Source: Flammeovirgaceae bacterium
GTDB lineage: Bacteria > Bacteroidota > Bacteroidia > Cytophagales > Cyclobacteriaceae
Direction: 5' to 3'
Assembly (NCBI GenBank): GCA_024638265.1
Contig: JAHEKQ010000010.1
Location: forward strand, 1 to 64,000
Length of the DNA stretch: 64,000 bases
Shown here: positions 1-64,000 of the stretch, in pieces
Layout: the number at the start of each line of letters is the position of its first letter
Numbering within the stretch: the stretch's first letter is position 1
Made by a program: the position numbers and the translations under genes
The notes under the pieces: model-generated
Seen by the model: the letters and a program-made list of their open reading frames with translations, nothing else
What the model was told of the DNA's origin: nothing
Databases searched by the model: none

Positions 1-2099
1 AAGAGCGCATCAGCTATGAGGAGAATGATTTCATCCTGGCAGACTCTAATTTCTTCGATGTATTTACGATACCACTATTAAAAGGTACCTCTTCCGGGGC
101 CCTGTCGGCTCCACAATCCATAGTGGTGACAGAGTCCACCGCCCTGCGTTATTTTGGAGATGAAGATCCTATCGGGAAAAGCATTAATTCCGATTTCGGC
201 GAATTTAAGGTCACCGGAGTTTGTGCGGATGTCCCGGAAAACTCCCATTTCGATTTCGACTTTATTGGTTCGCTGAGTACCGTACCGTTCTTTCAGCAGA
301 ATCAAAACTTCGTTGGATTCACCGCTCATATTTACCTGGAACTGGCTCAGGGTGCTGATATTACAGCAACAGAGGCTAAGATTCCGGACCTCGTTGAAAC
401 CTATGCTGCACCACAGATTGAACAGAATCTCAATACCACGTTTGAAGATTATATAAAGGCGGGCAACGGGTATAACTACTCACTTCAGAATATCAAGGAC
501 ATACACCTTGAACCACAGAACTATGAATTTTCCTTCAAGGCGGGAGGTGACCGCAATGATGTCTTTGTTTTCATCTCCATTGCCATCCTGATCCTGGTAA
601 TCGCCTGTATCAACTTTATGAACCTCGCCATTGCCCGATCGACCGAACGGGGCAAGGAAGTGGGTATCCGCAAAACGCTCGGAGGGGAAAAAAGACAACT
701 CGTATTCCAGTTCCTGACCGAATCAGTCATACTGTCCCTGTTTTCACTTATAGTGTCAGTAGCATTGGTTTACCTCACACTACCCTATTTCAACAGCCTG
801 GTTCAAAAAAACCTCGTGCTCAATCTCGACTCGTCGATGGTACTGCCTTTGCTTTTACTTTTCTCTATCCTGGTGGGAGTACTCGCCGGGAGTTATCCCG
901 CATTCGTGCTTTCCTCATTCAAACCCGTAGTGGTCCTGAAAGGAGTGATGAAAAAAGGCAGCTCAGGCTCATGGCTCAGAAACGCACTCGTAGTGCTTCA
1001 GTTCACAATTTCTATCATACTGATCCTAAGCACCCTTGTGATCAATGACCAGATGGAATATATACGGAACAAAGACCTGGGCTTCGACCGCGAGCAAATA
1101 TTCGTGGTCCAGCGATCCGGCGTATTGGGTGAAAATTACGAATCCTTTGTAAACGAGGTGAAGAAAATTCCGGGTGTCCGAAACGCCTCGGGCAGTAACG
1201 CCATCCTTGCAGGCCAGTATTTCGGGATCCAGTTTCAACCCGCAGGGGGCTCCGAAGTCATCACCACCAACGGCATCGTGGTAAACGATAATTTCATTGA
1301 AACCATGGCCCTCGAATTGATTGAGGGCAGGCCTTTTTCCGAAGATTACCACGACTCCCTGGCCGTAATTATAAACGAGGAAACCGCAAAACTCCTTGGC
1401 GGAGATGGAGTATTGGGAAGCAGGCTGGAAACCCAGCTGGGGAATCCCCCCGCCTCCGTTCAACTCGAGATCGTGGGCATCGTGAAAAATTTCCACTATA
1501 TGTCTCTGCGTGATGAGATCAGTCCTTTCGTACTGCTGAGCAACGAAGTGAACGTACAGAACAATCCCAACTTCACCAGCATCAAGATCCAGGGAAATAC
1601 CGAGGAGATCATCGCGGGTATCGAAGGCCTTTGGAGAGAACGCGTACCGGAAGAGCCTTTTAAATTTACCTTCCTCGACAGTGAACTGGACCAGTTGTAC
1701 CAGAATGAGGTAAATACGGGGAAAAGAATTTCGATCTTCTCAATACTCGCCATTATTATCGCCTGTATCGGGCTCTTCGGTTTATCGGCCTATACGGCGG
1801 GTCTGAGGACCAAAGAGATTGGCGTCAGAAAAGTAATGGGGGCTTCCACCGGGAGAGTGGTATTTCTCCTCTCCATGGATTTCACCAAACTCGTCCTTAT
1901 CTCCTTTGTCCTGGCCATCCCCATCGGTTGGTATAGCCTGGACCAGTGGTTGAATAATTTTGTGTATCATACGAACATCGAGATACTTAATATTGTCTGG
2001 GCGGGGGTACTCACCCTGGGAATTGCATGGGTAACCGTAAGCTTCCAGTCCTTCAAGGCAGCTATCGTAAACCCTGTAAAATCGCTAAGAAGTGAATAA
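1..2099 (+). CDS. FtsX-like ABC transporter permease (MacB family), 5' end outside window
   Basis: The reading frame is open from base 3 and its first residues (FILADSNFFDVFTIPLLKG) are typical of the MacB periplasmic core domain, so the gene starts before the window; the first in-window ATG at 123 is internal. A periplasmic part is followed by a membrane segment near 560-630, the FtsX motif ARSTERGKEVGIRKTLGG, further helices, a second periplasmic domain (about 1080-1690) and a second FtsX domain with LRTKEIGVRKVMGAS. This two-FtsX-domain layout with eight expected helices is the usual Bacteroidota permease of about 800 residues. Such proteins work with a MacB-like ATPase in lipoprotein or antimicrobial export or in mechanotransmission; no ATPase is visible here. 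Substrate unknown. The stop at 2097-2099 is followed within 10 bases by a hairpin. Confidence 0.9.
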   Translation, partial: ERISYEENDFILADSNFFDVFTIPLLKGTSSGALSAPQSIVVTESTALRYFGDEDPIGKSINSDFGEFKVTGVCADVPENSHFDFDFIGSLSTVPFFQQNQNFVGFTAHIYLELAQGADITATEAKIPDLVETYAAPQIEQNLNTTFEDYIKAGNGYNYSLQNIKDIHLEPQNYEFSFKAGGDRNDVFVFISIAILILVIACINFMNLAIARSTERGKEVGIRKTLGGEKRQLVFQFLTESVILSLFSLIVSVALVYLTLPYFNSLVQKNLVLNLDSSMVLPLLLLFSILVGVLAGSYPAFVLSSFKPVVVLKGVMKKGSSGSWLRNALVVLQFTISIILILSTLVINDQMEYIRNKDLGFDREQIFVVQRSGVLGENYESFVNEVKKIPGVRNASGSNAILAGQYFGIQFQPAGGSEVITTNGIVVNDNFIETMALELIEGRPFSEDYHDSLAVIINEETAKLLGGDGVLGSRLETQLGNPPASVQLEIVGIVKNFHYMSLRDEISPFVLLSNEVNVQNNPNFTSIKIQGNTEEIIAGIEGLWRERVPEEPFKFTFLDSELDQLYQNEVNTGKRISIFSILAIIIACIGLFGLSAYTAGLRTKEIGVRKVMGASTGRVVFLLSMDFTKLVLISFVLAIPIGWYSLDQWLNNFVYHTNIEILNIVWAGVLTLGIAWVTVSFQSFKAAIVNPVKSLRSE

Positions 2100-2105
2100 A
2101 AAGAA

Positions 2106-2135
2106 AAAGCTGCCCGGGAAGGGCAGCTTTCGTTC
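2106..2135. terminator. Hairpin between convergent permease and hemE
   Basis: A ten-base-pair stem AAAGCTGCCC/GGGCAGCTTT (2106-2115 and 2121-2130) with a five-base loop lies just after the permease stop. On the minus strand it is followed by a T-rich run (CTTTTTCTTTTTATTC), so it looks best as a terminator for hemE transcripts, and as a weaker one for the permease. Confidence 0.6.
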
Positions 2136-2221
2136 AACCTAAACTAAAAATGAACCTATCATCTAGCTGTTAAAAAAACAGTCGGAACCCTCAAAAGGTT
2201 TTGAAAAAAATAATTTTTTTT

Positions 2222-3232
2222 TCAGGAGCCTTTAACCGTGTCTACAAACAGCTTGACTTTAACCGGATCTGTGTCAGGATAGACCCCATGACCGAGGTTC
2301 ACGATGTAGTTCGATTTCCCAAATTCTCCCATCATTTTTCGCGTATGCTGGATGATAGTGTCCTCATCCGCATACAAAACACAGGGATCGAGATTGCCCT
2401 GGAGTGTTTTTGATGGATCGTGGGCCCTGAATTCGTGAATATTCATCTGCCAGTCGAGCCCGATCGTCCGGCAGGGAAGTTCCATGAGGTCCTTCGATGA
2501 ACCGGCAGCGCCTTTAGCAAATACCGTTACCGGTACCTCATCAACTTCTTCCAGTATTCTCCTGATATATTTCAGACCGAAATCCCCGTATTGTTCGGGG
2601 GAAAGTACCCCGGCCCAGCTGTCGAAGAGTTGGATCACATCTGCCCCGGCCTTTATTTGGTTTTTCAGGTACTCTATGGTTGATATGGTGATCTTGTCCA
2701 AAAGTTTCTCTGCTAACCCCGGATCGGAATACAACATCCTCCTCGGCCAGGAAAAGGTCTTGCTCCCACCCCCCTCGGTCATATAGCACATGATGGTCCA
2801 TGGGGCACCGGCAAATCCGATCAGCGGTACCCTTCCATCCAGTTTCTTCTTGGTCAGCCTGATAGCATCATATACATAGTTTAGCTCAAGTCCCGAGCTT
2901 CCCAGCTTATCGATCTCAGCCGCGCTTCTCACCACCCGGGGAAATGAAGGGCCTTTTTTCTCGATCATCTCATAGGGCAGTCCCATTGCTTCGGGAATAA
3001 CCAGGATATCCGAAAAAATGATGGCAGCATCAACATCGAGGATATCGACCGGCTGGATGGTCACTTCCGAAGCGAGTTCGGGAGTTTCGACCAGTTCCTT
3101 GAACCCGCTTAGGGAGTTCCTGATTGCCCGATATTCCGGAAGAATCCTTCCCGCTTGCCTCATCAACCACACCGGCGGCCGTTCGGTAGTTTCACCCCTG
3201 GCGGCCCTCACTAAAAGATCGTTTTGTAACAT
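2222..3232 (-). CDS. hemE: Uroporphyrinogen decarboxylase
   Basis: This 336-residue cytosolic enzyme decarboxylates the four acetate side chains of uroporphyrinogen III to give coproporphyrinogen III in heme synthesis. The N-terminal signature [12 protein letters not shown] is present, as is the second family signature ([17 protein letters not shown], about residues 140-156). The aspartate of [12 protein letters not shown] corresponds to the proton-relaying active-site Asp, and the C-terminal [12 protein letters not shown] motif is conserved. Length is normal for the family. The ATG at 3232 lies five bases after a TATCTTTG promoter box on the minus strand, which fixes the start and suggests a leaderless or near-leaderless mRNA, transcribed separately from the gene upstream (3274-4128). 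Confidence 0.97.
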
Positions 3233-3237
3233 CGCCG

Positions 3238-3245
3238 CAAAGATA
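3238..3245 (-). promoter_or_regulatory. -7 box TATCTTTG of hemE
   Basis: A perfect match to the Bacteroidota housekeeping -7 element TAnnTTTG, read on the minus strand, ending five bases before the hemE ATG. The -33 region has TTT rather than TTG at 19-base spacing. Confidence 0.6.
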
Positions 3246-3273
3246 GAATTCAGGGCCGGAGCAAAAAAATGAA

Positions 3274-4128
3274 TCAGAAAATATCCCCCGGGGAGGTAAT
3301 GACCTCCAGCAATTCACTCACTTCGGCTTCCTTTTCCTTTTCCCCGGCCTTCTTGTAGGACTGAATGAGGTTTCGGAATACACGCCTGATGATTTCTGCA
3401 TTGCTGCAGGGTTCAAAGAAACTATCGATGGGTTCCATCTTCAATTCCTTGATATAATTCTCAATGTCATCCCGGGAAAAGATCAAGCCCTTGTTATATG
3501 CATTTATATAGAACTGCGGATACTTCGGGTCTTTATAGGTCAGGACAAAGAGATTAGGAAGGTTCACCCCCGATATAGGCAATTTTAATTTCCTGGCAAT
3601 GATCAGGTAGATGATACACAGGGAAATGGGATTGCCTTTTTTGGATTCCAGTACACAGTTTATGTAGGAATTGGAGGGCGAATGGAAATTCTTGAGGTTC
3701 GCGCTGAATTTATAGGTCCAGAAAAGCAGGCCATTCAATATCTTCACCTGGTCGTAGGGGTGCAATCCCTGCTTAAAATTCAGCCATACCTCATAATAGA
3801 CCTGTTCAATGTCCTGCTTGAGCTTTTCCAACTCCAGGTCGGGATACTGGTAAGTCGCCACGGCCCACATCCCCGTGAGCAGGTCCTGGTCCTCCGATTC
3901 ATACCATTCGCGCAACCGGATCTTTACCTGTTCATACTGCAGGAGATGGGTAATGTTCTCAATGCGTTCCTGCACCAGCGGGTTGAAACTTTTCTCCCAT
4001 TCCGACTCCAGGAAAGGCACGATATCGTTGCCGAGACTGAGTATTTTCTCGGTCACCATATCCACCACCTGCGGGTCTTCGTCATCCAAAAGCGAGACCA
4101 GCGCCCTGAATTCCGATTCTTCCATCAT
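3274..4128 (-). CDS. SirB1/transglutaminase-like family protein
   Basis: A 284-residue predicted cytosolic protein. The N-terminal 60 residues look like HEAT-type helices ([19 protein letters not shown]), and the central part (about residues 150-210) has the SirB1-type Transglut_core2 pattern with [19 protein letters not shown] followed by [14 protein letters not shown]. In SirB1 proteins this fold is usually thought not to be a working protease or transglutaminase; the biochemical role is unknown. The ATG overlaps the stop of the carboxylase gene by four bases (ATGA, 4125-4128), so the two are co-transcribed and probably translationally coupled. A functional link to acyl-CoA metabolism is only suggested by the coupling. 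Confidence 0.8.
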
Positions 4129-5750
4129 GTCTGAATTACTCCCACATTAAACTTTTCGATCGGTGCATTATTTACCGCACTCAAACATTTTGCCAGGTAA
4201 TCCCTGGTTTCCGCCGGGTCAATCACCTCATCCACCCACAGCCTGGAGGCCGCATAGGTCGGCTGCATTTCCTCGTTGTACTTGTCGGTGATCTCTTTCA
4301 AAAGCTTTTGTTCTTCTTTCTCCGTAACCTCTTCGCCCATTTTCTTCAGCGTACTCACTTTGATCTGCAGCAAGGTCCTGGCCGCACTCTGTCCACTCAT
4401 GACCGCTATACGCGCCGTGGGCCAGGCGAAGATAAATCGCGGATCGTAGGCTTTGCCACACATGGCATAGTTTCCCGCCCCATATGAATTCCCCACGATC
4501 ACCGTAATTTTCGGGACTGTTGAGTTGGACACGGCATTCACCATTTTGGCACCGTCCTTAATGATCCCGCCTTGCTCGGATTTACTCCCCACCATAAAAC
4601 CCGTCACATCCTGAAGGAAAATGAGCGGAATTTTCCGCTGGTTACAGTTCATGATAAAGCGGGCGGCCTTATCGGCAGAATCGCTGTAGATCACCCCGCC
4701 GACCTGCATTTCTCCTTTCCCCGATTTCACCACCTTGCGCTGGTTGGCCACGATTCCAACCGCCCAGCCATCAATGCGGGCAGTGCCACACAGAATGGTC
4801 TTCCCATATTCCTTTTTGTACTCATCAAACTCAGAACCATCGACCAGGGCCTTGACGAGCTCGAGGGAATCATAAGGCTTGACGGCGTTATCCGGGATGA
4901 TGGTATAGATCTCCTCTTTCTTGATCTTTGGTTTCTTTGCCGATACCCGGGATATCCCCGCTTTTTCACTCTCCCCTATTTTATCGACCAGCGACCGGAT
5001 CCGGTCCAGGGCTTCCTGGTCAGAATTGAACTTATTGTCTGTCACCCCCGATATCTCGCAATGCGTTGTAGCTCCTCCCAGGGTTTCATTATCGATATTT
5101 TCTCCAATCGCCGCCTTTACCAGGTAGGATCCTGCCAGGAAAATACTCCCTGTCTTATCGACAATCAGCGCTTCGTCCGACATGATCGGCAGGTAGGCAC
5201 CCCCTGCCACGCAACTGCCCATAATGGCGGCGATTTGTACGATCCCCATAGACGACATTTTAGCATTATTTCTGAACTGCCGGCCAAAATGCTCCTTATC
5301 CGGGAAGATTTCGTTTTGCATAGGCAGGAACACACCGGCACTGTCCACCAGGTAAATTACCGGGAGTCGGTTTTCCATGGCAATTTCCTGGGCCCGCAGG
5401 TTTTTCTTGGCAGTGATGGGAAACCAGGCCCCTGCTTTTACAGTCGCATCATTGGCCACGATCATGCATTGACGTCCACTAATTTTACCTACTCCGGTAA
5501 CGACGCCTCCCGACGGGCAACCCCCTACATCTTCATACATCCCCTCTCCCACCTGGGTTCCGATCTCCATCCAATCCTTCATATCATCCACCAGGTATTC
5601 TATCCGCTCGCGGGCCGTAAGTTTTCCTTTCTGATGATGGGATTCAATTTTTTTCTTCCCTCCCCCCAGGTGGATCTCTTTTTTTTTCCTCCTGAGATTG
5701 CTCACCAACATCTTGATGGCATCGATATTTTTTTCCTTCTCCAATGACAT
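4125..5750 (-). CDS. Acyl-CoA carboxylase beta subunit, methylcrotonyl-CoA carboxylase type
   Basis: A 541-residue carboxyltransferase that moves carboxyl from biotin to an acyl-CoA. Two crotonase-fold halves are visible: the N-terminal half has [15 protein letters not shown], the VDSAGVFLPMQNEIFPD segment and a GSCVAGGAYLPIMSDEALIV oxyanion region; the C-terminal half has FLQDVTGFMVGSKSEQGG and YGAGNYAMCGKAYDPRF. The DSAGVFLPMQ pattern and length match the leucine-degradation enzyme (MccB) better than propionyl-CoA carboxylase. No biotin carboxylase/biotin carrier subunit is adjacent, which is unusual for mcc loci, so the alpha partner must lie elsewhere. First gene of a minus-strand unit with the SirB1-like gene. 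Substrate assignment is by family resemblance only. Confidence 0.88.
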   Translation of the reverse strand: MSLEKEKNIDAIKMLVSNLRRKKKEIHLGGGKKKIESHHQKGKLTARERIEYLVDDMKDWMEIGTQVGEGMYEDVGGCPSGGVVTGVGKISGRQCMIVANDATVKAGAWFPITAKKNLRAQEIAMENRLPVIYLVDSAGVFLPMQNEIFPDKEHFGRQFRNNAKMSSMGIVQIAAIMGSCVAGGAYLPIMSDEALIVDKTGSIFLAGSYLVKAAIGENIDNETLGGATTHCEISGVTDNKFNSDQEALDRIRSLVDKIGESEKAGISRVSAKKPKIKKEEIYTIIPDNAVKPYDSLELVKALVDGSEFDEYKKEYGKTILCGTARIDGWAVGIVANQRKVVKSGKGEMQVGGVIYSDSADKAARFIMNCNQRKIPLIFLQDVTGFMVGSKSEQGGIIKDGAKMVNAVSNSTVPKITVIVGNSYGAGNYAMCGKAYDPRFIFAWPTARIAVMSGQSAARTLLQIKVSTLKKMGEEVTEKEEQKLLKEITDKYNEEMQPTYAASRLWVDEVIDPAETRDYLAKCLSAVNNAPIEKFNVGVIQT

Positions 5751-5861
5751 GGTTGTAAGATAAGCATGTGGGGAGGAAAAATGAAAACGTAATTTAGGAT
5801 ACAGGAAGAGTATACACTTCAGAGGCGGAGTAAGAATAAAGTCTGCTTTTTGCCAATCACC

Positions 5862-6053
5862 TTCTACCCTTCCACCTTTTCACTTCTCAGATAGATTGAA
5901 CTCTGCATTTTACACTCTGCACTTTTACTTCATAAATTTCACCATAGGGACACAGGGAGCTCAGAGATTCATAGAGTAGTAACTTTTGCCTTTTTACTTT
6001 TTACTTCTCCAATAGATTTACACTCTACACTTTACACTCTGCACTTTTACTTC
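5862..6053. repeat. Two degenerate direct copies of a T/C-rich intergenic repeat
   Basis: Two roughly 70-base copies occur at about 5862-5931 and 5983-6053 (period 121). They share the end TTTACACTCTGCACTTTTACTTC exactly except for a few bases upstream, and both carry a TTCTC..ATAGATT segment. Between them is CCATAGGGACACAGGGAGCTCAGAG, resembling the CACAGAG-type extragenic sequences seen in many bacterial genomes. The second copy runs into the last codons of the MCE gene on the minus strand (stop at 6047-6049). No ORF or RNA gene is evident in 5751-6046. An 18-base stretch (5981-5998) recurs inverted at 57034-57051. Confidence 0.7.
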
Positions 6054-6979
6054 CTAACTCCCTTCGGCTTATCCCTGCCGAGCGGCTTGAAAAAATCCTT
6101 GGGACGGCTGCGCATGTGGATGAGCAGGGAATCGAGGCTGACTAGTGATTTGTTGAGGTTATCATAGAGCGTAGGATCCTCCATGAGCTTTTGAAGGGTG
6201 CCCTCGCTTTCGTTCAGTCGCGCCATAAGGACGCGAATATCCGACAAGAGGAGTGCCGCCGAATCAAGGGTAGGCTGAACGTTTATCGCCTTGAGGGAAT
6301 CGGCCAGCTCGCCATACTTGGCCAGGAGCGGATCCATGTTATCAATCTTTGAATTCAGGTTTTCCACGGTGACTTTATATCCTTCTGTGACCTCGTTCAG
6401 GTTCCTTCGCAATTCCAGGGACATTCTGCGTGCATTCAGCGTGGTCTGTTCCAGGTTATCCACCATGTTGTTGATCTGGTCGCCACTGCCGGTAAACTTG
6501 TCCAGGATGGCATTGATTCGGGCTATGGTGGTCTGCAGGTTGGTGGAAAGGCCAGAGATATTCTCTTCCAATACTGCAGTAATACCGGTACCCAACCTGG
6601 AATTGAGTGTATCAAGAGGTGCCAGGGGTTTGTTAATATCACCGGCCTCAATCAATATCTGTGTATCTCCCAGTAATCCGATATCCAAAATGGCGATGGC
6701 GCCTTCGCCAAGGACGATATCCCCATTTATATCAAGCTCAATGACTACCTTGTTACTATCCGATTGTATGATCTTGACATCGCTTACCCTGCCTACGGAA
6801 TATCCGCTAATAGTCACCGGGTTGGAAACGGTCAATCCCCCAACATTTGAATACTTCGCATAGTACTTTTTGGTGTTCTCGAAGAAATCAATTCCCTTCA
6901 AATAATTATAGCCGATATACAATATGGCTATAGCAGTTACCATAAACAGTCCTACTTTAAATTCCTTGGAGATTTTCAC
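6047..6979 (-). CDS. MCE/MlaD family lipid-transport protein
   Basis: A 310-residue inner-membrane-anchored protein of the MlaD family, which binds phospholipids in the periplasm as part of Mla-type ABC lipid transport. One N-terminal membrane helix (about residues 11-28) is followed by an MCE domain (about 38-112) with YSNVGGLTVSNPVTISGYSVG and LGDTQILIEAG, then a long helical, coiled-coil-like C-terminal half with repeated hydrophobic spacing. A single MCE domain plus coiled coil is normal for Bacteroidota. The start overlaps the amidase stop by four bases (6976-6979), so the two are co-transcribed. MlaE and MlaF homologues are not in the window. Confidence 0.92.
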   Translation of the reverse strand: MKISKEFKVGLFMVTAIAILYIGYNYLKGIDFFENTKKYYAKYSNVGGLTVSNPVTISGYSVGRVSDVKIIQSDSNKVVIELDINGDIVLGEGAIAILDIGLLGDTQILIEAGDINKPLAPLDTLNSRLGTGITAVLEENISGLSTNLQTTIARINAILDKFTGSGDQINNMVDNLEQTTLNARRMSLELRRNLNEVTEGYKVTVENLNSKIDNMDPLLAKYGELADSLKAINVQPTLDSAALLLSDIRVLMARLNESEGTLQKLMEDPTLYDNLNKSLVSLDSLLIHMRSRPKDFFKPLGRDKPKGVRK

Positions 6980-7863
6980 TTATTGGTTGCGTTTAACGAT
7001 TCTAATTCCTCTTTGTAGTCCCTCACGGCCCTGAATATTCCCGATGCCAGCAATGCCTGTCCTCGCTCACTCGCCAGGAACGTCTCCTCTTCCGGGTTGG
7101 TAATATAACCTGTTTCTACGAGAACACTGGGCATGGTGGTTTCCCAAAGTACCCAAAAACCCGCCTGCTTTACTCCGCGGTTCCTTCTTTTAACCCTGTT
7201 GCCGAACTGGTCTTGTATTTTCTGGGCGAGTTTCATACTGCTCTCCAGGAAGGCACTCTGGTATAAGTCAAAAATAATGTAGGATTCGTCGGACTCCGGG
7301 TCAAAGCCCTCGTAGGTCTCCCTGAAATTTTCCTCCTGCATGATTACAGAGTTCTCCCGCATTGCTACCGCGAGGTTATCGTCACTCTTGTGGAGTCCCA
7401 TTACATAGGTTTCGGTGCCATACACCCGCGAATTATTGGGGGGCATCGCATTGACATGAATCGAAATAAACAGGTCTGCCCCAGCATCATTGGCGATCTT
7501 CGCCCTGCCATCCAGTGTAACGAACACATCGGATTTACGCGTATAGATCACTTTAACATCGGGGAGATATTTCTCAATATAGTCGCCAAGCCTCAGGGCG
7601 ATATTGAGAGCAATGGTCTTTTCCCAGGCTACTTTGCCCCGGGTTCCAGAATCTTTTCCCCCGTGCCCGGCGTCGATTACTATGGTTTTTACGGAATAAG
7701 GTGAGTAATTGTGCTCTTCCAGTGGAGAACTGGAAGAATTTAGCAAGATTATTGCTAATGAGAGGACAAGTACTCCAAATCTTGGAATCAAAGTTCCTGA
7801 GTTAATTTTTAACGGGTTAACTTTACGCAATTTTGTGAAAAATTCAGGAAAAGAGAAAGACAC
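6976..7863 (-). CDS. N-acetylmuramoyl-L-alanine amidase (Amidase_3)
   Basis: A zinc amidase that cleaves the bond between MurNAc and L-Ala in peptidoglycan, acting in the periplasm during cell separation. The zinc-ligand motif VIDAGHGGKDSG, the glutamate in WEKTIALNIALRLGD, FISIHVNAMPP with its histidine, and the catalytic-glutamate motif VLVETGYITNPEEE are all present. The short hydrophobic stretch FGVLVLSLAIILL acts as a signal or anchor. The start is uncertain: the frame runs up to 7977, an ATG lies at 7893, GTG at 7863 and TTG at 7830 and 7791. ATG 7893 would overlap the divergent lptD start by 20 bases, so I chose GTG 7863, which does not overlap. Co-transcribed with the downstream MCE gene. 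Confidence 0.88.
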   Translation of the reverse strand: MSFSFPEFFTKLRKVNPLKINSGTLIPRFGVLVLSLAIILLNSSSSPLEEHNYSPYSVKTIVIDAGHGGKDSGTRGKVAWEKTIALNIALRLGDYIEKYLPDVKVIYTRKSDVFVTLDGRAKIANDAGADLFISIHVNAMPPNNSRVYGTETYVMGLHKSDDNLAVAMRENSVIMQEENFRETYEGFDPESDESYIIFDLYQSAFLESSMKLAQKIQDQFGNRVKRRNRGVKQAGFWVLWETTMPSVLVETGYITNPEEETFLASERGQALLASGIFRAVRDYKEELESLNATNK

Positions 7864-7873
7864 GTAAGTTATT

Positions 7874-10576
7874 TTGAGGCTGGGACGGATCATAGTTAAA
7901 TATTTTTTCACGCTTTTTATTCTCGTCATTTCCGTGACCGGGACATTTGGGCAAGACCCCGTAAGGAGGATTAACACCCGACAGGATCTCCCGAACCGAT
8001 CGGATACCGTAAAAATCGCGCAACCGTTAACAGATAGCCTGTTAATCGATTCGGTCAGTCAAAAAAAACCGGTCGGTGACATCAAGACTTCTATCAACTA
8101 TTCTGCCAAAGATTCCATTATTACCTCGGTGGACTCCCGGATCGTTCAGCTCTATGGCAATGCTAAGATAATCTACGGGGAGATCGAACTCGAGGCCGAT
8201 TTTATCACGATCGACTACAATACCCAGGAACTTCACGCCGTGGGAAACGTGGATTCTACCGGTCGACGGATCGGGTTCCCGATATTCAAGAACGGGGAAG
8301 AGGTCTATGAGACCCGGGACATTACCTATAATTTCAAGACCGGTCGTGCGAGGATTAAAGAGGTGGTTACTGAGCAGGGAGACGGGTTCATTCACGGGAA
8401 TACCGTATTCAAGAATGAGCGCGATGAGATCCTGAGTTTCCGCAACAGTTACACCACCTGCAACCTAGCTGAGCCGCATTTCAGAATCCGGTCTCGCAGG
8501 ACCAAGGCCATCCCGGATGACAAGCTGGTTTCCGGCCCCTTTAACCTGGAGATCTCGGGAGTCCCCACACCGCTGGGCTTTCCGTTCGGAATATTTCCCG
8601 CCCCGCGTAAAAGTGCTTCGGGTATCATTATGCCAACCTATGGGGAGGAAGCGCGTCGGGGGTTTTTCCTGAGAAATGGGGGCTATTTCTTCGATATCAG
8701 TGACTACCTGAAACTGCGTCTTACCGGTGAGATTTATTCCAAGGGAAGCTATGGACTATCCATGGCGACGAATTACCGAAAGAGGTATGGTTATAACGGT
8801 AATCTGAATCTCAGTATGACCAAGAATAAAAATACTGATCGCCTGGAGGCACCGACGTCGGTCACCGACTTCCGGATATCGTGGAGTCACTCACCGGAGA
8901 GCAAGGGGACCGGTAAGTTCTCGGCAACGGTTAATGCCGCGACCGCAACCTTTACTCAAAATAATTTCCTGGGATTCAACTATGACCTGAACAGCTCCCA
9001 GTTTGATAACACCACCCGGAAACTCAATTCATCCATCAACTACTCAAAGACTTTTAAGGGGACTCCATTTTCAATGGGCCTGAGCGCAAGACACAACCAG
9101 GACATCACAACCAAGCAATTAGACCTTCAACTTCCTGAGTTCAATGTGAATATGCGCAGCATTTACCCATTCAAAAATACTGCTAAGACTGATCTGCTTT
9201 CCAAGTTTAATTTCCGCTACAGTGTAAAAGGCACCAACAGGATCACCAATAACCTCGGACGTATTGGTGAAGCCACCACGGACAGTATCGCCGCATTTAA
9301 CCTGACCACCCTCCCTACCCTGCTGGAGAATTCCAGGAAGGGAATGCGCCATACTTTGCCGGTCAGTACATCCTTCAAACTGCTCAAATATTTTAATGCC
9401 AATCCCTCTTTCAGTTATGAAGAGCTCTGGTATTTTGAACGACTCAATTGGGGTCTTTCGGAAGACGGGAATTCTGCAGTGGTATTGGATACTATTCCGG
9501 GCTTTAACCGGGTCTCCTCTTTCAGCTCAAGTATCAGTGTTAATACCCGGATCTATGGAACTTATTTATTCGAGAAGGGCAATGTACAAGCCATCAGGCA
9601 CGTGATAAATCCCGCAATATCCTACTCATACACCCCGGATTTTGGCGATCCGAAGTACGATTACTACCAGAAGATTACCCTTAATTCAGGACAGGAACAG
9701 TACAAATCAAGGTATGACCGCTTTGTTTACGGGTCTGCGAGGCTTGGGGAATCACAATCCGTAGGACTCAGTATCGGGAATACCCTCGAAATGAAGGTAT
9801 TGGACACTTCTGATTCGACCTCCGAGGAAAAGAAGTACAAAAAGGTGCCACTACTTCGCAGTTTAAGCTTTTCGAGTTCCTATAACTTTGTCGCAGACAG
9901 TTTTAACCTCGGAAATATATCCATACGGGGAAACACTGCCCTGTTCGACAATAAACTGAATATGACTTTTGGTGCCACAGTTGATCCATACACGTATGTA
10001 CTCGACAGTGTGGTAGTCCAGCCCTCCGGGACAAAAAGAGTTTACGATCGAAAATTAAGTGATTATGCCTGGACCACCGGTAATGGACTTGGACAGATAT
10101 CCAGGGCCAATTTGAGCCTTTCCACCAGTTTTAATCCCAGGCAACGCGAAAAAGACCAGCAAACGGCGGAGAAAATTGTAAACAGCAATCTTTCAGAAGC
10201 CGACAAAAGCTTCCTGCTCAACAACCCCGATTCCTATGTCGATTTTGATATTCCCTGGAATCTTCGGTTGAATTATAATTTGACCTATGGCAAAACTGGT
10301 TTTGACGATCCGAGGATCACACAAACTGTCTCATTCAGCGGTGATGTTTCCCTATCCCAAAAGTGGAAAGTAGGCCTCAGGAGCGGATATGATATCCAGG
10401 GTAAAGAATTCCTCAATACCAATATCACGATAAGTCGTGACCTCCATTGCTGGGAGATGAACCTAAACTGGACCCCATTTGGCCGGTTTACCAACTATAA
10501 TTTTGTGATCCGGGTGAAATCATCACTCCTGCAGGACCTGAAAATCAACAGGAAGAGGAGTTTTTTCGATCGATAA
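7874..10576 (+). CDS. lptD: LPS-assembly protein LptD homologue
   Basis: A 900-residue outer-membrane protein that inserts lipopolysaccharide into the outer leaflet. A signal peptide (about residues 1-26, ending TFGQ) is followed by an OstA/LptA-like jellyroll (about 80-190, with VQLYGNAKIIYGEIELEADF) and a long beta-barrel with alternating strands up to the C-terminus. The conserved LptD stretch GFPFGIFPAPRKSASGIIMP is at about 236-255. The start is a TTG at 7874; no ATG or GTG lies before the signal peptide core. Only two cysteines occur, C196 and C859, one at the jellyroll/barrel border and one in a late strand. It ends two bases before the convergent lysS stop. Confidence 0.93.
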   Translation: MRLGRIIVKYFFTLFILVISVTGTFGQDPVRRINTRQDLPNRSDTVKIAQPLTDSLLIDSVSQKKPVGDIKTSINYSAKDSIITSVDSRIVQLYGNAKIIYGEIELEADFITIDYNTQELHAVGNVDSTGRRIGFPIFKNGEEVYETRDITYNFKTGRARIKEVVTEQGDGFIHGNTVFKNERDEILSFRNSYTTCNLAEPHFRIRSRRTKAIPDDKLVSGPFNLEISGVPTPLGFPFGIFPAPRKSASGIIMPTYGEEARRGFFLRNGGYFFDISDYLKLRLTGEIYSKGSYGLSMATNYRKRYGYNGNLNLSMTKNKNTDRLEAPTSVTDFRISWSHSPESKGTGKFSATVNAATATFTQNNFLGFNYDLNSSQFDNTTRKLNSSINYSKTFKGTPFSMGLSARHNQDITTKQLDLQLPEFNVNMRSIYPFKNTAKTDLLSKFNFRYSVKGTNRITNNLGRIGEATTDSIAAFNLTTLPTLLENSRKGMRHTLPVSTSFKLLKYFNANPSFSYEELWYFERLNWGLSEDGNSAVVLDTIPGFNRVSSFSSSISVNTRIYGTYLFEKGNVQAIRHVINPAISYSYTPDFGDPKYDYYQKITLNSGQEQYKSRYDRFVYGSARLGESQSVGLSIGNTLEMKVLDTSDSTSEEKKYKKVPLLRSLSFSSSYNFVADSFNLGNISIRGNTALFDNKLNMTFGATVDPYTYVLDSVVVQPSGTKRVYDRKLSDYAWTTGNGLGQISRANLSLSTSFNPRQREKDQQTAEKIVNSNLSEADKSFLLNNPDSYVDFDIPWNLRLNYNLTYGKTGFDDPRITQTVSFSGDVSLSQKWKVGLRSGYDIQGKEFLNTNITISRDLHCWEMNLNWTPFGRFTNYNFVIRVKSSLLQDLKINRKRSFFDR

Positions 10577-10578
10577 GC

Positions 10579-12309
10579 TTATTCCAGCCAGGATTTAACC
10601 TCGTCGATGGTCGGATTGGCCACCTCTTTGAGTTTCATTTTCTTCCTCATCCCGCAAACGTCGTTAAACAGCTTATTGGGATTCTCCACAGACTTAAAAT
10701 CCTCTTTTGAAACAATCCCGAGCTTGTTCAATATCGGTACAAGGTCTTCGCGAATCCCGTTTTCGGCGAGATCGGAAAGCTTTTCTTCCACTTTTTTCTC
10801 CGGTTTCATTTGTGGAAAAAAGAGAACATCCTGGATTGAGGGAGAATTGGTCATGATCATCGCCAACCGGTCGATTCCTACCCCTAACCCGGCGGTAGGG
10901 GGCATCCCGTATTCCAGGGCCCTCAGGAAATCTTCATCGAGGGTCATAGCTTCCTCATCACCGCGTTTGCCCAGCTCCAGTTGCTCTTCAAACCGCTTTC
11001 GCTGGTCGATGGGGTCATTTAATTCAGAAAATGCATTGCAGATCTCTTTACCATTGCAAATGGCTTCAAATCTTTCCACCAGGCCTTCCTTGCTTCGGTG
11101 TTTCTTGGCAAGTGGTGACATTTCCACCGGGTAATCCGTAATATAGGTAGGCTGTATGAGGTGGGGCTCGCATTTTTCACCAAATATCTCGTCGATGATC
11201 TTTCCCTTGCCCATGCTGGGGTCGGTTTCCACCTGGAGCTTTTTCGCAGTAGCTCGGAGATTTTCCTCATCCATTTCACTGATATCGATACCCGTAAATT
11301 CTTCGATCACCTCAAACATGGTATATCGCTTCCAGGGCCTCTTGAAATCGATGGTGTTTTCTCCTACCGTCACCTCGGTGGTACCGTGGAGATCTACCGC
11401 TACCTTTTCGATCATCTCCTCTACCAGGTCCATCATCCACTCATAGTCTTTGTATGCCACATACAACTCAACCTGGGTGAATTCCGGGTTGTGAAAACGG
11501 CTCATCCCCTCGTTCCGGAAATCCTTGGAAAATTCAAATACCCCGTCATAACCCCCTACAATCAGTCTTTTTAGGTACAATTCATTGGCAATCCTCAGAT
11601 AAAGGGTCATATCCAGCGAATTGTGGTGCGTTTTGAAGGGTTTTGCCGCTGCACCGCCATATAAAGGCTGCAAAATGGGAGTTTCCACCTCCAGGTAGCC
11701 CTTGTTATCGAGGTATTGCCTCATAGAATTGACGAGTTTGGTCCTCTTGCGGAAATTTTCCCGTACTTCCGGGTTTACGATCAAGTCGACATAACGCTGC
11801 CGGTATCGCAGTTCTGGATCCTTGAACTCGTCATGTATATGCTCGTTTCCCTCTTCATCAGTAGTACGCTTAACAATGGGTAGTGGTCTCAGCGACTTGG
11901 AAAGTACGGTAAGTTCCTCTGCATGGATCGATATTTCACCGGTTTGGGTGGTGAATACAAAGCCCTTGATGCCGATGATATCGCCAATGTCGAGGTGTTT
12001 CTTGAATACCGTATTATAAAGTGTTTTATCCTCGCCCGGGCACAGATCATCCCTCCTGAAATACACCTGGATACGTCCCCTGGAATCCTGGATTTCGGCA
12101 AAACTGGCCGATCCCATAATCCTGCGGCTCATCAAACGACCCGCAATACTGATGTTTTTATAGTCGATTTTCCGTTTCTCATAATTCTCCAGGATTTCCC
12201 TGGAGGAAACATTGACTTCAAACAGGTCTGCCGGGTAGGGGTCTATGTTGAGTTCCAACAACTTTTTCCTGGCCTCACGTCTCTCAATTTGCTGATCATT
12301 TAGTGGCAT
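10579..12309 (-). CDS. lysS: Lysyl-tRNA synthetase, class II
   Basis: A 576-residue enzyme that charges tRNA-Lys. An OB-fold anticodon-binding domain (about residues 50-150) precedes the class II catalytic core: motif 1 with [20 protein letters not shown], motif 2 with [18 protein letters not shown], and motif 3 with [11 protein letters not shown]. After the usual class II end ([10 protein letters not shown]) there is a further helical tail of about 70 residues resembling a helix-hairpin region, as in other Flavobacteriia. I use ATG 12309 ([16 protein letters not shown]): the upstream ATG at 12351 lies beyond a TATTTTTG promoter box at 12329-12336 and would sit outside the transcript. Confidence 0.97.
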
Positions 12310-12592
12310 ACTATCCCGATTTAGGACGCAAAAATAACCACTCATTGTCAAATCAAGGAGATACTGGATATATTTTTAATTTTTTTGGCATGTCAAACCA
12401 ACCTTTTACGCTAAAAATGTCACTCACAGTAGAGTTACCTTAACTTTCGACGAAGTATATATACTACCGGGTTAAATGGTAATTATTTGCCGATAAACGG
12501 GTAATAAAGGTTGAAATAAAGATATAAAAAGCAGCTTTTTATTAATTTTATTACATGGTACCCAGTGTATCCCGACATTAATGTCTCTAGCT
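12310..12592. other. Divergent intergenic region between lysS and the adhesin gene
   Basis: No gene is apparent. On the minus side it holds the lysS -7 box (12329-12336). On the plus side TAACTTTC (12441-12448) is a one-mismatch -7 candidate for the adhesin gene, followed by the ten-base palindrome GTATATATAC (12455-12464) and a very AT-rich stretch up to the adhesin start. A long adhesin leader of over 100 bases is possible but unproven. Confidence 0.4.
12329..12336 (-). promoter_or_regulatory. -7 box TATTTTTG of lysS
   Basis: Perfect TAnnTTTG on the minus strand, 19 bases before the chosen lysS ATG. It lies inside the frame that extends lysS upstream and so argues against the longer start. 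Confidence 0.55.
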
Positions 12593-15500
12593 ATGAAGAA
12601 GAAATCTCTCTTTACCAATTTGGCTTCAGTTTTTGCTGTAATATTTATTTTATCATCTATAGTCGATGATGCCACGGCACAAAGCTCCGCCAGGGGTGGT
12701 AAAAATAAATCCAGGAAAATCACGATCTGTCATATTCCCCCGGGAAATCCTGAAAATGCACACACCATTGTAATTGATGAGTCAGCCTGGGAGGCACACG
12801 CTGCCCATGGGGATTCGCGTGGGAAATGCGATAATGAAAGAAAAACCTGGAACAAAAAAGACAAAATTACCATCTGTCACTTCCCTCCTGGTAATCCAGA
12901 TAACGTTCAAAGGATAACCATTGCGACCGATGCATGGCCCGCTCACGAGGCTCACGGCGATGTAATGGGTGATGACTGTGAAAAGGATGATGACGATGAT
13001 GACGAAGAGCCGGCAACACCTCCCGCCTATATTACCTGTGATGATCTAGCCGATGGCGCCAGCCTGTTCAGCGTATCAAACTCTACGAAAAATGGAAATA
13101 ATGTCCACGGACTGTGGATGCCGAACCTCTTCGGAGATGGGAAGACCGTCCTTTTTGATTTTGTAAGTGGCCAGCTCACCTACGATGCAAATACCGCTAA
13201 AGTCTGGGGTATTGTGAAACTCAGGAACGATCATGATGACGATGATGATGACGATGACGATGACGACGATCTTGAAGGACTTTGGTATGTCAACTTTGAC
13301 TATGTCCGTACGGATGTCATCGATCCCAAACTCGAGACCGGACAAGGTCCTGAACTCTATAATACCTGGGCATATTTTTTAATGAATGCTGAATCCAGCA
13401 GTCTTATTAAAGCAAGCGACAAATCTGAAATTATAAGATTCCGTCACCGAGGTAACCCTTTCGGAGTAGGTTTAGGTGCCAGCAATAAGGACAATAATGA
13501 GTGGGGCGCCTCTGCGTGGTTTTATTGGATGCACGATAACCGGGAAGGTGTTGGGGATATTAATATCAACGTTACAGATCTCTGTCCCGGTGAAGATGTT
13601 ACCGCTATACTGGAAACTGATGATGAGGAAATTTGCCTGGGTGAAAATACCACGCTGAATGTTTCATTTACCGGTGAAGGACCCTGGACTCTTTATTATA
13701 CAATAGGAGACGAAAGCCAGGAAGTTACTGGTATTGAGACCAGGGAATATGCGTTACCCGTTTCACAAAGCGGCCTCTATGTACTTACAGGAGTTTCTGA
13801 TGTGAATGGAAACCAGGGTGATGCCATTGGTGAGGTATTGATCCTTGCCCCTCCTTCTGCAGCATTTGAAGCAGGGGGTGAAGTATGTGAAGGCTCCGAG
13901 CTTGAATTAAATGTAATTCTTGGAGGTGAAGGTCCCTGGACCTTTACTTATACGGATGGACAGGAAACCAATACACTGACTTCTGAAGAAAATATTGCTG
14001 CGGTTATTACGACTACCCCAGGAGAATACAGGATTGTCAGCGTTTCTAACGGAAAATGTGAAACAACCGGCTCTGAAGAAGTAGTTATTGTAGAATTAGT
14101 TGAGACAGGAAGTGTTGAGATATCAGGAGGCGGTGATATTTATAATGGCGAATCGACTACCATTGATTTCAATATGTCAGGTGTAGGGCCATGGACGATT
14201 ACCTATACCGATGGAGCGGAAGAATTTACTTTTACCACGGAAGAAACTACCTATTCCATAGAGGTCAGTAAAGCGGGAGTTTATACAATTGTCTCTGTTG
14301 AAGGAGGAAATTGTGTTATCCCTTCGGGAAGTGGTGAAGTGGTTGTTTATGAATTACCCACCGCACAATTGATCATTGAAGATACTGAAGTATGTGAAGA
14401 CGAAAATGAAAGTCTCAGTGTCACATTTACCGGTAGTGGACCCTGGGATCTTACCTACTCCATAGATGGAGAAAATGTAGTCATTGAGGATATCCAGGAA
14501 TCGGAATTTACCACTGCACTTTCCAGCTCAGGCCAGTATAGAATAGTAAATGTGACAGATGTAAATGGAAGAGAAGGGCGTGGAGAAGGTGAATTTGATG
14601 TTCAAATCTCAGAAGTCCCCTTTGCCACTATTGGCGGAGGTGGAATTATATGCCCCGGAGATGAAGCGCAGATAGAAATCACACTTGGGGGAGATGGCCC
14701 ATGGACCTTCACTTATTCTGACGGAACCCAGGATTTTACCGTTGAATCAGACGAACCTGTCTATACATTCAACACCACCGAACCTGGTGAATACAGAATC
14801 AGGACCATTACCAATGGAAACTGCTTCATTGAGATTGAAGATGTGGTGGCAGTGGTTGAAGTAAACGAAACAGCTACGGCTGAACTTTCAGGTATGGGAG
14901 ATATATACGCTGGAGAAACCGCCACACTCATCTTTGAGATGACTGGTCAGGGTCCTTTTGCAGTTGAATACAGCGATGGTGTTAACACCTACAACTTTAC
15001 TACCGACCAGCAGAGATATGAAGTGAAAGTTGATGACCAGGGCCTATATGAAATCACTGATTTCCAGGCCAATGGTTGTACTTTTGTGTCTTCGGGAGAA
15101 GTTACCGTGTATGAACTTCCCACCGCTGAGCTCAACATCCAGAATACGGAATTATGTGCCAACGATGATGAATCCTTGAATATTTCATTTACCGGTAACG
15201 GACCATGGGATCTCACTTACTCGATCGATGGTACCCCTGTAACTGTTGAGGGTATTCAAAATTCAAATTTCAGTACCGGAATATCAGCCCCTGGAGCCTA
15301 TATGATAGTTAATGTTACGGATGTTAACGGAAGGGATGGTCGTGTTTCCGGACAATTCGATGTCGACATCAGCGAAGTACCTTTCGCCACAATTTCAGGT
15401 GGTGGTACAATCTGTCCCGGAGAAATTACAAATATCGACATCTCCCTGGGAGGAGATGGCCCCTGGACATTCACTTACAGCGATGGACGGGACGAATACA

Positions 15501-17455
15501 CTGTCGAATCAGATCAACCTATTTATACCTTTACTACCACCGAGGCTGGTGAATACAGAATCAGAACCATTACCAGTGGCAACTGCTTCGTGGAGATCCA
15601 GGATGCCGTCGCGGTCGTAGAAGTAAATGAAGTTGCCACTGCGGAATTAAGTGGTGTGGGTGATTATTATTCTGGAGAAACGGCCACGTTGGTCTTTGAA
15701 ATGACCGGCCAGGGCCCTTTCAATGTTGAATACACAGACGGTACTGATACCTATAACTTCACGACCAATGAAACCCGCTACGAGCTTGAAGTTGCCACAC
15801 AAGGTCTTTACAAGATTACTGACTTTTCAGCGGCAGGATGTGAATCCACCTCTTCGGGAGATGTTACAGTTTATGAACTTTCAACAGCAAGTATATCATC
15901 CTCCAACCAGAGCATCTGTGAAGGTGAGGGTGGAGTACTTACCTTCAGCCTGACCGGAAATGGTCCATGGGATGTTACATACAGCGTGGACGGTCGTGAG
16001 TTCACCGACTACAATATCACCGATCCACAGTACGCTATTGATGTAACGGAAGGGAATGATTTCAGGCTTGTGAATGTGGTTGATGTGAACCAGCGCGCAG
16101 GAAGAGCGGAAGGCAGTATGAGTATTGATTTTCTGCCTTTGCCGGGCGTCCATCTCAGTGGAGGGGGAAGAGTCTGTCAAGGAGAACAAGCAAGTGTAAT
16201 ATTTGATTTGAGCGGACAGGGAAATGGACCGTGGACAGTAATGTACACTGATGGCACTAATGACTACTCGTTCACTACAACAACCCCTATTTATACCGCT
16301 TCTGCGGGTCAATCGGGACAGATAGAAGTATTGAGTGTTTATAATGGCAGTTGTACCAATACTGCTGTTAATGCCGCTCCCGTTACTGTGGAGGTTATAG
16401 AACAGCCAACAGCATCCATTAATGGTTCTGCTGAGATTTGCCCTGGTGAAACTACGGTTCTTAATATTGATTTTACGGGAACGGGTCCCTGGACATTTGT
16501 CTATACCGATGGAAGTACAAACTTCCCTCCAATCACTACCGATGAGCCCCAGTACCAGATCCCCGCAAGCAGCAATGGCAGCTACAGGGTTCTCAGTGTG
16601 AGTACACACGGTTGTTCAAACAACGGGGACGGTAGTGCAGTAATCGGCGTAATTGAATCTATTGCCAACGAGGGCTCTCTTGTAACCGAGGAAAGTCACT
16701 GCCAGGGAACTGAGATCTTTATGACACTCAATATCCCCCAGGGATCTGACTATGTAATCGACTGGGTTTCTACTGGCTACGGAGATTTCTCTGCCAAGAA
16801 TGATGCAGGAGCAATTTATATCCCTGCTGCCACAGACGAAAACATTACTTTCACAGCGATTGTGACCAATCGATGTGAAACCGTCGAGTTCTCGGCGAAC
16901 ACCCTGGTACAAATGATCAATTCGAATTTTGGAATTCTTCAATCAGGTGATGATATCCTGACTAACGTAGATTATGAATTCCAGGCATCTGACCTCATGG
17001 CTGATACGTACGAATGGCAATTCCAGGATGGAACCAGTTACACCGGTTCAACCATTGCCCATGAGTTTACTCAATCCGGTACTCAAAGTGTATCGCTTAC
17101 CGTGGGCAGGGGGGAATGTATCAGCACCAGTATTGTGCAATTTGATGTACTGCAGAACACAAACCTTTACGTGCCAACCGCGTTCAATCCTACTTCAACA
17201 GATCCCAGTAACAGCGCCTGTAAAGTATTCGGAGAGAATGTGTCATTCACAGGTTTCCATTTTGAGGTTCGCAACCGTTGGGGGCTCATTCTATACCAGA
17301 CCAGCTCATTTGAAGATGCTAATACTATTGGATGGAATGGACTCGCCATGGACGGTGAACCTCAGGAAAACGGTGTATATACCTGGATACTCAGGGGTGC
17401 CTTCAACGATGGTGAGCAATTTGAACGTACAGGTACTGTCACATTAGTGAAATAA
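12593..17455 (+). CDS. Giant repeat surface protein with T9SS type B sorting domain (SprB-like adhesin)
   Basis: A 1620-residue secreted protein. In order: signal peptide (about 1-30, MKKKSLFTNLASVFAVIF start); two CH-PPGN-AHxAHGD motifs (about residues 42-79 and 91-129); an Asp-rich linker; a domain of about 190 residues interrupted by twelve consecutive Asp; twelve Ig-like repeats of about 85 residues, each with a G-P-W/F core followed by Y-x-D-G or Y-S-x-D-G; a Cys-containing domain; a PKD-like domain (YEWQFQDGTSYTG); and a C-terminal gliding-motility-type domain (VPTAFNPTSTDPSN, VRNRWGLILYQT, GVYTWILRG) that directs type IX secretion. The repeats form four A-B-C triplets. The ATG at 12593 is preferred to that at 12581 because it gives a clean signal peptide. 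The adjacent PorP/SprF and OmpA genes are the expected export partners. Ligand unknown. Confidence 0.9.
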   Translation: MKKKSLFTNLASVFAVIFILSSIVDDATAQSSARGGKNKSRKITICHIPPGNPENAHTIVIDESAWEAHAAHGDSRGKCDNERKTWNKKDKITICHFPPGNPDNVQRITIATDAWPAHEAHGDVMGDDCEKDDDDDDEEPATPPAYITCDDLADGASLFSVSNSTKNGNNVHGLWMPNLFGDGKTVLFDFVSGQLTYDANTAKVWGIVKLRNDHDDDDDDDDDDDDLEGLWYVNFDYVRTDVIDPKLETGQGPELYNTWAYFLMNAESSSLIKASDKSEIIRFRHRGNPFGVGLGASNKDNNEWGASAWFYWMHDNREGVGDININVTDLCPGEDVTAILETDDEEICLGENTTLNVSFTGEGPWTLYYTIGDESQEVTGIETREYALPVSQSGLYVLTGVSDVNGNQGDAIGEVLILAPPSAAFEAGGEVCEGSELELNVILGGEGPWTFTYTDGQETNTLTSEENIAAVITTTPGEYRIVSVSNGKCETTGSEEVVIVELVETGSVEISGGGDIYNGESTTIDFNMSGVGPWTITYTDGAEEFTFTTEETTYSIEVSKAGVYTIVSVEGGNCVIPSGSGEVVVYELPTAQLIIEDTEVCEDENESLSVTFTGSGPWDLTYSIDGENVVIEDIQESEFTTALSSSGQYRIVNVTDVNGREGRGEGEFDVQISEVPFATIGGGGIICPGDEAQIEITLGGDGPWTFTYSDGTQDFTVESDEPVYTFNTTEPGEYRIRTITNGNCFIEIEDVVAVVEVNETATAELSGMGDIYAGETATLIFEMTGQGPFAVEYSDGVNTYNFTTDQQRYEVKVDDQGLYEITDFQANGCTFVSSGEVTVYELPTAELNIQNTELCANDDESLNISFTGNGPWDLTYSIDGTPVTVEGIQNSNFSTGISAPGAYMIVNVTDVNGRDGRVSGQFDVDISEVPFATISGGGTICPGEITNIDISLGGDGPWTFTYSDGRDEYTVESDQPIYTFTTTEAGEYRIRTITSGNCFVEIQDAVAVVEVNEVATAELSGVGDYYSGETATLVFEMTGQGPFNVEYTDGTDTYNFTTNETRYELEVATQGLYKITDFSAAGCESTSSGDVTVYELSTASISSSNQSICEGEGGVLTFSLTGNGPWDVTYSVDGREFTDYNITDPQYAIDVTEGNDFRLVNVVDVNQRAGRAEGSMSIDFLPLPGVHLSGGGRVCQGEQASVIFDLSGQGNGPWTVMYTDGTNDYSFTTTTPIYTASAGQSGQIEVLSVYNGSCTNTAVNAAPVTVEVIEQPTASINGSAEICPGETTVLNIDFTGTGPWTFVYTDGSTNFPPITTDEPQYQIPASSNGSYRVLSVSTHGCSNNGDGSAVIGVIESIANEGSLVTEESHCQGTEIFMTLNIPQGSDYVIDWVSTGYGDFSAKNDAGAIYIPAATDENITFTAIVTNRCETVEFSANTLVQMINSNFGILQSGDDILTNVDYEFQASDLMADTYEWQFQDGTSYTGSTIAHEFTQSGTQSVSLTVGRGECISTSIVQFDVLQNTNLYVPTAFNPTSTDPSNSACKVFGENVSFTGFHFEVRNRWGLILYQTSSFEDANTIGWNGLAMDGEPQENGVYTWILRGAFNDGEQFERTGTVTLVK
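12716..12979 (+). repeat. Tandem pair of CH-PPGN-AHxAHGD motifs in the adhesin
   Basis: Two copies (12716-12829 and 12863-12979) read KITICHxPPGNPxN, then a hydrophobic TI/IT step, then AWxAHxAHGD and a closing Cys. One Cys-His pair, two His and a final Cys are in the same places in both copies, a pattern compatible with a small metal-binding unit. Function is not known to me. Confidence 0.75.
13604..16669 (+). repeat. Four tandem A-B-C blocks of Ig-like repeats in the adhesin
   Basis: Twelve Ig-like units are arranged as blocks starting at 13604, 14366, 15128 and 15890. The first three blocks are each exactly 762 bp (254 codons); the last is about 780 bp. A units contain D-V-N-G/Q, B units open with G-G-x-x-C-x-G and end with N/S-G-x-C, and C units open with G-x-G-D-x-Y-x-G-E in blocks 1-3. 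Blocks 2 and 3 are the most alike, with shared runs such as SEVPFATI, YRIRTIT and VAVVEVNE. Confidence 0.85.
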
Positions 17456-17476
17456 GTAGTAGTTTCAAGGGGAGGT

Positions 17477-18511
17477 ATGAATGTTGTAAGATTTGGTTGG
17501 CTACTTATTGTTTTCTTTGCCTTTCAGGCAAATGGCCAGGATGCTGTTTTCTCTCAATTCTACAACTCAACCTTATATCTCAATCCCGCTATGGCGGCGA
17601 TTGAAGATGACTTGTATTTTTCAACAAATCACAGGAAGCAATGGAACTCCCTGGTACACCCCTACACTACAACGCAGGCGAGTATTATTGTTCCCTTCCA
17701 TGAGAACAAGCACATAAAACCTTTTGGACATTACGGTGGCTTGGGTCTTTCCATTTATACGGACATGGCCGGTGAGAACAACAACTTCAAAACCACCGGT
17801 GTCAACGGAAATTTTGGTTACAACCTGTACCTCGACAAGGATCACGTCCATGTGGTCAGTCTGGGGTTACAAGTAGGATTTATCCAGAAAAGAATTGACA
17901 CCAGCACCCTTACCTGGGGAAATCAGTATGACCCATATGTGGGTTTTAATGCAAATATCGCACCCTCAGAAGTCCTTGAATTCCAGAACCGGGCTTTTAT
18001 GGATGTTGGAAGTGGCATATTCTGGTGGTACAATCCGCTCCCGAATCAAGACAGGGTAATACTATCCATTAACTCTGGGATTTCGGCGGCCCATATGAAC
18101 AATCCCAATGAGTCATTACTGGACTTTGAAAAAAACCGGCTGCCCCTTCTCTATAAGTATCATGGTGGGATCTTATTCAAAATTGCACACCATTGGACTG
18201 CCTCCATCAATACCTTGGTTGCGATGCAGAATAAGACAACACAGGGAAATTTCGGATCATACATATCCTACAGATTTTTTTCCATGAACTCGGACACATT
18301 CGCCGAATCCATTTTCCGTGTTGGTGGCTGGTACCGGGTAAAGGATGCGGCAATTTTACTGGCAGAATTTGAGACCACCAAATTCAAATTGTCATTCAGT
18401 TATGACATGAATACCAGCAATTTCAGGTATCAGAGCCGTGGAGCGAGTACTTACGAATTATTCCTGGGTTTCAGGATCACGTCACATGCACCTCCTAAAT
18501 CAAGGTATTAA
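17477..18511 (+). CDS. PorP/SprF family type IX secretion membrane protein
   Basis: A 344-residue outer-membrane barrel protein of the PorP/SprF family. A signal peptide (about 1-20, ending ANGQ) is followed by the family's N-terminal pattern DAVFSQFYNSTLYLNPAMA and then alternating beta strands up to the C-terminus. SprF proteins are needed for secretion or surface attachment of the SprB-type protein encoded next to them. The gene starts 21 bases after the adhesin stop and three bases before the OmpA-family gene, so the three form one operon. A GGGGAGGT run directly abuts the ATG, too close for a classical ribosome-binding site. The pairing with this adhesin is inferred from position. Confidence 0.92.
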   Translation: MNVVRFGWLLIVFFAFQANGQDAVFSQFYNSTLYLNPAMAAIEDDLYFSTNHRKQWNSLVHPYTTTQASIIVPFHENKHIKPFGHYGGLGLSIYTDMAGENNNFKTTGVNGNFGYNLYLDKDHVHVVSLGLQVGFIQKRIDTSTLTWGNQYDPYVGFNANIAPSEVLEFQNRAFMDVGSGIFWWYNPLPNQDRVILSINSGISAAHMNNPNESLLDFEKNRLPLLYKYHGGILFKIAHHWTASINTLVAMQNKTTQGNFGSYISYRFFSMNSDTFAESIFRVGGWYRVKDAAILLAEFETTKFKLSFSYDMNTSNFRYQSRGASTYELFLGFRITSHAPPKSRY

Positions 18512-18514
18512 ATA

Positions 18515-20551
18515 ATGAAGGGCTTATTCACCATACTGTTGCTGTCTATTTCGCTGATACTTCCCGCACAGGATGTATACTGGGCAGATACCGTCCTGGA
18601 AGTGTCTTCTGAGAACAGGATTGGGCATCATTCCCTCAGGCTTTTTCCCAATGCTTACAAGGCAGTAATGGCATTGGGTAAGCCCAATGTGCTTCCGGGC
18701 AATGAAGGAACTTCCAAGGTTTGGCAACCCAAAAGAGACGACGACGAAGAATGGATCAAAGTGGGATTCAAGAACCCCGTCAAGGTAAAGCAGATTGCCA
18801 TTTCAGAAGTTTTCAACCCAACGGCCATTTCAGATATTTATCTCTATGCGACAGATGGGGAAGAAATTCACATTCAGTCCTTTGAACCCAAGATACTACC
18901 GATTTCGGGCCGATTACTGCTGATATTCATTGATCAAACAGAAAAACCCATCAATGCGATAAAGGTAGTCATTGACGGATCAAAGGTTCCGGGCAAAAGT
19001 GGGATCGATGCCATCGGGATATCTGGTTCCTGGGAACCTGTGGAAATATTTGCAAAGATTGCTGAAGGGATTCACACAGCCGTGGCCCCGGAAAAAATGG
19101 ATAGTACCATTAACAGTCCATATAAAGACCTGAAACCCCTCCTCTCCCCCGATGGTAACACTATGTTTTTCAGCAGGATCAATCACCCGCTTAACATTGG
19201 AGGGGAAGATGACCTAGAAGATATATGGATCTCGCAAAGGGATCCGATCACCGGGCAATGGGGGGAGGCTTACAACGCAGGCCCTGTATTGAATAACGAA
19301 GGGCCTAACTTTATTGCATCGATCACCCCTGCCGGATATACCTACCAACTTTTGCTGGGAAACAAGTATCTCCCCAATGGTAAAATGATTGATGGGGTAT
19401 CAATGACAGTAAAAACTGATGGAGGATTTACCTCTCCTGAAAATATTAACATAATGGGCTATCAAAATTTTTCTCAGCACGCCAATTTCTACCTGGGGGC
19501 TGATGGAAAGACTTTACTCATGGCCGTACACCGGGAAGATACTCATGGTGACAGGGATCTATATGTGAGCTTTATCGGTAAAGAGGGCAACTGGTCTGTA
19601 CCCCTCAACCTGGGGGAAGTTGTTAACTCCGGAGAAGAGGAGAGTGCACCCTTTCTTGCCCTTGATGGTAAGACCTTGTATTTCTCTTCTAAAGGACATC
19701 TTGGTTATGGCAAAAATGATGTTTTCGTTACCCGAAGACTCGACGACACCTGGACGAACTGGACGGTGCCTGAAAACCTGGGAACCGCAGTAAATTCCGA
19801 TGATGACGAAATGTTTTTCTTCCTGAGTGAAAGCGATAACAAATACGCCTACTTTACCCGCGGTACCGGTGACGATGCAGACATTTACCGGCTACTTCTG
19901 CCCCTGTTCCAACTCCCCGATCCCGTTATTGCACTTCAAGGCAGAGTGCTTAACAAGAAAACCGGTGAACCGGTTGGGGATGCGCGTATTACCTTCAGGA
20001 GTCCCGAACAGCGTGTGATCATCGACAGGCAATACAGTGAAAAAGAAACCGGTAAATACAGAGTCCGCCTTCCTATTGGTTTGGCATATGAGTTATATGC
20101 CAATGCCGAAGGTTATATCACCCTTGAACACGATACTGTTGACCTGTCTGCCATATACGAACCCGATACCATTGAAATGGATATATTCCTTGAGCCGGTG
20201 CGTATTGGGCAGCGAATCCCGCTTGATAACATTTACTTTGATTTCGACAAGGCTACACTCAGGCCGGAGTCTATTCCCCAGTTGGAGTTGATCCGGGAAT
20301 TCATGGAAGAGAACCCTGACGTGAAGATCGAGCTGGATGGGCATACCTGCACCATTGGAAATGAGGATTATAATAAGAGCTTGTCGGAAGACAGGGCGCT
20401 TTCAGTGCGTACTTATCTCGTAGAAAACGGTATCAGGAGAAGCCGGATCAAATCAGTCGGGTTTGGCGAATCCAATCCCATAGCCGACAATACGACCGCC
20501 GAAGGACGTGAAGCTAACCGGCGGGTAGAATTTGTCATCCTGGAGCAATAA
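18515..20551 (+). CDS. OmpA family protein with PD40 propeller repeats
   Basis: A 678-residue envelope protein. Signal peptide (about 1-19), an N-terminal discoidin-like beta region (about 20-175), WD40-like PD40 repeats (about 195-455, with LSPDGNTMFFSR and FLALDGKTLYFSSKG), a carboxypeptidase-regulatory-like or CNA-B-like fold (about 470-555) and a C-terminal OmpA peptidoglycan-binding domain (about 565-678, with YFDFDKATLRPES and GFGESNPIADNTT). Third gene of the adhesin-SprF operon. Proteins of this layout are often encoded with PorP/SprF and probably tie the secreted adhesin or its export site to peptidoglycan. The stop lies four bases from the convergent proline dehydrogenase stop. Confidence 0.9.
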   Translation: MKGLFTILLLSISLILPAQDVYWADTVLEVSSENRIGHHSLRLFPNAYKAVMALGKPNVLPGNEGTSKVWQPKRDDDEEWIKVGFKNPVKVKQIAISEVFNPTAISDIYLYATDGEEIHIQSFEPKILPISGRLLLIFIDQTEKPINAIKVVIDGSKVPGKSGIDAIGISGSWEPVEIFAKIAEGIHTAVAPEKMDSTINSPYKDLKPLLSPDGNTMFFSRINHPLNIGGEDDLEDIWISQRDPITGQWGEAYNAGPVLNNEGPNFIASITPAGYTYQLLLGNKYLPNGKMIDGVSMTVKTDGGFTSPENINIMGYQNFSQHANFYLGADGKTLLMAVHREDTHGDRDLYVSFIGKEGNWSVPLNLGEVVNSGEEESAPFLALDGKTLYFSSKGHLGYGKNDVFVTRRLDDTWTNWTVPENLGTAVNSDDDEMFFFLSESDNKYAYFTRGTGDDADIYRLLLPLFQLPDPVIALQGRVLNKKTGEPVGDARITFRSPEQRVIIDRQYSEKETGKYRVRLPIGLAYELYANAEGYITLEHDTVDLSAIYEPDTIEMDIFLEPVRIGQRIPLDNIYFDFDKATLRPESIPQLELIREFMEENPDVKIELDGHTCTIGNEDYNKSLSEDRALSVRTYLVENGIRRSRIKSVGFGESNPIADNTTAEGREANRRVEFVILEQ

Positions 20552-20555
20552 GAAT

Positions 20556-21734
20556 TCAGCTTTCTTTCCTTCGGTTGAGTTCCTTCCTGATCATTTGAAG
20601 TTCCCTGCTACTCTGCCCTTCCACGCTGGTATTTTCCGCAGCCCGCCGGAATAAATAGGGCATCACTGCTCGTACAGGGCCATAGGGCACGTATTTTGTC
20701 ACATTGAAGCCTTCCTTTGCAAGGTTAAACGAAATATTATCGCTCATTCCATATAGCTGGGCAAACCAGAAGTGGTCATTAGAGGGCTCAAAATTCATTT
20801 CACGCATCAGATCGGTGAGAAGAAGGTTGCTCTGTTCATTATGAGATCCGCACATGACTGAGATATCCTGATAATTCTCCGCACAATACATGATACCGGC
20901 GTCAAAACACTCGTCTGTAGATTTTTTGTTTGGATGGATCGGGCTGGGATAACCCATTTCCTCAGCACGGTCCCTTTCCTTCTCCATATAAGCACCCCGG
21001 ACAAGCTTTGCTCCCATTTTGATTCCGATTTCCCTTAAATCCGCATGATGCGCCTTCAAGCGATCCAGCGAATCTACCGTGTACATCTGATAGGTATTGT
21101 AAACAATGCTTTTCTGCCTGTTGTACTTTTTCATCATCTCCAGGCATATGTTATCTATGGGTCCCTGGATCCAGGTTTCTTCTGCGTCAATCATTATCGG
21201 CAAACCTACATCATAAGCTGCCTGGCACACCTCCTCCACCCTGGATTTTATCCTTTCAAAGGCAAGGGATTCGTCATTTGTAAGCTCCTTTCCGGAACCG
21301 ACCTTTTCCAGAAGGGCTGTAGAGGCCATACCTGTCATCTTGAACACACTGAAAGGGATTGCCTCTGAATTAGCAGCCACATTGATTACATGGAGAATTT
21401 CTTCCTTAGCGGCTTCAAAGCCCTCTTCGGTTTCACCCCCTTCCACTGAGTAATCGAGGATTGTCCCTATGCCAAACTTATTGAGTTCTTCGATCGTTCC
21501 ATGGCAATCTTCGATACTGATCCCTCCACAAAAATGGTTAAAGGTAGTTTTTCTGATAATCCCGGTAATAGGTAGGCGCAAAGCCAGGCCCAATTTTGCG
21601 AGGCTGGTTCCCAACTTTGAAAGGGTGGGATTACCAATCAGTGTAAAAATTCTGTTGGCCCTCTTGAGATCTCGATCAGATTTAGAGGAAAACGCTATTT
21701 CGAGATTATTAAAATCCGGTTTATTGTTGTTCAT
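20556..21734 (-). CDS. Proline dehydrogenase
   Basis: A 392-residue FAD enzyme that oxidises proline to pyrroline-5-carboxylate, the first step of proline catabolism. The TIM-barrel motifs are present: FSVFKMTG, MIDAEETWIQGPID, YNTYQMYTVDSLDRL, KLVRGAYMEKERDRAEEMG, MCGSHNEQS, FAQLYGMSDNI and the C-terminal KYVPYGPVRAVMPYLFRRA. This is the monofunctional Bacteroidota form, without the aldehyde dehydrogenase half of PutA. ATG 21743 and 21734 are both possible; the latter (MNNNKPDFNNLEIAFSSKSD) matches the usual N-terminus better. A TATATTTG box at 21754-21761 precedes both. Confidence 0.95.
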   Translation of the reverse strand: MNNNKPDFNNLEIAFSSKSDRDLKRANRIFTLIGNPTLSKLGTSLAKLGLALRLPITGIIRKTTFNHFCGGISIEDCHGTIEELNKFGIGTILDYSVEGGETEEGFEAAKEEILHVINVAANSEAIPFSVFKMTGMASTALLEKVGSGKELTNDESLAFERIKSRVEEVCQAAYDVGLPIMIDAEETWIQGPIDNICLEMMKKYNRQKSIVYNTYQMYTVDSLDRLKAHHADLREIGIKMGAKLVRGAYMEKERDRAEEMGYPSPIHPNKKSTDECFDAGIMYCAENYQDISVMCGSHNEQSNLLLTDLMREMNFEPSNDHFWFAQLYGMSDNISFNLAKEGFNVTKYVPYGPVRAVMPYLFRRAAENTSVEGQSSRELQMIRKELNRRKES

Positions 21735-21753
21735 ACCCCTCATTCATGTGCTG

Positions 21754-21761
21754 CAAATATA
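21754..21761 (-). promoter_or_regulatory. -7 box TATATTTG of proline dehydrogenase
   Basis: Perfect TAnnTTTG on the minus strand, with CTG (one mismatch to TTG) at exactly 19-base spacing upstream (21781-21783). Confidence 0.6.
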
Positions 21762-21847
21762 AATGATAGGTCCCGAATCTCAGCATATTCAATTTTTCAC
21801 CTAACCAAAATTTATCTGTTTGTGTTTTTAATTGTTACAGGGCTGGA

Positions 21848-21855
21848 TATATTTG
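21848..21855 (+). promoter_or_regulatory. -7 box TATATTTG of the aromatic operon leader
   Basis: Perfect TAnnTTTG on the plus strand, six bases before the leader peptide ATG (21862), with TTT at 19-base spacing upstream. The transcript should begin at about 21859-21862, so the leader peptide would be translated from a leaderless or nearly leaderless mRNA. Confidence 0.6.
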
Positions 21856-21861
21856 TGATTC

Positions 21862-21942
21862 ATGAATAACGAAGACAGAAGATTTTCTTACTTTTTTTAC
21901 TTCTACTACGAAAGTAATATTTCGGAACAGAGCTTCGTGTAA
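21862..21942 (+). CDS. Phe/Tyr-rich leader peptide of the aromatic amino acid operon
   Basis: A 26-codon frame from ATG to TAA encodes MNNEDRRFSYFFYFYY followed by ESNISEQSFV. Eight of residues 8-16 are Phe or Tyr, and seven are consecutive (codons 10-16, 21889-21909). It lies between a TATATTTG promoter box and a strong intrinsic terminator, 62 bases before the gene for the first enzyme of aromatic amino acid synthesis. This is the layout of a ribosome-mediated attenuator: stalling on Phe/Tyr codons when the charged tRNAs run low should prevent the terminator. The peptide itself probably has no other function. Too short for ordinary gene callers. Translation is inferred, not shown. Confidence 0.85.
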   Translation: MNNEDRRFSYFFYFYYESNISEQSFV

Positions 21943-21969
21943 ACGAAAAAAACTTAAAGAGAAAGCCTG
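21928..21969 (+). promoter_or_regulatory. Candidate antiterminator pairing in the aromatic leader
   Basis: CAG-A-GCTT (21928-21935, leader codons 23-25) can pair with AAGCCTG (21963-21969), which is the 5' arm of the terminator, with a single bulged A. A ribosome stalled at codons 10-16 would leave 21928-21935 free to pair, whereas one that reaches the stop codon at 21940-21942 would cover it and let the terminator fold. The pairing is short (seven pairs) and is my inference. Confidence 0.45.
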
Positions 21970-21995
21970 ATTCCGATTTTGAATCAGGCTTTTTT
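21962..21995 (+). terminator. Intrinsic terminator (attenuator) before the DAHP synthase gene
   Basis: A perfect twelve-pair stem AAAGCCTGATTC/GAATCAGGCTTT (21962-21973 and 21981-21992) with a seven-base loop is followed by a T run. It stands inside the leader of the aromatic operon, ten bases before the ATG at 22005, with no other upstream plus-strand gene to terminate except the leader peptide. Confidence 0.9.
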
Positions 21996-22004
21996 GTTTG
22001 AACG

Positions 22005-23093
22005 ATGGCAGAAATGGAAATAACGAGCATTGAAAATTGGGGATTCAATTTCCAGCGACCCTTAATGATTGCAGGACCTTGCAGTGCGGAAAGTCCTGAA
22101 CAGATCGAAGCGATCGCCAAAGGGCTCAGGGGCTCCCAAATTGATCTTTTCAGGGCAGGTATCTGGAAACCGCGTACCAGGCCGGGAAACTTTGAAGGTA
22201 TAGGGGGCGATGCACTGGAATGGCTTAAGATCGCCAAGGAAATACTAGGGGTTCCGACAACAGTGGAAGTTGCCAATGCAAAGCACGTGGAAAATGCCTT
22301 GAAAGCTGAAATTGATGTTCTCTGGATAGGTGCCAGGACTACTGTTAACCCTTTTTCGGTACAGGAAGTATGCGATGCTTTGAAGGGGGTAGATATACCT
22401 GTTATGGTAAAAAATCCGATTAACCCGGACTTACAATTATGGCTCGGCGCTATCGAACGCCTCTACCAGTCAGGAATAAGTAGAATAGCAGCCGTCCACA
22501 GGGGCTTTTCCAACCGCTATGTCACAGAATTCAGAAATGCCCCCGAGTGGAGCCTTCCGTTGAAACTTAAAGAAATGATCCCCGGATTGGCCATCATTTG
22601 TGATCCCAGCCATATATGCGGATCAAGGGATACCATAGAAGAGGTCTCCCAGAAGGCTTTGAACTTTGGTCTTGATGGACTGATGCTAGAGGTTCATCAT
22701 GACCCCGACAATGCATGGAGTGACTCCAAACAACAGATTACACCATTAACCTATAATGATATGATAAAGCGTTTGATTATCAGGGATAGTATTGATTCTT
22801 CTCCGGAATTAAAATCCGACCTCGTGAAACTGAGGGAAAAGGTGGATCAGATGGATAAGGCCATGATTGATGTGCTTGCTGAACGGTTTGGGTATATCAA
22901 GGCCATTGGTGAATACAAGAGAAAAAACAACCTGGCGGTATTCCAGGGAGATCGATGGCATGATGTCACCTCTTCGCGTGTAAACATGGGTAAGGAGAAA
23001 GACCTCAGTGAGGAATTTATGTATAAGATCATGGAAGCTATCCATGATGAATCGATCAAGCAGCAGGAATCCATGCTGGAAAAAGAAAGTTAA
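22005..23093 (+). CDS. Bifunctional 3-deoxy-7-phosphoheptulonate synthase/chorismate mutase
   Basis: A 362-residue fusion joining the first step of the shikimate pathway (PEP plus erythrose 4-phosphate to DAHP) to the chorismate-to-prephenate step. Residues about 1-265 are a TIM-barrel DAHP synthase of the KDO8P-synthase-like type, with AGPCSAES, FRAGIWKPRTRPGNFEG, LWIGARTTVNPF, VMVKNPINPDL, AAVHRGFSN and CDPSHICGSR. Residues about 266-362 are an AroQ-type helical chorismate mutase (LREKVDQMDKAMIDVLAERF, IGEYKRKNNLAVFQ). In this class the mutase domain can also serve as the allosteric site for prephenate. The gene is downstream of the Phe/Tyr attenuator and overlaps aroB by one base (TAATG). 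Confidence 0.96.
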   Translation: MAEMEITSIENWGFNFQRPLMIAGPCSAESPEQIEAIAKGLRGSQIDLFRAGIWKPRTRPGNFEGIGGDALEWLKIAKEILGVPTTVEVANAKHVENALKAEIDVLWIGARTTVNPFSVQEVCDALKGVDIPVMVKNPINPDLQLWLGAIERLYQSGISRIAAVHRGFSNRYVTEFRNAPEWSLPLKLKEMIPGLAIICDPSHICGSRDTIEEVSQKALNFGLDGLMLEVHHDPDNAWSDSKQQITPLTYNDMIKRLIIRDSIDSSPELKSDLVKLREKVDQMDKAMIDVLAERFGYIKAIGEYKRKNNLAVFQGDRWHDVTSSRVNMGKEKDLSEEFMYKIMEAIHDESIKQQESMLEKES

Positions 23094-24118
23094 TGGACTC
23101 GGTCGAGTTTGGTGATTCATCGGTACTCCTTAAAAATACATTGGATGACAGGGCCTATGGAAAAATTGCCATCCTTGTAGATGATAATACCTCAAAACAC
23201 TGCCTGCCGCTTATTCAGCACACCCTTGGTGACTTTACACATATAGAAGTATCTCACGGGGAGGTCAATAAAAATCTTGATAGCTGTCAGCAAATCTGGG
23301 AGCGGTTGACCCGTGGAGAATTTAGCAGAAATGATTTAATGATCAATCTCGGTGGAGGGGTGATTAGTGATATGGGGGGCTTCTGCGCAAGTACCTTTAA
23401 GCGTGGAATGGATTTTATCAATATCCCCACGACCCTGCTCGCGCAGGTGGATGCCAGTATAGGGGGCAAACTCGGGGTGGATTTTATGGGCTATAAAAAC
23501 CACATCGGGCTCTTCAACAAACCAGAAAAAGTATTTATCGATACAAAATATCTCAAAACCCTTCCGGAAAGAGAGCTTAAAAGTGGATTTGCAGAAGTTA
23601 TCAAACATTCGCTACTAAACGGTACCGACCATTGGAATGAAATCAGGCAATTTAACTGGAACACATCCTGGGATGACCTGATCAAGAAGAGTATTAAAGT
23701 AAAGAGTGATATAGTTGCCTCAGACTACAAGGAAGCCGGACTCCGAAAGGTCCTAAATTTCGGTCATACTATTGGCCACGGGGTCGAGAGTCATTTTCTC
23801 GGGGGCGAACACACTTTGCTTCACGGGGAAGCGATAGCTGCTGGAATGATTATGGAGTTATGGTTGTCCTCAAAGGTACTTTCATTGGAAACAGAAGTAA
23901 GAGACGAGATTGTGGAATACTTGCTGTCCCTGTATGGCAAGGTAAATTCAGGAGAACTTAATCAGGAAGAAATAATCAAATTGATGAGAATGGATAAGAA
24001 AAACAGGGACAATAAAATCCTTTTTGCACTGCTCAAAGGATTGGGCAATGCACAATATGATGTGGCTATAACGGAGGAGCTGGTATCACAGTCCTTAGAC
24101 TACTATAATAATCTTTAA
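23093..24118 (+). CDS. aroB: 3-dehydroquinate synthase
   Basis: A 341-residue NAD- and metal-dependent enzyme converting DAHP to 3-dehydroquinate, the second shikimate step. The NAD-binding motif GGGVISDMGGFCASTFKRG, IPTTLLAQVDASIGGKLGVD, KNHIGLF, SGFAEVIKH and the metal-ligand region FGHTIGHGVES plus LLHGEAIAAGM are all present. Its ATG overlaps the stop of the DAHP synthase gene by one base, so translation is probably coupled and the gene falls under the same attenuator. Its stop overlaps that of a convergent small gene by three bases. Confidence 0.97.
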   Translation: MDSVEFGDSSVLLKNTLDDRAYGKIAILVDDNTSKHCLPLIQHTLGDFTHIEVSHGEVNKNLDSCQQIWERLTRGEFSRNDLMINLGGGVISDMGGFCASTFKRGMDFINIPTTLLAQVDASIGGKLGVDFMGYKNHIGLFNKPEKVFIDTKYLKTLPERELKSGFAEVIKHSLLNGTDHWNEIRQFNWNTSWDDLIKKSIKVKSDIVASDYKEAGLRKVLNFGHTIGHGVESHFLGGEHTLLHGEAIAAGMIMELWLSSKVLSLETEVRDEIVEYLLSLYGKVNSGELNQEEIIKLMRMDKKNRDNKILFALLKGLGNAQYDVAITEELVSQSLDYYNNL

Positions 24119-24285
24119 ACGTAGAAGTCTTCTTTCTCTTTCTTAACAGACTTCTTAGGAGTTACCCTTTTGATACCCTTGGCTACATATTCCCTGACTT
24201 TAGCGTTATTTCTACGCAAAGCAGCAACAGTGACAAAGGCTCCAGCCGCAATTCCGAGACCCAGGAGTAAATTTTTCGTTTTCAT
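24115..24285 (-). CDS. Small single-helix membrane protein, 56 residues
   Basis: A 56-residue frame, ATG at 24285 to TAA at 24115-24117. The N-terminal part (MKTKNLLLGLGIAAGAFVTV) forms one glycine/alanine-rich membrane helix; the rest is strongly basic with alternating Lys (VTPKKSVKKEKEDFYV end). It lies antisense between aroB and aroA, its stop overlapping the aroB stop. Codon use is sensible and both the hydrophobic helix and charged tail are coherent, which argues for a real gene. Family unknown to me; topology is probably N-in with a cytoplasmic tail or a short anchored protein. Confidence 0.7.
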   Translation of the reverse strand: MKTKNLLLGLGIAAGAFVTVAALRRNNAKVREYVAKGIKRVTPKKSVKKEKEDFYV

Positions 24286-24375
24286 TTGCTTGATGTTTAT
24301 TTCTTTAAAGCATAAATCGTACCATGTTTAACGAAATATGTGATTATTCTGTTCGATTTTACCGGATAAAAATTT

Positions 24376-25602
24376 ATGAGTAAGGGAAAAATTTTATTGG
24401 ATCGAATACCGATTGACAGAGAATCGAAGGTAACATTGCCTGCGTCCAAGAGCATAAACAATCGTGTAGAAGTTATCAGTGCCCTTGCCGGGGGGAGCAC
24501 GAAGATCCTTAATCCTTCCAACGCCAGGGACTCTGTACTCATGCGGGAAATGATCGGGAAAGAGGAAAAAGAGATCGATGTCAGGGATGCAGGGACCACA
24601 TTCAGGTTTCTGACCGCTTATAATGCCATTAAAAATGATAAAAAGATCATCACCGGAACCGAACGTATGAAACAACGCCCGGTGGGCATTCTGGTTGACG
24701 CACTTACCGAATTGGGTGCATCAATCAATTACCTGGGAAAACCCGGATACCCACCACTTGAAATTGGTGCTTTCAAGTATTCGGGACATCACCAAATAAA
24801 AATCAGGGGAGATGTAAGCAGCCAATACATCAGCGCGGTTATGATGATTGGACCTGTGCTGCCTGAGGGTGTGGAAATTCACCTGACAGGGAAAATCGGC
24901 TCAATGCCCTATATCGAAATGACCCTGGAGCTGATGAAGGATTTTGGTGCCGGAATCCATATCCGTGATAATGTAATATCCATCCAACCCGGGGGATACA
25001 ATGCTCCGGAATCTTTTGAAATCGAGCCCGATTGGTCTGCAGCCAGTTACTGGTACAGCTTCACGGGTATCACCGGTATTCCCGTGACCATCCCGGGCTT
25101 GAGAAGGCCCTCGCTCCAGGGTGATAGTATAATTGCCGAAATCATGGAAACAATCGGGGTTAAAACCCAATTCACTACTGGGGGAATCCGCCTCTCCCCT
25201 TCTGATGGAGCAAGTGAATTCAACTATGACTTTATTCATTGTCCTGACCTTGCCCAGACCGTGGCTACCTATTGTGCAGCGAAAGGAATCACCTGTAGAA
25301 TGACGGGGTTGGAAAGCCTGCGTATAAAAGAAACCGACCGAATTTCTGCCATGCAAAGGGAACTATCAAAATTGGCCGTCAAGTTCCTTGAATCTACTAA
25401 TTCCTGGATTATTTCAGGCAATATCCAGTCAGGAGATACTCCAGTCCATATTGAAACCTATGAAGACCACCGCATGGCGATGGCGTTTGCACCCTTATCA
25501 TTCATAAGAAGCCTCGAAATCCTTGACCCAGGCGTGGTCGCCAAGTCATACCCGCATTTCTGGGACGACTTCAACAGGCTTTCTAAGCCTTCAGGTAGCT
25601 AA
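24376..25602 (+). CDS. aroA: 3-phosphoshikimate 1-carboxyvinyltransferase (EPSP synthase)
   Basis: A 408-residue enzyme joining shikimate 3-phosphate and PEP to form EPSP, the sixth shikimate step. Motifs include LPASKSINNR, NPSNARDSVLM, DAGTTFRFLTAY, GTERMKQRPVG, SSQYISAVMMIGP, KETDRISAMQREL and YEDHRMAMAFAPLS. The PEP-site Lys and Arg residues are in place. A little shorter than the 427-residue E. coli enzyme, as is common in Bacteroidota. It sits 257 bases after aroB with the small antisense gene between, so it may have its own promoter; I see no clear -7 box. The 3' end overlaps the convergent M42 peptidase gene by 20 bases. Confidence 0.96.
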   Translation: MSKGKILLDRIPIDRESKVTLPASKSINNRVEVISALAGGSTKILNPSNARDSVLMREMIGKEEKEIDVRDAGTTFRFLTAYNAIKNDKKIITGTERMKQRPVGILVDALTELGASINYLGKPGYPPLEIGAFKYSGHHQIKIRGDVSSQYISAVMMIGPVLPEGVEIHLTGKIGSMPYIEMTLELMKDFGAGIHIRDNVISIQPGGYNAPESFEIEPDWSAASYWYSFTGITGIPVTIPGLRRPSLQGDSIIAEIMETIGVKTQFTTGGIRLSPSDGASEFNYDFIHCPDLAQTVATYCAAKGITCRMTGLESLRIKETDRISAMQRELSKLAVKFLESTNSWIISGNIQSGDTPVHIETYEDHRMAMAFAPLSFIRSLEILDPGVVAKSYPHFWDDFNRLSKPSGS

Positions 25603-26656
25603 AGTCATGTTTATCCGGCAGCTGCATGATAAACTCCATCATCAGCTTAATCACATTCTCGATATCATCCTTATGAGCCGTTTCCACAGTCGTATGCATG
25701 TACTTGAGCGGTAGGGAAATTAACGCCGAAGCCACTCCTGCATTGGAATAGGCAAAGGCGTCAGTATCAGTTCCAGTTGCCCGTGTAGCCGCTACGCGTT
25801 GGAAAGGAATTTTCTTCTTTTCGGCCGTATCAATGATCATGTCCAGCACATTATTGTGTACCGCTGGTCCGGTAGTGAGTGCAGGCCCTGAGCCCGTTTT
25901 TACCATACCATTCTGCTTTTTGTCGTACATCGGGCTGCAAGTATCATGCGTTACATCCGTTACGATCGCGAGGTTTGGTTTGATATTATGAGCGATCATC
26001 TGGGCTCCACGGAGTCCTATCTCCTCCTGTACGGAATTCACCACATAGAGGCCGAAATCAGGCTTAAATTTCTTTTGGCGCAGTCGCCGGGCTACTTCGG
26101 CAATCATAAATCCGCCAATCCTGTTGTCTAATGCCCGGCCCACCAGGAAATCCTTATTCATTTCCGTCAGTTGATCTACGAAGGTGATCACCGTGCCCAC
26201 ATGAACGCCCAGTTTCTCGACCTCCTCCTTATTGTTACAACCCACGTCAATAAATATATTCTTAAGTGACGGGGGTTCTTCCTTATCCGAAAGTCGTACG
26301 TGAATGGCCGGCCAACCAAATACCCCGTTTACAATCCCTTTTTTAGTATGGAGATTAACCCTCATACTGGGTGCGATCTGGTGGTCACTACCGCCATTTC
26401 TCCTCACATAGATATAGCCATCGTCGGTGATATAATTGACAAACCAGGATATCTCATCCGCATGTGCCTCAATAACTACTTTGTATTTTGCTTTGGGGTT
26501 TATTACCCCCACGGCAGTCCCGTATGTATCGGTAATAAATGTATCCACATAGGGTTTTACATATTTCATCCAGATCTTCTGGCCGGAAGACTCAAAACCC
26601 GTAGGTGAAGCGTTATTCAAATAATCGTACAGGAAATCTTTACTCTTTTTATCCAT
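25583..26656 (-). CDS. M42 family metallopeptidase (glutamyl aminopeptidase type)
   Basis: A 357-residue cytosolic dinuclear-metal aminopeptidase of the tetrahedral TET type. Metal-ligand and catalytic motifs are visible: VIEAHADEISWFV, GRALDNRIGGFM, VNSVQEEIGLRGAQ, VTDVTHDTC and YMHTTVETAHKDD. The start MDKKSKDFLYDYLNN at 26656 is preferred because the frame upstream encodes a poorly ordered Cys-rich stretch that overlaps the neighbouring carboxylase gene. It starts one base before the carboxylase stop region, so the two are probably co-transcribed. It likely trims peptides from proteasome-like or Lon/Clp breakdown. Confidence 0.95.
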   Translation of the reverse strand: MDKKSKDFLYDYLNNASPTGFESSGQKIWMKYVKPYVDTFITDTYGTAVGVINPKAKYKVVIEAHADEISWFVNYITDDGYIYVRRNGGSDHQIAPSMRVNLHTKKGIVNGVFGWPAIHVRLSDKEEPPSLKNIFIDVGCNNKEEVEKLGVHVGTVITFVDQLTEMNKDFLVGRALDNRIGGFMIAEVARRLRQKKFKPDFGLYVVNSVQEEIGLRGAQMIAHNIKPNLAIVTDVTHDTCSPMYDKKQNGMVKTGSGPALTTGPAVHNNVLDMIIDTAEKKKIPFQRVAATRATGTDTDAFAYSNAGVASALISLPLKYMHTTVETAHKDDIENVIKLMMEFIMQLPDKHDFSYLKA

Positions 26657-26657
26657 A

Positions 26658-28211
26658 TTACAGTGGTATGTTGCCGTGTTTCTTTTTCGGCAGATTTTCA
26701 ACTTTGTTTTCCAGCATTTCAAATGCCCGGATTAATTTCTCCCGAGTATCAGAGGGCATGAGGACTTCATCAATATAACCTCTTTCAGCTGCCCGGTATG
26801 GATTGGCAAACTTCTCGGTATACTCATCAATCTTCTCCTGAAGTTTCTTTTCCGGATCCTTCGCACTCGCTATTTCACGCTTGAAAATGATCTCTGAAGC
26901 TCCCTTGGCTCCCATTACCGCAATCTCGGCATGTGGCCAGGCATAATTCAGGTCTGCCCCGATGTGCTTCGAATTCATTACATCATAAGCACCTCCATAG
27001 GCCTTTCGGGTAATTACTGTTACACGAGGTACGGTTGCTTCACTGAATGCATAGAGCAGCTTGGCCCCGTTGGTAATGATCCCGTTCCACTCCTGGTCAG
27101 TCCCCGGCAGGAATCCAGGTACGTCAACAAGGACAAGAAGAGGAATATTGAACGAATCACAGAACCTGACAAAGCGGGCGCCTTTTCTACTGGCCTCTAT
27201 ATTCAGTACCCCTGCAAGAACAGAGGGTTGATTTCCTACAATTCCAACCGATCTTCCACCAATTCGGGAGAATCCTACTACAATGTTTTCTGCGTAATTC
27301 TTATGAACCTCAAAGAAACTCCTGTCATCCACCAAACCTTTGATCACCTCCCTCATATCATAGGGTTGGTTCGGGTTCTCGGGGATCAATTCATCGAGGA
27401 AGGATGTATCCTTCTGCCCCGGATTGGGAAATCTCGGCGGATCATCCTCGCAGTTTTGAGGAATGTAGGAAAGTAATTTCTGGATATCCCGTATGCACTG
27501 TACCTCATTATCACTTATGAAGTGGGTGACCCCGCTTTTGCTCGCATGAGTAGAGGCCCCACCGAGATCTTCATGGGTAACATCCTCGTGGGTTACAGTC
27601 TTAACGACATTTGGACCCGTGACAAACATATAGGAGCTCTGATCTACCATGAATATATAATCCGTAATAGCCGGCGAATAAACAGCCCCCCCTGCACAGG
27701 GTCCCATAATCGCCGAGATCTGGGGAATCACACCCGACGCCCGCGTATTTCTAAAGAATATATCTGCATAACCCGCAAGGCTAACCACTCCCTCCTGGAT
27801 CCTGGCACCCCCCGAATCATTCAACCCTATCAAAGGGACTCCGTTTTTCATGGCGAGATCCATGATCTTGACGATCTTCTCCGCATGTGCCTCTGAAAGT
27901 GAGCCCCCGAACACCGTAAAATCCTGGCTGAAGACATAGACAGGCCTGTCGCTAATCTTTCCGTATCCTGTAATTACTCCATCTCCCAGGTAATGTTCCT
28001 TATCAAGCCCAAACATTGTGCTCCTGTGATCCACAAATTTCCCCATCTCTTCAAAACTCCCTTCATCCAGCAGCAGATTTATCCTTTCCCGGGCCGTGAG
28101 CTTTCCCTTGGCATGCTGCTTTTTGATCCGTTCCTCACCTCCCCCTTCAAGGGCTTTTTGATTCTTCTCCTCTAATTTTTTGAATTTCTTATGATTCGAG
28201 TTGTCAGACAC
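26658..28211 (-). CDS. Acyl-CoA carboxylase beta subunit, propionyl-CoA carboxylase type
   Basis: A 517-residue carboxyltransferase, probably making methylmalonyl-CoA from propionyl-CoA. [18 protein letters not shown], the [19 protein letters not shown] motif, [29 protein letters not shown] and, in the second half, [18 protein letters not shown] and [10 protein letters not shown] are diagnostic. The frame extends upstream to 28514 but that part overlaps the divergent Ldh-family gene and its promoter; the GTG at 28211 ([17 protein letters not shown]) gives the standard N-terminus and length. No biotin-carrying subunit is adjacent. This is the second carboxylase beta subunit in the window; the first (4125-5750) is of a different subfamily. 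Confidence 0.92.
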
Positions 28212-28289
28212 CTTTCCTTTTTTTCTTAAATATACTACTTGGATGCTATCTGAACTACCTATCCCCATTTCAACGGATAATATTTTTGA

Positions 28290-28297
28290 TACCTTTG
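28290..28297 (+). promoter_or_regulatory. -7 box TACCTTTG of the Ldh-family gene
   Basis: Perfect TAnnTTTG seven bases before the ATG at 28305, with TTT at 19-base spacing upstream. It implies a leaderless or nearly leaderless mRNA. Confidence 0.6.
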
Positions 28298-28304
28298 CAG
28301 CTAA

Positions 28305-29375
28305 ATGGTACCGTACAAAAATCTGATGGAATTTTGCCAATCTGTCTTCCTTAAGATGGGTTGCAATGAAGATGATACAAGGCTTGCCTCCGATGTACTT
28401 ACGAAGTCCGATCTCAGGGGCATTGATTCCCATGGTGTGGCACGTCTTTCGGGATATACGAGGTTGTGGAAGGCAGGGAGGATCAATCCTACTCCCAACA
28501 TAAAAATCGTACACGAAACCCCCAGTACAGCGACTATAGACGGGGATGCGGGTTTGGGCCTCGTGGTAACTCCTTTTGCCATGGAAATTGCCATGAAAAA
28601 GGCGGAAACTGCCGGAACCGGGTGGGTGGCAATCCGAAATTCAAATCATTTTGGTATTGCCTCCTATCATACAGAGTTGGCTTTGAAAAGGGACATGATA
28701 GGCATGTCGATGACAAACGCCAGTCCACTGGTAGCCCCCACTTTCTCCAGTGAAAGGCTGCTCGGCACCAATCCTATTTCCGTAGCTATTCCTTCAGGGA
28801 GTGAAACCCCGTTCATTGCAGACTTTGCCACTACAACGGCTGCCAACGGGAAGCTCGAGATCCTTCAGCGAAAGGGAAAAAAAGCCCCTGTGGGCTGGAT
28901 ACAGGATAAAGAAGGTAATAGTTCTGAAGATCCCCACGAACTAAAAGAAGGAGGAGCACTCTTACCCCTTGGAAGTGATTATGAACATGGGAGTCATAAA
29001 GGATATTGTCTGGGAGGCATAGTGGATATATTCAGTGCCGTGTTATCAGGTGCCAACTACGGACCTTGGGCACCCCCTTTTGTCAGCTTTTTACCCCTCT
29101 CGGAAGACCCGGTGGGTGAAGGCCTGGGTCATTTTGTAGGGGCTTTGAGGGTGGATGCCTTTCGGCCCTCTGACGATTTTAAAGGGCATATGGATCACTG
29201 GATCCGGAGATTCCGCGATTCGATACCGGCACCCGGTTACGAAAAGGTATTGATCCCGGGAGACCCTGAAAGGGAAGCAGAAAAAGACCGCATGAAAAAT
29301 GGCATTCCGGTCAATGACAAGGTCTTGAATGATTTGGGTGACTTAGCAAAGGAACTCGGTATCAAGCCGCTCTAA
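28305..29375 (+). CDS. Ldh family oxidoreductase (malate/L-lactate/ureidoglycolate dehydrogenase type)
   Basis: A 356-residue NAD(P)-dependent dehydrogenase of the Ldh_2 family, distinct from Rossmann-fold lactate dehydrogenases. The early motif [15 protein letters not shown] contains the catalytic His, [15 protein letters not shown] and [21 protein letters not shown] (broken here at 20) form the cofactor and substrate site, and [21 protein letters not shown] is a conserved C-terminal helix. Members reduce 2-oxoacids such as oxaloacetate, pyruvate or ureidoglycolate; the substrate cannot be read from sequence. The start at 28305 follows the promoter box closely. Stands alone on the plus strand, five bases from the convergent barrel protein gene. 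Confidence 0.93.
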
Positions 29376-29379
29376 TCGC

Positions 29380-29907
29380 TCAAAAAGGACTGTACACAAA
29401 CCCCGCCCTATAGGTCCAGGGGTTTCCCACGTTATTGGTCTCGCGTGAATTGGATACCGTATAAAGGATCATCGCCTGGAAACCGGCGCGTTCTGATAGG
29501 GATTGGAAAAATCCGCCACCGGCACGGTATTCGGGAACAAACCAGAAACGACTATTATCGAACTCTGATTTATAACCCAATTTTTCATACTCCGCATAAG
29601 CAAAAAACTGGGCGATAAGGTTCTGCCTGACAAAAATGCGATAACCAAATATGTTTCCTGATACACCCGTGATCCTGTTCTGTATATACTGGTAGGTGAC
29701 ACCGGTACCAATGGAAGTCGACCGGGTAACCATAAATCCCAGAATGGGTGAACCCCCAACAATGGCGACATTCTGATCAAAGGCAAGATCCAGTCCCCCA
29801 CCGAAATAGAATCTCTGCATCAGGGGCGATTTCTTTGAAATACCCTGAACCTGGGAATGAGCAGCAATTCCGGAAGCAAGAAGCAGAACCAGTAAAAGGA
29901 CCCTCAT
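29380..29907 (-). CDS. Predicted small outer-membrane beta-barrel protein
   Basis: A 175-residue protein I cannot assign to a named family. A signal peptide (about residues 1-19, ending AHSQ) is followed by alternating hydrophobic and polar residues, glycine and aromatic residues typical of a small outer-membrane barrel (FYFGGGLDLAFDQ, SIGTGVTYQYIQ, FFAYAEYEKLGYKS), ending in an aromatic residue (YSPF) as barrel proteins do. Its start overlaps the FtsB-like gene's stop by four bases, so they are co-transcribed; a link with cell division is only positional. Confidence 0.8.
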   Translation of the reverse strand: MRVLLLVLLLASGIAAHSQVQGISKKSPLMQRFYFGGGLDLAFDQNVAIVGGSPILGFMVTRSTSIGTGVTYQYIQNRITGVSGNIFGYRIFVRQNLIAQFFAYAEYEKLGYKSEFDNSRFWFVPEYRAGGGFFQSLSERAGFQAMILYTVSNSRETNNVGNPWTYRAGFVYSPF

Positions 29908-30200
29908 TGTTCTTCAACGACGATGAACAAATCCTCAGTATCCTTTTTCATAAAATATTTTTCGCGTGCAAACTTTTCCATCAGCTCGCGATCAGTAAGC
30001 CTCTCTTCATATTGCTGGTTGATCAGCTGGATATTTTCCTGGTAATACTCTTTTCGGGCCTCCAGATCATTCACCTTTTGCTTCAGTTTGAGCTGGGAAA
30101 GGATGTCATTGGAGTCAATAAAGAGCATCCAGATGAGGAAAAAAGCGCCGGAAAGGAAGTAAAAATTCCTGACGAACCTCGGTAATCTGATTTTCATCAT
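29904..30200 (-). CDS. FtsB/DivIC-like septum formation initiator
   Basis: A 98-residue bitopic membrane protein. One membrane helix (FYFLSGAFFLIWMLFI, about 12-27) is followed by a coiled coil (about 33-65, LKLKQKVNDLEARKEYYQEN) and a C-terminal segment with FAREKYFMKKDTEDLFIV, the conserved FtsB end. Proteins of this family bridge FtsL and FtsQ in the divisome. It lies directly after eno, a neighbour arrangement also found for ftsB in other bacteria, which supports the call. It is 46 bases downstream of eno and probably in the same transcript. Confidence 0.9.
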   Translation of the reverse strand: MMKIRLPRFVRNFYFLSGAFFLIWMLFIDSNDILSQLKLKQKVNDLEARKEYYQENIQLINQQYEERLTDRELMEKFAREKYFMKKDTEDLFIVVEEQ

Positions 30201-30246
30201 TAAAAAAGTTTATTCAAAATACGGAATTACGGTCGTAAAGTAAAAT

Positions 30247-32621
<2,375 letters not shown>

Positions 32622-32639
32622 GTGTAGTGGTTAGGTTCC

Positions 32640-32681
32640 CGCAAAAATAAAAAAAGGGATTGAAGCATCTCCAATCCCTTT
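32640..32681 (-). terminator. Intrinsic terminator after rplQ, overlapping carA promoter
   Basis: On the minus strand a perfect ten-pair stem AAAGGGATTG/CAATCCCTTT (32672-32681 and 32653-32662), nine-base loop, then TTTTTTATTTTTG. It closes the ribosomal protein cluster. The T tract contains TATTTTTG (32642-32649), a perfect -7 box for carA. Confidence 0.85.
32642..32649 (-). promoter_or_regulatory. -7 box TATTTTTG of carA-eno
   Basis: Perfect TAnnTTTG on the minus strand, 20 bases before the carA ATG, embedded in the T run of the upstream terminator. No TTG at the usual spacing. Confidence 0.45.
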
Positions 32682-32701
32682 AGATTTTTTAGTGAATAAG
32701 G

Positions 32702-33502
32702 TCAGTCTTTCTTTTCCTCATCCTCGTTATCCGATTTTTCTTCGGGCTTTTCTTCCTCGGCTTTGGGTTCTTCACTGGCTTCAGCCTTTGGTTCTTCCGC
32801 TACCTCTTCGGAAGTTTCAGTTTCAACTTCAGCGGCTACCTCTTCTTTTGGCTCTTCCACCACATCTTCGGCAGTTTCAGCAGTAGCTTCTTCCTCGGTA
32901 ACGTCCGCTTCGGGCTCCGCCACCTCCTGGGTAGCTTCCTCAACAGATTCTACTTCAACAGATTCTTCTATTTCCGCTGCGGGTTCCTGTACCTCCACTG
33001 ACTCGTCGGATTCCGCCACTTGTTCGGTAACCTCAGCTGATTCTACCTCTGCCTTGGGTGTAGTTTCCGTCTTCTTCGCACCACCCCCTCTACGGCTTCG
33101 CCTTGTCTTGGCCTTAGCGGGCTTGTCTTCCTGCAGCAGAAGTTCGTTATAATCCACCAATTCGATCATTGCCATCTCCGCGTTATCACCAAGACGGGTT
33201 CCCATCTTGATAATCCGGGTATATCCACCGGGCCTGTCAGCAATTTTGCTCGCCACTTCGTCGAACAGGGTCTGTACGGCATACTTGTTCTGCAGGTATC
33301 CGAAAACCACTCTTCGCGAATGGGTGGTATTATCCTTTGCCTTTGTCAGGATCGGCTCGACATACTTGCGCAATGCTTTCGCCTTCGCAACGGTTGTCGT
33401 GATACGCTTATGTTCGATGAGCGAACTCGCCATATTGGACAACATTGCGTTACGGTGAGAAGCCGTTCTGCTCAGGTGATTAAATTTCTTACCGTGTCTC
33501 AT
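32702..33502 (-). CDS. rplQ: Ribosomal protein L17 with long acidic C-terminal tail
   Basis: The first 120 residues are a complete L17 ([27 protein letters not shown]-like [20 protein letters not shown]), a 50S protein near the exit tunnel. A basic linker ([13 protein letters not shown], about 132-144) and then about 115 residues made almost only of Glu, Ala, Val, Ser, Thr and Pro follow, ending [13 protein letters not shown]. The tail is several times longer than in typical L17 (whole protein 266 versus about 120-130 residues in most bacteria) and is likely disordered and strongly negative. Last gene of the ribosomal cluster, five bases after rpoA. Confidence 0.96.
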
Positions 33503-33506
33503 CGTT

Positions 33507-34496
33507 TTACTCTTCTTCCAGTTTATATCGTGAAAGGTCCATTCCGAAGGTCAGACCTTTTTCCTGTACCAACTGCTCAAGTTCAGCGAGCGACTTCTTA
33601 CCGAAATTCCTGAATTTCATCATATCGGAAATTTCGAGCTTAACGAGGTCACCCAATGATTTTACATCAGCAGCCTTGAGGCAATTGTATGCTCTTACAG
33701 AAAGATCGAGATCGTTGAGGGGGGTTTTGAGGAGTTTCCTCATATGAAGCATCTCTTCATCCACCTGCTCAACTTCACCGGCTCTCTCCGTCTCCAGTTC
33801 AATGCTCTTGTCACTGAACAGCATGAAGTGCTGAATAAGGATATGAGCGGCTTCTTCAAGAGCCTTTTCAGGATGAATCGATCCGTCCGTTTCTATATCC
33901 AGGATTAGCTGTTCGTAGTCTGTTTTCTGTTCAACCCTTGTATTCTCTACGCTGTACTTCACATTCTTGATCGGTGTGAAGATGGCATCGATGGGAATAG
34001 ATCCGAAAACTTGTTCGGCTGGCTTGTTTTCTTCTGCCGGAACATAACCCCTACCCTTTTCAATAGTAAGTTCTATTTCCAGATCCACAGAATCGTCGAG
34101 ATCACATATCACATGATCAGGATTCAGGATTTCAAAAGCAGTAGTGAATTTAGCGAGATCACCGGCTGTCAGTTGCTTCTGCTTCTTAACAGTAACCGTA
34201 ATCTTGTTATCAAATGATTCACCAATTTTCTTGAACCTCACTTGTTTGAAGTTCAGAATGATTTCTGAAACATCCTGTACTACTCCCTCTATGGTGGAGA
34301 ACTCGTGCAATATGCTCGGGATCTTTACCCCTGTGATCGCATACCCCTCCAACGAGGAGAGCAGAATTCTTCTCAGAGCATTCCCGATGGTAACTCCATA
34401 TCCTTTTTCCAGTGGTTTAAATGTAAAGAGGCCTCTGAAATCATCGGCTTTTTCCATTGCCACTTTGTCGGGCATTTGAAATGCAAGTATTGACAT
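33507..34496 (-). CDS. rpoA: RNA polymerase alpha subunit
   Basis: A 329-residue subunit that nucleates RNA polymerase assembly and contacts upstream promoter DNA. The N-terminal assembly domain (about 1-230) shows [20 protein letters not shown] and [20 protein letters not shown]; the C-terminal DNA-binding domain (about 250-329) has [20 protein letters not shown] and the helix-hairpin-helix [17 protein letters not shown]. Gene order rpsD-rpoA-rplQ is the classic alpha operon. Confidence 0.99.
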
Positions 34497-34546
34497 AAAT
34501 CTATCTTTTAAATGTTGACCTTGGTCGTCAAAAATCTTATTAACTA

Positions 34547-35152
34547 TTACTTGGAATACAATTCGACAATCAACTGTTCGTTGATGTTCTCAGGAATCAG
34601 GTCCCTTTCAGGAACTGATATCACCTTTCCGGTCATATCAGAAGATTCCCATTCCAACCAGGGATACTTCCTGTTGCTGTATACGGCAAGACTCTCTGTG
34701 ATCGCTTCCAGTGATTTAGATCTTTCCCTTACACCGATAACGTCACCTACTCGCAGTGAAAAGGAAGGAATATTGACAACTTCACCGTTTACAGTGATAT
34801 GTTTATGTGAAACAAGTTGTCTCGCTGCTCTTCGGGTAGGGGCAATTCCCAGCCTGAAAACCGTGTTGTCCAGTCGAGCCTCGAGCAATTGAAGCAATAC
34901 CTCACCGGTAACGCCTCCCTTACTGGAAGCTTTGTCAAAAAGGTTGGAGAATTGACGCTCCAGGACACCGTATATATATTTTGCCTTTTGTTTCTCAGCC
35001 AGCTGGATAGCATATTCAGACTGCTTCCTTCTCCTTCCCCGGCCATGCTGACCAGGAGGGTAGGCTTTCTTCTGCAGTGCCTTGCTAGGCCCGAATATGG
35101 GCTCGTTAAACTTCCTTGAAACTTTCGACTTAGGACCTCTGTACCTTGCCAT
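34547..35152 (-). CDS. rpsD: Ribosomal protein S4
   Basis: A 201-residue primary 16S rRNA-binding protein of the 30S body. N-terminal [20 protein letters not shown] is the Bacteroidota form without the zinc-binding cysteines, and the S4 RNA-binding fold is seen in [20 protein letters not shown] and [16 protein letters not shown]. In E. coli S4 represses the alpha operon; a comparable control here cannot be read from sequence. Confidence 0.98.
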
Positions 35153-35173
35153 TATATTTCTTCTTTTCTCTTT

Positions 35174-35566
35174 TTATACTCTTCTTCTTTTCGGAGGCCG
35201 GCAACCGTTGTGTGGTAGCGGGGTCACATCCTTAATAGTTGTAACCTCAATTCCCACTCCCTGGATGGTCCTGATAGCAGACTCTCTACCGGCGCCGGGG
35301 CCTTTTACAAAGACTTCCACTTTACGCAGGCCAAGATCATATGCCTTTTGAGCACAATCTTTTGCAGCCACCTGTGCAGCATAGGGAGTGTTCTTCTTAG
35401 AACCTTTGAATCCCATTTTACCGGCAGATGCCCACGAAATGACCTGGCCTCCCGTGTTGGTCATTGAAATAATGATATTATTGAAAGTTGCCTGGATATG
35501 TGCTTGTCCAATAGCTTCTACCAGGACGACTCTCTTTTTTGCTTTATCTTTTCTTTTCTGAGCCAT
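35174..35566 (-). CDS. rpsK: Ribosomal protein S11
   Basis: A 130-residue protein of the 30S platform. The family motifs [34 protein letters not shown] and the basic C-terminus [10 protein letters not shown] are intact. Five bases separate it from rpsM. Confidence 0.98.
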
Positions 35567-35571
35567 AACTC

Positions 35572-35949
35572 TTACTTAACAGCCTTCTTCTTATTTGCTA
35601 CAGTTTTTCTCTTACCCTTCCTTGTACGGGAATTGTTTTTGGTCTTTTGTCCCCTTACAGGAAGACCCTTCCTGTGTCGAAGTCCACGGTAGCAACCGAT
35701 ATCAAGCAGACGCTTGATACTGAGCTGTACTTCAGACTTAAGAACACCTTCGACCTTAAAGTTCTCACTGATGACTTTACGGATAGCATTGGCCTCCTCA
35801 TCGGTCCATTCGTCTACCTTCTTGCTCCTGTCCACCTTAGCAGCGTCTAAGATCTGTTGGGCACTGCTTTTACCGATACCGTAGATATAGGTCAGTGCAA
35901 TCTCTCCCCTTTTCTTATCGGGAATATCAACTCCTGAAATCCTTGCCAT
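35572..35949 (-). CDS. rpsM: Ribosomal protein S13
   Basis: A 125-residue protein of the 30S head that contacts the 50S subunit and P-site tRNA. It begins [20 protein letters not shown], has the helix-hairpin-helix region [14 protein letters not shown] and the signature [20 protein letters not shown], and ends in a lysine-rich tail. Follows rpmJ by four bases. Confidence 0.98.
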
Positions 35950-35953
35950 AATA

Positions 35954-36070
35954 TTATCCTTGTCTTTGTTTAAACCGTGGATTCTTCTTGTTAATCACAT
36001 AGAGCTTACCTTTCCTCCGGATGATCTTACAATCCGCGCTTCTTTTCTTTATGGATGCTCTTACTTTCAT
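35954..36070 (-). CDS. rpmJ: Ribosomal protein L36, zinc-free type
   Basis: A 38-residue gene, ATG at 36070 to TAA at 35954, reading [20 protein letters not shown] at the start and ending NPRFKQRQG. It sits between infA and rpsM, the normal place for rpmJ. Of the four zinc ligands of classical L36 only the second Cys is kept: the first is Ser, the third Asn and the His is Phe, so this is the zinc-independent form usual in Bacteroidota. Confidence 0.96.
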
Positions 36071-36077
36071 TGTTCCT

Positions 36078-36296
36078 TTATTTATATCGATAAACAATTC
36101 GGCCCTTAGTCAAATCATAGGGCGTCATTTCAAGCTTAACTTTGTCACCGGGAAGGATCTTGATATAATTCATCCTCATCTTCCCTGAAATGTGGGCAAT
36201 TACCTCATGGCCATTCTCGAGTTCTACACGAAAATTCGCGTTACCGAGGGCCTCAGTAATTGTTCCATCTTGTTCTATTGACTTCTGCTTTGCCAT
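36078..36296 (-). CDS. infA: Translation initiation factor IF-1
   Basis: A 72-residue OB-fold factor that binds the ribosomal A site during initiation. [40 protein letters not shown] and the end [12 protein letters not shown] are typical. One base from the map stop, seven before rpmJ. Confidence 0.98.
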
Positions 36297-36297
36297 A

Positions 36298-37071
36298 TTA
36301 TCCTTTGAACTTCTGTTTTATGTATTTATGTGTCGTCAAAACTTCAGTTCCTTCTTTAAATATCGCCACCGTATGCTCAAAATGTGCTGACGGTTTCCTA
36401 TCGGATGTCCTTATAGTCCAGCCATCCGCCTCCTGTACAATATTTCTCTTTCCCAGGTTGATCATCGGTTCAATCGCGATGACCATTCCATCCTTCAACT
36501 TCGCTCCCTTACCCCTCTTACCGTAGTTGGGAACCTCTGGGCCTTCATGCAGGTTTTTTCCTACTCCATGACCTACAAGTTCCCTCACGATCGTATACCC
36601 GAAAGATTCAACATGTTGTTGAATAGCATAGGATATATCGCCGATCCTGTTTCCGAACTTCGCACCTTCAATTCCCTTGTACAGGGATTCTTCCGTGTGT
36701 GTTAAAAGATCCATCACCGCCTGATCCTCTACGTCCACCGGATAGGTGTAGGCAGAGTCACTGTGATATCCCTTGTAAAAAACACCGCAATCAATGGAAA
36801 CAATGTCCCCCGGTTTTAGTTCATAATCCGAAGGGAATCCATGGACCACCTGTTCGTTGGTCGAGATACACAAAGCGGAGGGGAAACCGTTGTAACCCTT
36901 AAACGAGGGCTTACCGCCATGATCGCAAATGAATTCATCCGCAACCTTGTCGAGCTCTTTGGTTTTGACACCTGGTCGAACCATCCCGGCGACTTCGCCA
37001 TGGGCTCTTCCCAGGATATCAGCTCCTTCCTTGATGAGCTCAATTTCCTCCCTAGTCTTATAATAGATCAT
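36298..37071 (-). CDS. map: Methionine aminopeptidase, type I
   Basis: A 257-residue dinuclear-metal enzyme that removes N-terminal methionine from new proteins. Metal ligands are in [20 protein letters not shown], the His of [20 protein letters not shown], the Glu of [10 protein letters not shown] and the late Glu of [11 protein letters not shown]. No N-terminal SH3-like extension. Placement between secY and infA is common. Confidence 0.98.
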
Positions 37072-37077
37072 TTAAGA

Positions 37078-38409
37078 CTATGCAGCAGCAATTTGAGAAC
37101 GACCCTTTATCTTACCTGATTTCATCATTCCTTCGTAGTGCCTCATCAACAAATAACTTTCTATCTGTTGGAGAGTATCGAGGATCACACCCACCATAAT
37201 AAGCAGGGATGTTCCTCCATAAAACTGGGCAAAGCTTGCGCTGACCCCAGCTTGCACGGCAAACGCAGGCAAAACTGCCACAATTGCCAGGAAGATGGAA
37301 CCCGGTAAAGTAACTCGGGTAAGTACGCTATCTATAAATTCTGATGTGGGCTTACCCGGCTTTATGCCCGGGATAAAACCACCATTTCTTTTCAAATTAT
37401 CAGCAATGTCATTCGGATTAACCGTGATCGCCGTGTAGAAGAATGTAAACAGCAAGATCAGGATTCCAAATACTACGTTGTATTGCCAAGAATAGGGATC
37501 AGCAAAAGAGGCACCAATATAGGAAGCCACATCACTTGTGTCGCTCCACAACCCGGCCAGCAGGCCTGGGATAAACATCAGGGCCTGGGCAAAGATAATA
37601 GGCATTACCCCTGCTGAATTCACCTTGAGGGGAAGAAAATCTCTTTTACCCCCGTATAATTTACTGCCAATTACCTGTTTGGCATATTGAATCGGGATTC
37701 TCCTCACTGCCTGGGTAAGTAATACAACACCCATCACAACGAAAAAGAGTGCCACGATCTCAAGTACGAACTGGAGTGCTCCGTCAAGACCCTTTAAAGT
37801 AGCTTCCGCAAGGATGGATCCGGGGAATCGTGAAATAATACCGATCATGATCAGCATGGAAATTCCGTTTCCGATTCCCTTATCTGTAATCCTTTCACCG
37901 ATCCACATACAGAACATGGTACCGGCAATGAGTATTACTACACTGGAAAGCCTCCAGAACATCGTGGCTTCAATAATGGCATCTGCCGGGATGGCTGCTA
38001 CCACGTAACTGAATCCCTGGGCTGCGGTAATCGCAATAGTAAGAACCCTGGTGATCTGGTTGATCCGCTTCCTTCCTGATTCGCCCTCTTTCTGCATCTT
38101 CTGAAAGTAAGGAACAGCCACTGTGAGCAGCTGAACAACAATCGAGGCAGAAATGTAGGGCATGATACCCAGGGCAAATACTGATGCCCTGCTAAAGGCA
38201 CCCCCCAGGAAAGTATTAATGAAATCGAAGATGTTTTTACCATCGGTCGCGCTACTTGCCAGCTGATCCAGTATGACCGGATCAATACCGGGAAGTACCA
38301 CGAAAGAACCCAATCGGAAAATAACGAGCAATCCGAGAGTGTTCAGGATCCTTATCCGAAGATCCTCGATCGAAAAAATGTTCTTTATGGTGGTAAAAAA
38401 TTTCTTCAT
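37078..38409 (-). CDS. secY: Preprotein translocase subunit SecY
   Basis: A 443-residue channel protein of the inner membrane with the expected ten helices. The plug/early region LPGIDPVILDQ, PYISASIVVQLLTVAVPYFQ, ITRVLTIAITAAQGF, GMSMLIMIGI-like GISMLIMIGIISRFPGS and the cytoplasmic loop RRIPIQYAKQVIG are conserved, as is the C-terminal QQIESYLLMRHYEGMMKSG. SecE and SecG are encoded elsewhere. Confidence 0.98.
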   Translation of the reverse strand: MKKFFTTIKNIFSIEDLRIRILNTLGLLVIFRLGSFVVLPGIDPVILDQLASSATDGKNIFDFINTFLGGAFSRASVFALGIMPYISASIVVQLLTVAVPYFQKMQKEGESGRKRINQITRVLTIAITAAQGFSYVVAAIPADAIIEATMFWRLSSVVILIAGTMFCMWIGERITDKGIGNGISMLIMIGIISRFPGSILAEATLKGLDGALQFVLEIVALFFVVMGVVLLTQAVRRIPIQYAKQVIGSKLYGGKRDFLPLKVNSAGVMPIIFAQALMFIPGLLAGLWSDTSDVASYIGASFADPYSWQYNVVFGILILLFTFFYTAITVNPNDIADNLKRNGGFIPGIKPGKPTSEFIDSVLTRVTLPGSIFLAIVAVLPAFAVQAGVSASFAQFYGGTSLLIMVGVILDTLQQIESYLLMRHYEGMMKSGKIKGRSQIAAA

Positions 38410-38410
38410 T

Positions 38411-38857
38411 TTATGCAGTCTTCACTGATCCACCTGCAGCTTCAATAGCCTTCTGAGCAGTAGCAGTAAATCCATGGGCGGTAACTTCGAGCTTTGCCTT
38501 CAGTTCACCTCCACCCAAAATCTTTATTTTATCTTTCTTGTCGGCAAGTCCTTTTTCCACAAGTACTACAGGATCAACAGACTTGAGCTTATGGTCGTCA
38601 ACGAGTTTCTGAAGGGTATACAAATTGATCCCTTTATAAGCGACTCGATTGGGGTTTCTGAAACCGAATTTGGGTACCCTACGCTGTAAAGGCATTTGTC
38701 CACCCTCGAATCCGAGTTTCCTGGAATACCCTGAACGTGACTTAGCACCTTTGTGACCCCTGGTGGATGTACCTCCCCTTCCTGAGCCCTGTCCTCGACC
38801 AACTCTCTTATTGTTCCTGGTAGAACCGCTTGCCGGTTTTAGTGTATTCAGTTTCAT
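38411..38857 (-). CDS. rplO: Ribosomal protein L15
   Basis: A 148-residue 50S protein. The glycine- and arginine-rich N-terminus (KRVGRGQGSGRGGTSTRGHK) and the C-terminal signature VTAHGFTATAQKAIEAAGG identify it. One base before the secY start. Confidence 0.98.
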   Translation of the reverse strand: MKLNTLKPASGSTRNNKRVGRGQGSGRGGTSTRGHKGAKSRSGYSRKLGFEGGQMPLQRRVPKFGFRNPNRVAYKGINLYTLQKLVDDHKLKSVDPVVLVEKGLADKKDKIKILGGGELKAKLEVTAHGFTATAQKAIEAAGGSVKTA

Positions 38858-38858
38858 C

Positions 38859-39038
38859 TTACAGTTTCTCTATTTCAAGTAAATGTCCAACCCGGTTGAT
38901 CATTCCCTCCACCTGGGGTGTAAGTTCCACCTCAACAGAGCGATTGATCTTACCCAGGCCAAGCGCTTTAATAGTAGCCTTTTGCCTAGCCGGCCTTTTA
39001 ATTGTGCTTTTTACCTGTGTTACTTTTACTTTAGCCAT
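38859..39038 (-). CDS. rpmD: Ribosomal protein L30
   Basis: A 59-residue gene, ATG at 39038 and TAA at 38859-38861, reading MAKVKVTQVKSTIKRPARQK, then ATIKALGLGKINRSVEVE and ending VGHLLEIEKL. It fills the gap between rpsE and rplO, the standard place of rpmD, and shows the L30 motif ALGLGKINRSV. Confidence 0.97.
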   Translation of the reverse strand: MAKVKVTQVKSTIKRPARQKATIKALGLGKINRSVEVELTPQVEGMINRVGHLLEIEKL

Positions 39039-39043
39039 CTTTC

Positions 39044-39562
39044 CTAGCCATTAAAAACTTTGTTCAACGATACGCCTCTTTGCTGGGCGACAGTCACGGG
39101 ATCCCTCATTCCGGTCAGGGCGTCAAATGTTGCCTTTACCACATTGTGGGGATTAGACGATCCCTTTGATTTTGCCAGAACGTTGTGAATACCAGCACTT
39201 TCAAGAACGGCCCTCATCGCACCACCGGCAATAACACCGGTACCGGGTGCGGCCGGCTTAAGGAGAATATATCCTCCGCCGAATTTACCCGTGTTCTCGT
39301 GGGGTACGGTACCATTGATAATAGGCACTTTCACAAGGTTTTTCTTTGCGTCGTCAATACCCTTGGTAATAGCATCAGTAACTTCGTTGGCTTTACCAAG
39401 ACCATAACCTACCACTCCATCTCCATCTCCAACTACGACAATGGCAGAAAAACTGAATCGCCTACCACCTTTTACCACTTTCGCTACACGCTTAATGGCT
39501 ACAACCCTTTCCTTGAGGTCGATTTCGCTGGCTTTTACTTTCTTTATGTTGCTTTGTGACAT
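39044..39562 (-). CDS. rpsE: Ribosomal protein S5
   Basis: A 172-residue 30S protein involved in decoding accuracy. The double-stranded RNA-binding part has [20 protein letters not shown] and the C-terminal half [20 protein letters not shown]. Normal length. Confidence 0.98.
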
Positions 39563-39567
39563 ATCGA

Positions 39568-39915
39568 TTAAAATTTTAAGCCCCCTTCACGAGCTCCTTC
39601 TGCCAATGCTTTGATCCTGCCGTGGTACTTGTACCCGGAACGATCAAAAACTACCTTTTCTATACCGGCTGCCTTGGCTTTTTCCGCCAGTTTAAGACCT
39701 ACTTCCTTGGAATGCGAAACAGCATTTCCACCTTCTTTGAGATCTCCGGATGAAGCCGCAACCAATGTATGGCCCGCATTATCATCAATGATCTGTGCGT
39801 AGATAGCCTTATTGCTTCTGAAAACAGAAACTCTGGGAATCTCGGAAGTTCCTGCGATCTTCCTCCTGATTCCAAGTTTGATCTTTGTTCTGCGTTGTAA
39901 CTTCGTATTAGCCAT
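39568..39915 (-). CDS. rplR: Ribosomal protein L18
   Basis: A 115-residue 5S rRNA-binding protein of the 50S central protuberance, with [37 protein letters not shown] and the end [19 protein letters not shown]. Confidence 0.98.
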
Positions 39916-39923
39916 CTTTCAAA

Positions 39924-40481
39924 TTATTTAGCTGCCTGCTTTCCGGCTTTCTTCCTTACATATTCTCCCACGAAGCGTACACCTTTACCTTTGTAAGGTT
40001 CCACCTTCCTGAGTGATTTTATTTTCGCGGCTACCTGGCCGATCAATTGTTTATCTATACTTTCCAGGGTCACTGTTGGACTCTGGCCTTTGGGAGTTTC
40101 CGCGGTAATCTTAACTTCCGGGGGTACTGCCAAAAATATATTGTGCGAATAACCTAAACTCATTTCCAGGTTTTGGCCCTGTACGCTGGCTTTATATCCA
40201 ACACCCCTGAGTTCAAGCTCCTTCTTATATCCTTCACTAACTCCGACGACCATATTATTGATCAGCGATCGGTATAAGCCGTGTAATGATTTGTGCCTCT
40301 TCGATTCCGAAGGCCTCACCAGGGAAACCATACCATCATTCTCTTCAATAGAGAAATCGGTACCGATCATCTCGTGTAACTCCCCTTTGGGACCCTTTAC
40401 CGTTACTTTCCCGGAGCTTTTTTCGAAAGTGTATGTTACACCTTCTGGGAGCGATATGGGATTATTTCCTATTCTAGACAT
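39924..40481 (-). CDS. rplF: Ribosomal protein L6
   Basis: A 185-residue 50S protein with two similar halves. SRIGNNPISLPEGVTYTFEK begins the first and VKITAETPKGQSPTVTLESI the second; the signature KIKSLRKVEPYKGKGVRF is at the C-terminus. Confidence 0.98.
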   Translation of the reverse strand: MSRIGNNPISLPEGVTYTFEKSSGKVTVKGPKGELHEMIGTDFSIEENDGMVSLVRPSESKRHKSLHGLYRSLINNMVVGVSEGYKKELELRGVGYKASVQGQNLEMSLGYSHNIFLAVPPEVKITAETPKGQSPTVTLESIDKQLIGQVAAKIKSLRKVEPYKGKGVRFVGEYVRKKAGKQAAK

Positions 40482-40493
40482 CGTCTCAAATCA

Positions 40494-40898
40494 TTAATAA
40501 ACGTAACACAATACTTCACCACCAATTTTCTCCTGTCGTGCCATTTTGTTGGTCATAACTCCCCTTGAAGTCGACATAATGGCAATTCCAAGACCATTCA
40601 ATACTCTCGGTATGCTATCAGCTCCTGAATATTTTCTCAGTCCGGGCTTACTCACCCTTTCTAGATGAGTGATGGCAGGTTGATTATTCTCCCTGTTATA
40701 CTTGAGAGCAATTTTTATCGTACCCTGCTTGTTGTCATCCTCAAACTTATACTGCAGAATGTATCCCTGGTCATGCAATACTTTAGTAATCTCCTTTTTG
40801 AGATTGGAACCGGGAATCTCAACCACCCTGTGGCCTGCTGTCATGGCATTCCTCAGGCGGGTCAAATAATCTGCTATAGGATCTGTTACTTTACTCAT
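40494..40898 (-). CDS. rpsH: Ribosomal protein S8
   Basis: A 134-residue primary 16S rRNA-binding protein. It starts SKVTDPIADYLTRLRNAMTA and has the C-terminal signature SRGVMTNKMARQEKIGGEVL. It is set apart from rpsN by 86 bases, the largest gap in the spc part of the cluster, which holds a promoter box and hairpins and may allow separate expression of rpsH and the genes after it. Confidence 0.98.
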   Translation of the reverse strand: MSKVTDPIADYLTRLRNAMTAGHRVVEIPGSNLKKEITKVLHDQGYILQYKFEDDNKQGTIKIALKYNRENNQPAITHLERVSKPGLRKYSGADSIPRVLNGLGIAIMSTSRGVMTNKMARQEKIGGEVLCYVY

Positions 40899-40917
40899 TT
40901 TATCTTTTAAATTACCA

Positions 40918-40943
40918 CAGCCCGAAATCGGGCTGCAAAGTTA
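40918..40943 (-). promoter_or_regulatory. Internal promoter box with adjoining hairpin before rpsH
   Basis: TAACTTTG on the minus strand (40936-40943) is a perfect TAnnTTTG. Immediately after it comes the inverted repeat CAGCCCGA/TCGGGCTG (40935-40928 and 40925-40918), which would lie at the very 5' end of an rpsH transcript. A second hairpin (CCCA-TTTT against AAAA-TGGG) lies upstream at about 40951-40973. Confidence 0.5.
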
Positions 40944-40984
40944 CTGAACTAATCCCAATTTTAATAAAAATGGGAAGTCGTTCT

Positions 40985-41254
40985 TTACCAGCTCGCTTTC
41001 GTCACCCCCGGAATTTTTCCTTCCGAAGCCATTTCCCTGAAAGTCACACGGGAAATACCAAATTTCCTCATGTATCCCTTTGGCCTGCCAGTTAACTTAC
41101 ACCTATTGTGTAGTCTTACTGGTGAACTGTTCCTGGGAAGCTTATCAAGTCCTTCCCAGTCACCGGCTTCCTTCAATGCTTTTCTTTTTTCAGCATATCG
41201 GTCTACCAGCTTCTGGCGCTTAATCTCTCTGGCGATAACTGATTTCCTTGCCAT
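40985..41254 (-). CDS. rpsN: Ribosomal protein S14, zinc-free type
   Basis: An 89-residue 30S head protein. [20 protein letters not shown] and the signature [20 protein letters not shown] are clear. It lacks the CxxC pairs of the zinc form, with only one Cys. Confidence 0.98.
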
Positions 41255-41256
41255 AA

Positions 41257-41814
41257 TTAATTATTGTTTTTGTTAGCGAACGGCATTCCAAACGCTTTTA
41301 ATAATTCATAACTCTCTTCATCAGAACCTGCCGTGGTCACAAAAGTGATATCCATACCGCTGATCCTGTTTACCTTATCAATACTGATTTCAGGGAAGAT
41401 GATTTGTTCCTTTACACCGAGAGTATAATTCCCCCGTCCGTCGAAACCCTTATCCCTGACACCCCTGAAGTCCCTTACACGGGGAAGGGCTACATTCATT
41501 AATCGATCGAGGAATTCATACATTTTGTCCCCACGAAGAGTGACCCTTGCACCAATTGGCATACCCTCCCTCAGTTTGAAGTTGGATACTGATTTCTTGG
41601 CATAGGTGGGAACGGCCTTTTGTCCGGTAATAGTAGACAATTCCTCCACCCCGATGTCTACGAGTTTCTTATCCTGGGTTGCCTCACCGACACCCTTGTT
41701 CACACAAATCTTGGTGATCTTGGGTACCTGCATCACAGACTTATATTGGAAACGTTCCTTAAGGGCAGGAATGATCTCTTTGTGATATCTATCTTTTAAT
41801 CTTGGACTATGCAT
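41257..41814 (-). CDS. rplE: Ribosomal protein L5
   Basis: A 185-residue 5S rRNA-binding protein. ATG 41814 ([20 protein letters not shown]) is used; the frame continues upstream but only across rplX. Motifs: [20 protein letters not shown] and [20 protein letters not shown]. It overlaps rplX by eight bases, so the two are probably translationally coupled. Confidence 0.98.
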
Positions 41815-42136
41815 CTTTGATAAATTCTCCTGTTTTCTTTGAGTATCTCTGCAGTTTACCCTTGTCATTGAGCTTCCTGCCAATGCGGGTAGCCTCTCCG
41901 GTAGCCGGATCAACCAGCTTGAGGTTGCTGATATGTACTGCAGCTTCCGTAGTCTCAATACCACCTTCCGGTTTTGCAGCTGAAGGCTTGGTGTGCTTGG
42001 TCACCATATTTACCTCCTCGACGATGGCGCGGTTCTTATCCCTGAGTATCTCAAGGACCTTACCTTTTTTGCCTTTGTCATTACCAGCTACAACCAGTAC
42101 GGTATCTCCTTTCTTTATGTGAAATTTGTTCGCCAT
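41807..42136 (-). CDS. rplX: Ribosomal protein L24
   Basis: A 109-residue 50S assembly protein with a KOW motif ([20 protein letters not shown]). The start [11 protein letters not shown] at 42136 is chosen over a longer frame that would overlap rplN. It ends in TGEFIKDA, overlapping rplE. Confidence 0.98.
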
Positions 42137-42146
42137 ATCTTCTTCC

Positions 42147-42515
42147 TTAGAGCACCTCAGGCGCCAGTGAAACAATTTTCATAAACTGTTTTTCCCTCAA
42201 TTCCCTTGCTACAGGACCGAATATCCTCGTACCGCGGGGTTCATCCTGGGGAGTCAAGAGCACAGCAGCATTATCCTCAAATCGGATATAGCTTCCGTCT
42301 TTTCTTTTAACTTCTTTTTTGGTCCTGACAACAACTGCCCTTGAAACAGTGCCTTTCTTAAGGCTGCTACTGGACAGTGCTGACTTTACAGTCACCACGA
42401 TCTTGTCTCCGACTCTGGCGTACTTTTTCCCGGTGCCGCCTAATACACGGATGCACAGTACCTCTTTGGCACCACTATTATCTGCAACGTTCAACCGAGA
42501 TTCCTGCTGTATCAT
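42147..42515 (-). CDS. rplN: Ribosomal protein L14
   Basis: A 122-residue 50S protein at the subunit interface. It reads [20 protein letters not shown] at the start and has [20 protein letters not shown] near the end, both diagnostic. Confidence 0.98.
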
Positions 42516-42516
42516 C

Positions 42517-42771
42517 TTACTTAGCTTTTTCTAGGATTTCTACTAATCTCCACCTTTTGTTTTTACTGAGAGGGCGGGTCTCCATGATCTTCACGGTATC
42601 ACCTATACCACACTCATTTTTCTCATCGTGAGCGGAAAACTTGGTCGTCTTCCGAACGAACTTCCCATAAATAGGGTGCTTCACTTTTCTCTCGACAAGC
42701 ACGGTAACGGTCTTTTCCATTTTGTCGCTGACGACCCTACCAACTCTTTCTTTACGCAGATTTCTTTCCAT
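42517..42771 (-). CDS. rpsQ: Ribosomal protein S17
   Basis: An 84-residue OB-fold 30S protein, with [20 protein letters not shown] and [20 protein letters not shown]. One base from rplN. Confidence 0.98.
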
Positions 42772-42778
42772 CTGGATT

Positions 42779-42973
42779 TTAATTTTCTATTTCTTTTTGC
42801 CTTAAAGCTGTTTTCAACCTGGCGATCAGCTTCCTGGTTTCAACAATCTTATTGGGATTCTCAATAGGAGAAACCGCGTGTGCGAACTTGAGCTTTTGAA
42901 GGTTTTCCCTCTCACTACTGATCTTCTGCTTCAGTTCAGCTTCTGTCAATGCTATTATTTCTGAATTCTTCAT
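42779..42973 (-). CDS. rpmC: Ribosomal protein L29
   Basis: A 64-residue helical-hairpin protein at the exit tunnel. The start [20 protein letters not shown] at 42973 is chosen; the open frame upstream lies wholly within rplP. The signature region [17 protein letters not shown] is present. Confidence 0.97.
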
Positions 42974-42975
42974 CT

Positions 42976-43395
42976 CTATTCGACGTAATCTCTTCTGACT
43001 ACAAATTTCGTCTTGATAGGTAGTTTTTGCTGAGCAAGCCTGAGTGCTTCCTGTGCCAGTTCCCTCCTGATACCTCCTGCTTCGAAGAGGATCCTTCCGG
43101 GACGGACCGTGGCCACCCAATACTCAGGTGCACCCTTACCCTTACCCATTCGAACTTCAGCGGGCTTTTTAGTGATGGGCTTATCAGGGAAAATCCTGAT
43201 CCAAACCTGTCCTTCCCTTTTCATTTCCCGGGTCATGGCAATACGAGCTGCCTCAATCTGCCGGGAGGTTATCCAACCGGGTTCAAGTGACTTAAGGGCG
43301 AATGCTCCAAAAGCAATACGATGTCCCCTTTGAGCAATTCCCTTGACTCTTCCCTTTTGCCTTTTTCTGAATTTTGTTCTTTTTGGTTGTAACAT
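42976..43395 (-). CDS. rplP: Ribosomal protein L16
   Basis: A 139-residue 50S protein near the A site. [40 protein letters not shown] and [20 protein letters not shown] are all standard. Confidence 0.98.
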
Positions 43396-43416
43396 CTCTG
43401 TTTTCTATTATTCAAC

Positions 43417-44127
43417 CTACCTTTTATTTCTTCTCCTTGGACCATCCTGCTTTCGGCCACCCCTCTGCTGGGAAAGGCCTACGTTGGGAGAAAGGTCACG
43501 CTTTCCGTAAACTTCTCCTTTGAAGATCCATACCTTGATTCCGATCTTTCCGTACACTGTATTCGCTTCCGAAATAGCATAGTCGATATCAGCTCTCAAT
43601 GTGTGCAGAGGAATTCTCCCCTCCTTATATTGTTCAGTCCTTGCCATTTCGGCACCACCTAATCGTCCGCTCACCTTGATCTTTATTCCCTGGGCACCTA
43701 CCCTCATTGCGCTGGCAATTGCCTGCTTCATTGCTCTCCTGTAGGAGATCCTTGCCTCAAGCTGCTGAGCGATTGATTCGCCAACCAGTTTGGAATCGAG
43801 CTCAGGACGCTTTATTTCAAAAATATTGATCTGAATATCTTTACCGGTCAGCTTCTTGAGCTCTTCCTTGATATTATCAACCTCGGCACCACCTTTACCA
43901 ATCACCACTCCTGGCCGAGCTGTGTGAATAGTAACGGTAATCCTCTTGAGGGTCCTTTCAAGGACAACTTTTGAAATACTACCTTTAGGAATCCTGGCAG
44001 CGATATACTTTCTGATATTGTGATCTTCGATGAGTTTCTCAGAAAACGTATTTCCTCCGTACCAGTTAGAGTCCCAGCCCCTAACAATACCTAATCTCAG
44101 ACCTACAGGATTTACTTTTTGTCCCAT
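43417..44127 (-). CDS. rpsC: Ribosomal protein S3
   Basis: A 236-residue 30S protein at the mRNA entry site. The KH domain has [20 protein letters not shown], and the C-terminal half has [20 protein letters not shown] and a basic end. Adjacent to rplV with one base between. Confidence 0.98.
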
Positions 44128-44128
44128 G

Positions 44129-44521
44129 TTATGCTTCCTCTGTTTCTACAGTTTCTTCAACGGGAGCTTCTGTCCCTGAATTTCTATCGTCAATTACCAC
44201 AGTAATATGGTTGCTGCGTTTCCTGATCCTGTGAGCCCTTCCTTGTGGAGCGGGTCGCAGTCTCTTCAACATCCTCGCACTGTCGACTTTGATTTCCTTT
44301 ATATAAAGGTCTGCATCTTCCAGCTTGGCATCCTCGTTAAGGGCTTGCCAGTTAGCTACAGCTGAGAGCAGCAACTTTTCCATTTTATCTGCACCCGTTT
44401 TCTGTGTGAACTTCAGAACGTTTAGTGCATGACTTACCCTCTGACCTCTTATAAGGTCTGCCACCAGGCGTATTTTCCTGGGTGCGGTGGGATCGTTATT
44501 CAGTTTAGCAACAGCCTCCAT
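44129..44521 (-). CDS. rplV: Ribosomal protein L22
   Basis: A 130-residue protein whose extended hairpin lines the exit tunnel. [20 protein letters not shown] and [20 protein letters not shown] are typical. The end is a short acidic tail ([13 protein letters not shown]) not found in most L22 proteins. Confidence 0.97.
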
Positions 44522-44526
44522 GTCAA

Positions 44527-44805
44527 TTAACCTCGTTTATCTCTTTTGTTTCCTGCATGACCCCTGAAGTTCCTGGTAGGAGCAAATTCACCTAATTTGT
44601 GTCCAACCATGTTTTCAGTCACATAGACCGGTATAAACTTATTTCCGTTGTGAACGGCAAAAGTGTGACCTACAAAATCAGGTGAGATCATAGATCTCCT
44701 TGACCAGGTTTTAATTACGGACTTCTTGCCGGAGTCGTTCATGTCATCGACTTTCTTCACCAGCCTGAAGTCTATATAAGGTCCTTTTTTTAATGATCTA
44801 GCCAT
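44527..44805 (-). CDS. rpsS: Ribosomal protein S19
   Basis: A 92-residue 30S head protein. [20 protein letters not shown] and [20 protein letters not shown] identify it. Confidence 0.98.
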
Positions 44806-44808
44806 GAA

Positions 44809-45630
44809 TTACTTTCGTTTTCCGATTATAAATCGATCTGAATATTTATGCTTTCTCCTGGTTTTCTTACCCTTGGCGTAAAGCCCGGTCCTGGACCTCG
44901 GATGCCCTCCTGAAGCCCTTCCTTCTCCACCACCCATCGGGTGATCAACGGGGTTCATAGCAACACCACGTGTTCTTGGCCTCTTGCCCAACCAACGGTT
45001 CCTTCCGGCCTTACCGAGGATCACGTTCATGTGTTCGGAATTTCCGACAGCACCTACGGTAGCATAACAGGCAGCAAGTACGTTCCTCATTTCACCAGAG
45101 GGCAACTTTATCGTTGCATACTTGCCTTCCCTGGCAACAAGCTGTACATAAGTGCCAGCACTCCTTGCCATCGAGGCACCCTTGCCGGGCTTCAATTCAA
45201 CGTTGTGTACTATAGTACCTAAAGGAATCTTCGCCATGGGAAGTGCATTACCAACTTCTGGAGCCACCTCGGGACCGGAAATTACCGTCTGTCCGACTAT
45301 CAGCCTATCGGGAGCAATGATGTATCTTTTCTCACCATCAGCATAAAAAAGAAGCGCCACTCTGGCGGACCGGGTTGGCGCATATTCAATGGATTTTACG
45401 ACGGCGGGTACGCCGTGCTTGTCCCTCTTGAAATCAACAGTCCTGACCTTCTGTTTGTGGCCACCACCAATATATCTGGCCGTCATCCTACCACTGTTAT
45501 TCCTTCCCCCGGATTTCGACTTGCTCTTGAGCAATGACTTCTCAGGTTTGGACGCAGTGAGGGTGTCGAATGCAGGTGCCATCCTGTATCGTTGTCCTGG
45601 AGTAACGGGCCTCAATTTCTTTACTGCCAT
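44809..45630 (-). CDS. rplB: Ribosomal protein L2
   Basis: A 273-residue 50S protein close to the peptidyl transferase centre. [20 protein letters not shown], and the signature with the conserved histidine [20 protein letters not shown], are present. Full length. Confidence 0.98.
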
Positions 45631-45640
45631 GATTCCTTAA

Positions 45641-45928
45641 TTATATATCTCCGTAAAAATCAATCACTTCACCTTCAATGAGGGTAACAACCGCCTTCTT
45701 ATAAGATGGCTTCCTACCGCTTAGGATCTGTGACTTAGTATATCTACTCTTGGTTTTACCCAAGTAATTCATGGTGTTTACGCTTTCCACGTTTACACCA
45801 TACATATTCTCAACGGCTTTCTTGATCTCGACTTTGTTAGCCTTTCGGTTAACTACGAATCCGTATTTTCCGCTTTCGTTTTGTCCGGATGCTTTCTCCG
45901 TTATCAAAGGTCTGATCAGGATATCCAT
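45641..45928 (-). CDS. rplW: Ribosomal protein L23
   Basis: A 95-residue exit-tunnel protein that docks trigger factor and SRP. MDILIRPLITEKASGQNESG and KANKVEIKKAVENMYGVNVE are typical. Confidence 0.97.
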   Translation of the reverse strand: MDILIRPLITEKASGQNESGKYGFVVNRKANKVEIKKAVENMYGVNVESVNTMNYLGKTKSRYTKSQILSGRKPSYKKAVVTLIEGEVIDFYGDI

Positions 45929-45929
45929 C

Positions 45930-46556
45930 TTAATTCAATATTGTATTTAGTTTTTCAACCGAACCCTCACTGATGATCACACAATCTGCATTGATAAGAT
46001 CATACGTATTCACCTGGTCAGCCAGTACTACAGTGGCCGCAGGAATATTCCTGGCAGACAACCAGATGTTCTTGTTACTTTCGGGTACGACCAATAAGGT
46101 CTTTTTATCAGCCAGCGACAATGCATTCAGCATTTCAATGTAATTTTTTGTTTGAGGCTTCTCAAAAGTAAAGTCCTCGACAACTGATACATTCTTCTCC
46201 TTGGCTTTATAACTGAGCGCAGACTTTCGCGCCATCTGCTTCAATTTCTTGTTGAGCTTTACCGTATAATTTCTGGGCTCAGGTCCAAATACCCTTCCCC
46301 CTCCTTTAAATAAAGGATTTTTTATACTTCCTGCCCGAGCAGTACCGGTACCCTTTTGTCTCTTAATCTTCCTGGTAGAACCTGTGATCTTGGAACGATC
46401 TTTCGCAGCATGCGTTCCCTGCCTCTGATTGGCCAGGTATTGCTTAACGTCAAGATAGATTGCGTGGTCGTTAGGTTCGACTTCAAAAATCTCTTTTGAC
46501 AGGGAAACTTTCCTTCCCGTGTCTTCTCCTTTATATGTTAAAACCGATACTTTCAT
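45930..46556 (-). CDS. rplD: Ribosomal protein L4
   Basis: A 208-residue 50S protein with a tunnel loop. RQGTHAAKDRSKITGSTRKI, KRQKGTGTARAGSIKNPLFK and GGRVFGPEPRNYTVKLNKKL are clear. It overlaps rplC by one base. L4 regulates the S10 operon in E. coli; no matching leader is seen here. Confidence 0.98.
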   Translation of the reverse strand: MKVSVLTYKGEDTGRKVSLSKEIFEVEPNDHAIYLDVKQYLANQRQGTHAAKDRSKITGSTRKIKRQKGTGTARAGSIKNPLFKGGGRVFGPEPRNYTVKLNKKLKQMARKSALSYKAKEKNVSVVEDFTFEKPQTKNYIEMLNALSLADKKTLLVVPESNKNIWLSARNIPAATVVLADQVNTYDLINADCVIISEGSVEKLNTILN

Positions 46557-47188
46557 TATTTCTCCAGTATAACAGTTGAATTCTTCGCGCCGGGTACTGA
46601 ACCGCTGACAACAATCACATTTTCATCGGGCATCAATTTCATCACCTTGAGGTTTAAAACCTGGACCCTTGAATTTCCTGTCTGGCCTGCCATTCGCATT
46701 CCTTTGAAAACCCTGGACGGATAAGATGCACCACCGATAGAACCGGGAGCCCTCATCCGGTTGTGCTGTCCGTGAGTCGCCTGGCCTACTCCGCCGAATC
46801 CATGACGCTTAACAACACCCTGGAAACCCTTACCTTTTGATACACCAATGGCATCCACGAAATCACCTTCGGCGAACACCTCGTTGACGCGGATCTCTTT
46901 TCCCAACTCAACCTGTCCTTCAAACTCCTCTTTGAAATCCCTGAATTCTACCACCACCCGCTTAGGAGCAGTTCCGGATTTCTTAAAGTGACCTTTCAGG
47001 GCGGCAGGGGTATTTTTCTCCTTGCGTTCACCGTAAGCCAATTGAACGGCAGTATAGCCGTCAGTATCCTCGGATTTAACCTGTGTTACCACACATGGTC
47101 CAGCCTGTATCAATGTGCATGGAACTGAACGTCCATTCTCATCGTACATGCTTGTCATCCCTATTTTCTTTCCAATAATACCAGACAT
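46556..47188 (-). CDS. rplC: Ribosomal protein L3
   Basis: A 210-residue 50S protein. The start [20 protein letters not shown] at 47188 is the standard N-terminus; the frame runs on to a GTG at 47224 but adds a non-conserved extension. Signatures [20 protein letters not shown] and [20 protein letters not shown] are present. It is the first gene of the cluster here: rpsJ, usually just upstream, is missing, and a promoter box lies at 47251-47258. Confidence 0.98.
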
Positions 47189-47250
47189 CTCTAGTGCATT
47201 ATTTAATTGTTTTTTCCCGGACACAGTATTCCCCGGGGCAAAAAGGACTG

Positions 47251-47258
47251 CAAAGATA
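47251..47258 (-). promoter_or_regulatory. -7 box TATCTTTG of the ribosomal protein cluster
   Basis: Perfect TAnnTTTG on the minus strand, 62 bases before the rplC ATG. The leader would contain a five-pair hairpin CCCGG/CCGGG (47216-47220 with 47233-47237). No clear -33 element. Confidence 0.55.
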
Positions 47259-47450
47259 GGAACTTAATACGATCAACCCAATACCCCTATGTAAATTTTT
47301 CTAAGAATTTTGGACCAATAACTGCGGGATCGAATGTCGGTCTGATTCTGAATCAAAATTGGCCTCTGAGAGGGTAATAAAAGGGTTCTATATAATAAGG
47401 AGTAATTCTACCCCTCCATACACAATAATGTTTGAACATATTTCCGTGCA
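47259..47450. other. Divergent intergenic region rplC/DUF4097-like gene
   Basis: Between the two promoter boxes I see no ORF, RNA gene or strong hairpin; only a short palindromic GATTCTGAATC at about 47347 and an AT-rich background. It is part of the 303-base gap between the rplC and plus-strand gene starts. Confidence 0.4.
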
Positions 47451-47458
47451 TATTTTTG
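47451..47458 (+). promoter_or_regulatory. -7 box TATTTTTG of the DUF4097-like gene
   Basis: Perfect TAnnTTTG, 33 bases before the ATG at 47492; TTTG lies upstream at 47431-47434, a little closer than the usual spacing. Confidence 0.5.
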
Positions 47459-47491
47459 TAACCTTTTTAGTACAGCTTCGTTCATTTCAAC

Positions 47492-48388
47492 ATGTGGAGA
47501 AGTAGTATTGCCGCCATTTGCATGGGATTAGTATGTGCAAATGCTGCGCATGGACAGTTGAAGAAGCAGTTTTACGTCGAGGATAGCGACGATTTTCAAA
47601 CAGTAAGTTTATCACTTAAAGTAAACTTCGGGGATTGCCATATCAGGTCAACCAAAAATCCCGGAGTATTTAATTTGTATAGCTTTCACGATTCCGATCA
47701 TTTCTCGCATTCATTTACCAAGGAAATTGTCGATGGCACTTGCTATCTGAACCTGGACTTGGAAGAAGAGCATCGCGAAGGCCTCGGCCAATCTATTTCA
47801 AACTCATTCTTCAAGGGAAAACCTTCTGATCACGACAACTACTGGAAAGTATTCCTTTCAGAAAATAAACAGTATAATCTCGAATTGAAGTATGGGGTTG
47901 GCATGGCCAACCTGGATCTTTCCGGACTGGCGGTGAAGAATCTTAAAATACATACGGGCAGTGCCGATGTAAATGTAGGCTACCTGACCGAGGGAATTAA
48001 CCAGATCGAGATGGACACCTTTTATGTGAAGGTCGACCTGGGAAATGTTAAAGTTAAGAACCTCGGCTCTGCAAAATCTGATTACGTAATTGCCGATGTC
48101 GGTTTTGGAAACCTCTTCCTCGATCTGGAGGAAATGCCTAATAAGAGAAGTACCATTAAAGGTAATGTGGGGGCCGGCACACTATTCATTACAATACCTC
48201 AGAGTGAAACCCCTATGAAACTCATGATCACAGACTCGTGGTTATGTCGTGTCAAGATTCCGAAAGGATTCAAAAAACTCAACGAGAATACGTTTGTCAA
48301 TGAGCAATACTCTGCAAACGCGAAGAACCTCCTGACATTCGACCTCGATGTCTCTATGGGAAGCCTGATCTTCCACCAGAAGCGCTAG
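47492..48388 (+). CDS. Secreted beta-rich protein, DUF4097/toast-rack-like
   Basis: A 298-residue exported protein. A signal peptide (about 1-21, ending AAHG) is followed by regularly spaced beta-strand segments with rising-ladder character: YNLELKYGVGMANLDLSG, LKIHTGSADVNVGYLTEG, FYVKVDLGNVKVKNLG and VGFGNLFLDLEE. This resembles the parallel beta-helix of DUF4097 and LiaF-type domains, which in other proteins sense or line envelope structures. No catalytic residues are obvious and function is unknown. Stands alone with its own promoter, facing away from the ribosomal cluster. Confidence 0.75.
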   Translation: MWRSSIAAICMGLVCANAAHGQLKKQFYVEDSDDFQTVSLSLKVNFGDCHIRSTKNPGVFNLYSFHDSDHFSHSFTKEIVDGTCYLNLDLEEEHREGLGQSISNSFFKGKPSDHDNYWKVFLSENKQYNLELKYGVGMANLDLSGLAVKNLKIHTGSADVNVGYLTEGINQIEMDTFYVKVDLGNVKVKNLGSAKSDYVIADVGFGNLFLDLEEMPNKRSTIKGNVGAGTLFITIPQSETPMKLMITDSWLCRVKIPKGFKKLNENTFVNEQYSANAKNLLTFDLDVSMGSLIFHQKR

Positions 48389-48453
48389 CCGACCCTTCTC
48401 GGATTCCGTATAACTTACTAAATGTCCATTCCCACTTTTTCCGGGGAGTCTTC

Positions 48454-48461
48454 TATATTTG
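48454..48461 (+). promoter_or_regulatory. -7 box TATATTTG of the ABC exporter operon
   Basis: Perfect TAnnTTTG, 27 bases before the ATG at 48489. It overlaps a TTG that would otherwise extend the reading frame, which supports the later start. Confidence 0.6.
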
Positions 48462-48488
48462 CGGCTATGTTTGCAAAAAGATCATAGC

Positions 48489-49394
48489 ATGAGCTTTATC
48501 TCCATTGATTCAATTACTAAAAGCTATAGCGGTCATACTGCCCTGAAGGACCTCAGCTTTGAAATTCCCAAAGGAAGCATTTACGGTCTTTTAGGACCTA
48601 ATGGGGCAGGAAAGACCACCCTCATTAGGATCATCAACCAGATCATTGAAGCTGACTCCGGTAGTATTACTATTGATGGTCAGAAATTGAATCAGAATCA
48701 TATCAAGATTATCGGGTATCTCCCCGAAGAACGGGGACTCTATAAAAAGATGAAAGTATCCGAACAATTGATCTTTATGGCAGAGTTAAGAGGTATGAAG
48801 CGAAGGGAGGCCATTGCAAGTATTAAGGATTGGACTGCTAGACTTGAAATAGACGACTGGCTGAAGGCCAAAGTCCAGGATTTATCAAAGGGGATGGCTC
48901 AGAAAATCCAGTTTATCGCGACGGTCCTCAACTACCCTAAGGTGATTATACTGGATGAACCTTTTTCGGGTTTTGATCCGGTCAATGCCAACCTTATAAA
49001 AGATGAGATTCTAAGGTTGAGGGATAACGGCAGCACTATTCTCTTCTCGACCCACCGCATGGAATCGGTAGAAGAATTATGTGACGAGTTGACGCTCATC
49101 CACAGATCTACAGGACTTGTCAGTGGGACTAAAAAACAAATCAAGAGAAAGTACAGTGATAATACTTTTGCTGTGACTTATAAAGGTCATTTGAATGATC
49201 TCAATGGCTATGAGGTGATTGATAACAGTACCGACGAGGATGGACTGAACCATTCGGTCATTAAACTTCCGGACAACGACACAAATCAGCTCCTGAGTAA
49301 ATTGATTAACCAGGTGGAGGTTTATTCATTTACTGAGAGGATACCCTCTATTAATGACATTTTCATTTCCCTAACTACTGACGATCATGAATAA
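48489..49394 (+). CDS. ABC transporter ATP-binding protein (NatA-like)
   Basis: A 301-residue cytosolic ATPase. Walker A LLGPNGAGKTTLIRIINQ, Q-loop YLPEERGLYKKMKV, signature LSKGMAQKIQFIATVLN (an LSKGM variant of LSGGQ), Walker B VIILDEPFSGFDPVN and the switch histidine in FSTHRMESVEEL are all present. The C-terminal DUF4162-type extension (about 210-301) is typical of NatA-like ATPases. It overlaps the permease gene by eight bases. Possibly exports sodium, a lipid or a drug; substrate unknown. Confidence 0.94.
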   Translation: MSFISIDSITKSYSGHTALKDLSFEIPKGSIYGLLGPNGAGKTTLIRIINQIIEADSGSITIDGQKLNQNHIKIIGYLPEERGLYKKMKVSEQLIFMAELRGMKRREAIASIKDWTARLEIDDWLKAKVQDLSKGMAQKIQFIATVLNYPKVIILDEPFSGFDPVNANLIKDEILRLRDNGSTILFSTHRMESVEELCDELTLIHRSTGLVSGTKKQIKRKYSDNTFAVTYKGHLNDLNGYEVIDNSTDEDGLNHSVIKLPDNDTNQLLSKLINQVEVYSFTERIPSINDIFISLTTDDHE

Positions 49395-50673
49395 GGTATT
49401 CCTTATCACAAAGCGAGAGTTCCTGACCCGGGTTAGAAAGAGAACCTTCCTTATAGCGACAATATTGACTCCACTTCTTTTCCCCGCTATAATAGGTGGT
49501 ATAATCTACCTCATGGTACAGGAAGAAAACAACCAGGAAGCGAGGACCATCGAAGTTTTCGATCCGGGGAACATTCTTCCGCTGGAAGATAATGACCGGT
49601 TTAGATTTGTTAACGTATCGGGAGACAGTACTGCAAGGATTACAGCTTTCCTGGAAGGAGATCATTACGGCCACCTGGAGATCAACCAGGATAAAGGAAA
49701 GCAATATCGCGTATTCACAAAATCCTCCTTTTCCTTAAACGAAAATAACCGTCTTGAGAATATAATTGAAGGAGCCATAAGGCAGCAAAATCTCGATTCC
49801 CTTCAAATTAGCAATGAAGTATTGGCTGCCATTCGTCCACAGATCGATCTGAATACCTTTAATATTAAAGATCAAAAGCAGAGTAATTCCGGGATTGCCT
49901 TTGCCATTGGCTATGGGACCGGATTCCTCATTTACATGTTCCTCTTTGTGTATGGAGCCCAGGTAATGCAGGGAGTTATCGAGGAAAAAACCAATAAAAT
50001 TGTGGAGATCATTATCGCCACCGTGAAACCCTTTCAGTTGATGTTGGGTAAGGTGCTTGGAATCGCTTCGGTCGGCCTACTGCAATTAACTATCTGGATT
50101 GTGCTGATTGCGGTTTTTTCATTTACGATTTTCAGCCTTTTCGGGGTGGATGTCGACCAGGCCAATTCCATGTCACAGGCAGCCAACCAAATGAGCAACG
50201 TTGAAGTTGGGGCGGCACAGGAATTTGCAAACTCATTTTACTCTATTCCCTTCACCAGTATTATCCTCACCTTCCTATTTTACTTCCTGGGAGGATACCT
50301 TCTTTATGGAGCCTTGTTCGCAGCGGTGGGGTCGGCCGTGGATTCCCCTTCGGATGCACAGCAATTCATGTTTCCGATCACCATCCCTTTAATAGCTTCG
50401 ATCATTGGATTAACCGCAGTTCTTCAGAATCCGGATGGCAACCTGGCGTTCTGGCTATCGATCATCCCTCTCACCTCCCCTATTACCATGATGGGGCGGA
50501 TTGGGTTTGGTATGCCTCCGTTATGGGAACTGCTTTTATCCATGACCTTGCTGGTAGCTGGTTTCGTAGGAGCTATCTGGCTGGCCGGAAGGATCTACCG
50601 GATAGGTATACTTATGCATGGTACCAAAGTCAATTACAAAGTGCTGGTGAGATGGTTAATGATGAAGAATTAA
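49387..50673 (+). CDS. ABC transporter permease (NatB/ABC-2 type)
   Basis: A 428-residue inner-membrane permease. It has one N-terminal helix (about 21-40, ATILTPLLFPAIIGGIIYLM), a soluble extracytoplasmic domain of about 130 residues, and a block of five or six helices in the C-terminal half (about 175-410). The motif VIEEKTNKIVEIIIATVKP after the second helix is diagnostic for the NatB-like ABC-2 family. Overlap with the ATPase gene indicates one functional unit. The histidine kinase gene 47 bases downstream could be a regulator but no response regulator gene is present. Confidence 0.92.
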   Translation: MNKVFLITKREFLTRVRKRTFLIATILTPLLFPAIIGGIIYLMVQEENNQEARTIEVFDPGNILPLEDNDRFRFVNVSGDSTARITAFLEGDHYGHLEINQDKGKQYRVFTKSSFSLNENNRLENIIEGAIRQQNLDSLQISNEVLAAIRPQIDLNTFNIKDQKQSNSGIAFAIGYGTGFLIYMFLFVYGAQVMQGVIEEKTNKIVEIIIATVKPFQLMLGKVLGIASVGLLQLTIWIVLIAVFSFTIFSLFGVDVDQANSMSQAANQMSNVEVGAAQEFANSFYSIPFTSIILTFLFYFLGGYLLYGALFAAVGSAVDSPSDAQQFMFPITIPLIASIIGLTAVLQNPDGNLAFWLSIIPLTSPITMMGRIGFGMPPLWELLLSMTLLVAGFVGAIWLAGRIYRIGILMHGTKVNYKVLVRWLMMKN

Positions 50674-50693
50674 GGTGCAAGCCACCAATTCTT

Positions 50694-50701
50694 TATATTT
50701 A
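50694..50701 (+). promoter_or_regulatory. Near-match -7 box TATATTTA before the histidine kinase
   Basis: One mismatch to TAnnTTTG, 19 bases before the TTG start at 50721. Weak evidence for separate transcription from the ABC exporter pair. Confidence 0.3.
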
Positions 50702-50720
50702 CTAAAACCTTACGCACAAA

Positions 50721-51938
50721 TTGGCAGCAAATCAGCCTACTCCCGAGGTATCCGATAAGTCAAGGGTAAAATGGATTGTCCTTGCCCTGTCCGTCTTTAT
50801 CAGTGCCGGGACCATCTTTTATACAAGCATCCTTGTTGAACAACTCAAGGAACGGGAGCAACAGCAGATCGAACTGTTTGCAAAGACACTGGAATACACC
50901 ATTACCGAAGAAACGGGTAGCAACATCTATTTTATTACAGATCAGATTCTCTTTGCAAACCGCTCCATACCTACGATTCTTACCGACCAGGACGGAAGAA
51001 TCATTGACTACAGGAATATAGAAATTGATTCTTTCAGGATGGATAACCAGTCCATTTACCGATCACTGAATAAAGTTCTGGAAGAAATGATAGATTCCTA
51101 TGACCCCATTCCGGTCACTGTCCGTGATCCGCTGGACGAACCTATAGTCTATGGTTATGTCAATTACAGCAATTCCTTCCTGCTCACCCAACTGACCTAC
51201 TACCCATATATTCAATTGTCGGTTATTGCCATTTTCGGATTTATCGCCTATATGGCATTCAACTATTCAAAAGCAGCAGAACAAAACCAGGTATGGGTGG
51301 GCCTCGCCAAGGAAACCGCACATCAACTTGGCACCCCCATCTCATCGTTAATGGCCTGGATGGAATTTCTCAAAGAAAACCCGGCTATGCGCGACAATAA
51401 CCTGGCCGCTGAATTGGATAAAGACATCAAGAGGCTACAACTGATCACCGAGCGCTTCTCCAGTATTGGTAGTGTGCCCGTACTGAATGAAGAAAATATA
51501 AAGCAGTGTATCGCCGATTCAATGAATTACCTCCGCCCGAGGATTTCGAGCAAGGTGGATATCAACATAGCAGCGATCAATGACGATATCATTGCCAGGG
51601 TAAACAAGCCGCTTTTCGAGTGGGTGCTTGAAAACCTTTGTAAAAATGCGGTGGATGCTATGGACGGTGTCGGTAAGATAAAGATCCATATTCTGCGTGG
51701 AAGCGAAAGCCGGGTATTTATCGATATCAGTGATACCGGAAAAGGAATTCCCAAATCAAAGATCAAGAGTGTCTTCAATCCGGGATTCACTTCTAAAAAG
51801 AGGGGCTGGGGACTTGGGCTCGCCCTTGCAAAGCGAATCATTGAGAACTATCACAACGGCCGGATCTTTGTGAAAAACTCCGAAGAAAATCAGGGTACCA
51901 CCTTCCGGATTTCACTGCCAAGTTCACCGGTCGGATAG
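50721..51938 (+). CDS. Sensor histidine kinase with variant H-box
   Basis: A 405-residue membrane kinase. Two helices (about 18-38 and 163-180) frame a periplasmic sensor domain of about 125 residues that I cannot classify. The phosphoacceptor region reads GLAKETAHQLGTPISSLMAW, with His201 followed by Gln instead of the usual Glu, as in a recognised Bacteroidota subgroup. The ATP-binding domain has the N-box ENLCKNAVDAMDG, the G1 box DISDTGKGIP and G2 RGWGLGLALAKRIIE. The start is a TTG at 50721; no ATG is near. No partner response regulator is adjacent, so it is an orphan. Signal unknown. Confidence 0.92.
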   Translation: MAANQPTPEVSDKSRVKWIVLALSVFISAGTIFYTSILVEQLKEREQQQIELFAKTLEYTITEETGSNIYFITDQILFANRSIPTILTDQDGRIIDYRNIEIDSFRMDNQSIYRSLNKVLEEMIDSYDPIPVTVRDPLDEPIVYGYVNYSNSFLLTQLTYYPYIQLSVIAIFGFIAYMAFNYSKAAEQNQVWVGLAKETAHQLGTPISSLMAWMEFLKENPAMRDNNLAAELDKDIKRLQLITERFSSIGSVPVLNEENIKQCIADSMNYLRPRISSKVDINIAAINDDIIARVNKPLFEWVLENLCKNAVDAMDGVGKIKIHILRGSESRVFIDISDTGKGIPKSKIKSVFNPGFTSKKRGWGLGLALAKRIIENYHNGRIFVKNSEENQGTTFRISLPSSPVG

Positions 51939-51983
51939 GGCTTTAAATTCTCCATTTAACTTTTTAATTAGGGTGCTGCTTCA

Positions 51984-51991
51984 TACCTTTG
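51984..51991 (+). promoter_or_regulatory. -7 box TACCTTTG of atpDC
   Basis: Perfect TAnnTTTG, 49 bases before the atpD ATG, with T-rich sequence at the -33 position. Confidence 0.6.
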
Positions 51992-52037
51992 CACTCGAAA
52001 AAATCAAGGCTCTTTTTAAAAGCGTAAATAGTCATAA

Positions 52038-53546
<1,509 letters not shown>

Positions 53547-53566
53547 TCACTCTTGAATTAATTGAC

Positions 53567-53815
53567 ATGCATTTAGAGATTTACACCCCTGAGAAAACAT
53601 TATTTGACGGCGAGGTTAATTCCGTCACTTTCCCCGGCACGGACGGGAGTTTCCAGGTATTAAATAATCACGCACCGCTGATCAGTACACTTAAGAAAGG
53701 CACTGTAACTTATAAGGGTAAGGATGAAGAGGCAGATGTAGAGATTACAGGTGGGGTTGTTGAAGTGCTTAATAATACCGTTACCGTTTTGGCCGAGGGT
53801 ACACTTGAAGAATAA
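53567..53815 (+). CDS. atpC: ATP synthase subunit epsilon, short form
   Basis: An 82-residue protein covering only the N-terminal beta-sandwich of epsilon (MHLEIYTPEKTLFDGEVNSV, GTDGSFQVLNNHAPLISTL). The C-terminal helical hairpin that inhibits ATP hydrolysis in E. coli and Bacillus is absent, as in other Bacteroidota. Twenty bases after atpD, followed by a strong terminator. Confidence 0.95.
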   Translation: MHLEIYTPEKTLFDGEVNSVTFPGTDGSFQVLNNHAPLISTLKKGTVTYKGKDEEADVEITGGVVEVLNNTVTVLAEGTLEE

Positions 53816-53837
53816 TCAGATCTAAGTTTTTATAGCC

Positions 53838-53873
53838 AAAAAAAAGCCGGTTCAATTGAATCGGCTTTTTTCT
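53838..53873. terminator. Bidirectional terminator between atpC and the lipoprotein gene
   Basis: AAAAAAGCCGGTTC pairs with GAATCGGCTTTTTT across a four-base loop (about 53840-53853 and 53858-53871) with one G-T pair. A run of A on one side and T on the other lets it serve both convergent transcripts. Confidence 0.85.
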
Positions 53874-53891
53874 TTAGGTTTAGGTAAAGCA

Positions 53892-54437
53892 CTATAACAA
53901 ATCAACTAGTATGAATATAACACCAATGAGCAACAGTAACGAACCTAACTGCGATACTGTACCCGTTGTTAATATCATCAAAACAATTCCGGCGGCACCC
54001 AGAATAATGCCTATTCTTGTATATCCGGTAACAACTATATCGTGAGTTGCTTCGACTTTCTCCCCCCTTGCCCTCGCCTTTGCCTCTTTGATATACGATT
54101 TTAGTTCTTTCTTAAGCGCTTTGCGCATTACCTTCTTCTCAGCTTTTGAAGCTGCCTTATAGGTTTCCCTGGAAAACACCATTGGCTCCTTCGAATTGTC
54201 AGTAGTATTCTCGGCCACAGACATGGTTGCTTCCAACTGCTTGTCACTCAATACGAGGGGGGATTTCTCGGCTGTCAGTTCAACGGGTTTTTCATTAACC
54301 ACTTCAACAGGTTGTGTCATAACCTTCTCCGCAGGCTTGTCATATTGAAAGGGCTTATTATTGAAGGAGTAATAGTTCTTGGGTGTCGAACAGGAGAAGC
54401 CAATTATTACGAGCACTGGGAAAAGGAATTTCTTCAT
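53892..54437 (-). CDS. Predicted lipoprotein with C-terminal membrane helices
   Basis: A 181-residue protein of unknown family. The N-terminus MKKFLFPVLVIIGFSCSTPK carries a lipoprotein signal with the candidate lipid-bearing Cys16. A polar, Glu/Lys/Val-rich region (about 30-95) and a basic helix (SKAEKKVMRKALKKELKSYI, about 96-115) follow, then two close hydrophobic helices (IGIILGAAGIVLMILTTGTV and LGSLLLLIGVIFILVDLL) to the C-terminus. A lipid anchor plus two membrane helices is an odd topology. Its ATG overlaps the stop of the upstream small membrane gene by four bases. Confidence 0.75.
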   Translation of the reverse strand: MKKFLFPVLVIIGFSCSTPKNYYSFNNKPFQYDKPAEKVMTQPVEVVNEKPVELTAEKSPLVLSDKQLEATMSVAENTTDNSKEPMVFSRETYKAASKAEKKVMRKALKKELKSYIKEAKARARGEKVEATHDIVVTGYTRIGIILGAAGIVLMILTTGTVSQLGSLLLLIGVIFILVDLL

Positions 54438-54760
54438 TCGTGTGGTTTTGATTTAGATTTAAATATCCTTTTGATGAATCTCCTTTCAAACTTCCAAAAA
54501 AAATCAAATTTTCCAAAGATCGCACCATAAATCAGCAGTATTAAATTATAGACCGGGAGTATAAAAATGTAGTATAGGATCGTAAACCAAAGTGGTGCCT
54601 CTTCCCCACCGGTGAATACACTAATCACATAGGGTTTTATTACAACTACCGTAGTCCCGGTGAGTGCGAATACAATCAAAACGATAATTACATCCTTGAT
54701 CGAGGTGAGTTTCCAACGATCCTGTAATCGCTCCAGCCAACCCCGCTTATCCTTACTCAT
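54434..54760 (-). CDS. Small membrane protein, DUF6787-like
   Basis: A 108-residue protein with two membrane helices (DVIIVLIVFALTGTTVVVI, about 23-41, and a second at about 58-85 with WFTILYYIFILPVYNLILLI), ending in a basic tail with aromatic residues (FDFFWKFERRFIKRIFKSKS). It resembles a short family widespread in Bacteroidota and uncharacterised. It overlaps the pseudouridine synthase gene by eight bases, in a chain with prfC, so all four are probably one transcript. Confidence 0.7.
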   Translation of the reverse strand: MSKDKRGWLERLQDRWKLTSIKDVIIVLIVFALTGTTVVVIKPYVISVFTGGEEAPLWFTILYYIFILPVYNLILLIYGAIFGKFDFFWKFERRFIKRIFKSKSKPHE

Positions 54761-55439
54761 CTTTAAAAATGTTAGATATTATCGGGTTGGTAGACAAGGG
54801 AGCGTGGAATTCCACCTCCTCTTTCTTCACGGGGTGGTTGAAATTGACAGATCTCGAATGTAATGCAATTGAACTCCTCTTTTTCGCATACTCTCCGCCG
54901 TATTTCAAATCGCCTAGAATAGGACAACCTACCGCCGCAAGTTGAGCCCGGATCTGGTGTGGCCGGCCGGTATGGGGTCTGACCTCTAATAAATGGTGGC
55001 CCCGAATACTCCGGATAATCTCATAATTGAGCAATGAGTGCTTCGCCCCTTTTCCAGGCTGTGACCTTACTTTGGCTTTATTTTTTTCACGGTCTTTAAG
55101 CAGCCAGTGTTCCAGTCGCCCCTCGCCTGCGGGGGGAGAATCGGTAGTCACCGCCCAATAGGTTTTCCCTATTTGCGATTCCGCAAAGGCCCGGGTCATG
55201 CGTTCCAGGCTCTTGGAAGTCCTGCAGATGATGATAAGTCCACTAACCGGCCGGTCCAGCCTGTGAGGTAAACCGGCAAATACCTTTCCGGGTTTATTAT
55301 ACTTCACCCGTAGGTATTCCTTCGCCCAATCAGTTATGCAAACGTCCCCTGTCTGATCACCCTGGCTCAGCCAGCCTGACGGCTTGTTGAGTATCAGGAG
55401 GTGATTATCCTCAAATATTACTTCCGGTTCACTCATCAA
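54753..55439 (-). CDS. RluA-family pseudouridine synthase
   Basis: A 228-residue enzyme that isomerises uridine to pseudouridine in rRNA or tRNA. The active-site motif [20 protein letters not shown] carries the catalytic Asp, and [20 protein letters not shown] with [12 protein letters not shown] is the second signature. No S4 domain is present, so it is of the RluC/TruC-like short type; target site unknown. Overlaps both neighbours (prfC by four bases). Confidence 0.93.
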
Positions 55440-57007
55440 TACTCTGAAGTATAATGGAAATTTATCCTAGGAAAATTATCCTGGACCATACCCAACCACG
55501 CCTTGGATTCCGCCATGAACACCATTTTACCATCTTTATCCTTTGCCATATGCCTCAGCTTGGATTTGACGAAAGCATCCAATTCCTTCTGGTCCTCGGA
55601 ATCCACCCAGCAAGCCTTATAGATAGGTTGATTCCTCCAATCTACGGAAGCTCCATACTCGTTCTTCAAACGGTACTGGATCACTTCGAACTGTAACTGT
55701 CCCACCGTCCCGATTACCTTTCTGTTCCCAATCTCATAGGAGAATAGCTGTGCCACACCTTCCTCCATCAGATGTTGAAGTCCCTTCTCGAGTTGTTTGG
55801 TCTTCATCGCATCCTTATTGATAACTTCCCGGAAAATTTCAGGTGAGAATGACGGAATACCTTTAAACGTACCATCTTCTCCTTCCGTTAGTGTATCTCC
55901 TATCTTGAGGTTGCCGGTATCATAAATCCCTACAATATCTCCCGGCCAGGCTTCATCTATCGTCTCGCGTTCCTGGGCCATAAAGGCGGTGGCATTAGAA
56001 AATCTGAGACTTTTTTCCTGGCGGACGTGGTAGTAATTCGAACCCCGTTCAAACTTTCCGGAACATACGCGAACGAACGCAATCCTATTCCGGTGCCGTG
56101 GGTCCATATTGGCATGTATCTTAAAAACGAATCCCGAGAAATCCTTCTCGTCGGGTTTTACAAGTCGCTTGTCGGTAGCCCTGGGTATCGGCTGAGGGGC
56201 GATTTGTATAAAGCAATCCAGCAATTCTTTAACACCGAAATTATTGACTGCACTACCAAAAAATACAGGGGCAAGTTGACCTTCACGGTAGCTGTTCACT
56301 TCGAAGGGGTCATATACACCTTCTACCAGTTCCACTTCTTCACGCAATTCCGTAGCGGCATTCTCCCCAATTCTAGACTCAATCTGTGGATCGGTGATAT
56401 CATCGACCTTAATACCTTCCATTACCTTATTCCTCGAAGCTTCGAACAAATGCAGGCTGCTTTCAAAGAGGCTGTAAACTCCCTTAAAAGACTTCCCCAT
56501 ACCGATTGGCCACGAAAGAGGACGGACATTTATCGATAACTTATCCTCGATTTCATCAAGCAAGTCAAACGGATCCCTTCCTTCACGGTCTAGTTTATTG
56601 ATAAAGCAAATTACCGGGGTATTTCGCATTCGGCATACCTCCATGAGCTTTTCAGTTTGTGCCTCCACTCCCTTCACACTATCGATCACCATGATCACAC
56701 TGTCCACTGCTGTGAGCGTACGATAGGTATCCTCTGCGAAATCCTGGTGCCCGGGGGTATCGAGGATATTGATCTTAAAATCCTTGTACCGAAATCCCAT
56801 TACCGAGGTCGCCACGGATATACCCCGCTGTTTTTCAATATCCATCCAGTCAGACCTCGCATGCATATCGATCTTATTGCTTTTCACCGCCCCTGCCGAC
56901 TGGATAGCCCCTCCAAAAAGGAGCAGTTTCTCCGTCAGCGTAGTCTTCCCCGCATCCGGGTGACTGATGATGCCAAAGGTCCTTCTTTTCTCTATTTCCT
57001 GTTTCAT
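55436..57007 (-). CDS. prfC: Peptide chain release factor 3
   Basis: A 523-residue GTPase that recycles RF1 and RF2. G1 [19 protein letters not shown], switch [16 protein letters not shown]3 [17 protein letters not shown] and G4 [12 protein letters not shown] are standard, followed by EF-Tu-like domains II and III. ATG 57007 ([18 protein letters not shown]) is chosen because a TACCTTTG box lies at 57022-57029, which leaves the ATG at 57046 outside the transcript. Confidence 0.97.
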
Positions 57008-57021
57008 ATCCGTTGAGGGCG

Positions 57022-57029
57022 CAAAGGTA
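57022..57029 (-). promoter_or_regulatory. -7 box TACCTTTG of the prfC operon
   Basis: Perfect TAnnTTTG on the minus strand, 14 bases before the prfC ATG; it fixes the start. Confidence 0.6.
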
Positions 57030-57033
57030 GTAA

Positions 57034-57074
57034 AGTAAAAAGGCAAAAGTTAAAAAGTTGAAAAGTTATAAGTT
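57034..57074. repeat. A-rich intergenic repeat matching 5981-5998
   Basis: AGTAAAAAGGCAAAAGTT (57034-57051) is the exact reverse complement of 5981-5998, followed by further AAAAGTT units. Downstream, GAACTC occurs three times (57116, 57131, 57150) in a G/C-richer stretch. No gene in 57030-57251. Confidence 0.6.
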
Positions 57075-57184
57075 CTAGGTGAGTAGGGGGTAAGTCCTAA
57101 ATAAGGTTGACCCGTGAACTCGCGCCCCTTGAACTCTTGAACCCCTGGGGAACTCGCCCATGACATTCTGTCACCCTCTTCCCT

Positions 57185-57205
57185 TTGGCACAACCATTGA
57201 TCAAT
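57185..57205 (+). promoter_or_regulatory. Sigma54-like sequence and palindrome upstream of dnaK
   Basis: TTGGCAC-N5-TTGA (57185-57200) matches the sigma54 -24 element fully and three of four bases of the -12 element (A in place of C). It overlaps the ten-base palindrome ATTGATCAAT (57196-57205). It lies about 47-67 bases before the dnaK ATG. No TAnnTTTG box is found in front of dnaK. Tentative. Confidence 0.3.
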
Positions 57206-57251
57206 AATGGGTAATTGAGAAAAAAAATTTAAAGAATATTATATAACGATC

Positions 57252-59180
57252 ATGGGAAAAATTATTGGAATTGACCTGGGAACTACTAACTCATGCGTTG
57301 CTGTGATGGAAGGAAATGAGCCGGTAGTTATACCAAATAGCGAAGGAAGACGGACCACACCGTCTATCGTCTCATTTCAGGATGAGGGGAAAGGTGAGCG
57401 TAAAGTAGGTGATCCTGCCAAACGTCAAGCCATTACCAATCCGAAGAGCACCATAATGTCTGTTAAGAGATTTATGGGAAAGAAATACACAGAAGTTGGG
57501 GAAGAACTGAAAACTGTAACATATGATCTTGAAAAGGGAAATAATGACACAGTCAGGATTAAAATAGGTGACAGAAAATATACACCACAGGAAATCTCTG
57601 CTATCATCCTTCAGAAAATGAAGAGTACCGCAGAAGATTACCTGGGTACTACAGTAACGGAAGCGGTAATTACCGTTCCGGCTTACTTTAACGATGCCGA
57701 ACGCCAGGCGACTAAGGAAGCCGGGCAGATTGCCGGCCTCGATGTAAAGAGGATTATCAATGAGCCTACAGCCGCATCATTGGCATACGGACTCGACAAG
57801 AAAAACCAGGATCTCAGGATCGCCGTTTACGACCTCGGTGGAGGTACGTTTGATATCTCCATCCTCGAGCTGGGAGATGGCGTATTCGAAGTAAAATCAA
57901 CCAACGGTGATGTACACCTCGGTGGTGACGACTTCGATCAGGTAATTATTAACTGGTTGGTGGATGAATTCAAGAATGATGAGAATATCGATCTTCGAAA
58001 AGATCCTATGGCGCTCCAGCGTCTTAAGGAGGCGGCTGAAAAGGCCAAGATCGAATTGTCAAGTTCTTCCGAATCGGAGATCAACCTGCCATATATCATT
58101 GCTATCGATGGTATTCCCAAGCACCTGGTAAGAAAACTGACCCGTTCAAAGTTTGAGCAACTGGCAGACAAACTTATCCAGCGATCTATGAATCCTGTAA
58201 AGCAAGCACTGAAGGATGCCAATATGAGCCCTTCAGATGTGGATGAGGTAATCCTCGTTGGTGGTTCTACCAGGATTCCGATCATCCAGGAGGAAGTAGA
58301 GAAATTCTTCGGCAAGAAACCCTCGAAGGGTGTGAATCCCGACGAAGTGGTGGCAGTTGGAGCTGCAATACAGGGTGGTGTACTCACCGGAGAAGTGAAA
58401 GATGTTCTCCTGCTCGATGTAACACCACTGTCACTGGGTATCGAAACATTGGGAGGTGTCTTCACAAAACTGATTGATTCCAACACTACGATCCCTACAA
58501 GGAAATCAGAAGTATTCTCTACAGCAGCAGATAACCAGCCATCGGTGGAAATTCATGTTCTGCAGGGAGAAAGGCCAATGGCAAATGACAACAGGACTAT
58601 AGGAAGATTCCACCTCGATGGTATCCCACCTGCACCCAGGGGTGTACCACAGGTTGAAGTGACTTTCGACATCGATGCCAATGGTATTCTCAATGTATCC
58701 GCCAAGGATAAGGGAACCGGCAAAGAACAGAAAATCAGAATTGAGGCTTCTTCCGGGTTGACTGATGAGGAAATCGACAAGATGAAGAAGGAAGCGGAAG
58801 CTAATGCCGAATCTGATAAGCAGGCCAAGGAGAAGATTGAAAAGATCAATACCGCAGACAGCCTGATCTTCCAGACTGAAAAGCAGTTGAAGGATTATGG
58901 CGATAAATTGTCAGATGGTAATAAATCCGCTATCGAAGGTGCTCTTGAAAAGCTAAAATCTGCGCACAAAGAGCAGAACCTGGAAGCTATTGATCCCGCA
59001 ATGGAGGAACTGAACGCCGCATGGCAGGCAGCCTCCCAGGAGATCTACCAGGCTACACAGCAGGCCGGTGCCGAAGGAGCAGCTCCGGGTGCTGAACAGG
59101 CAGGTCCTGAGGCTGATTCCCAGGATGACGTCAGCGACGTAGAGTACGAAGAGGTAGACGACAACAATAAAAAAGACTAA
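57252..59180 (+). CDS. dnaK: Chaperone protein DnaK (Hsp70)
   Basis: A 642-residue ATP-dependent chaperone. The ATPase domain (about 1-385) shows [35 protein letters not shown] and [20 protein letters not shown]; the substrate domain follows after the linker [13 protein letters not shown]; the C-terminal lid ends in the acidic [10 protein letters not shown], close to the usual EEVD-like tail. No grpE, dnaJ or CIRCE operator is adjacent. A strong terminator follows 25 bases after the stop. Confidence 0.98.
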
Positions 59181-59205
59181 CTCTTAGAGTATATATATAA
59201 ATGAG

Positions 59206-59235
59206 AAGCCGGCCATTGTGGCCGGCTTTTTTTTT
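59206..59235 (+). terminator. Intrinsic terminator after dnaK
   Basis: AAGCCGGCC/GGCCGGCTT (59206-59214 and 59220-59228) with a five-base loop and nine T. It overlaps an ATG-led frame at 59201, which therefore cannot be the start of the peptidase gene. Confidence 0.92.
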
Positions 59236-59281
59236 GCCCCTTGATTCACTAACTTCTCAGCCCATCAAAATCCCATCATCT

Positions 59282-62200
59282 ATGAAACGCTTATCCCTTT
59301 TATTATTTTCCCTGCTTTTGAGCTCTTCATTATTGGCACAGATCAATGCTAAAATGATGAGGTATGTCGATGTTTCTGACAGCCAGATTGCCTTTGTCTA
59401 TGGAGGTGATATATGGCTGGTACCCCTCGACGGAGGGGTTGCGATACAACTGACTGATTCTCCGGGGGAGGAGTCCTATCCTAAGTTTTCACCCGACGGA
59501 AAGGAAATTGCTTATACGGCCTCCTACAATGGGAACCAAGATATCTACATCATGCCCTCAACAGGAGGTATTCCCCACCGTGTGACATATGCCTCATTCT
59601 GGGACCGGATGATCGATTGGCATCCTGATGGAGAAAAAATTCTATTCGCCTCCCGGCGCGAAGTACTGCGGCGAGGCGTAAGCGAATTCTTTATGATTGA
59701 TAAGAAAGGTGGTATGGCTGAAAAACTGGACATCCCCTATGGGGAATTGGCTTCTTTTTCAGACGATGGTTCCCAATTAGCCTATATCACCAAGATCACG
59801 GAAAATTATCCCTTCAAAAGGTATCGTGGTGGACTTACTTCAGATATCTTGATCTATGACTTCGGAACCAAGAAGGTTGAAAGGATCACGATTGATAAGG
59901 CCAACGATGGTAAGCCCTCCTGGTCAGGCAATAAAGTGTATTTCCTATCTGACAGGGGTGAGTATATGCGACGGAATATCTGGAGTTATGATACCAACTC
60001 AAAGTCCATAGAACAAGTCACCCGGTTTGATGACTTCGATATCACCTATATGTCTGCAGGACCGGAAAATCTGGTTTTCGAGAAAGGTGGAGTGTTGTTT
60101 AGAATGGACTTGTCCAGCCAGGAAGCGACCGAAGTGGAGGTATCTGTAATTACAGACCTCAGCCTTGAACTCCCCAAAAAAGTGGACGTATCAGACAGGA
60201 TTTCCAATGTAACAGCTGCTCCAGGCGGTAAGAGGGTCGTATTTGAAGCCCGTGGAGAACTGTTTAATGTCCCGGTGTCTGAGGGGTATATTTCCAATTT
60301 CACAAGGTCCAGTGGTGCTTTTGACAGGAATCCATCCTGGTCGCCCGATGGAAAGCACGTGGCCTTCTGGAGTGATATGGGTGGAGAATATGAGATCTAC
60401 CTGAAGGATATAACCAATAATATCGCACCCCGTAAGCTGACGAATCGCAACAAGGGCTTTGGCTATTCTTTGTATTGGTCTCCGGACAGCAAAAGGATTG
60501 CCTTCATCGATGAAACCAATAATATATATATCGTCCACGCCTCTGACGGATCGGTAGTCACTGCAGATCACTATCGCTGGAATGTCGGACATGGGGGAAG
60601 GTTCGGTTATCCTATCAACTGGTCCCCGGACAGCAAATGGATCACTTATAGTGTGGGGCTGGATAACAGCCATGATGCCGTTAAGGTGTATAGCCTGGAT
60701 CAGGGGAAAAGTTTCCAGGTGACCAGTGGCTATTACTCCGATTACGGGCCGGTATTTAGCGAGGATGGAAAATACCTGTTTTTTCTCTCCGATCGGACCT
60801 ACAATGCTGCCTATAGTGGCTTGAACGATGGGACCTGGATATATCCCAATAATACATTGGTGGGTGCCATTGGACTCACCGGTGATTCCCCTTACCTGTT
60901 GGAACCGGAAAACGATGAGGTAGAGGTAAACGGGGCCGAAAAGGAAAAAGAGGAATCCGACGGAAAAGATAAAAAGAAGAAAAAAGACAAGGGAAAGGAA
61001 GAACCAAAAGAATCAGATAATGTGGTCAGGATTGACTTTTCCGATATGGAAAGCCGGCTTACACTCCTTCCGATGTCTCCCGGTAACATCAATGGATTGA
61101 TCCCCTTCAAGGACAAAGTGGTTTATAGGAGATTTCCCAATACGGGATCGGGTGGAGGAGCTCCTTCACTTCATTTCTTTGACTTGAAGGAAAAGGAGGA
61201 AAAGAAGATCATTGACGGGGTGAGAATGGTCAAGTCTACAGCAGATGGAAAAGCCCTGCTTGTCAATGCCGGTGGCAAATATGGCATTGTCCAGGTGGCT
61301 CCCAATCAAAAGCTCGACGAGCCAATTGGCACGGAAGCCTTGATGATGGATTGGGTAGCCCGCGAAGAGTGGACCCAGATTTTCCACGATACCTGGAGGA
61401 GGTACCGCGACTTTTTCTATGACGAAAATATGCAGGGCGTTGATTGGAACGGTCTGAGAGAGCAGTATGCCTTGCTGATCGACGATGCAAGGACACGCTG
61501 GGACATTTCTAATATCCAGTCCAATATGCAAGCAGAACTAAGCGCCGGACATACCTATACCAGGGGCGGAGACAATGAATCAGTGCCTGGTAGAAGTACG
61601 GGTTACCTGGGTATCAATTTTGTATTGGAAAACGGTAAATATAGGATCGATAAAATTATCAAACCCGCACCTTGGGATACAGAAGTCCGGTCTCCCTTCG
61701 ATCATACAGGTATAGATGTGCGCGAAGGTGACTATATCCTTTCAGTTAACGGAGTACCCCTTGAACCGGCAAAGGAGCCTTATGCGGCCTTTGAAGGGCT
61801 CAATGGAAAAACCATATCACTGAAGATCAGCCGAACGGGATCTGCCACGGATGCGAAAGATCATATCGTCAAATGTCTTACACAGGGACAGGAGCAATCG
61901 CTTAGAAACCTGGCCTGGTTAGAAGAAAACAGGCAGATGGTGGAAAAACTATCCAACGGTAAGCTGGGATATGTATATATGTCTAATACTGCTGGCCGTG
62001 GTCAATTGGAACTCGTAAGGATGTATTACGGGCAACTGGACAAGGAAGGCTTCATCATCGATGAGCGATTTAATGGCGGGGGCCAGCTGGCAGACCGATT
62101 CCTCGAACTGATTAAAAGACCGGTAGTTTACAACTTGTACTGGCGGCATGGCAAGGCGCATCAGTGGCCTATAAAAGCTAATACGGGCCCGGTTGGGATG

Positions 62201-62581
62201 CTGATAAACGGCTGGGCAGGATCGGGAGGTGACGGACTTCCCTGGGCTTTCCAGGAACTGGAAGCCGGTCCGATTGTCGGGGAAAGAACACTCGGTATCC
62301 TGGTGGGGCCTGCTACGGGTCACGGCCTTATAGATGGAGGTGGAATAACGGTGCCGGGCGCCAGGTTATATGACAATGACGGACATTGGTTTTGGGAAGG
62401 AGAAGGGGTAAGTCCCGATATCGAGGTATGGGATGATCCCAATATCCTGATGCAGGGTCGCGATCCCCAGATCGAGCGCTTAGTGCAGGAAGTGGTAAAA
62501 TTGACAGAAACTGTTTCCTCCAAGATGACACCTCCACCACCTATGGAAGACCGGACGGCGAAAGGACTCAGGAATAATTAA
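59282..62581 (+). CDS. Secreted tricorn-like S41 peptidase with beta-propeller
   Basis: A 1099-residue exported protease. Signal peptide (about 1-20, MKRLSLLLFSLLLSSSLLAQ), a TolB/tricorn-like beta-propeller region (about 30-540) with repeated SPDGK/SPDSK motifs, a Lys/Glu-rich linker (about 553-578, KDKKKKKDKG), a further domain, a PDZ domain (about 770-870, with YLGINFVLENGKYRIDKII) and a C-terminal S41 domain (about 900-1060). The catalytic Ser981 is in NGWAGSGGDGLPWAFQ. It probably digests peptides in the periplasm. The start at 59282 follows the dnaK terminator; it is followed by its own terminator. Confidence 0.94.
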   Translation: MKRLSLLLFSLLLSSSLLAQINAKMMRYVDVSDSQIAFVYGGDIWLVPLDGGVAIQLTDSPGEESYPKFSPDGKEIAYTASYNGNQDIYIMPSTGGIPHRVTYASFWDRMIDWHPDGEKILFASRREVLRRGVSEFFMIDKKGGMAEKLDIPYGELASFSDDGSQLAYITKITENYPFKRYRGGLTSDILIYDFGTKKVERITIDKANDGKPSWSGNKVYFLSDRGEYMRRNIWSYDTNSKSIEQVTRFDDFDITYMSAGPENLVFEKGGVLFRMDLSSQEATEVEVSVITDLSLELPKKVDVSDRISNVTAAPGGKRVVFEARGELFNVPVSEGYISNFTRSSGAFDRNPSWSPDGKHVAFWSDMGGEYEIYLKDITNNIAPRKLTNRNKGFGYSLYWSPDSKRIAFIDETNNIYIVHASDGSVVTADHYRWNVGHGGRFGYPINWSPDSKWITYSVGLDNSHDAVKVYSLDQGKSFQVTSGYYSDYGPVFSEDGKYLFFLSDRTYNAAYSGLNDGTWIYPNNTLVGAIGLTGDSPYLLEPENDEVEVNGAEKEKEESDGKDKKKKKDKGKEEPKESDNVVRIDFSDMESRLTLLPMSPGNINGLIPFKDKVVYRRFPNTGSGGGAPSLHFFDLKEKEEKKIIDGVRMVKSTADGKALLVNAGGKYGIVQVAPNQKLDEPIGTEALMMDWVAREEWTQIFHDTWRRYRDFFYDENMQGVDWNGLREQYALLIDDARTRWDISNIQSNMQAELSAGHTYTRGGDNESVPGRSTGYLGINFVLENGKYRIDKIIKPAPWDTEVRSPFDHTGIDVREGDYILSVNGVPLEPAKEPYAAFEGLNGKTISLKISRTGSATDAKDHIVKCLTQGQEQSLRNLAWLEENRQMVEKLSNGKLGYVYMSNTAGRGQLELVRMYYGQLDKEGFIIDERFNGGGQLADRFLELIKRPVVYNLYWRHGKAHQWPIKANTGPVGMLINGWAGSGGDGLPWAFQELEAGPIVGERTLGILVGPATGHGLIDGGGITVPGARLYDNDGHWFWEGEGVSPDIEVWDDPNILMQGRDPQIERLVQEVVKLTETVSSKMTPPPPMEDRTAKGLRNN

Positions 62582-62587
62582 AGGATC

Positions 62588-62614
62588 AGCCGGCAACTAG
62601 CCGGCTTTTTCTTT
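62588..62614 (+). terminator. Intrinsic terminator after the S41 peptidase
   Basis: AGCCGGC/GCCGGCT (62588-62594 and 62600-62606) with a five-base loop and a T-rich tail, seven bases after the stop. Confidence 0.88.
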
Positions 62615-62644
62615 GTGCATATTTTTTCGGGCCAACCTTTTATC

Positions 62645-62652
62645 TACTTTTG
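62645..62652 (+). promoter_or_regulatory. -7 box TACTTTTG of aspartate kinase
   Basis: Perfect TAnnTTTG, 12 bases before the ATG at 62665. It overlaps the TTG at 62650 that would extend the frame. Confidence 0.6.
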
Positions 62653-62664
62653 CGCTCGGAAACT

Positions 62665-63984
62665 ATGAAGGTCTACAAATTCGGAGGAACGTCTGTGGGT
62701 CTGCCGGAAAGGATGCTTAAAGTGAAAAACATCCTGACCGCTACTGAATCGCCCAAAGTAGTCGTATTGAGTGCCGTCTCAGGTACCACAAATGACCTGG
62801 TAAAGCTGTGTAAAGTCTATAATGATTCGTTGGCTACCGGGGAATTGCTCAATGCGATGCGGAAGAAATACCGTGCCTTTATCAGAGGACTCTATCAGCA
62901 AGAGGATCGAAAGGATAAAATGACAGAGTTCGCGGAAGGCCGTCTGGACCTCCTTGAAGAGCTTGTCACGAAACTCCCGGATTCCGAAGCAGAGATCCTC
63001 GCACAGGGTGAAATCTTATCAACCCAGCTTTTCCAGGCCCTGATGGAGGAAGACGGCGTGAATTCAAAGCTCCTGGATGCCCTTGACTTTATGAAACTCG
63101 ATGCCCAGGGAGAACCGGATATGCAGCACTTGGAAGAACAGTTGAATCCCCAGCTTGAAGGCGCAGAGATCTATCTGACACAGGGGTTTATCTGCAGGGA
63201 CCACCAGGGTAATATCAGCAACCTGGAGCGTGGGGGAAGTGATTACAGTGCCAGTCTCATAGGAGCTGCAATTAAAGCTGATGAGGTGCAGATCTGGACG
63301 GATATTGATGGATTGCACAATAATGATCCCCGGCACGTCAGGGGTACATACCCGGTTTCCGAACTATCATTTGATGAAGCAGCTGAGTTGGCGTACTTCG
63401 GTGCAAAGATTTTGCACCCTTCCAGTATTTTACCAGCCCAAAAATTTAACATACCCGTAAGATTGAAAAGTACCCTGAACGAAAATGCACCCGGCACCCT
63501 AATCAGTACCCAGAGTATTGACGGTACCGTGAAGGCTATAGCTGTTAAAGATGGAATTACCGCCATCAAAATAAAGTCTACAAGGATGCTGCTGGCACAC
63601 GGATTTCTCCGCCGGGTGTTTGAAGTCTTTGAAAAGTACGAGACTGCCATTGATATGATCACCACATCGGAGGTGGCTGTTTCTCTTACTATCGACGATC
63701 AGTCGAGGCTTCCCGAGATTCTGACCGAGTTGAAAGAGTTCGGTTTTGTCGATGTCGATGAAAACCAGTCGATCATCTGTGTTGTGGGAAATATGGTAAG
63801 TGAACAAAAAGGACTGGTCAGAAGGATTTTCAATGCACTTTCCGATATACCTATTAGAATGGTATCCTACGGTGGAAGCCGTTTCAATATCTCCATGCTG
63901 ATTGATACCAGCTATAAATTTGAGGCATTAAATAACCTGAATTCCGGGTTGTTTGAGGAGGTAGAAAGTGATCTCAGCTCTTGA
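62665..63984 (+). CDS. Aspartate kinase
   Basis: A 439-residue enzyme phosphorylating aspartate, the first step to lysine, threonine, methionine and diaminopimelate. MKVYKFGGTSVGLPERMLKV is the kinase start; FICRDHQGNISNLERGGSDY and QIWTDIDGLHNNDPRHV form the substrate and nucleotide site, and FDEAAELAYFGAKILHPSSI is conserved. Two C-terminal ACT domains (about 300-439, with VSLTIDDQSRLPEILTELKE and SLTICVVGNMV-like SIICVVGNMVSEQKGLV) point to allosteric control, with the effector unknown. Not fused to homoserine dehydrogenase. Only 16 bases of window remain after it. Confidence 0.96.
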   Translation: MKVYKFGGTSVGLPERMLKVKNILTATESPKVVVLSAVSGTTNDLVKLCKVYNDSLATGELLNAMRKKYRAFIRGLYQQEDRKDKMTEFAEGRLDLLEELVTKLPDSEAEILAQGEILSTQLFQALMEEDGVNSKLLDALDFMKLDAQGEPDMQHLEEQLNPQLEGAEIYLTQGFICRDHQGNISNLERGGSDYSASLIGAAIKADEVQIWTDIDGLHNNDPRHVRGTYPVSELSFDEAAELAYFGAKILHPSSILPAQKFNIPVRLKSTLNENAPGTLISTQSIDGTVKAIAVKDGITAIKIKSTRMLLAHGFLRRVFEVFEKYETAIDMITTSEVAVSLTIDDQSRLPEILTELKEFGFVDVDENQSIICVVGNMVSEQKGLVRRIFNALSDIPIRMVSYGGSRFNISMLIDTSYKFEALNNLNSGLFEEVESDLSS

Positions 63985-64000
63985 GAATACCACTGAAGTT

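Follow-up and report, generated by a model that had tools for sequence, protein, structure and literature searches.

In Escherichia coli, the DAHP synthases encoded by aroF, aroG and aroH are each under the control of their own aromatic end product or products, exerted via the TyrR and TrpR repressors. In contrast, the genome considered here carries leader peptides, with mixed Phe and Tyr (F/Y) codons for a DAHP synthase–chorismate mutase fusion (DAHPS-CM) and Trp codons for the DAHP synthase of the trp operon. The F/Y leader resembles the enteric pheA leader (RF01859, pheL) in its peptide rich in the pathway end product, its mutually exclusive antiterminator and terminator, and the apparent control of a Phe-branch gene. 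Unlike the enteric leader, it mixes Phe and Tyr codons, lacks a Shine–Dalgarno (SD) sequence, is predicted to start at or near the 5′ end of the mRNA, and would control the first enzyme of the pathway, here a fusion with chorismate mutase. The trpL attenuator of Sinorhizobium meliloti is a leaderless precedent, its mRNA beginning directly at the leader AUG, but it concerns Trp, belongs to another phylum and has no established sequence relation to the present leader (PMC7298713).

Literature on aromatic attenuators of Bacteroidota was found to contain general remarks only. For Flavobacterium psychrophilum, a member of the same phylum, one sentence of Guerin et al. 2021 suggests leader-peptide attenuation of amino acid operons, the main text giving neither a gene list nor a mechanism (PMC9723704). 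Short ORFs (sORFs) resembling leader peptides have been recorded for Bacteroides thetaiotaomicron (PMC7366714), and a wide attenuation survey, that of Lopatovskaya et al. 2010, is cited in PMC4833913. No description of an F/Y leader, of a Tyr leader of phenylalanine hydroxylase or of the leaderless variant was found in this literature; an earlier prediction may be contained in Table S7 of PMC9723704 or in Lopatovskaya et al. 2010. Although the mechanism is a textbook one, the F/Y leader forms a new family at the sequence level. Its membership in RF01859 (Phe_leader) was rejected, the score being 28.0 bits where the gathering score is 55; the strongest sub-threshold hits in the window, to Thr_leader (32.9 bits) and Phe_leader (28 bits), have the look of generic matches to a terminator plus pyrimidines.

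Leader architecture and alternative folds

The leader lies in a 64-kb stretch of DNA (the window) and precedes the first gene of an aroG/Q-aroB-aroA cluster (Table 1). The first-pass annotation had placed here a perfect box motif, a 26-codon ORF with the aromatic run in codons 8–16, a hairpin with a T run and a DAHP synthase–chorismate mutase gene; each of these is present. The stem has 13 pairs, one more than had been counted, and the antiterminator had been overlooked in that list of parts. The genome, which had been taken for a Flavobacteriia type, belongs instead to Cytophagales and is a relative of Cyclobacteriaceae/Roseivirga.

Table 1. Elements of the F/Y leader and neighbouring genes in the window
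Feature	Position	Strand	Basis
−7 promoter box TATATTTG, Bacteroidota sigma-A type	21848–21855	+	sequence read
Leader peptide ORF, 26 codons, MNNEDRRFSYFFYFYYESNISEQSFV	21862–21942	+	translation; homologous sORF in 73/80 relatives
Control codons 8–16, F-S-Y-F-F-Y-F-Y-Y	21883–21909	+	translation
Leader ORF stop codon	21940–21942	+	
Antiterminator 5′ arm CGGAACAGaGCU (CGGAACAG-a-GCT), within leader ORF	21923–21934	+	folding, covariation
Shared arm AGCCUGaUUCCG (AGCCTG-a-TTCCG): antiterminator 3′ arm and most of terminator 5′ arm	21964–21975	+	
Intrinsic terminator, 13-bp stem (21961–21973/21981–21993), 7-nt loop	21961–21995	+	folding, covariation
DAHP synthase (type I beta)–chorismate mutase type II fusion, regulated gene	22005–23093	+	PF00793, PF01817
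3-Dehydroquinate synthase, aroB	23093–24118	+	domain/ORF annotation
EPSP synthase, aroA	24376–25602	+	domain/ORF annotation
Proline dehydrogenase, divergent, outside the system	20556–21743	−	domain/ORF annotation

The divergent orientation of the proline dehydrogenase gene shows that the leader receives no read-through from a gene upstream. The aroB start codon begins on the final base of the DAHPS-CM stop codon, which makes co-transcription of the two genes very likely, and leader control probably extends to aroB. A gap of 257 nt separates this unit from aroA, which may or may not belong to the same transcript; control perhaps extends to it as well.

The terminator hairpin (−17.3 kcal/mol) ends about 10 nt 5′ of the DAHPS-CM gene, and its stem merges into a T tract (21990–21995). 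This merging is presumably why a simple terminator scanner did not call the hairpin. The entire leader folds better than 200/200 dinucleotide shuffles (z −3.63). Among dinucleotide shuffles of the intergenic region, an ATG-initiated sORF with eight aromatic residues in nine codons was found in 0/2000, and an equally good terminator in 0/300. No second sORF-plus-terminator of the F/Y type occurs on either strand of the window, no such leader accompanies the other genome sites with six Phe/Tyr codons in a row, and the leader model R1 detected no second copy in the genome.

When RNA with an incomplete terminator was folded, a long-range helix of −13.1 kcal/mol formed between 21923–21934 and 21964–21975. 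Because its 3′ arm constitutes most of the terminator 5′ arm, this antiterminator and the terminator are mutually exclusive. Step-wise folding with a ribosome placed in the F/Y run gave the antiterminator (−13 to −15 kcal/mol), while a ribosome placed at the stop codon left only the terminator (−19.6 kcal/mol). With no ribosome and an incomplete terminator, the antiterminator was again the predicted fold, so super-attenuation is not assured. The features that characterise an attenuator, i.e. a run of codons for the pathway end product, a terminator before the structural gene and an exclusive antiterminator, are thus all present.

The spacing of these elements is such that a stalled ribosome would free the antiterminator 5′ arm and one that finishes translation would cover it. 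The last aromatic codon lies 11–12 nt from the arm in 59 of the 74 leaders compared (see below), which is approximately the reach of a ribosome past its A site, and in the window 5 nt separate the end of the arm from the stop codon. In Algoriphagus-type leaders, the stop codon is 14–24 nt past the arm, so a ribosome there would cover the arm incompletely and timing must matter.

Conservation and the start of transcription

An aromatic sORF, an antiterminator and a terminator were found directly upstream of the DAHPS-CM gene in 73/80 relatives; together with the window leader, these constitute the set of 74. The seven relatives without the leader are Spirosoma, Pedobacter, Desertivirga, Paradesertivirga, a Saprospiraceae MAG, a Chitinophagales MAG and one Bacteroidetes MAG. 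The first-pass annotation had read the locus as a Phe/Tyr attenuator and had proposed conservation of the aromatic run and hairpin across relatives as a test: both are kept while the rest drifts, and the reading proved largely right.

Covariation was scored on 20 diverse sequences against 500 shuffles. In the antiterminator, 87.8% of cells were paired and the covariation score was 0.318 versus 0.231 in shuffles; for the terminator, the figures were 98.2% and 0.314 versus 0.202, and neither score was reached in any shuffle (0/500 in both cases). Slid controls fell far below the real alignment in both paired cells and covariation score; only in the count of antiterminator pairs changed on both sides was this not so (five observed versus six at slide −3). 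At the outermost antiterminator pairs, C-G, U-A and G-C alternate; these positions have no partner in the terminator, and their covariation therefore supports the antiterminator independently. In 42 distinct collinear leaders, the first base of the F/Y-run codons is invariant, with only F/Y swaps or T/C third-base changes, and in R-I-G-A, the codons of the arm, nearly all three positions are fixed. Read from the alignment, this pattern is one of selection on the amino acids in the run and then on the RNA in the arm.

At G111:C6 and at G320:C3, two DAHPS-CM paralogues adjoin each other, the leader standing directly upstream of only one gene of each pair. A MAG labelled as Flavobacteriaceae (L017, JAGYKX010000005.1) carries a Roseivirga-like DAHPS-CM with the leader; its label is possibly wrong.

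The TAnnTTTG box is separated from the leader AUG by exactly 4 nt in 63/74 leaders and by 6 nt in the window, and none of the 74 leaders has an SD-like motif. The promoter in the window also lacks a good −33 TTTG at normal spacing; this and its 6-nt gap count against the attenuator reading. In Flavobacterium johnsoniae, transcription starts 4–5 nt downstream of this type of box, and 87% of transcripts have leaders longer than 10 nt (PMC6847099). Leader mRNAs with the 4-nt gap are therefore predicted to start at the AUG, and that of the window within two bases of it: transcription would start at about 21860–21861, leaving at most one or two untranslated bases. Judging by the box-to-AUG gap, the leader mRNA is probably leaderless. 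The leaders would offer a case of attenuation with no SD sequence, and their conserved near-leaderless start in Cytophagales would be unusual for the phylum, leaderless transcripts making up only 5.5% of the mapped mRNAs reported for F. psychrophilum (PMC9723704). In the other families surveyed, the distance from box to start codon, where a box was found, is mostly 15–35 nt, which makes the predicted near-leaderless start a lineage feature.

Proposed mechanism and rival explanations

The leader is very probably a transcription attenuator of the ribosome-mediated class, by which charged tRNA-Phe and tRNA-Tyr are sensed. Given its observed parts, covariation, spacing and phylogenetic reach, we infer the start of transcription, the stalling and the termination as follows. 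RNA polymerase would start at the leader AUG or at most two bases from it, with a ribosome close behind. When Phe-tRNA or Tyr-tRNA is scarce, the ribosome would stall in the F/Y run with its front edge just before 21923. The segment 21923–21934 could then pair with 21964–21975 as soon as the latter is transcribed; the terminator would be blocked, and DAHPS-CM and aroB would be transcribed. When both tRNAs are ample, the ribosome would reach the stop codon and mask 21923–21934, the terminator would form and transcription would stop near 21995. A shortage of either amino acid would suffice to open the switch, and both would be needed to close it.

The simplest alternative is a plain intrinsic terminator or insulator, with an aromatic ORF standing before it by chance and no regulation. 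By folding, the hairpin would indeed terminate transcription by itself, but the divergent proline dehydrogenase gene leaves nothing upstream to insulate from; moreover, the run, the antiterminator and the spacing are all conserved, and the run arose in 0/2000 shuffles. We regard this explanation as extremely improbable. We give equally little credence to the proposal that a ligand-binding riboswitch, a T-box or a protein acts on the same hairpins with no translating ribosome. Two exclusive hairpins would fit any attenuator, but an Rfam search of the window, which covered T-box and known riboswitches, gave no match at gathering level, aptamer-like conserved structure is absent outside the arms, and the coding signature of the run would be left unexplained.

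A somewhat less remote, still very improbable, alternative is a stable small membrane peptide with a function of its own, encoded by an mRNA that merely ends at the terminator. The hydrophobic, aromatic nature of the peptide and its conservation in Algoriphagus and relatives would favour such a function; against this, its length and both its ends vary widely, and the amino acid of the run changes with the downstream pathway (Trp, Tyr or Phe/Tyr; see below). The constancy of the region past the run extends to nearly all three codon positions, a consequence of its being an RNA arm, and this too is at odds with a functional peptide. The attenuator remains the preferred reading.

Related leaders across Bacteroidota

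Two further kinds of leader accompany genes of aromatic metabolism. In the genome of the window, a Trp leader peptide, MRIEYRTFWWWQLLKPGN (WWW), with a terminator was found at G000:C153:1138–1194 (locus L207), upstream of trpE at 1268; this trp operon (trpE to trpA) carries a second, unfused DAHP synthase at 7713–8729. The pheA gene lies on a separate contig, where no leader was detected, and phenylalanine hydroxylase is absent from this genome. The first-pass annotation had assigned to the F/Y leader control of the whole flow into aromatic synthesis. This goes too far: with a DAHP synthase and a leader belonging to trp itself, and with pheA elsewhere and no leader detected there, the F/Y leader governs one of two pathway entries.

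Phenylalanine hydroxylase converts Phe into Tyr. Tyr-only leaders followed by a terminator were found upstream of its gene in eight loci (L089, L091, L102, L222, L226, L228, L230 and L233), with runs such as NIYYYYYP, TYYYYP and IYYYYYP; these are putative Tyr-specific attenuators. With F/Y before the shared pathway, WWW before trp and Tyr alone before phenylalanine hydroxylase, the choice of codons tracks what the controlled gene produces. This match is correlative, yet hard to explain otherwise.

Of the 395 Bacteroidota genomes sampled, 107 contain DAHPS-CM relatives (E ≤ 1e-60) and 58 contain matches to the leader covariance model (E ≤ 0.01); many of these matches share the strand of DAHPS-CM and lie 1–5 kb upstream of it. 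When 80 regions upstream of DAHPS-CM were scanned with the antisense strand as a control, an F/Y-rich sORF followed by a terminator was found in 51/80, versus 1/80 in antisense. Significant antiterminator pairing (p ≤ 0.05) was detected in 50 of the 53 leaders in the surveyed regions. Phe and Tyr are both represented in all of them (53/53), accompanied by Trp in 20/53; the mixing of Phe and Tyr codons that the first-pass annotation had remarked on is universal among the leaders found. The first gene of the operon in these loci is usually that of prephenate dehydratase (pheA). The leader peptides of Bacteroides finegoldii (MKSFTYAYYFFFYFYFSNKVEREFVCIK) and Parabacteroides distasonis (MNRFSFTYYFYYFYFSRVRAGVCM), for example, precede a pheA-aminotransferase-DAHPS/CM-prephenate dehydrogenase operon. 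No such leader was found in the surveyed upstream regions of families f3, f6, f9 and f10 (family labels denote kinship groups only), and the leader-like match in L172 (family f48) is doubtful. Distant R1 matches (e.g. L104, L106 and L111) were discarded as bare terminators with no aromatic ORF.

Taking these leaders together, we lean slightly towards a view in which Bacteroidota use a set of leader-peptide attenuators for aromatics, not repressors of the TyrR/TrpR type: F/Y leaders would act on DAHPS-CM or the pheA operon, a Trp leader would govern the trp operon and the separate DAHP synthase within it, and phenylalanine hydroxylase would be under Tyr-only leaders, the Cytophagales F/Y leader being leaderless, with the ribosome loading at the nascent 5′ end with no SD sequence. 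Such a circuit would be concrete and testable, and it would concern a phylum, gut Bacteroides and Parabacteroides included, about whose control of aromatic amino acid synthesis little is known. Standing as they do before different genes, the F/Y, Trp and Tyr-only leaders offer natural specificity controls.

According to a paper of 2025, DAH7PS-CM is specific to periodontal pathogens (PMC12202928); in contrast, DAHPS-CM relatives were also found in many free-living lineages, e.g. Algoriphagus and Roseivirga. One DAHPS-CM copy sits on a Pseudoalteromonas replicon. Two loci, L125 and L130, have two tandem leader-peptide/terminator units about 3.1–3.4 kb upstream of DAHPS-CM, which are possible double attenuators.
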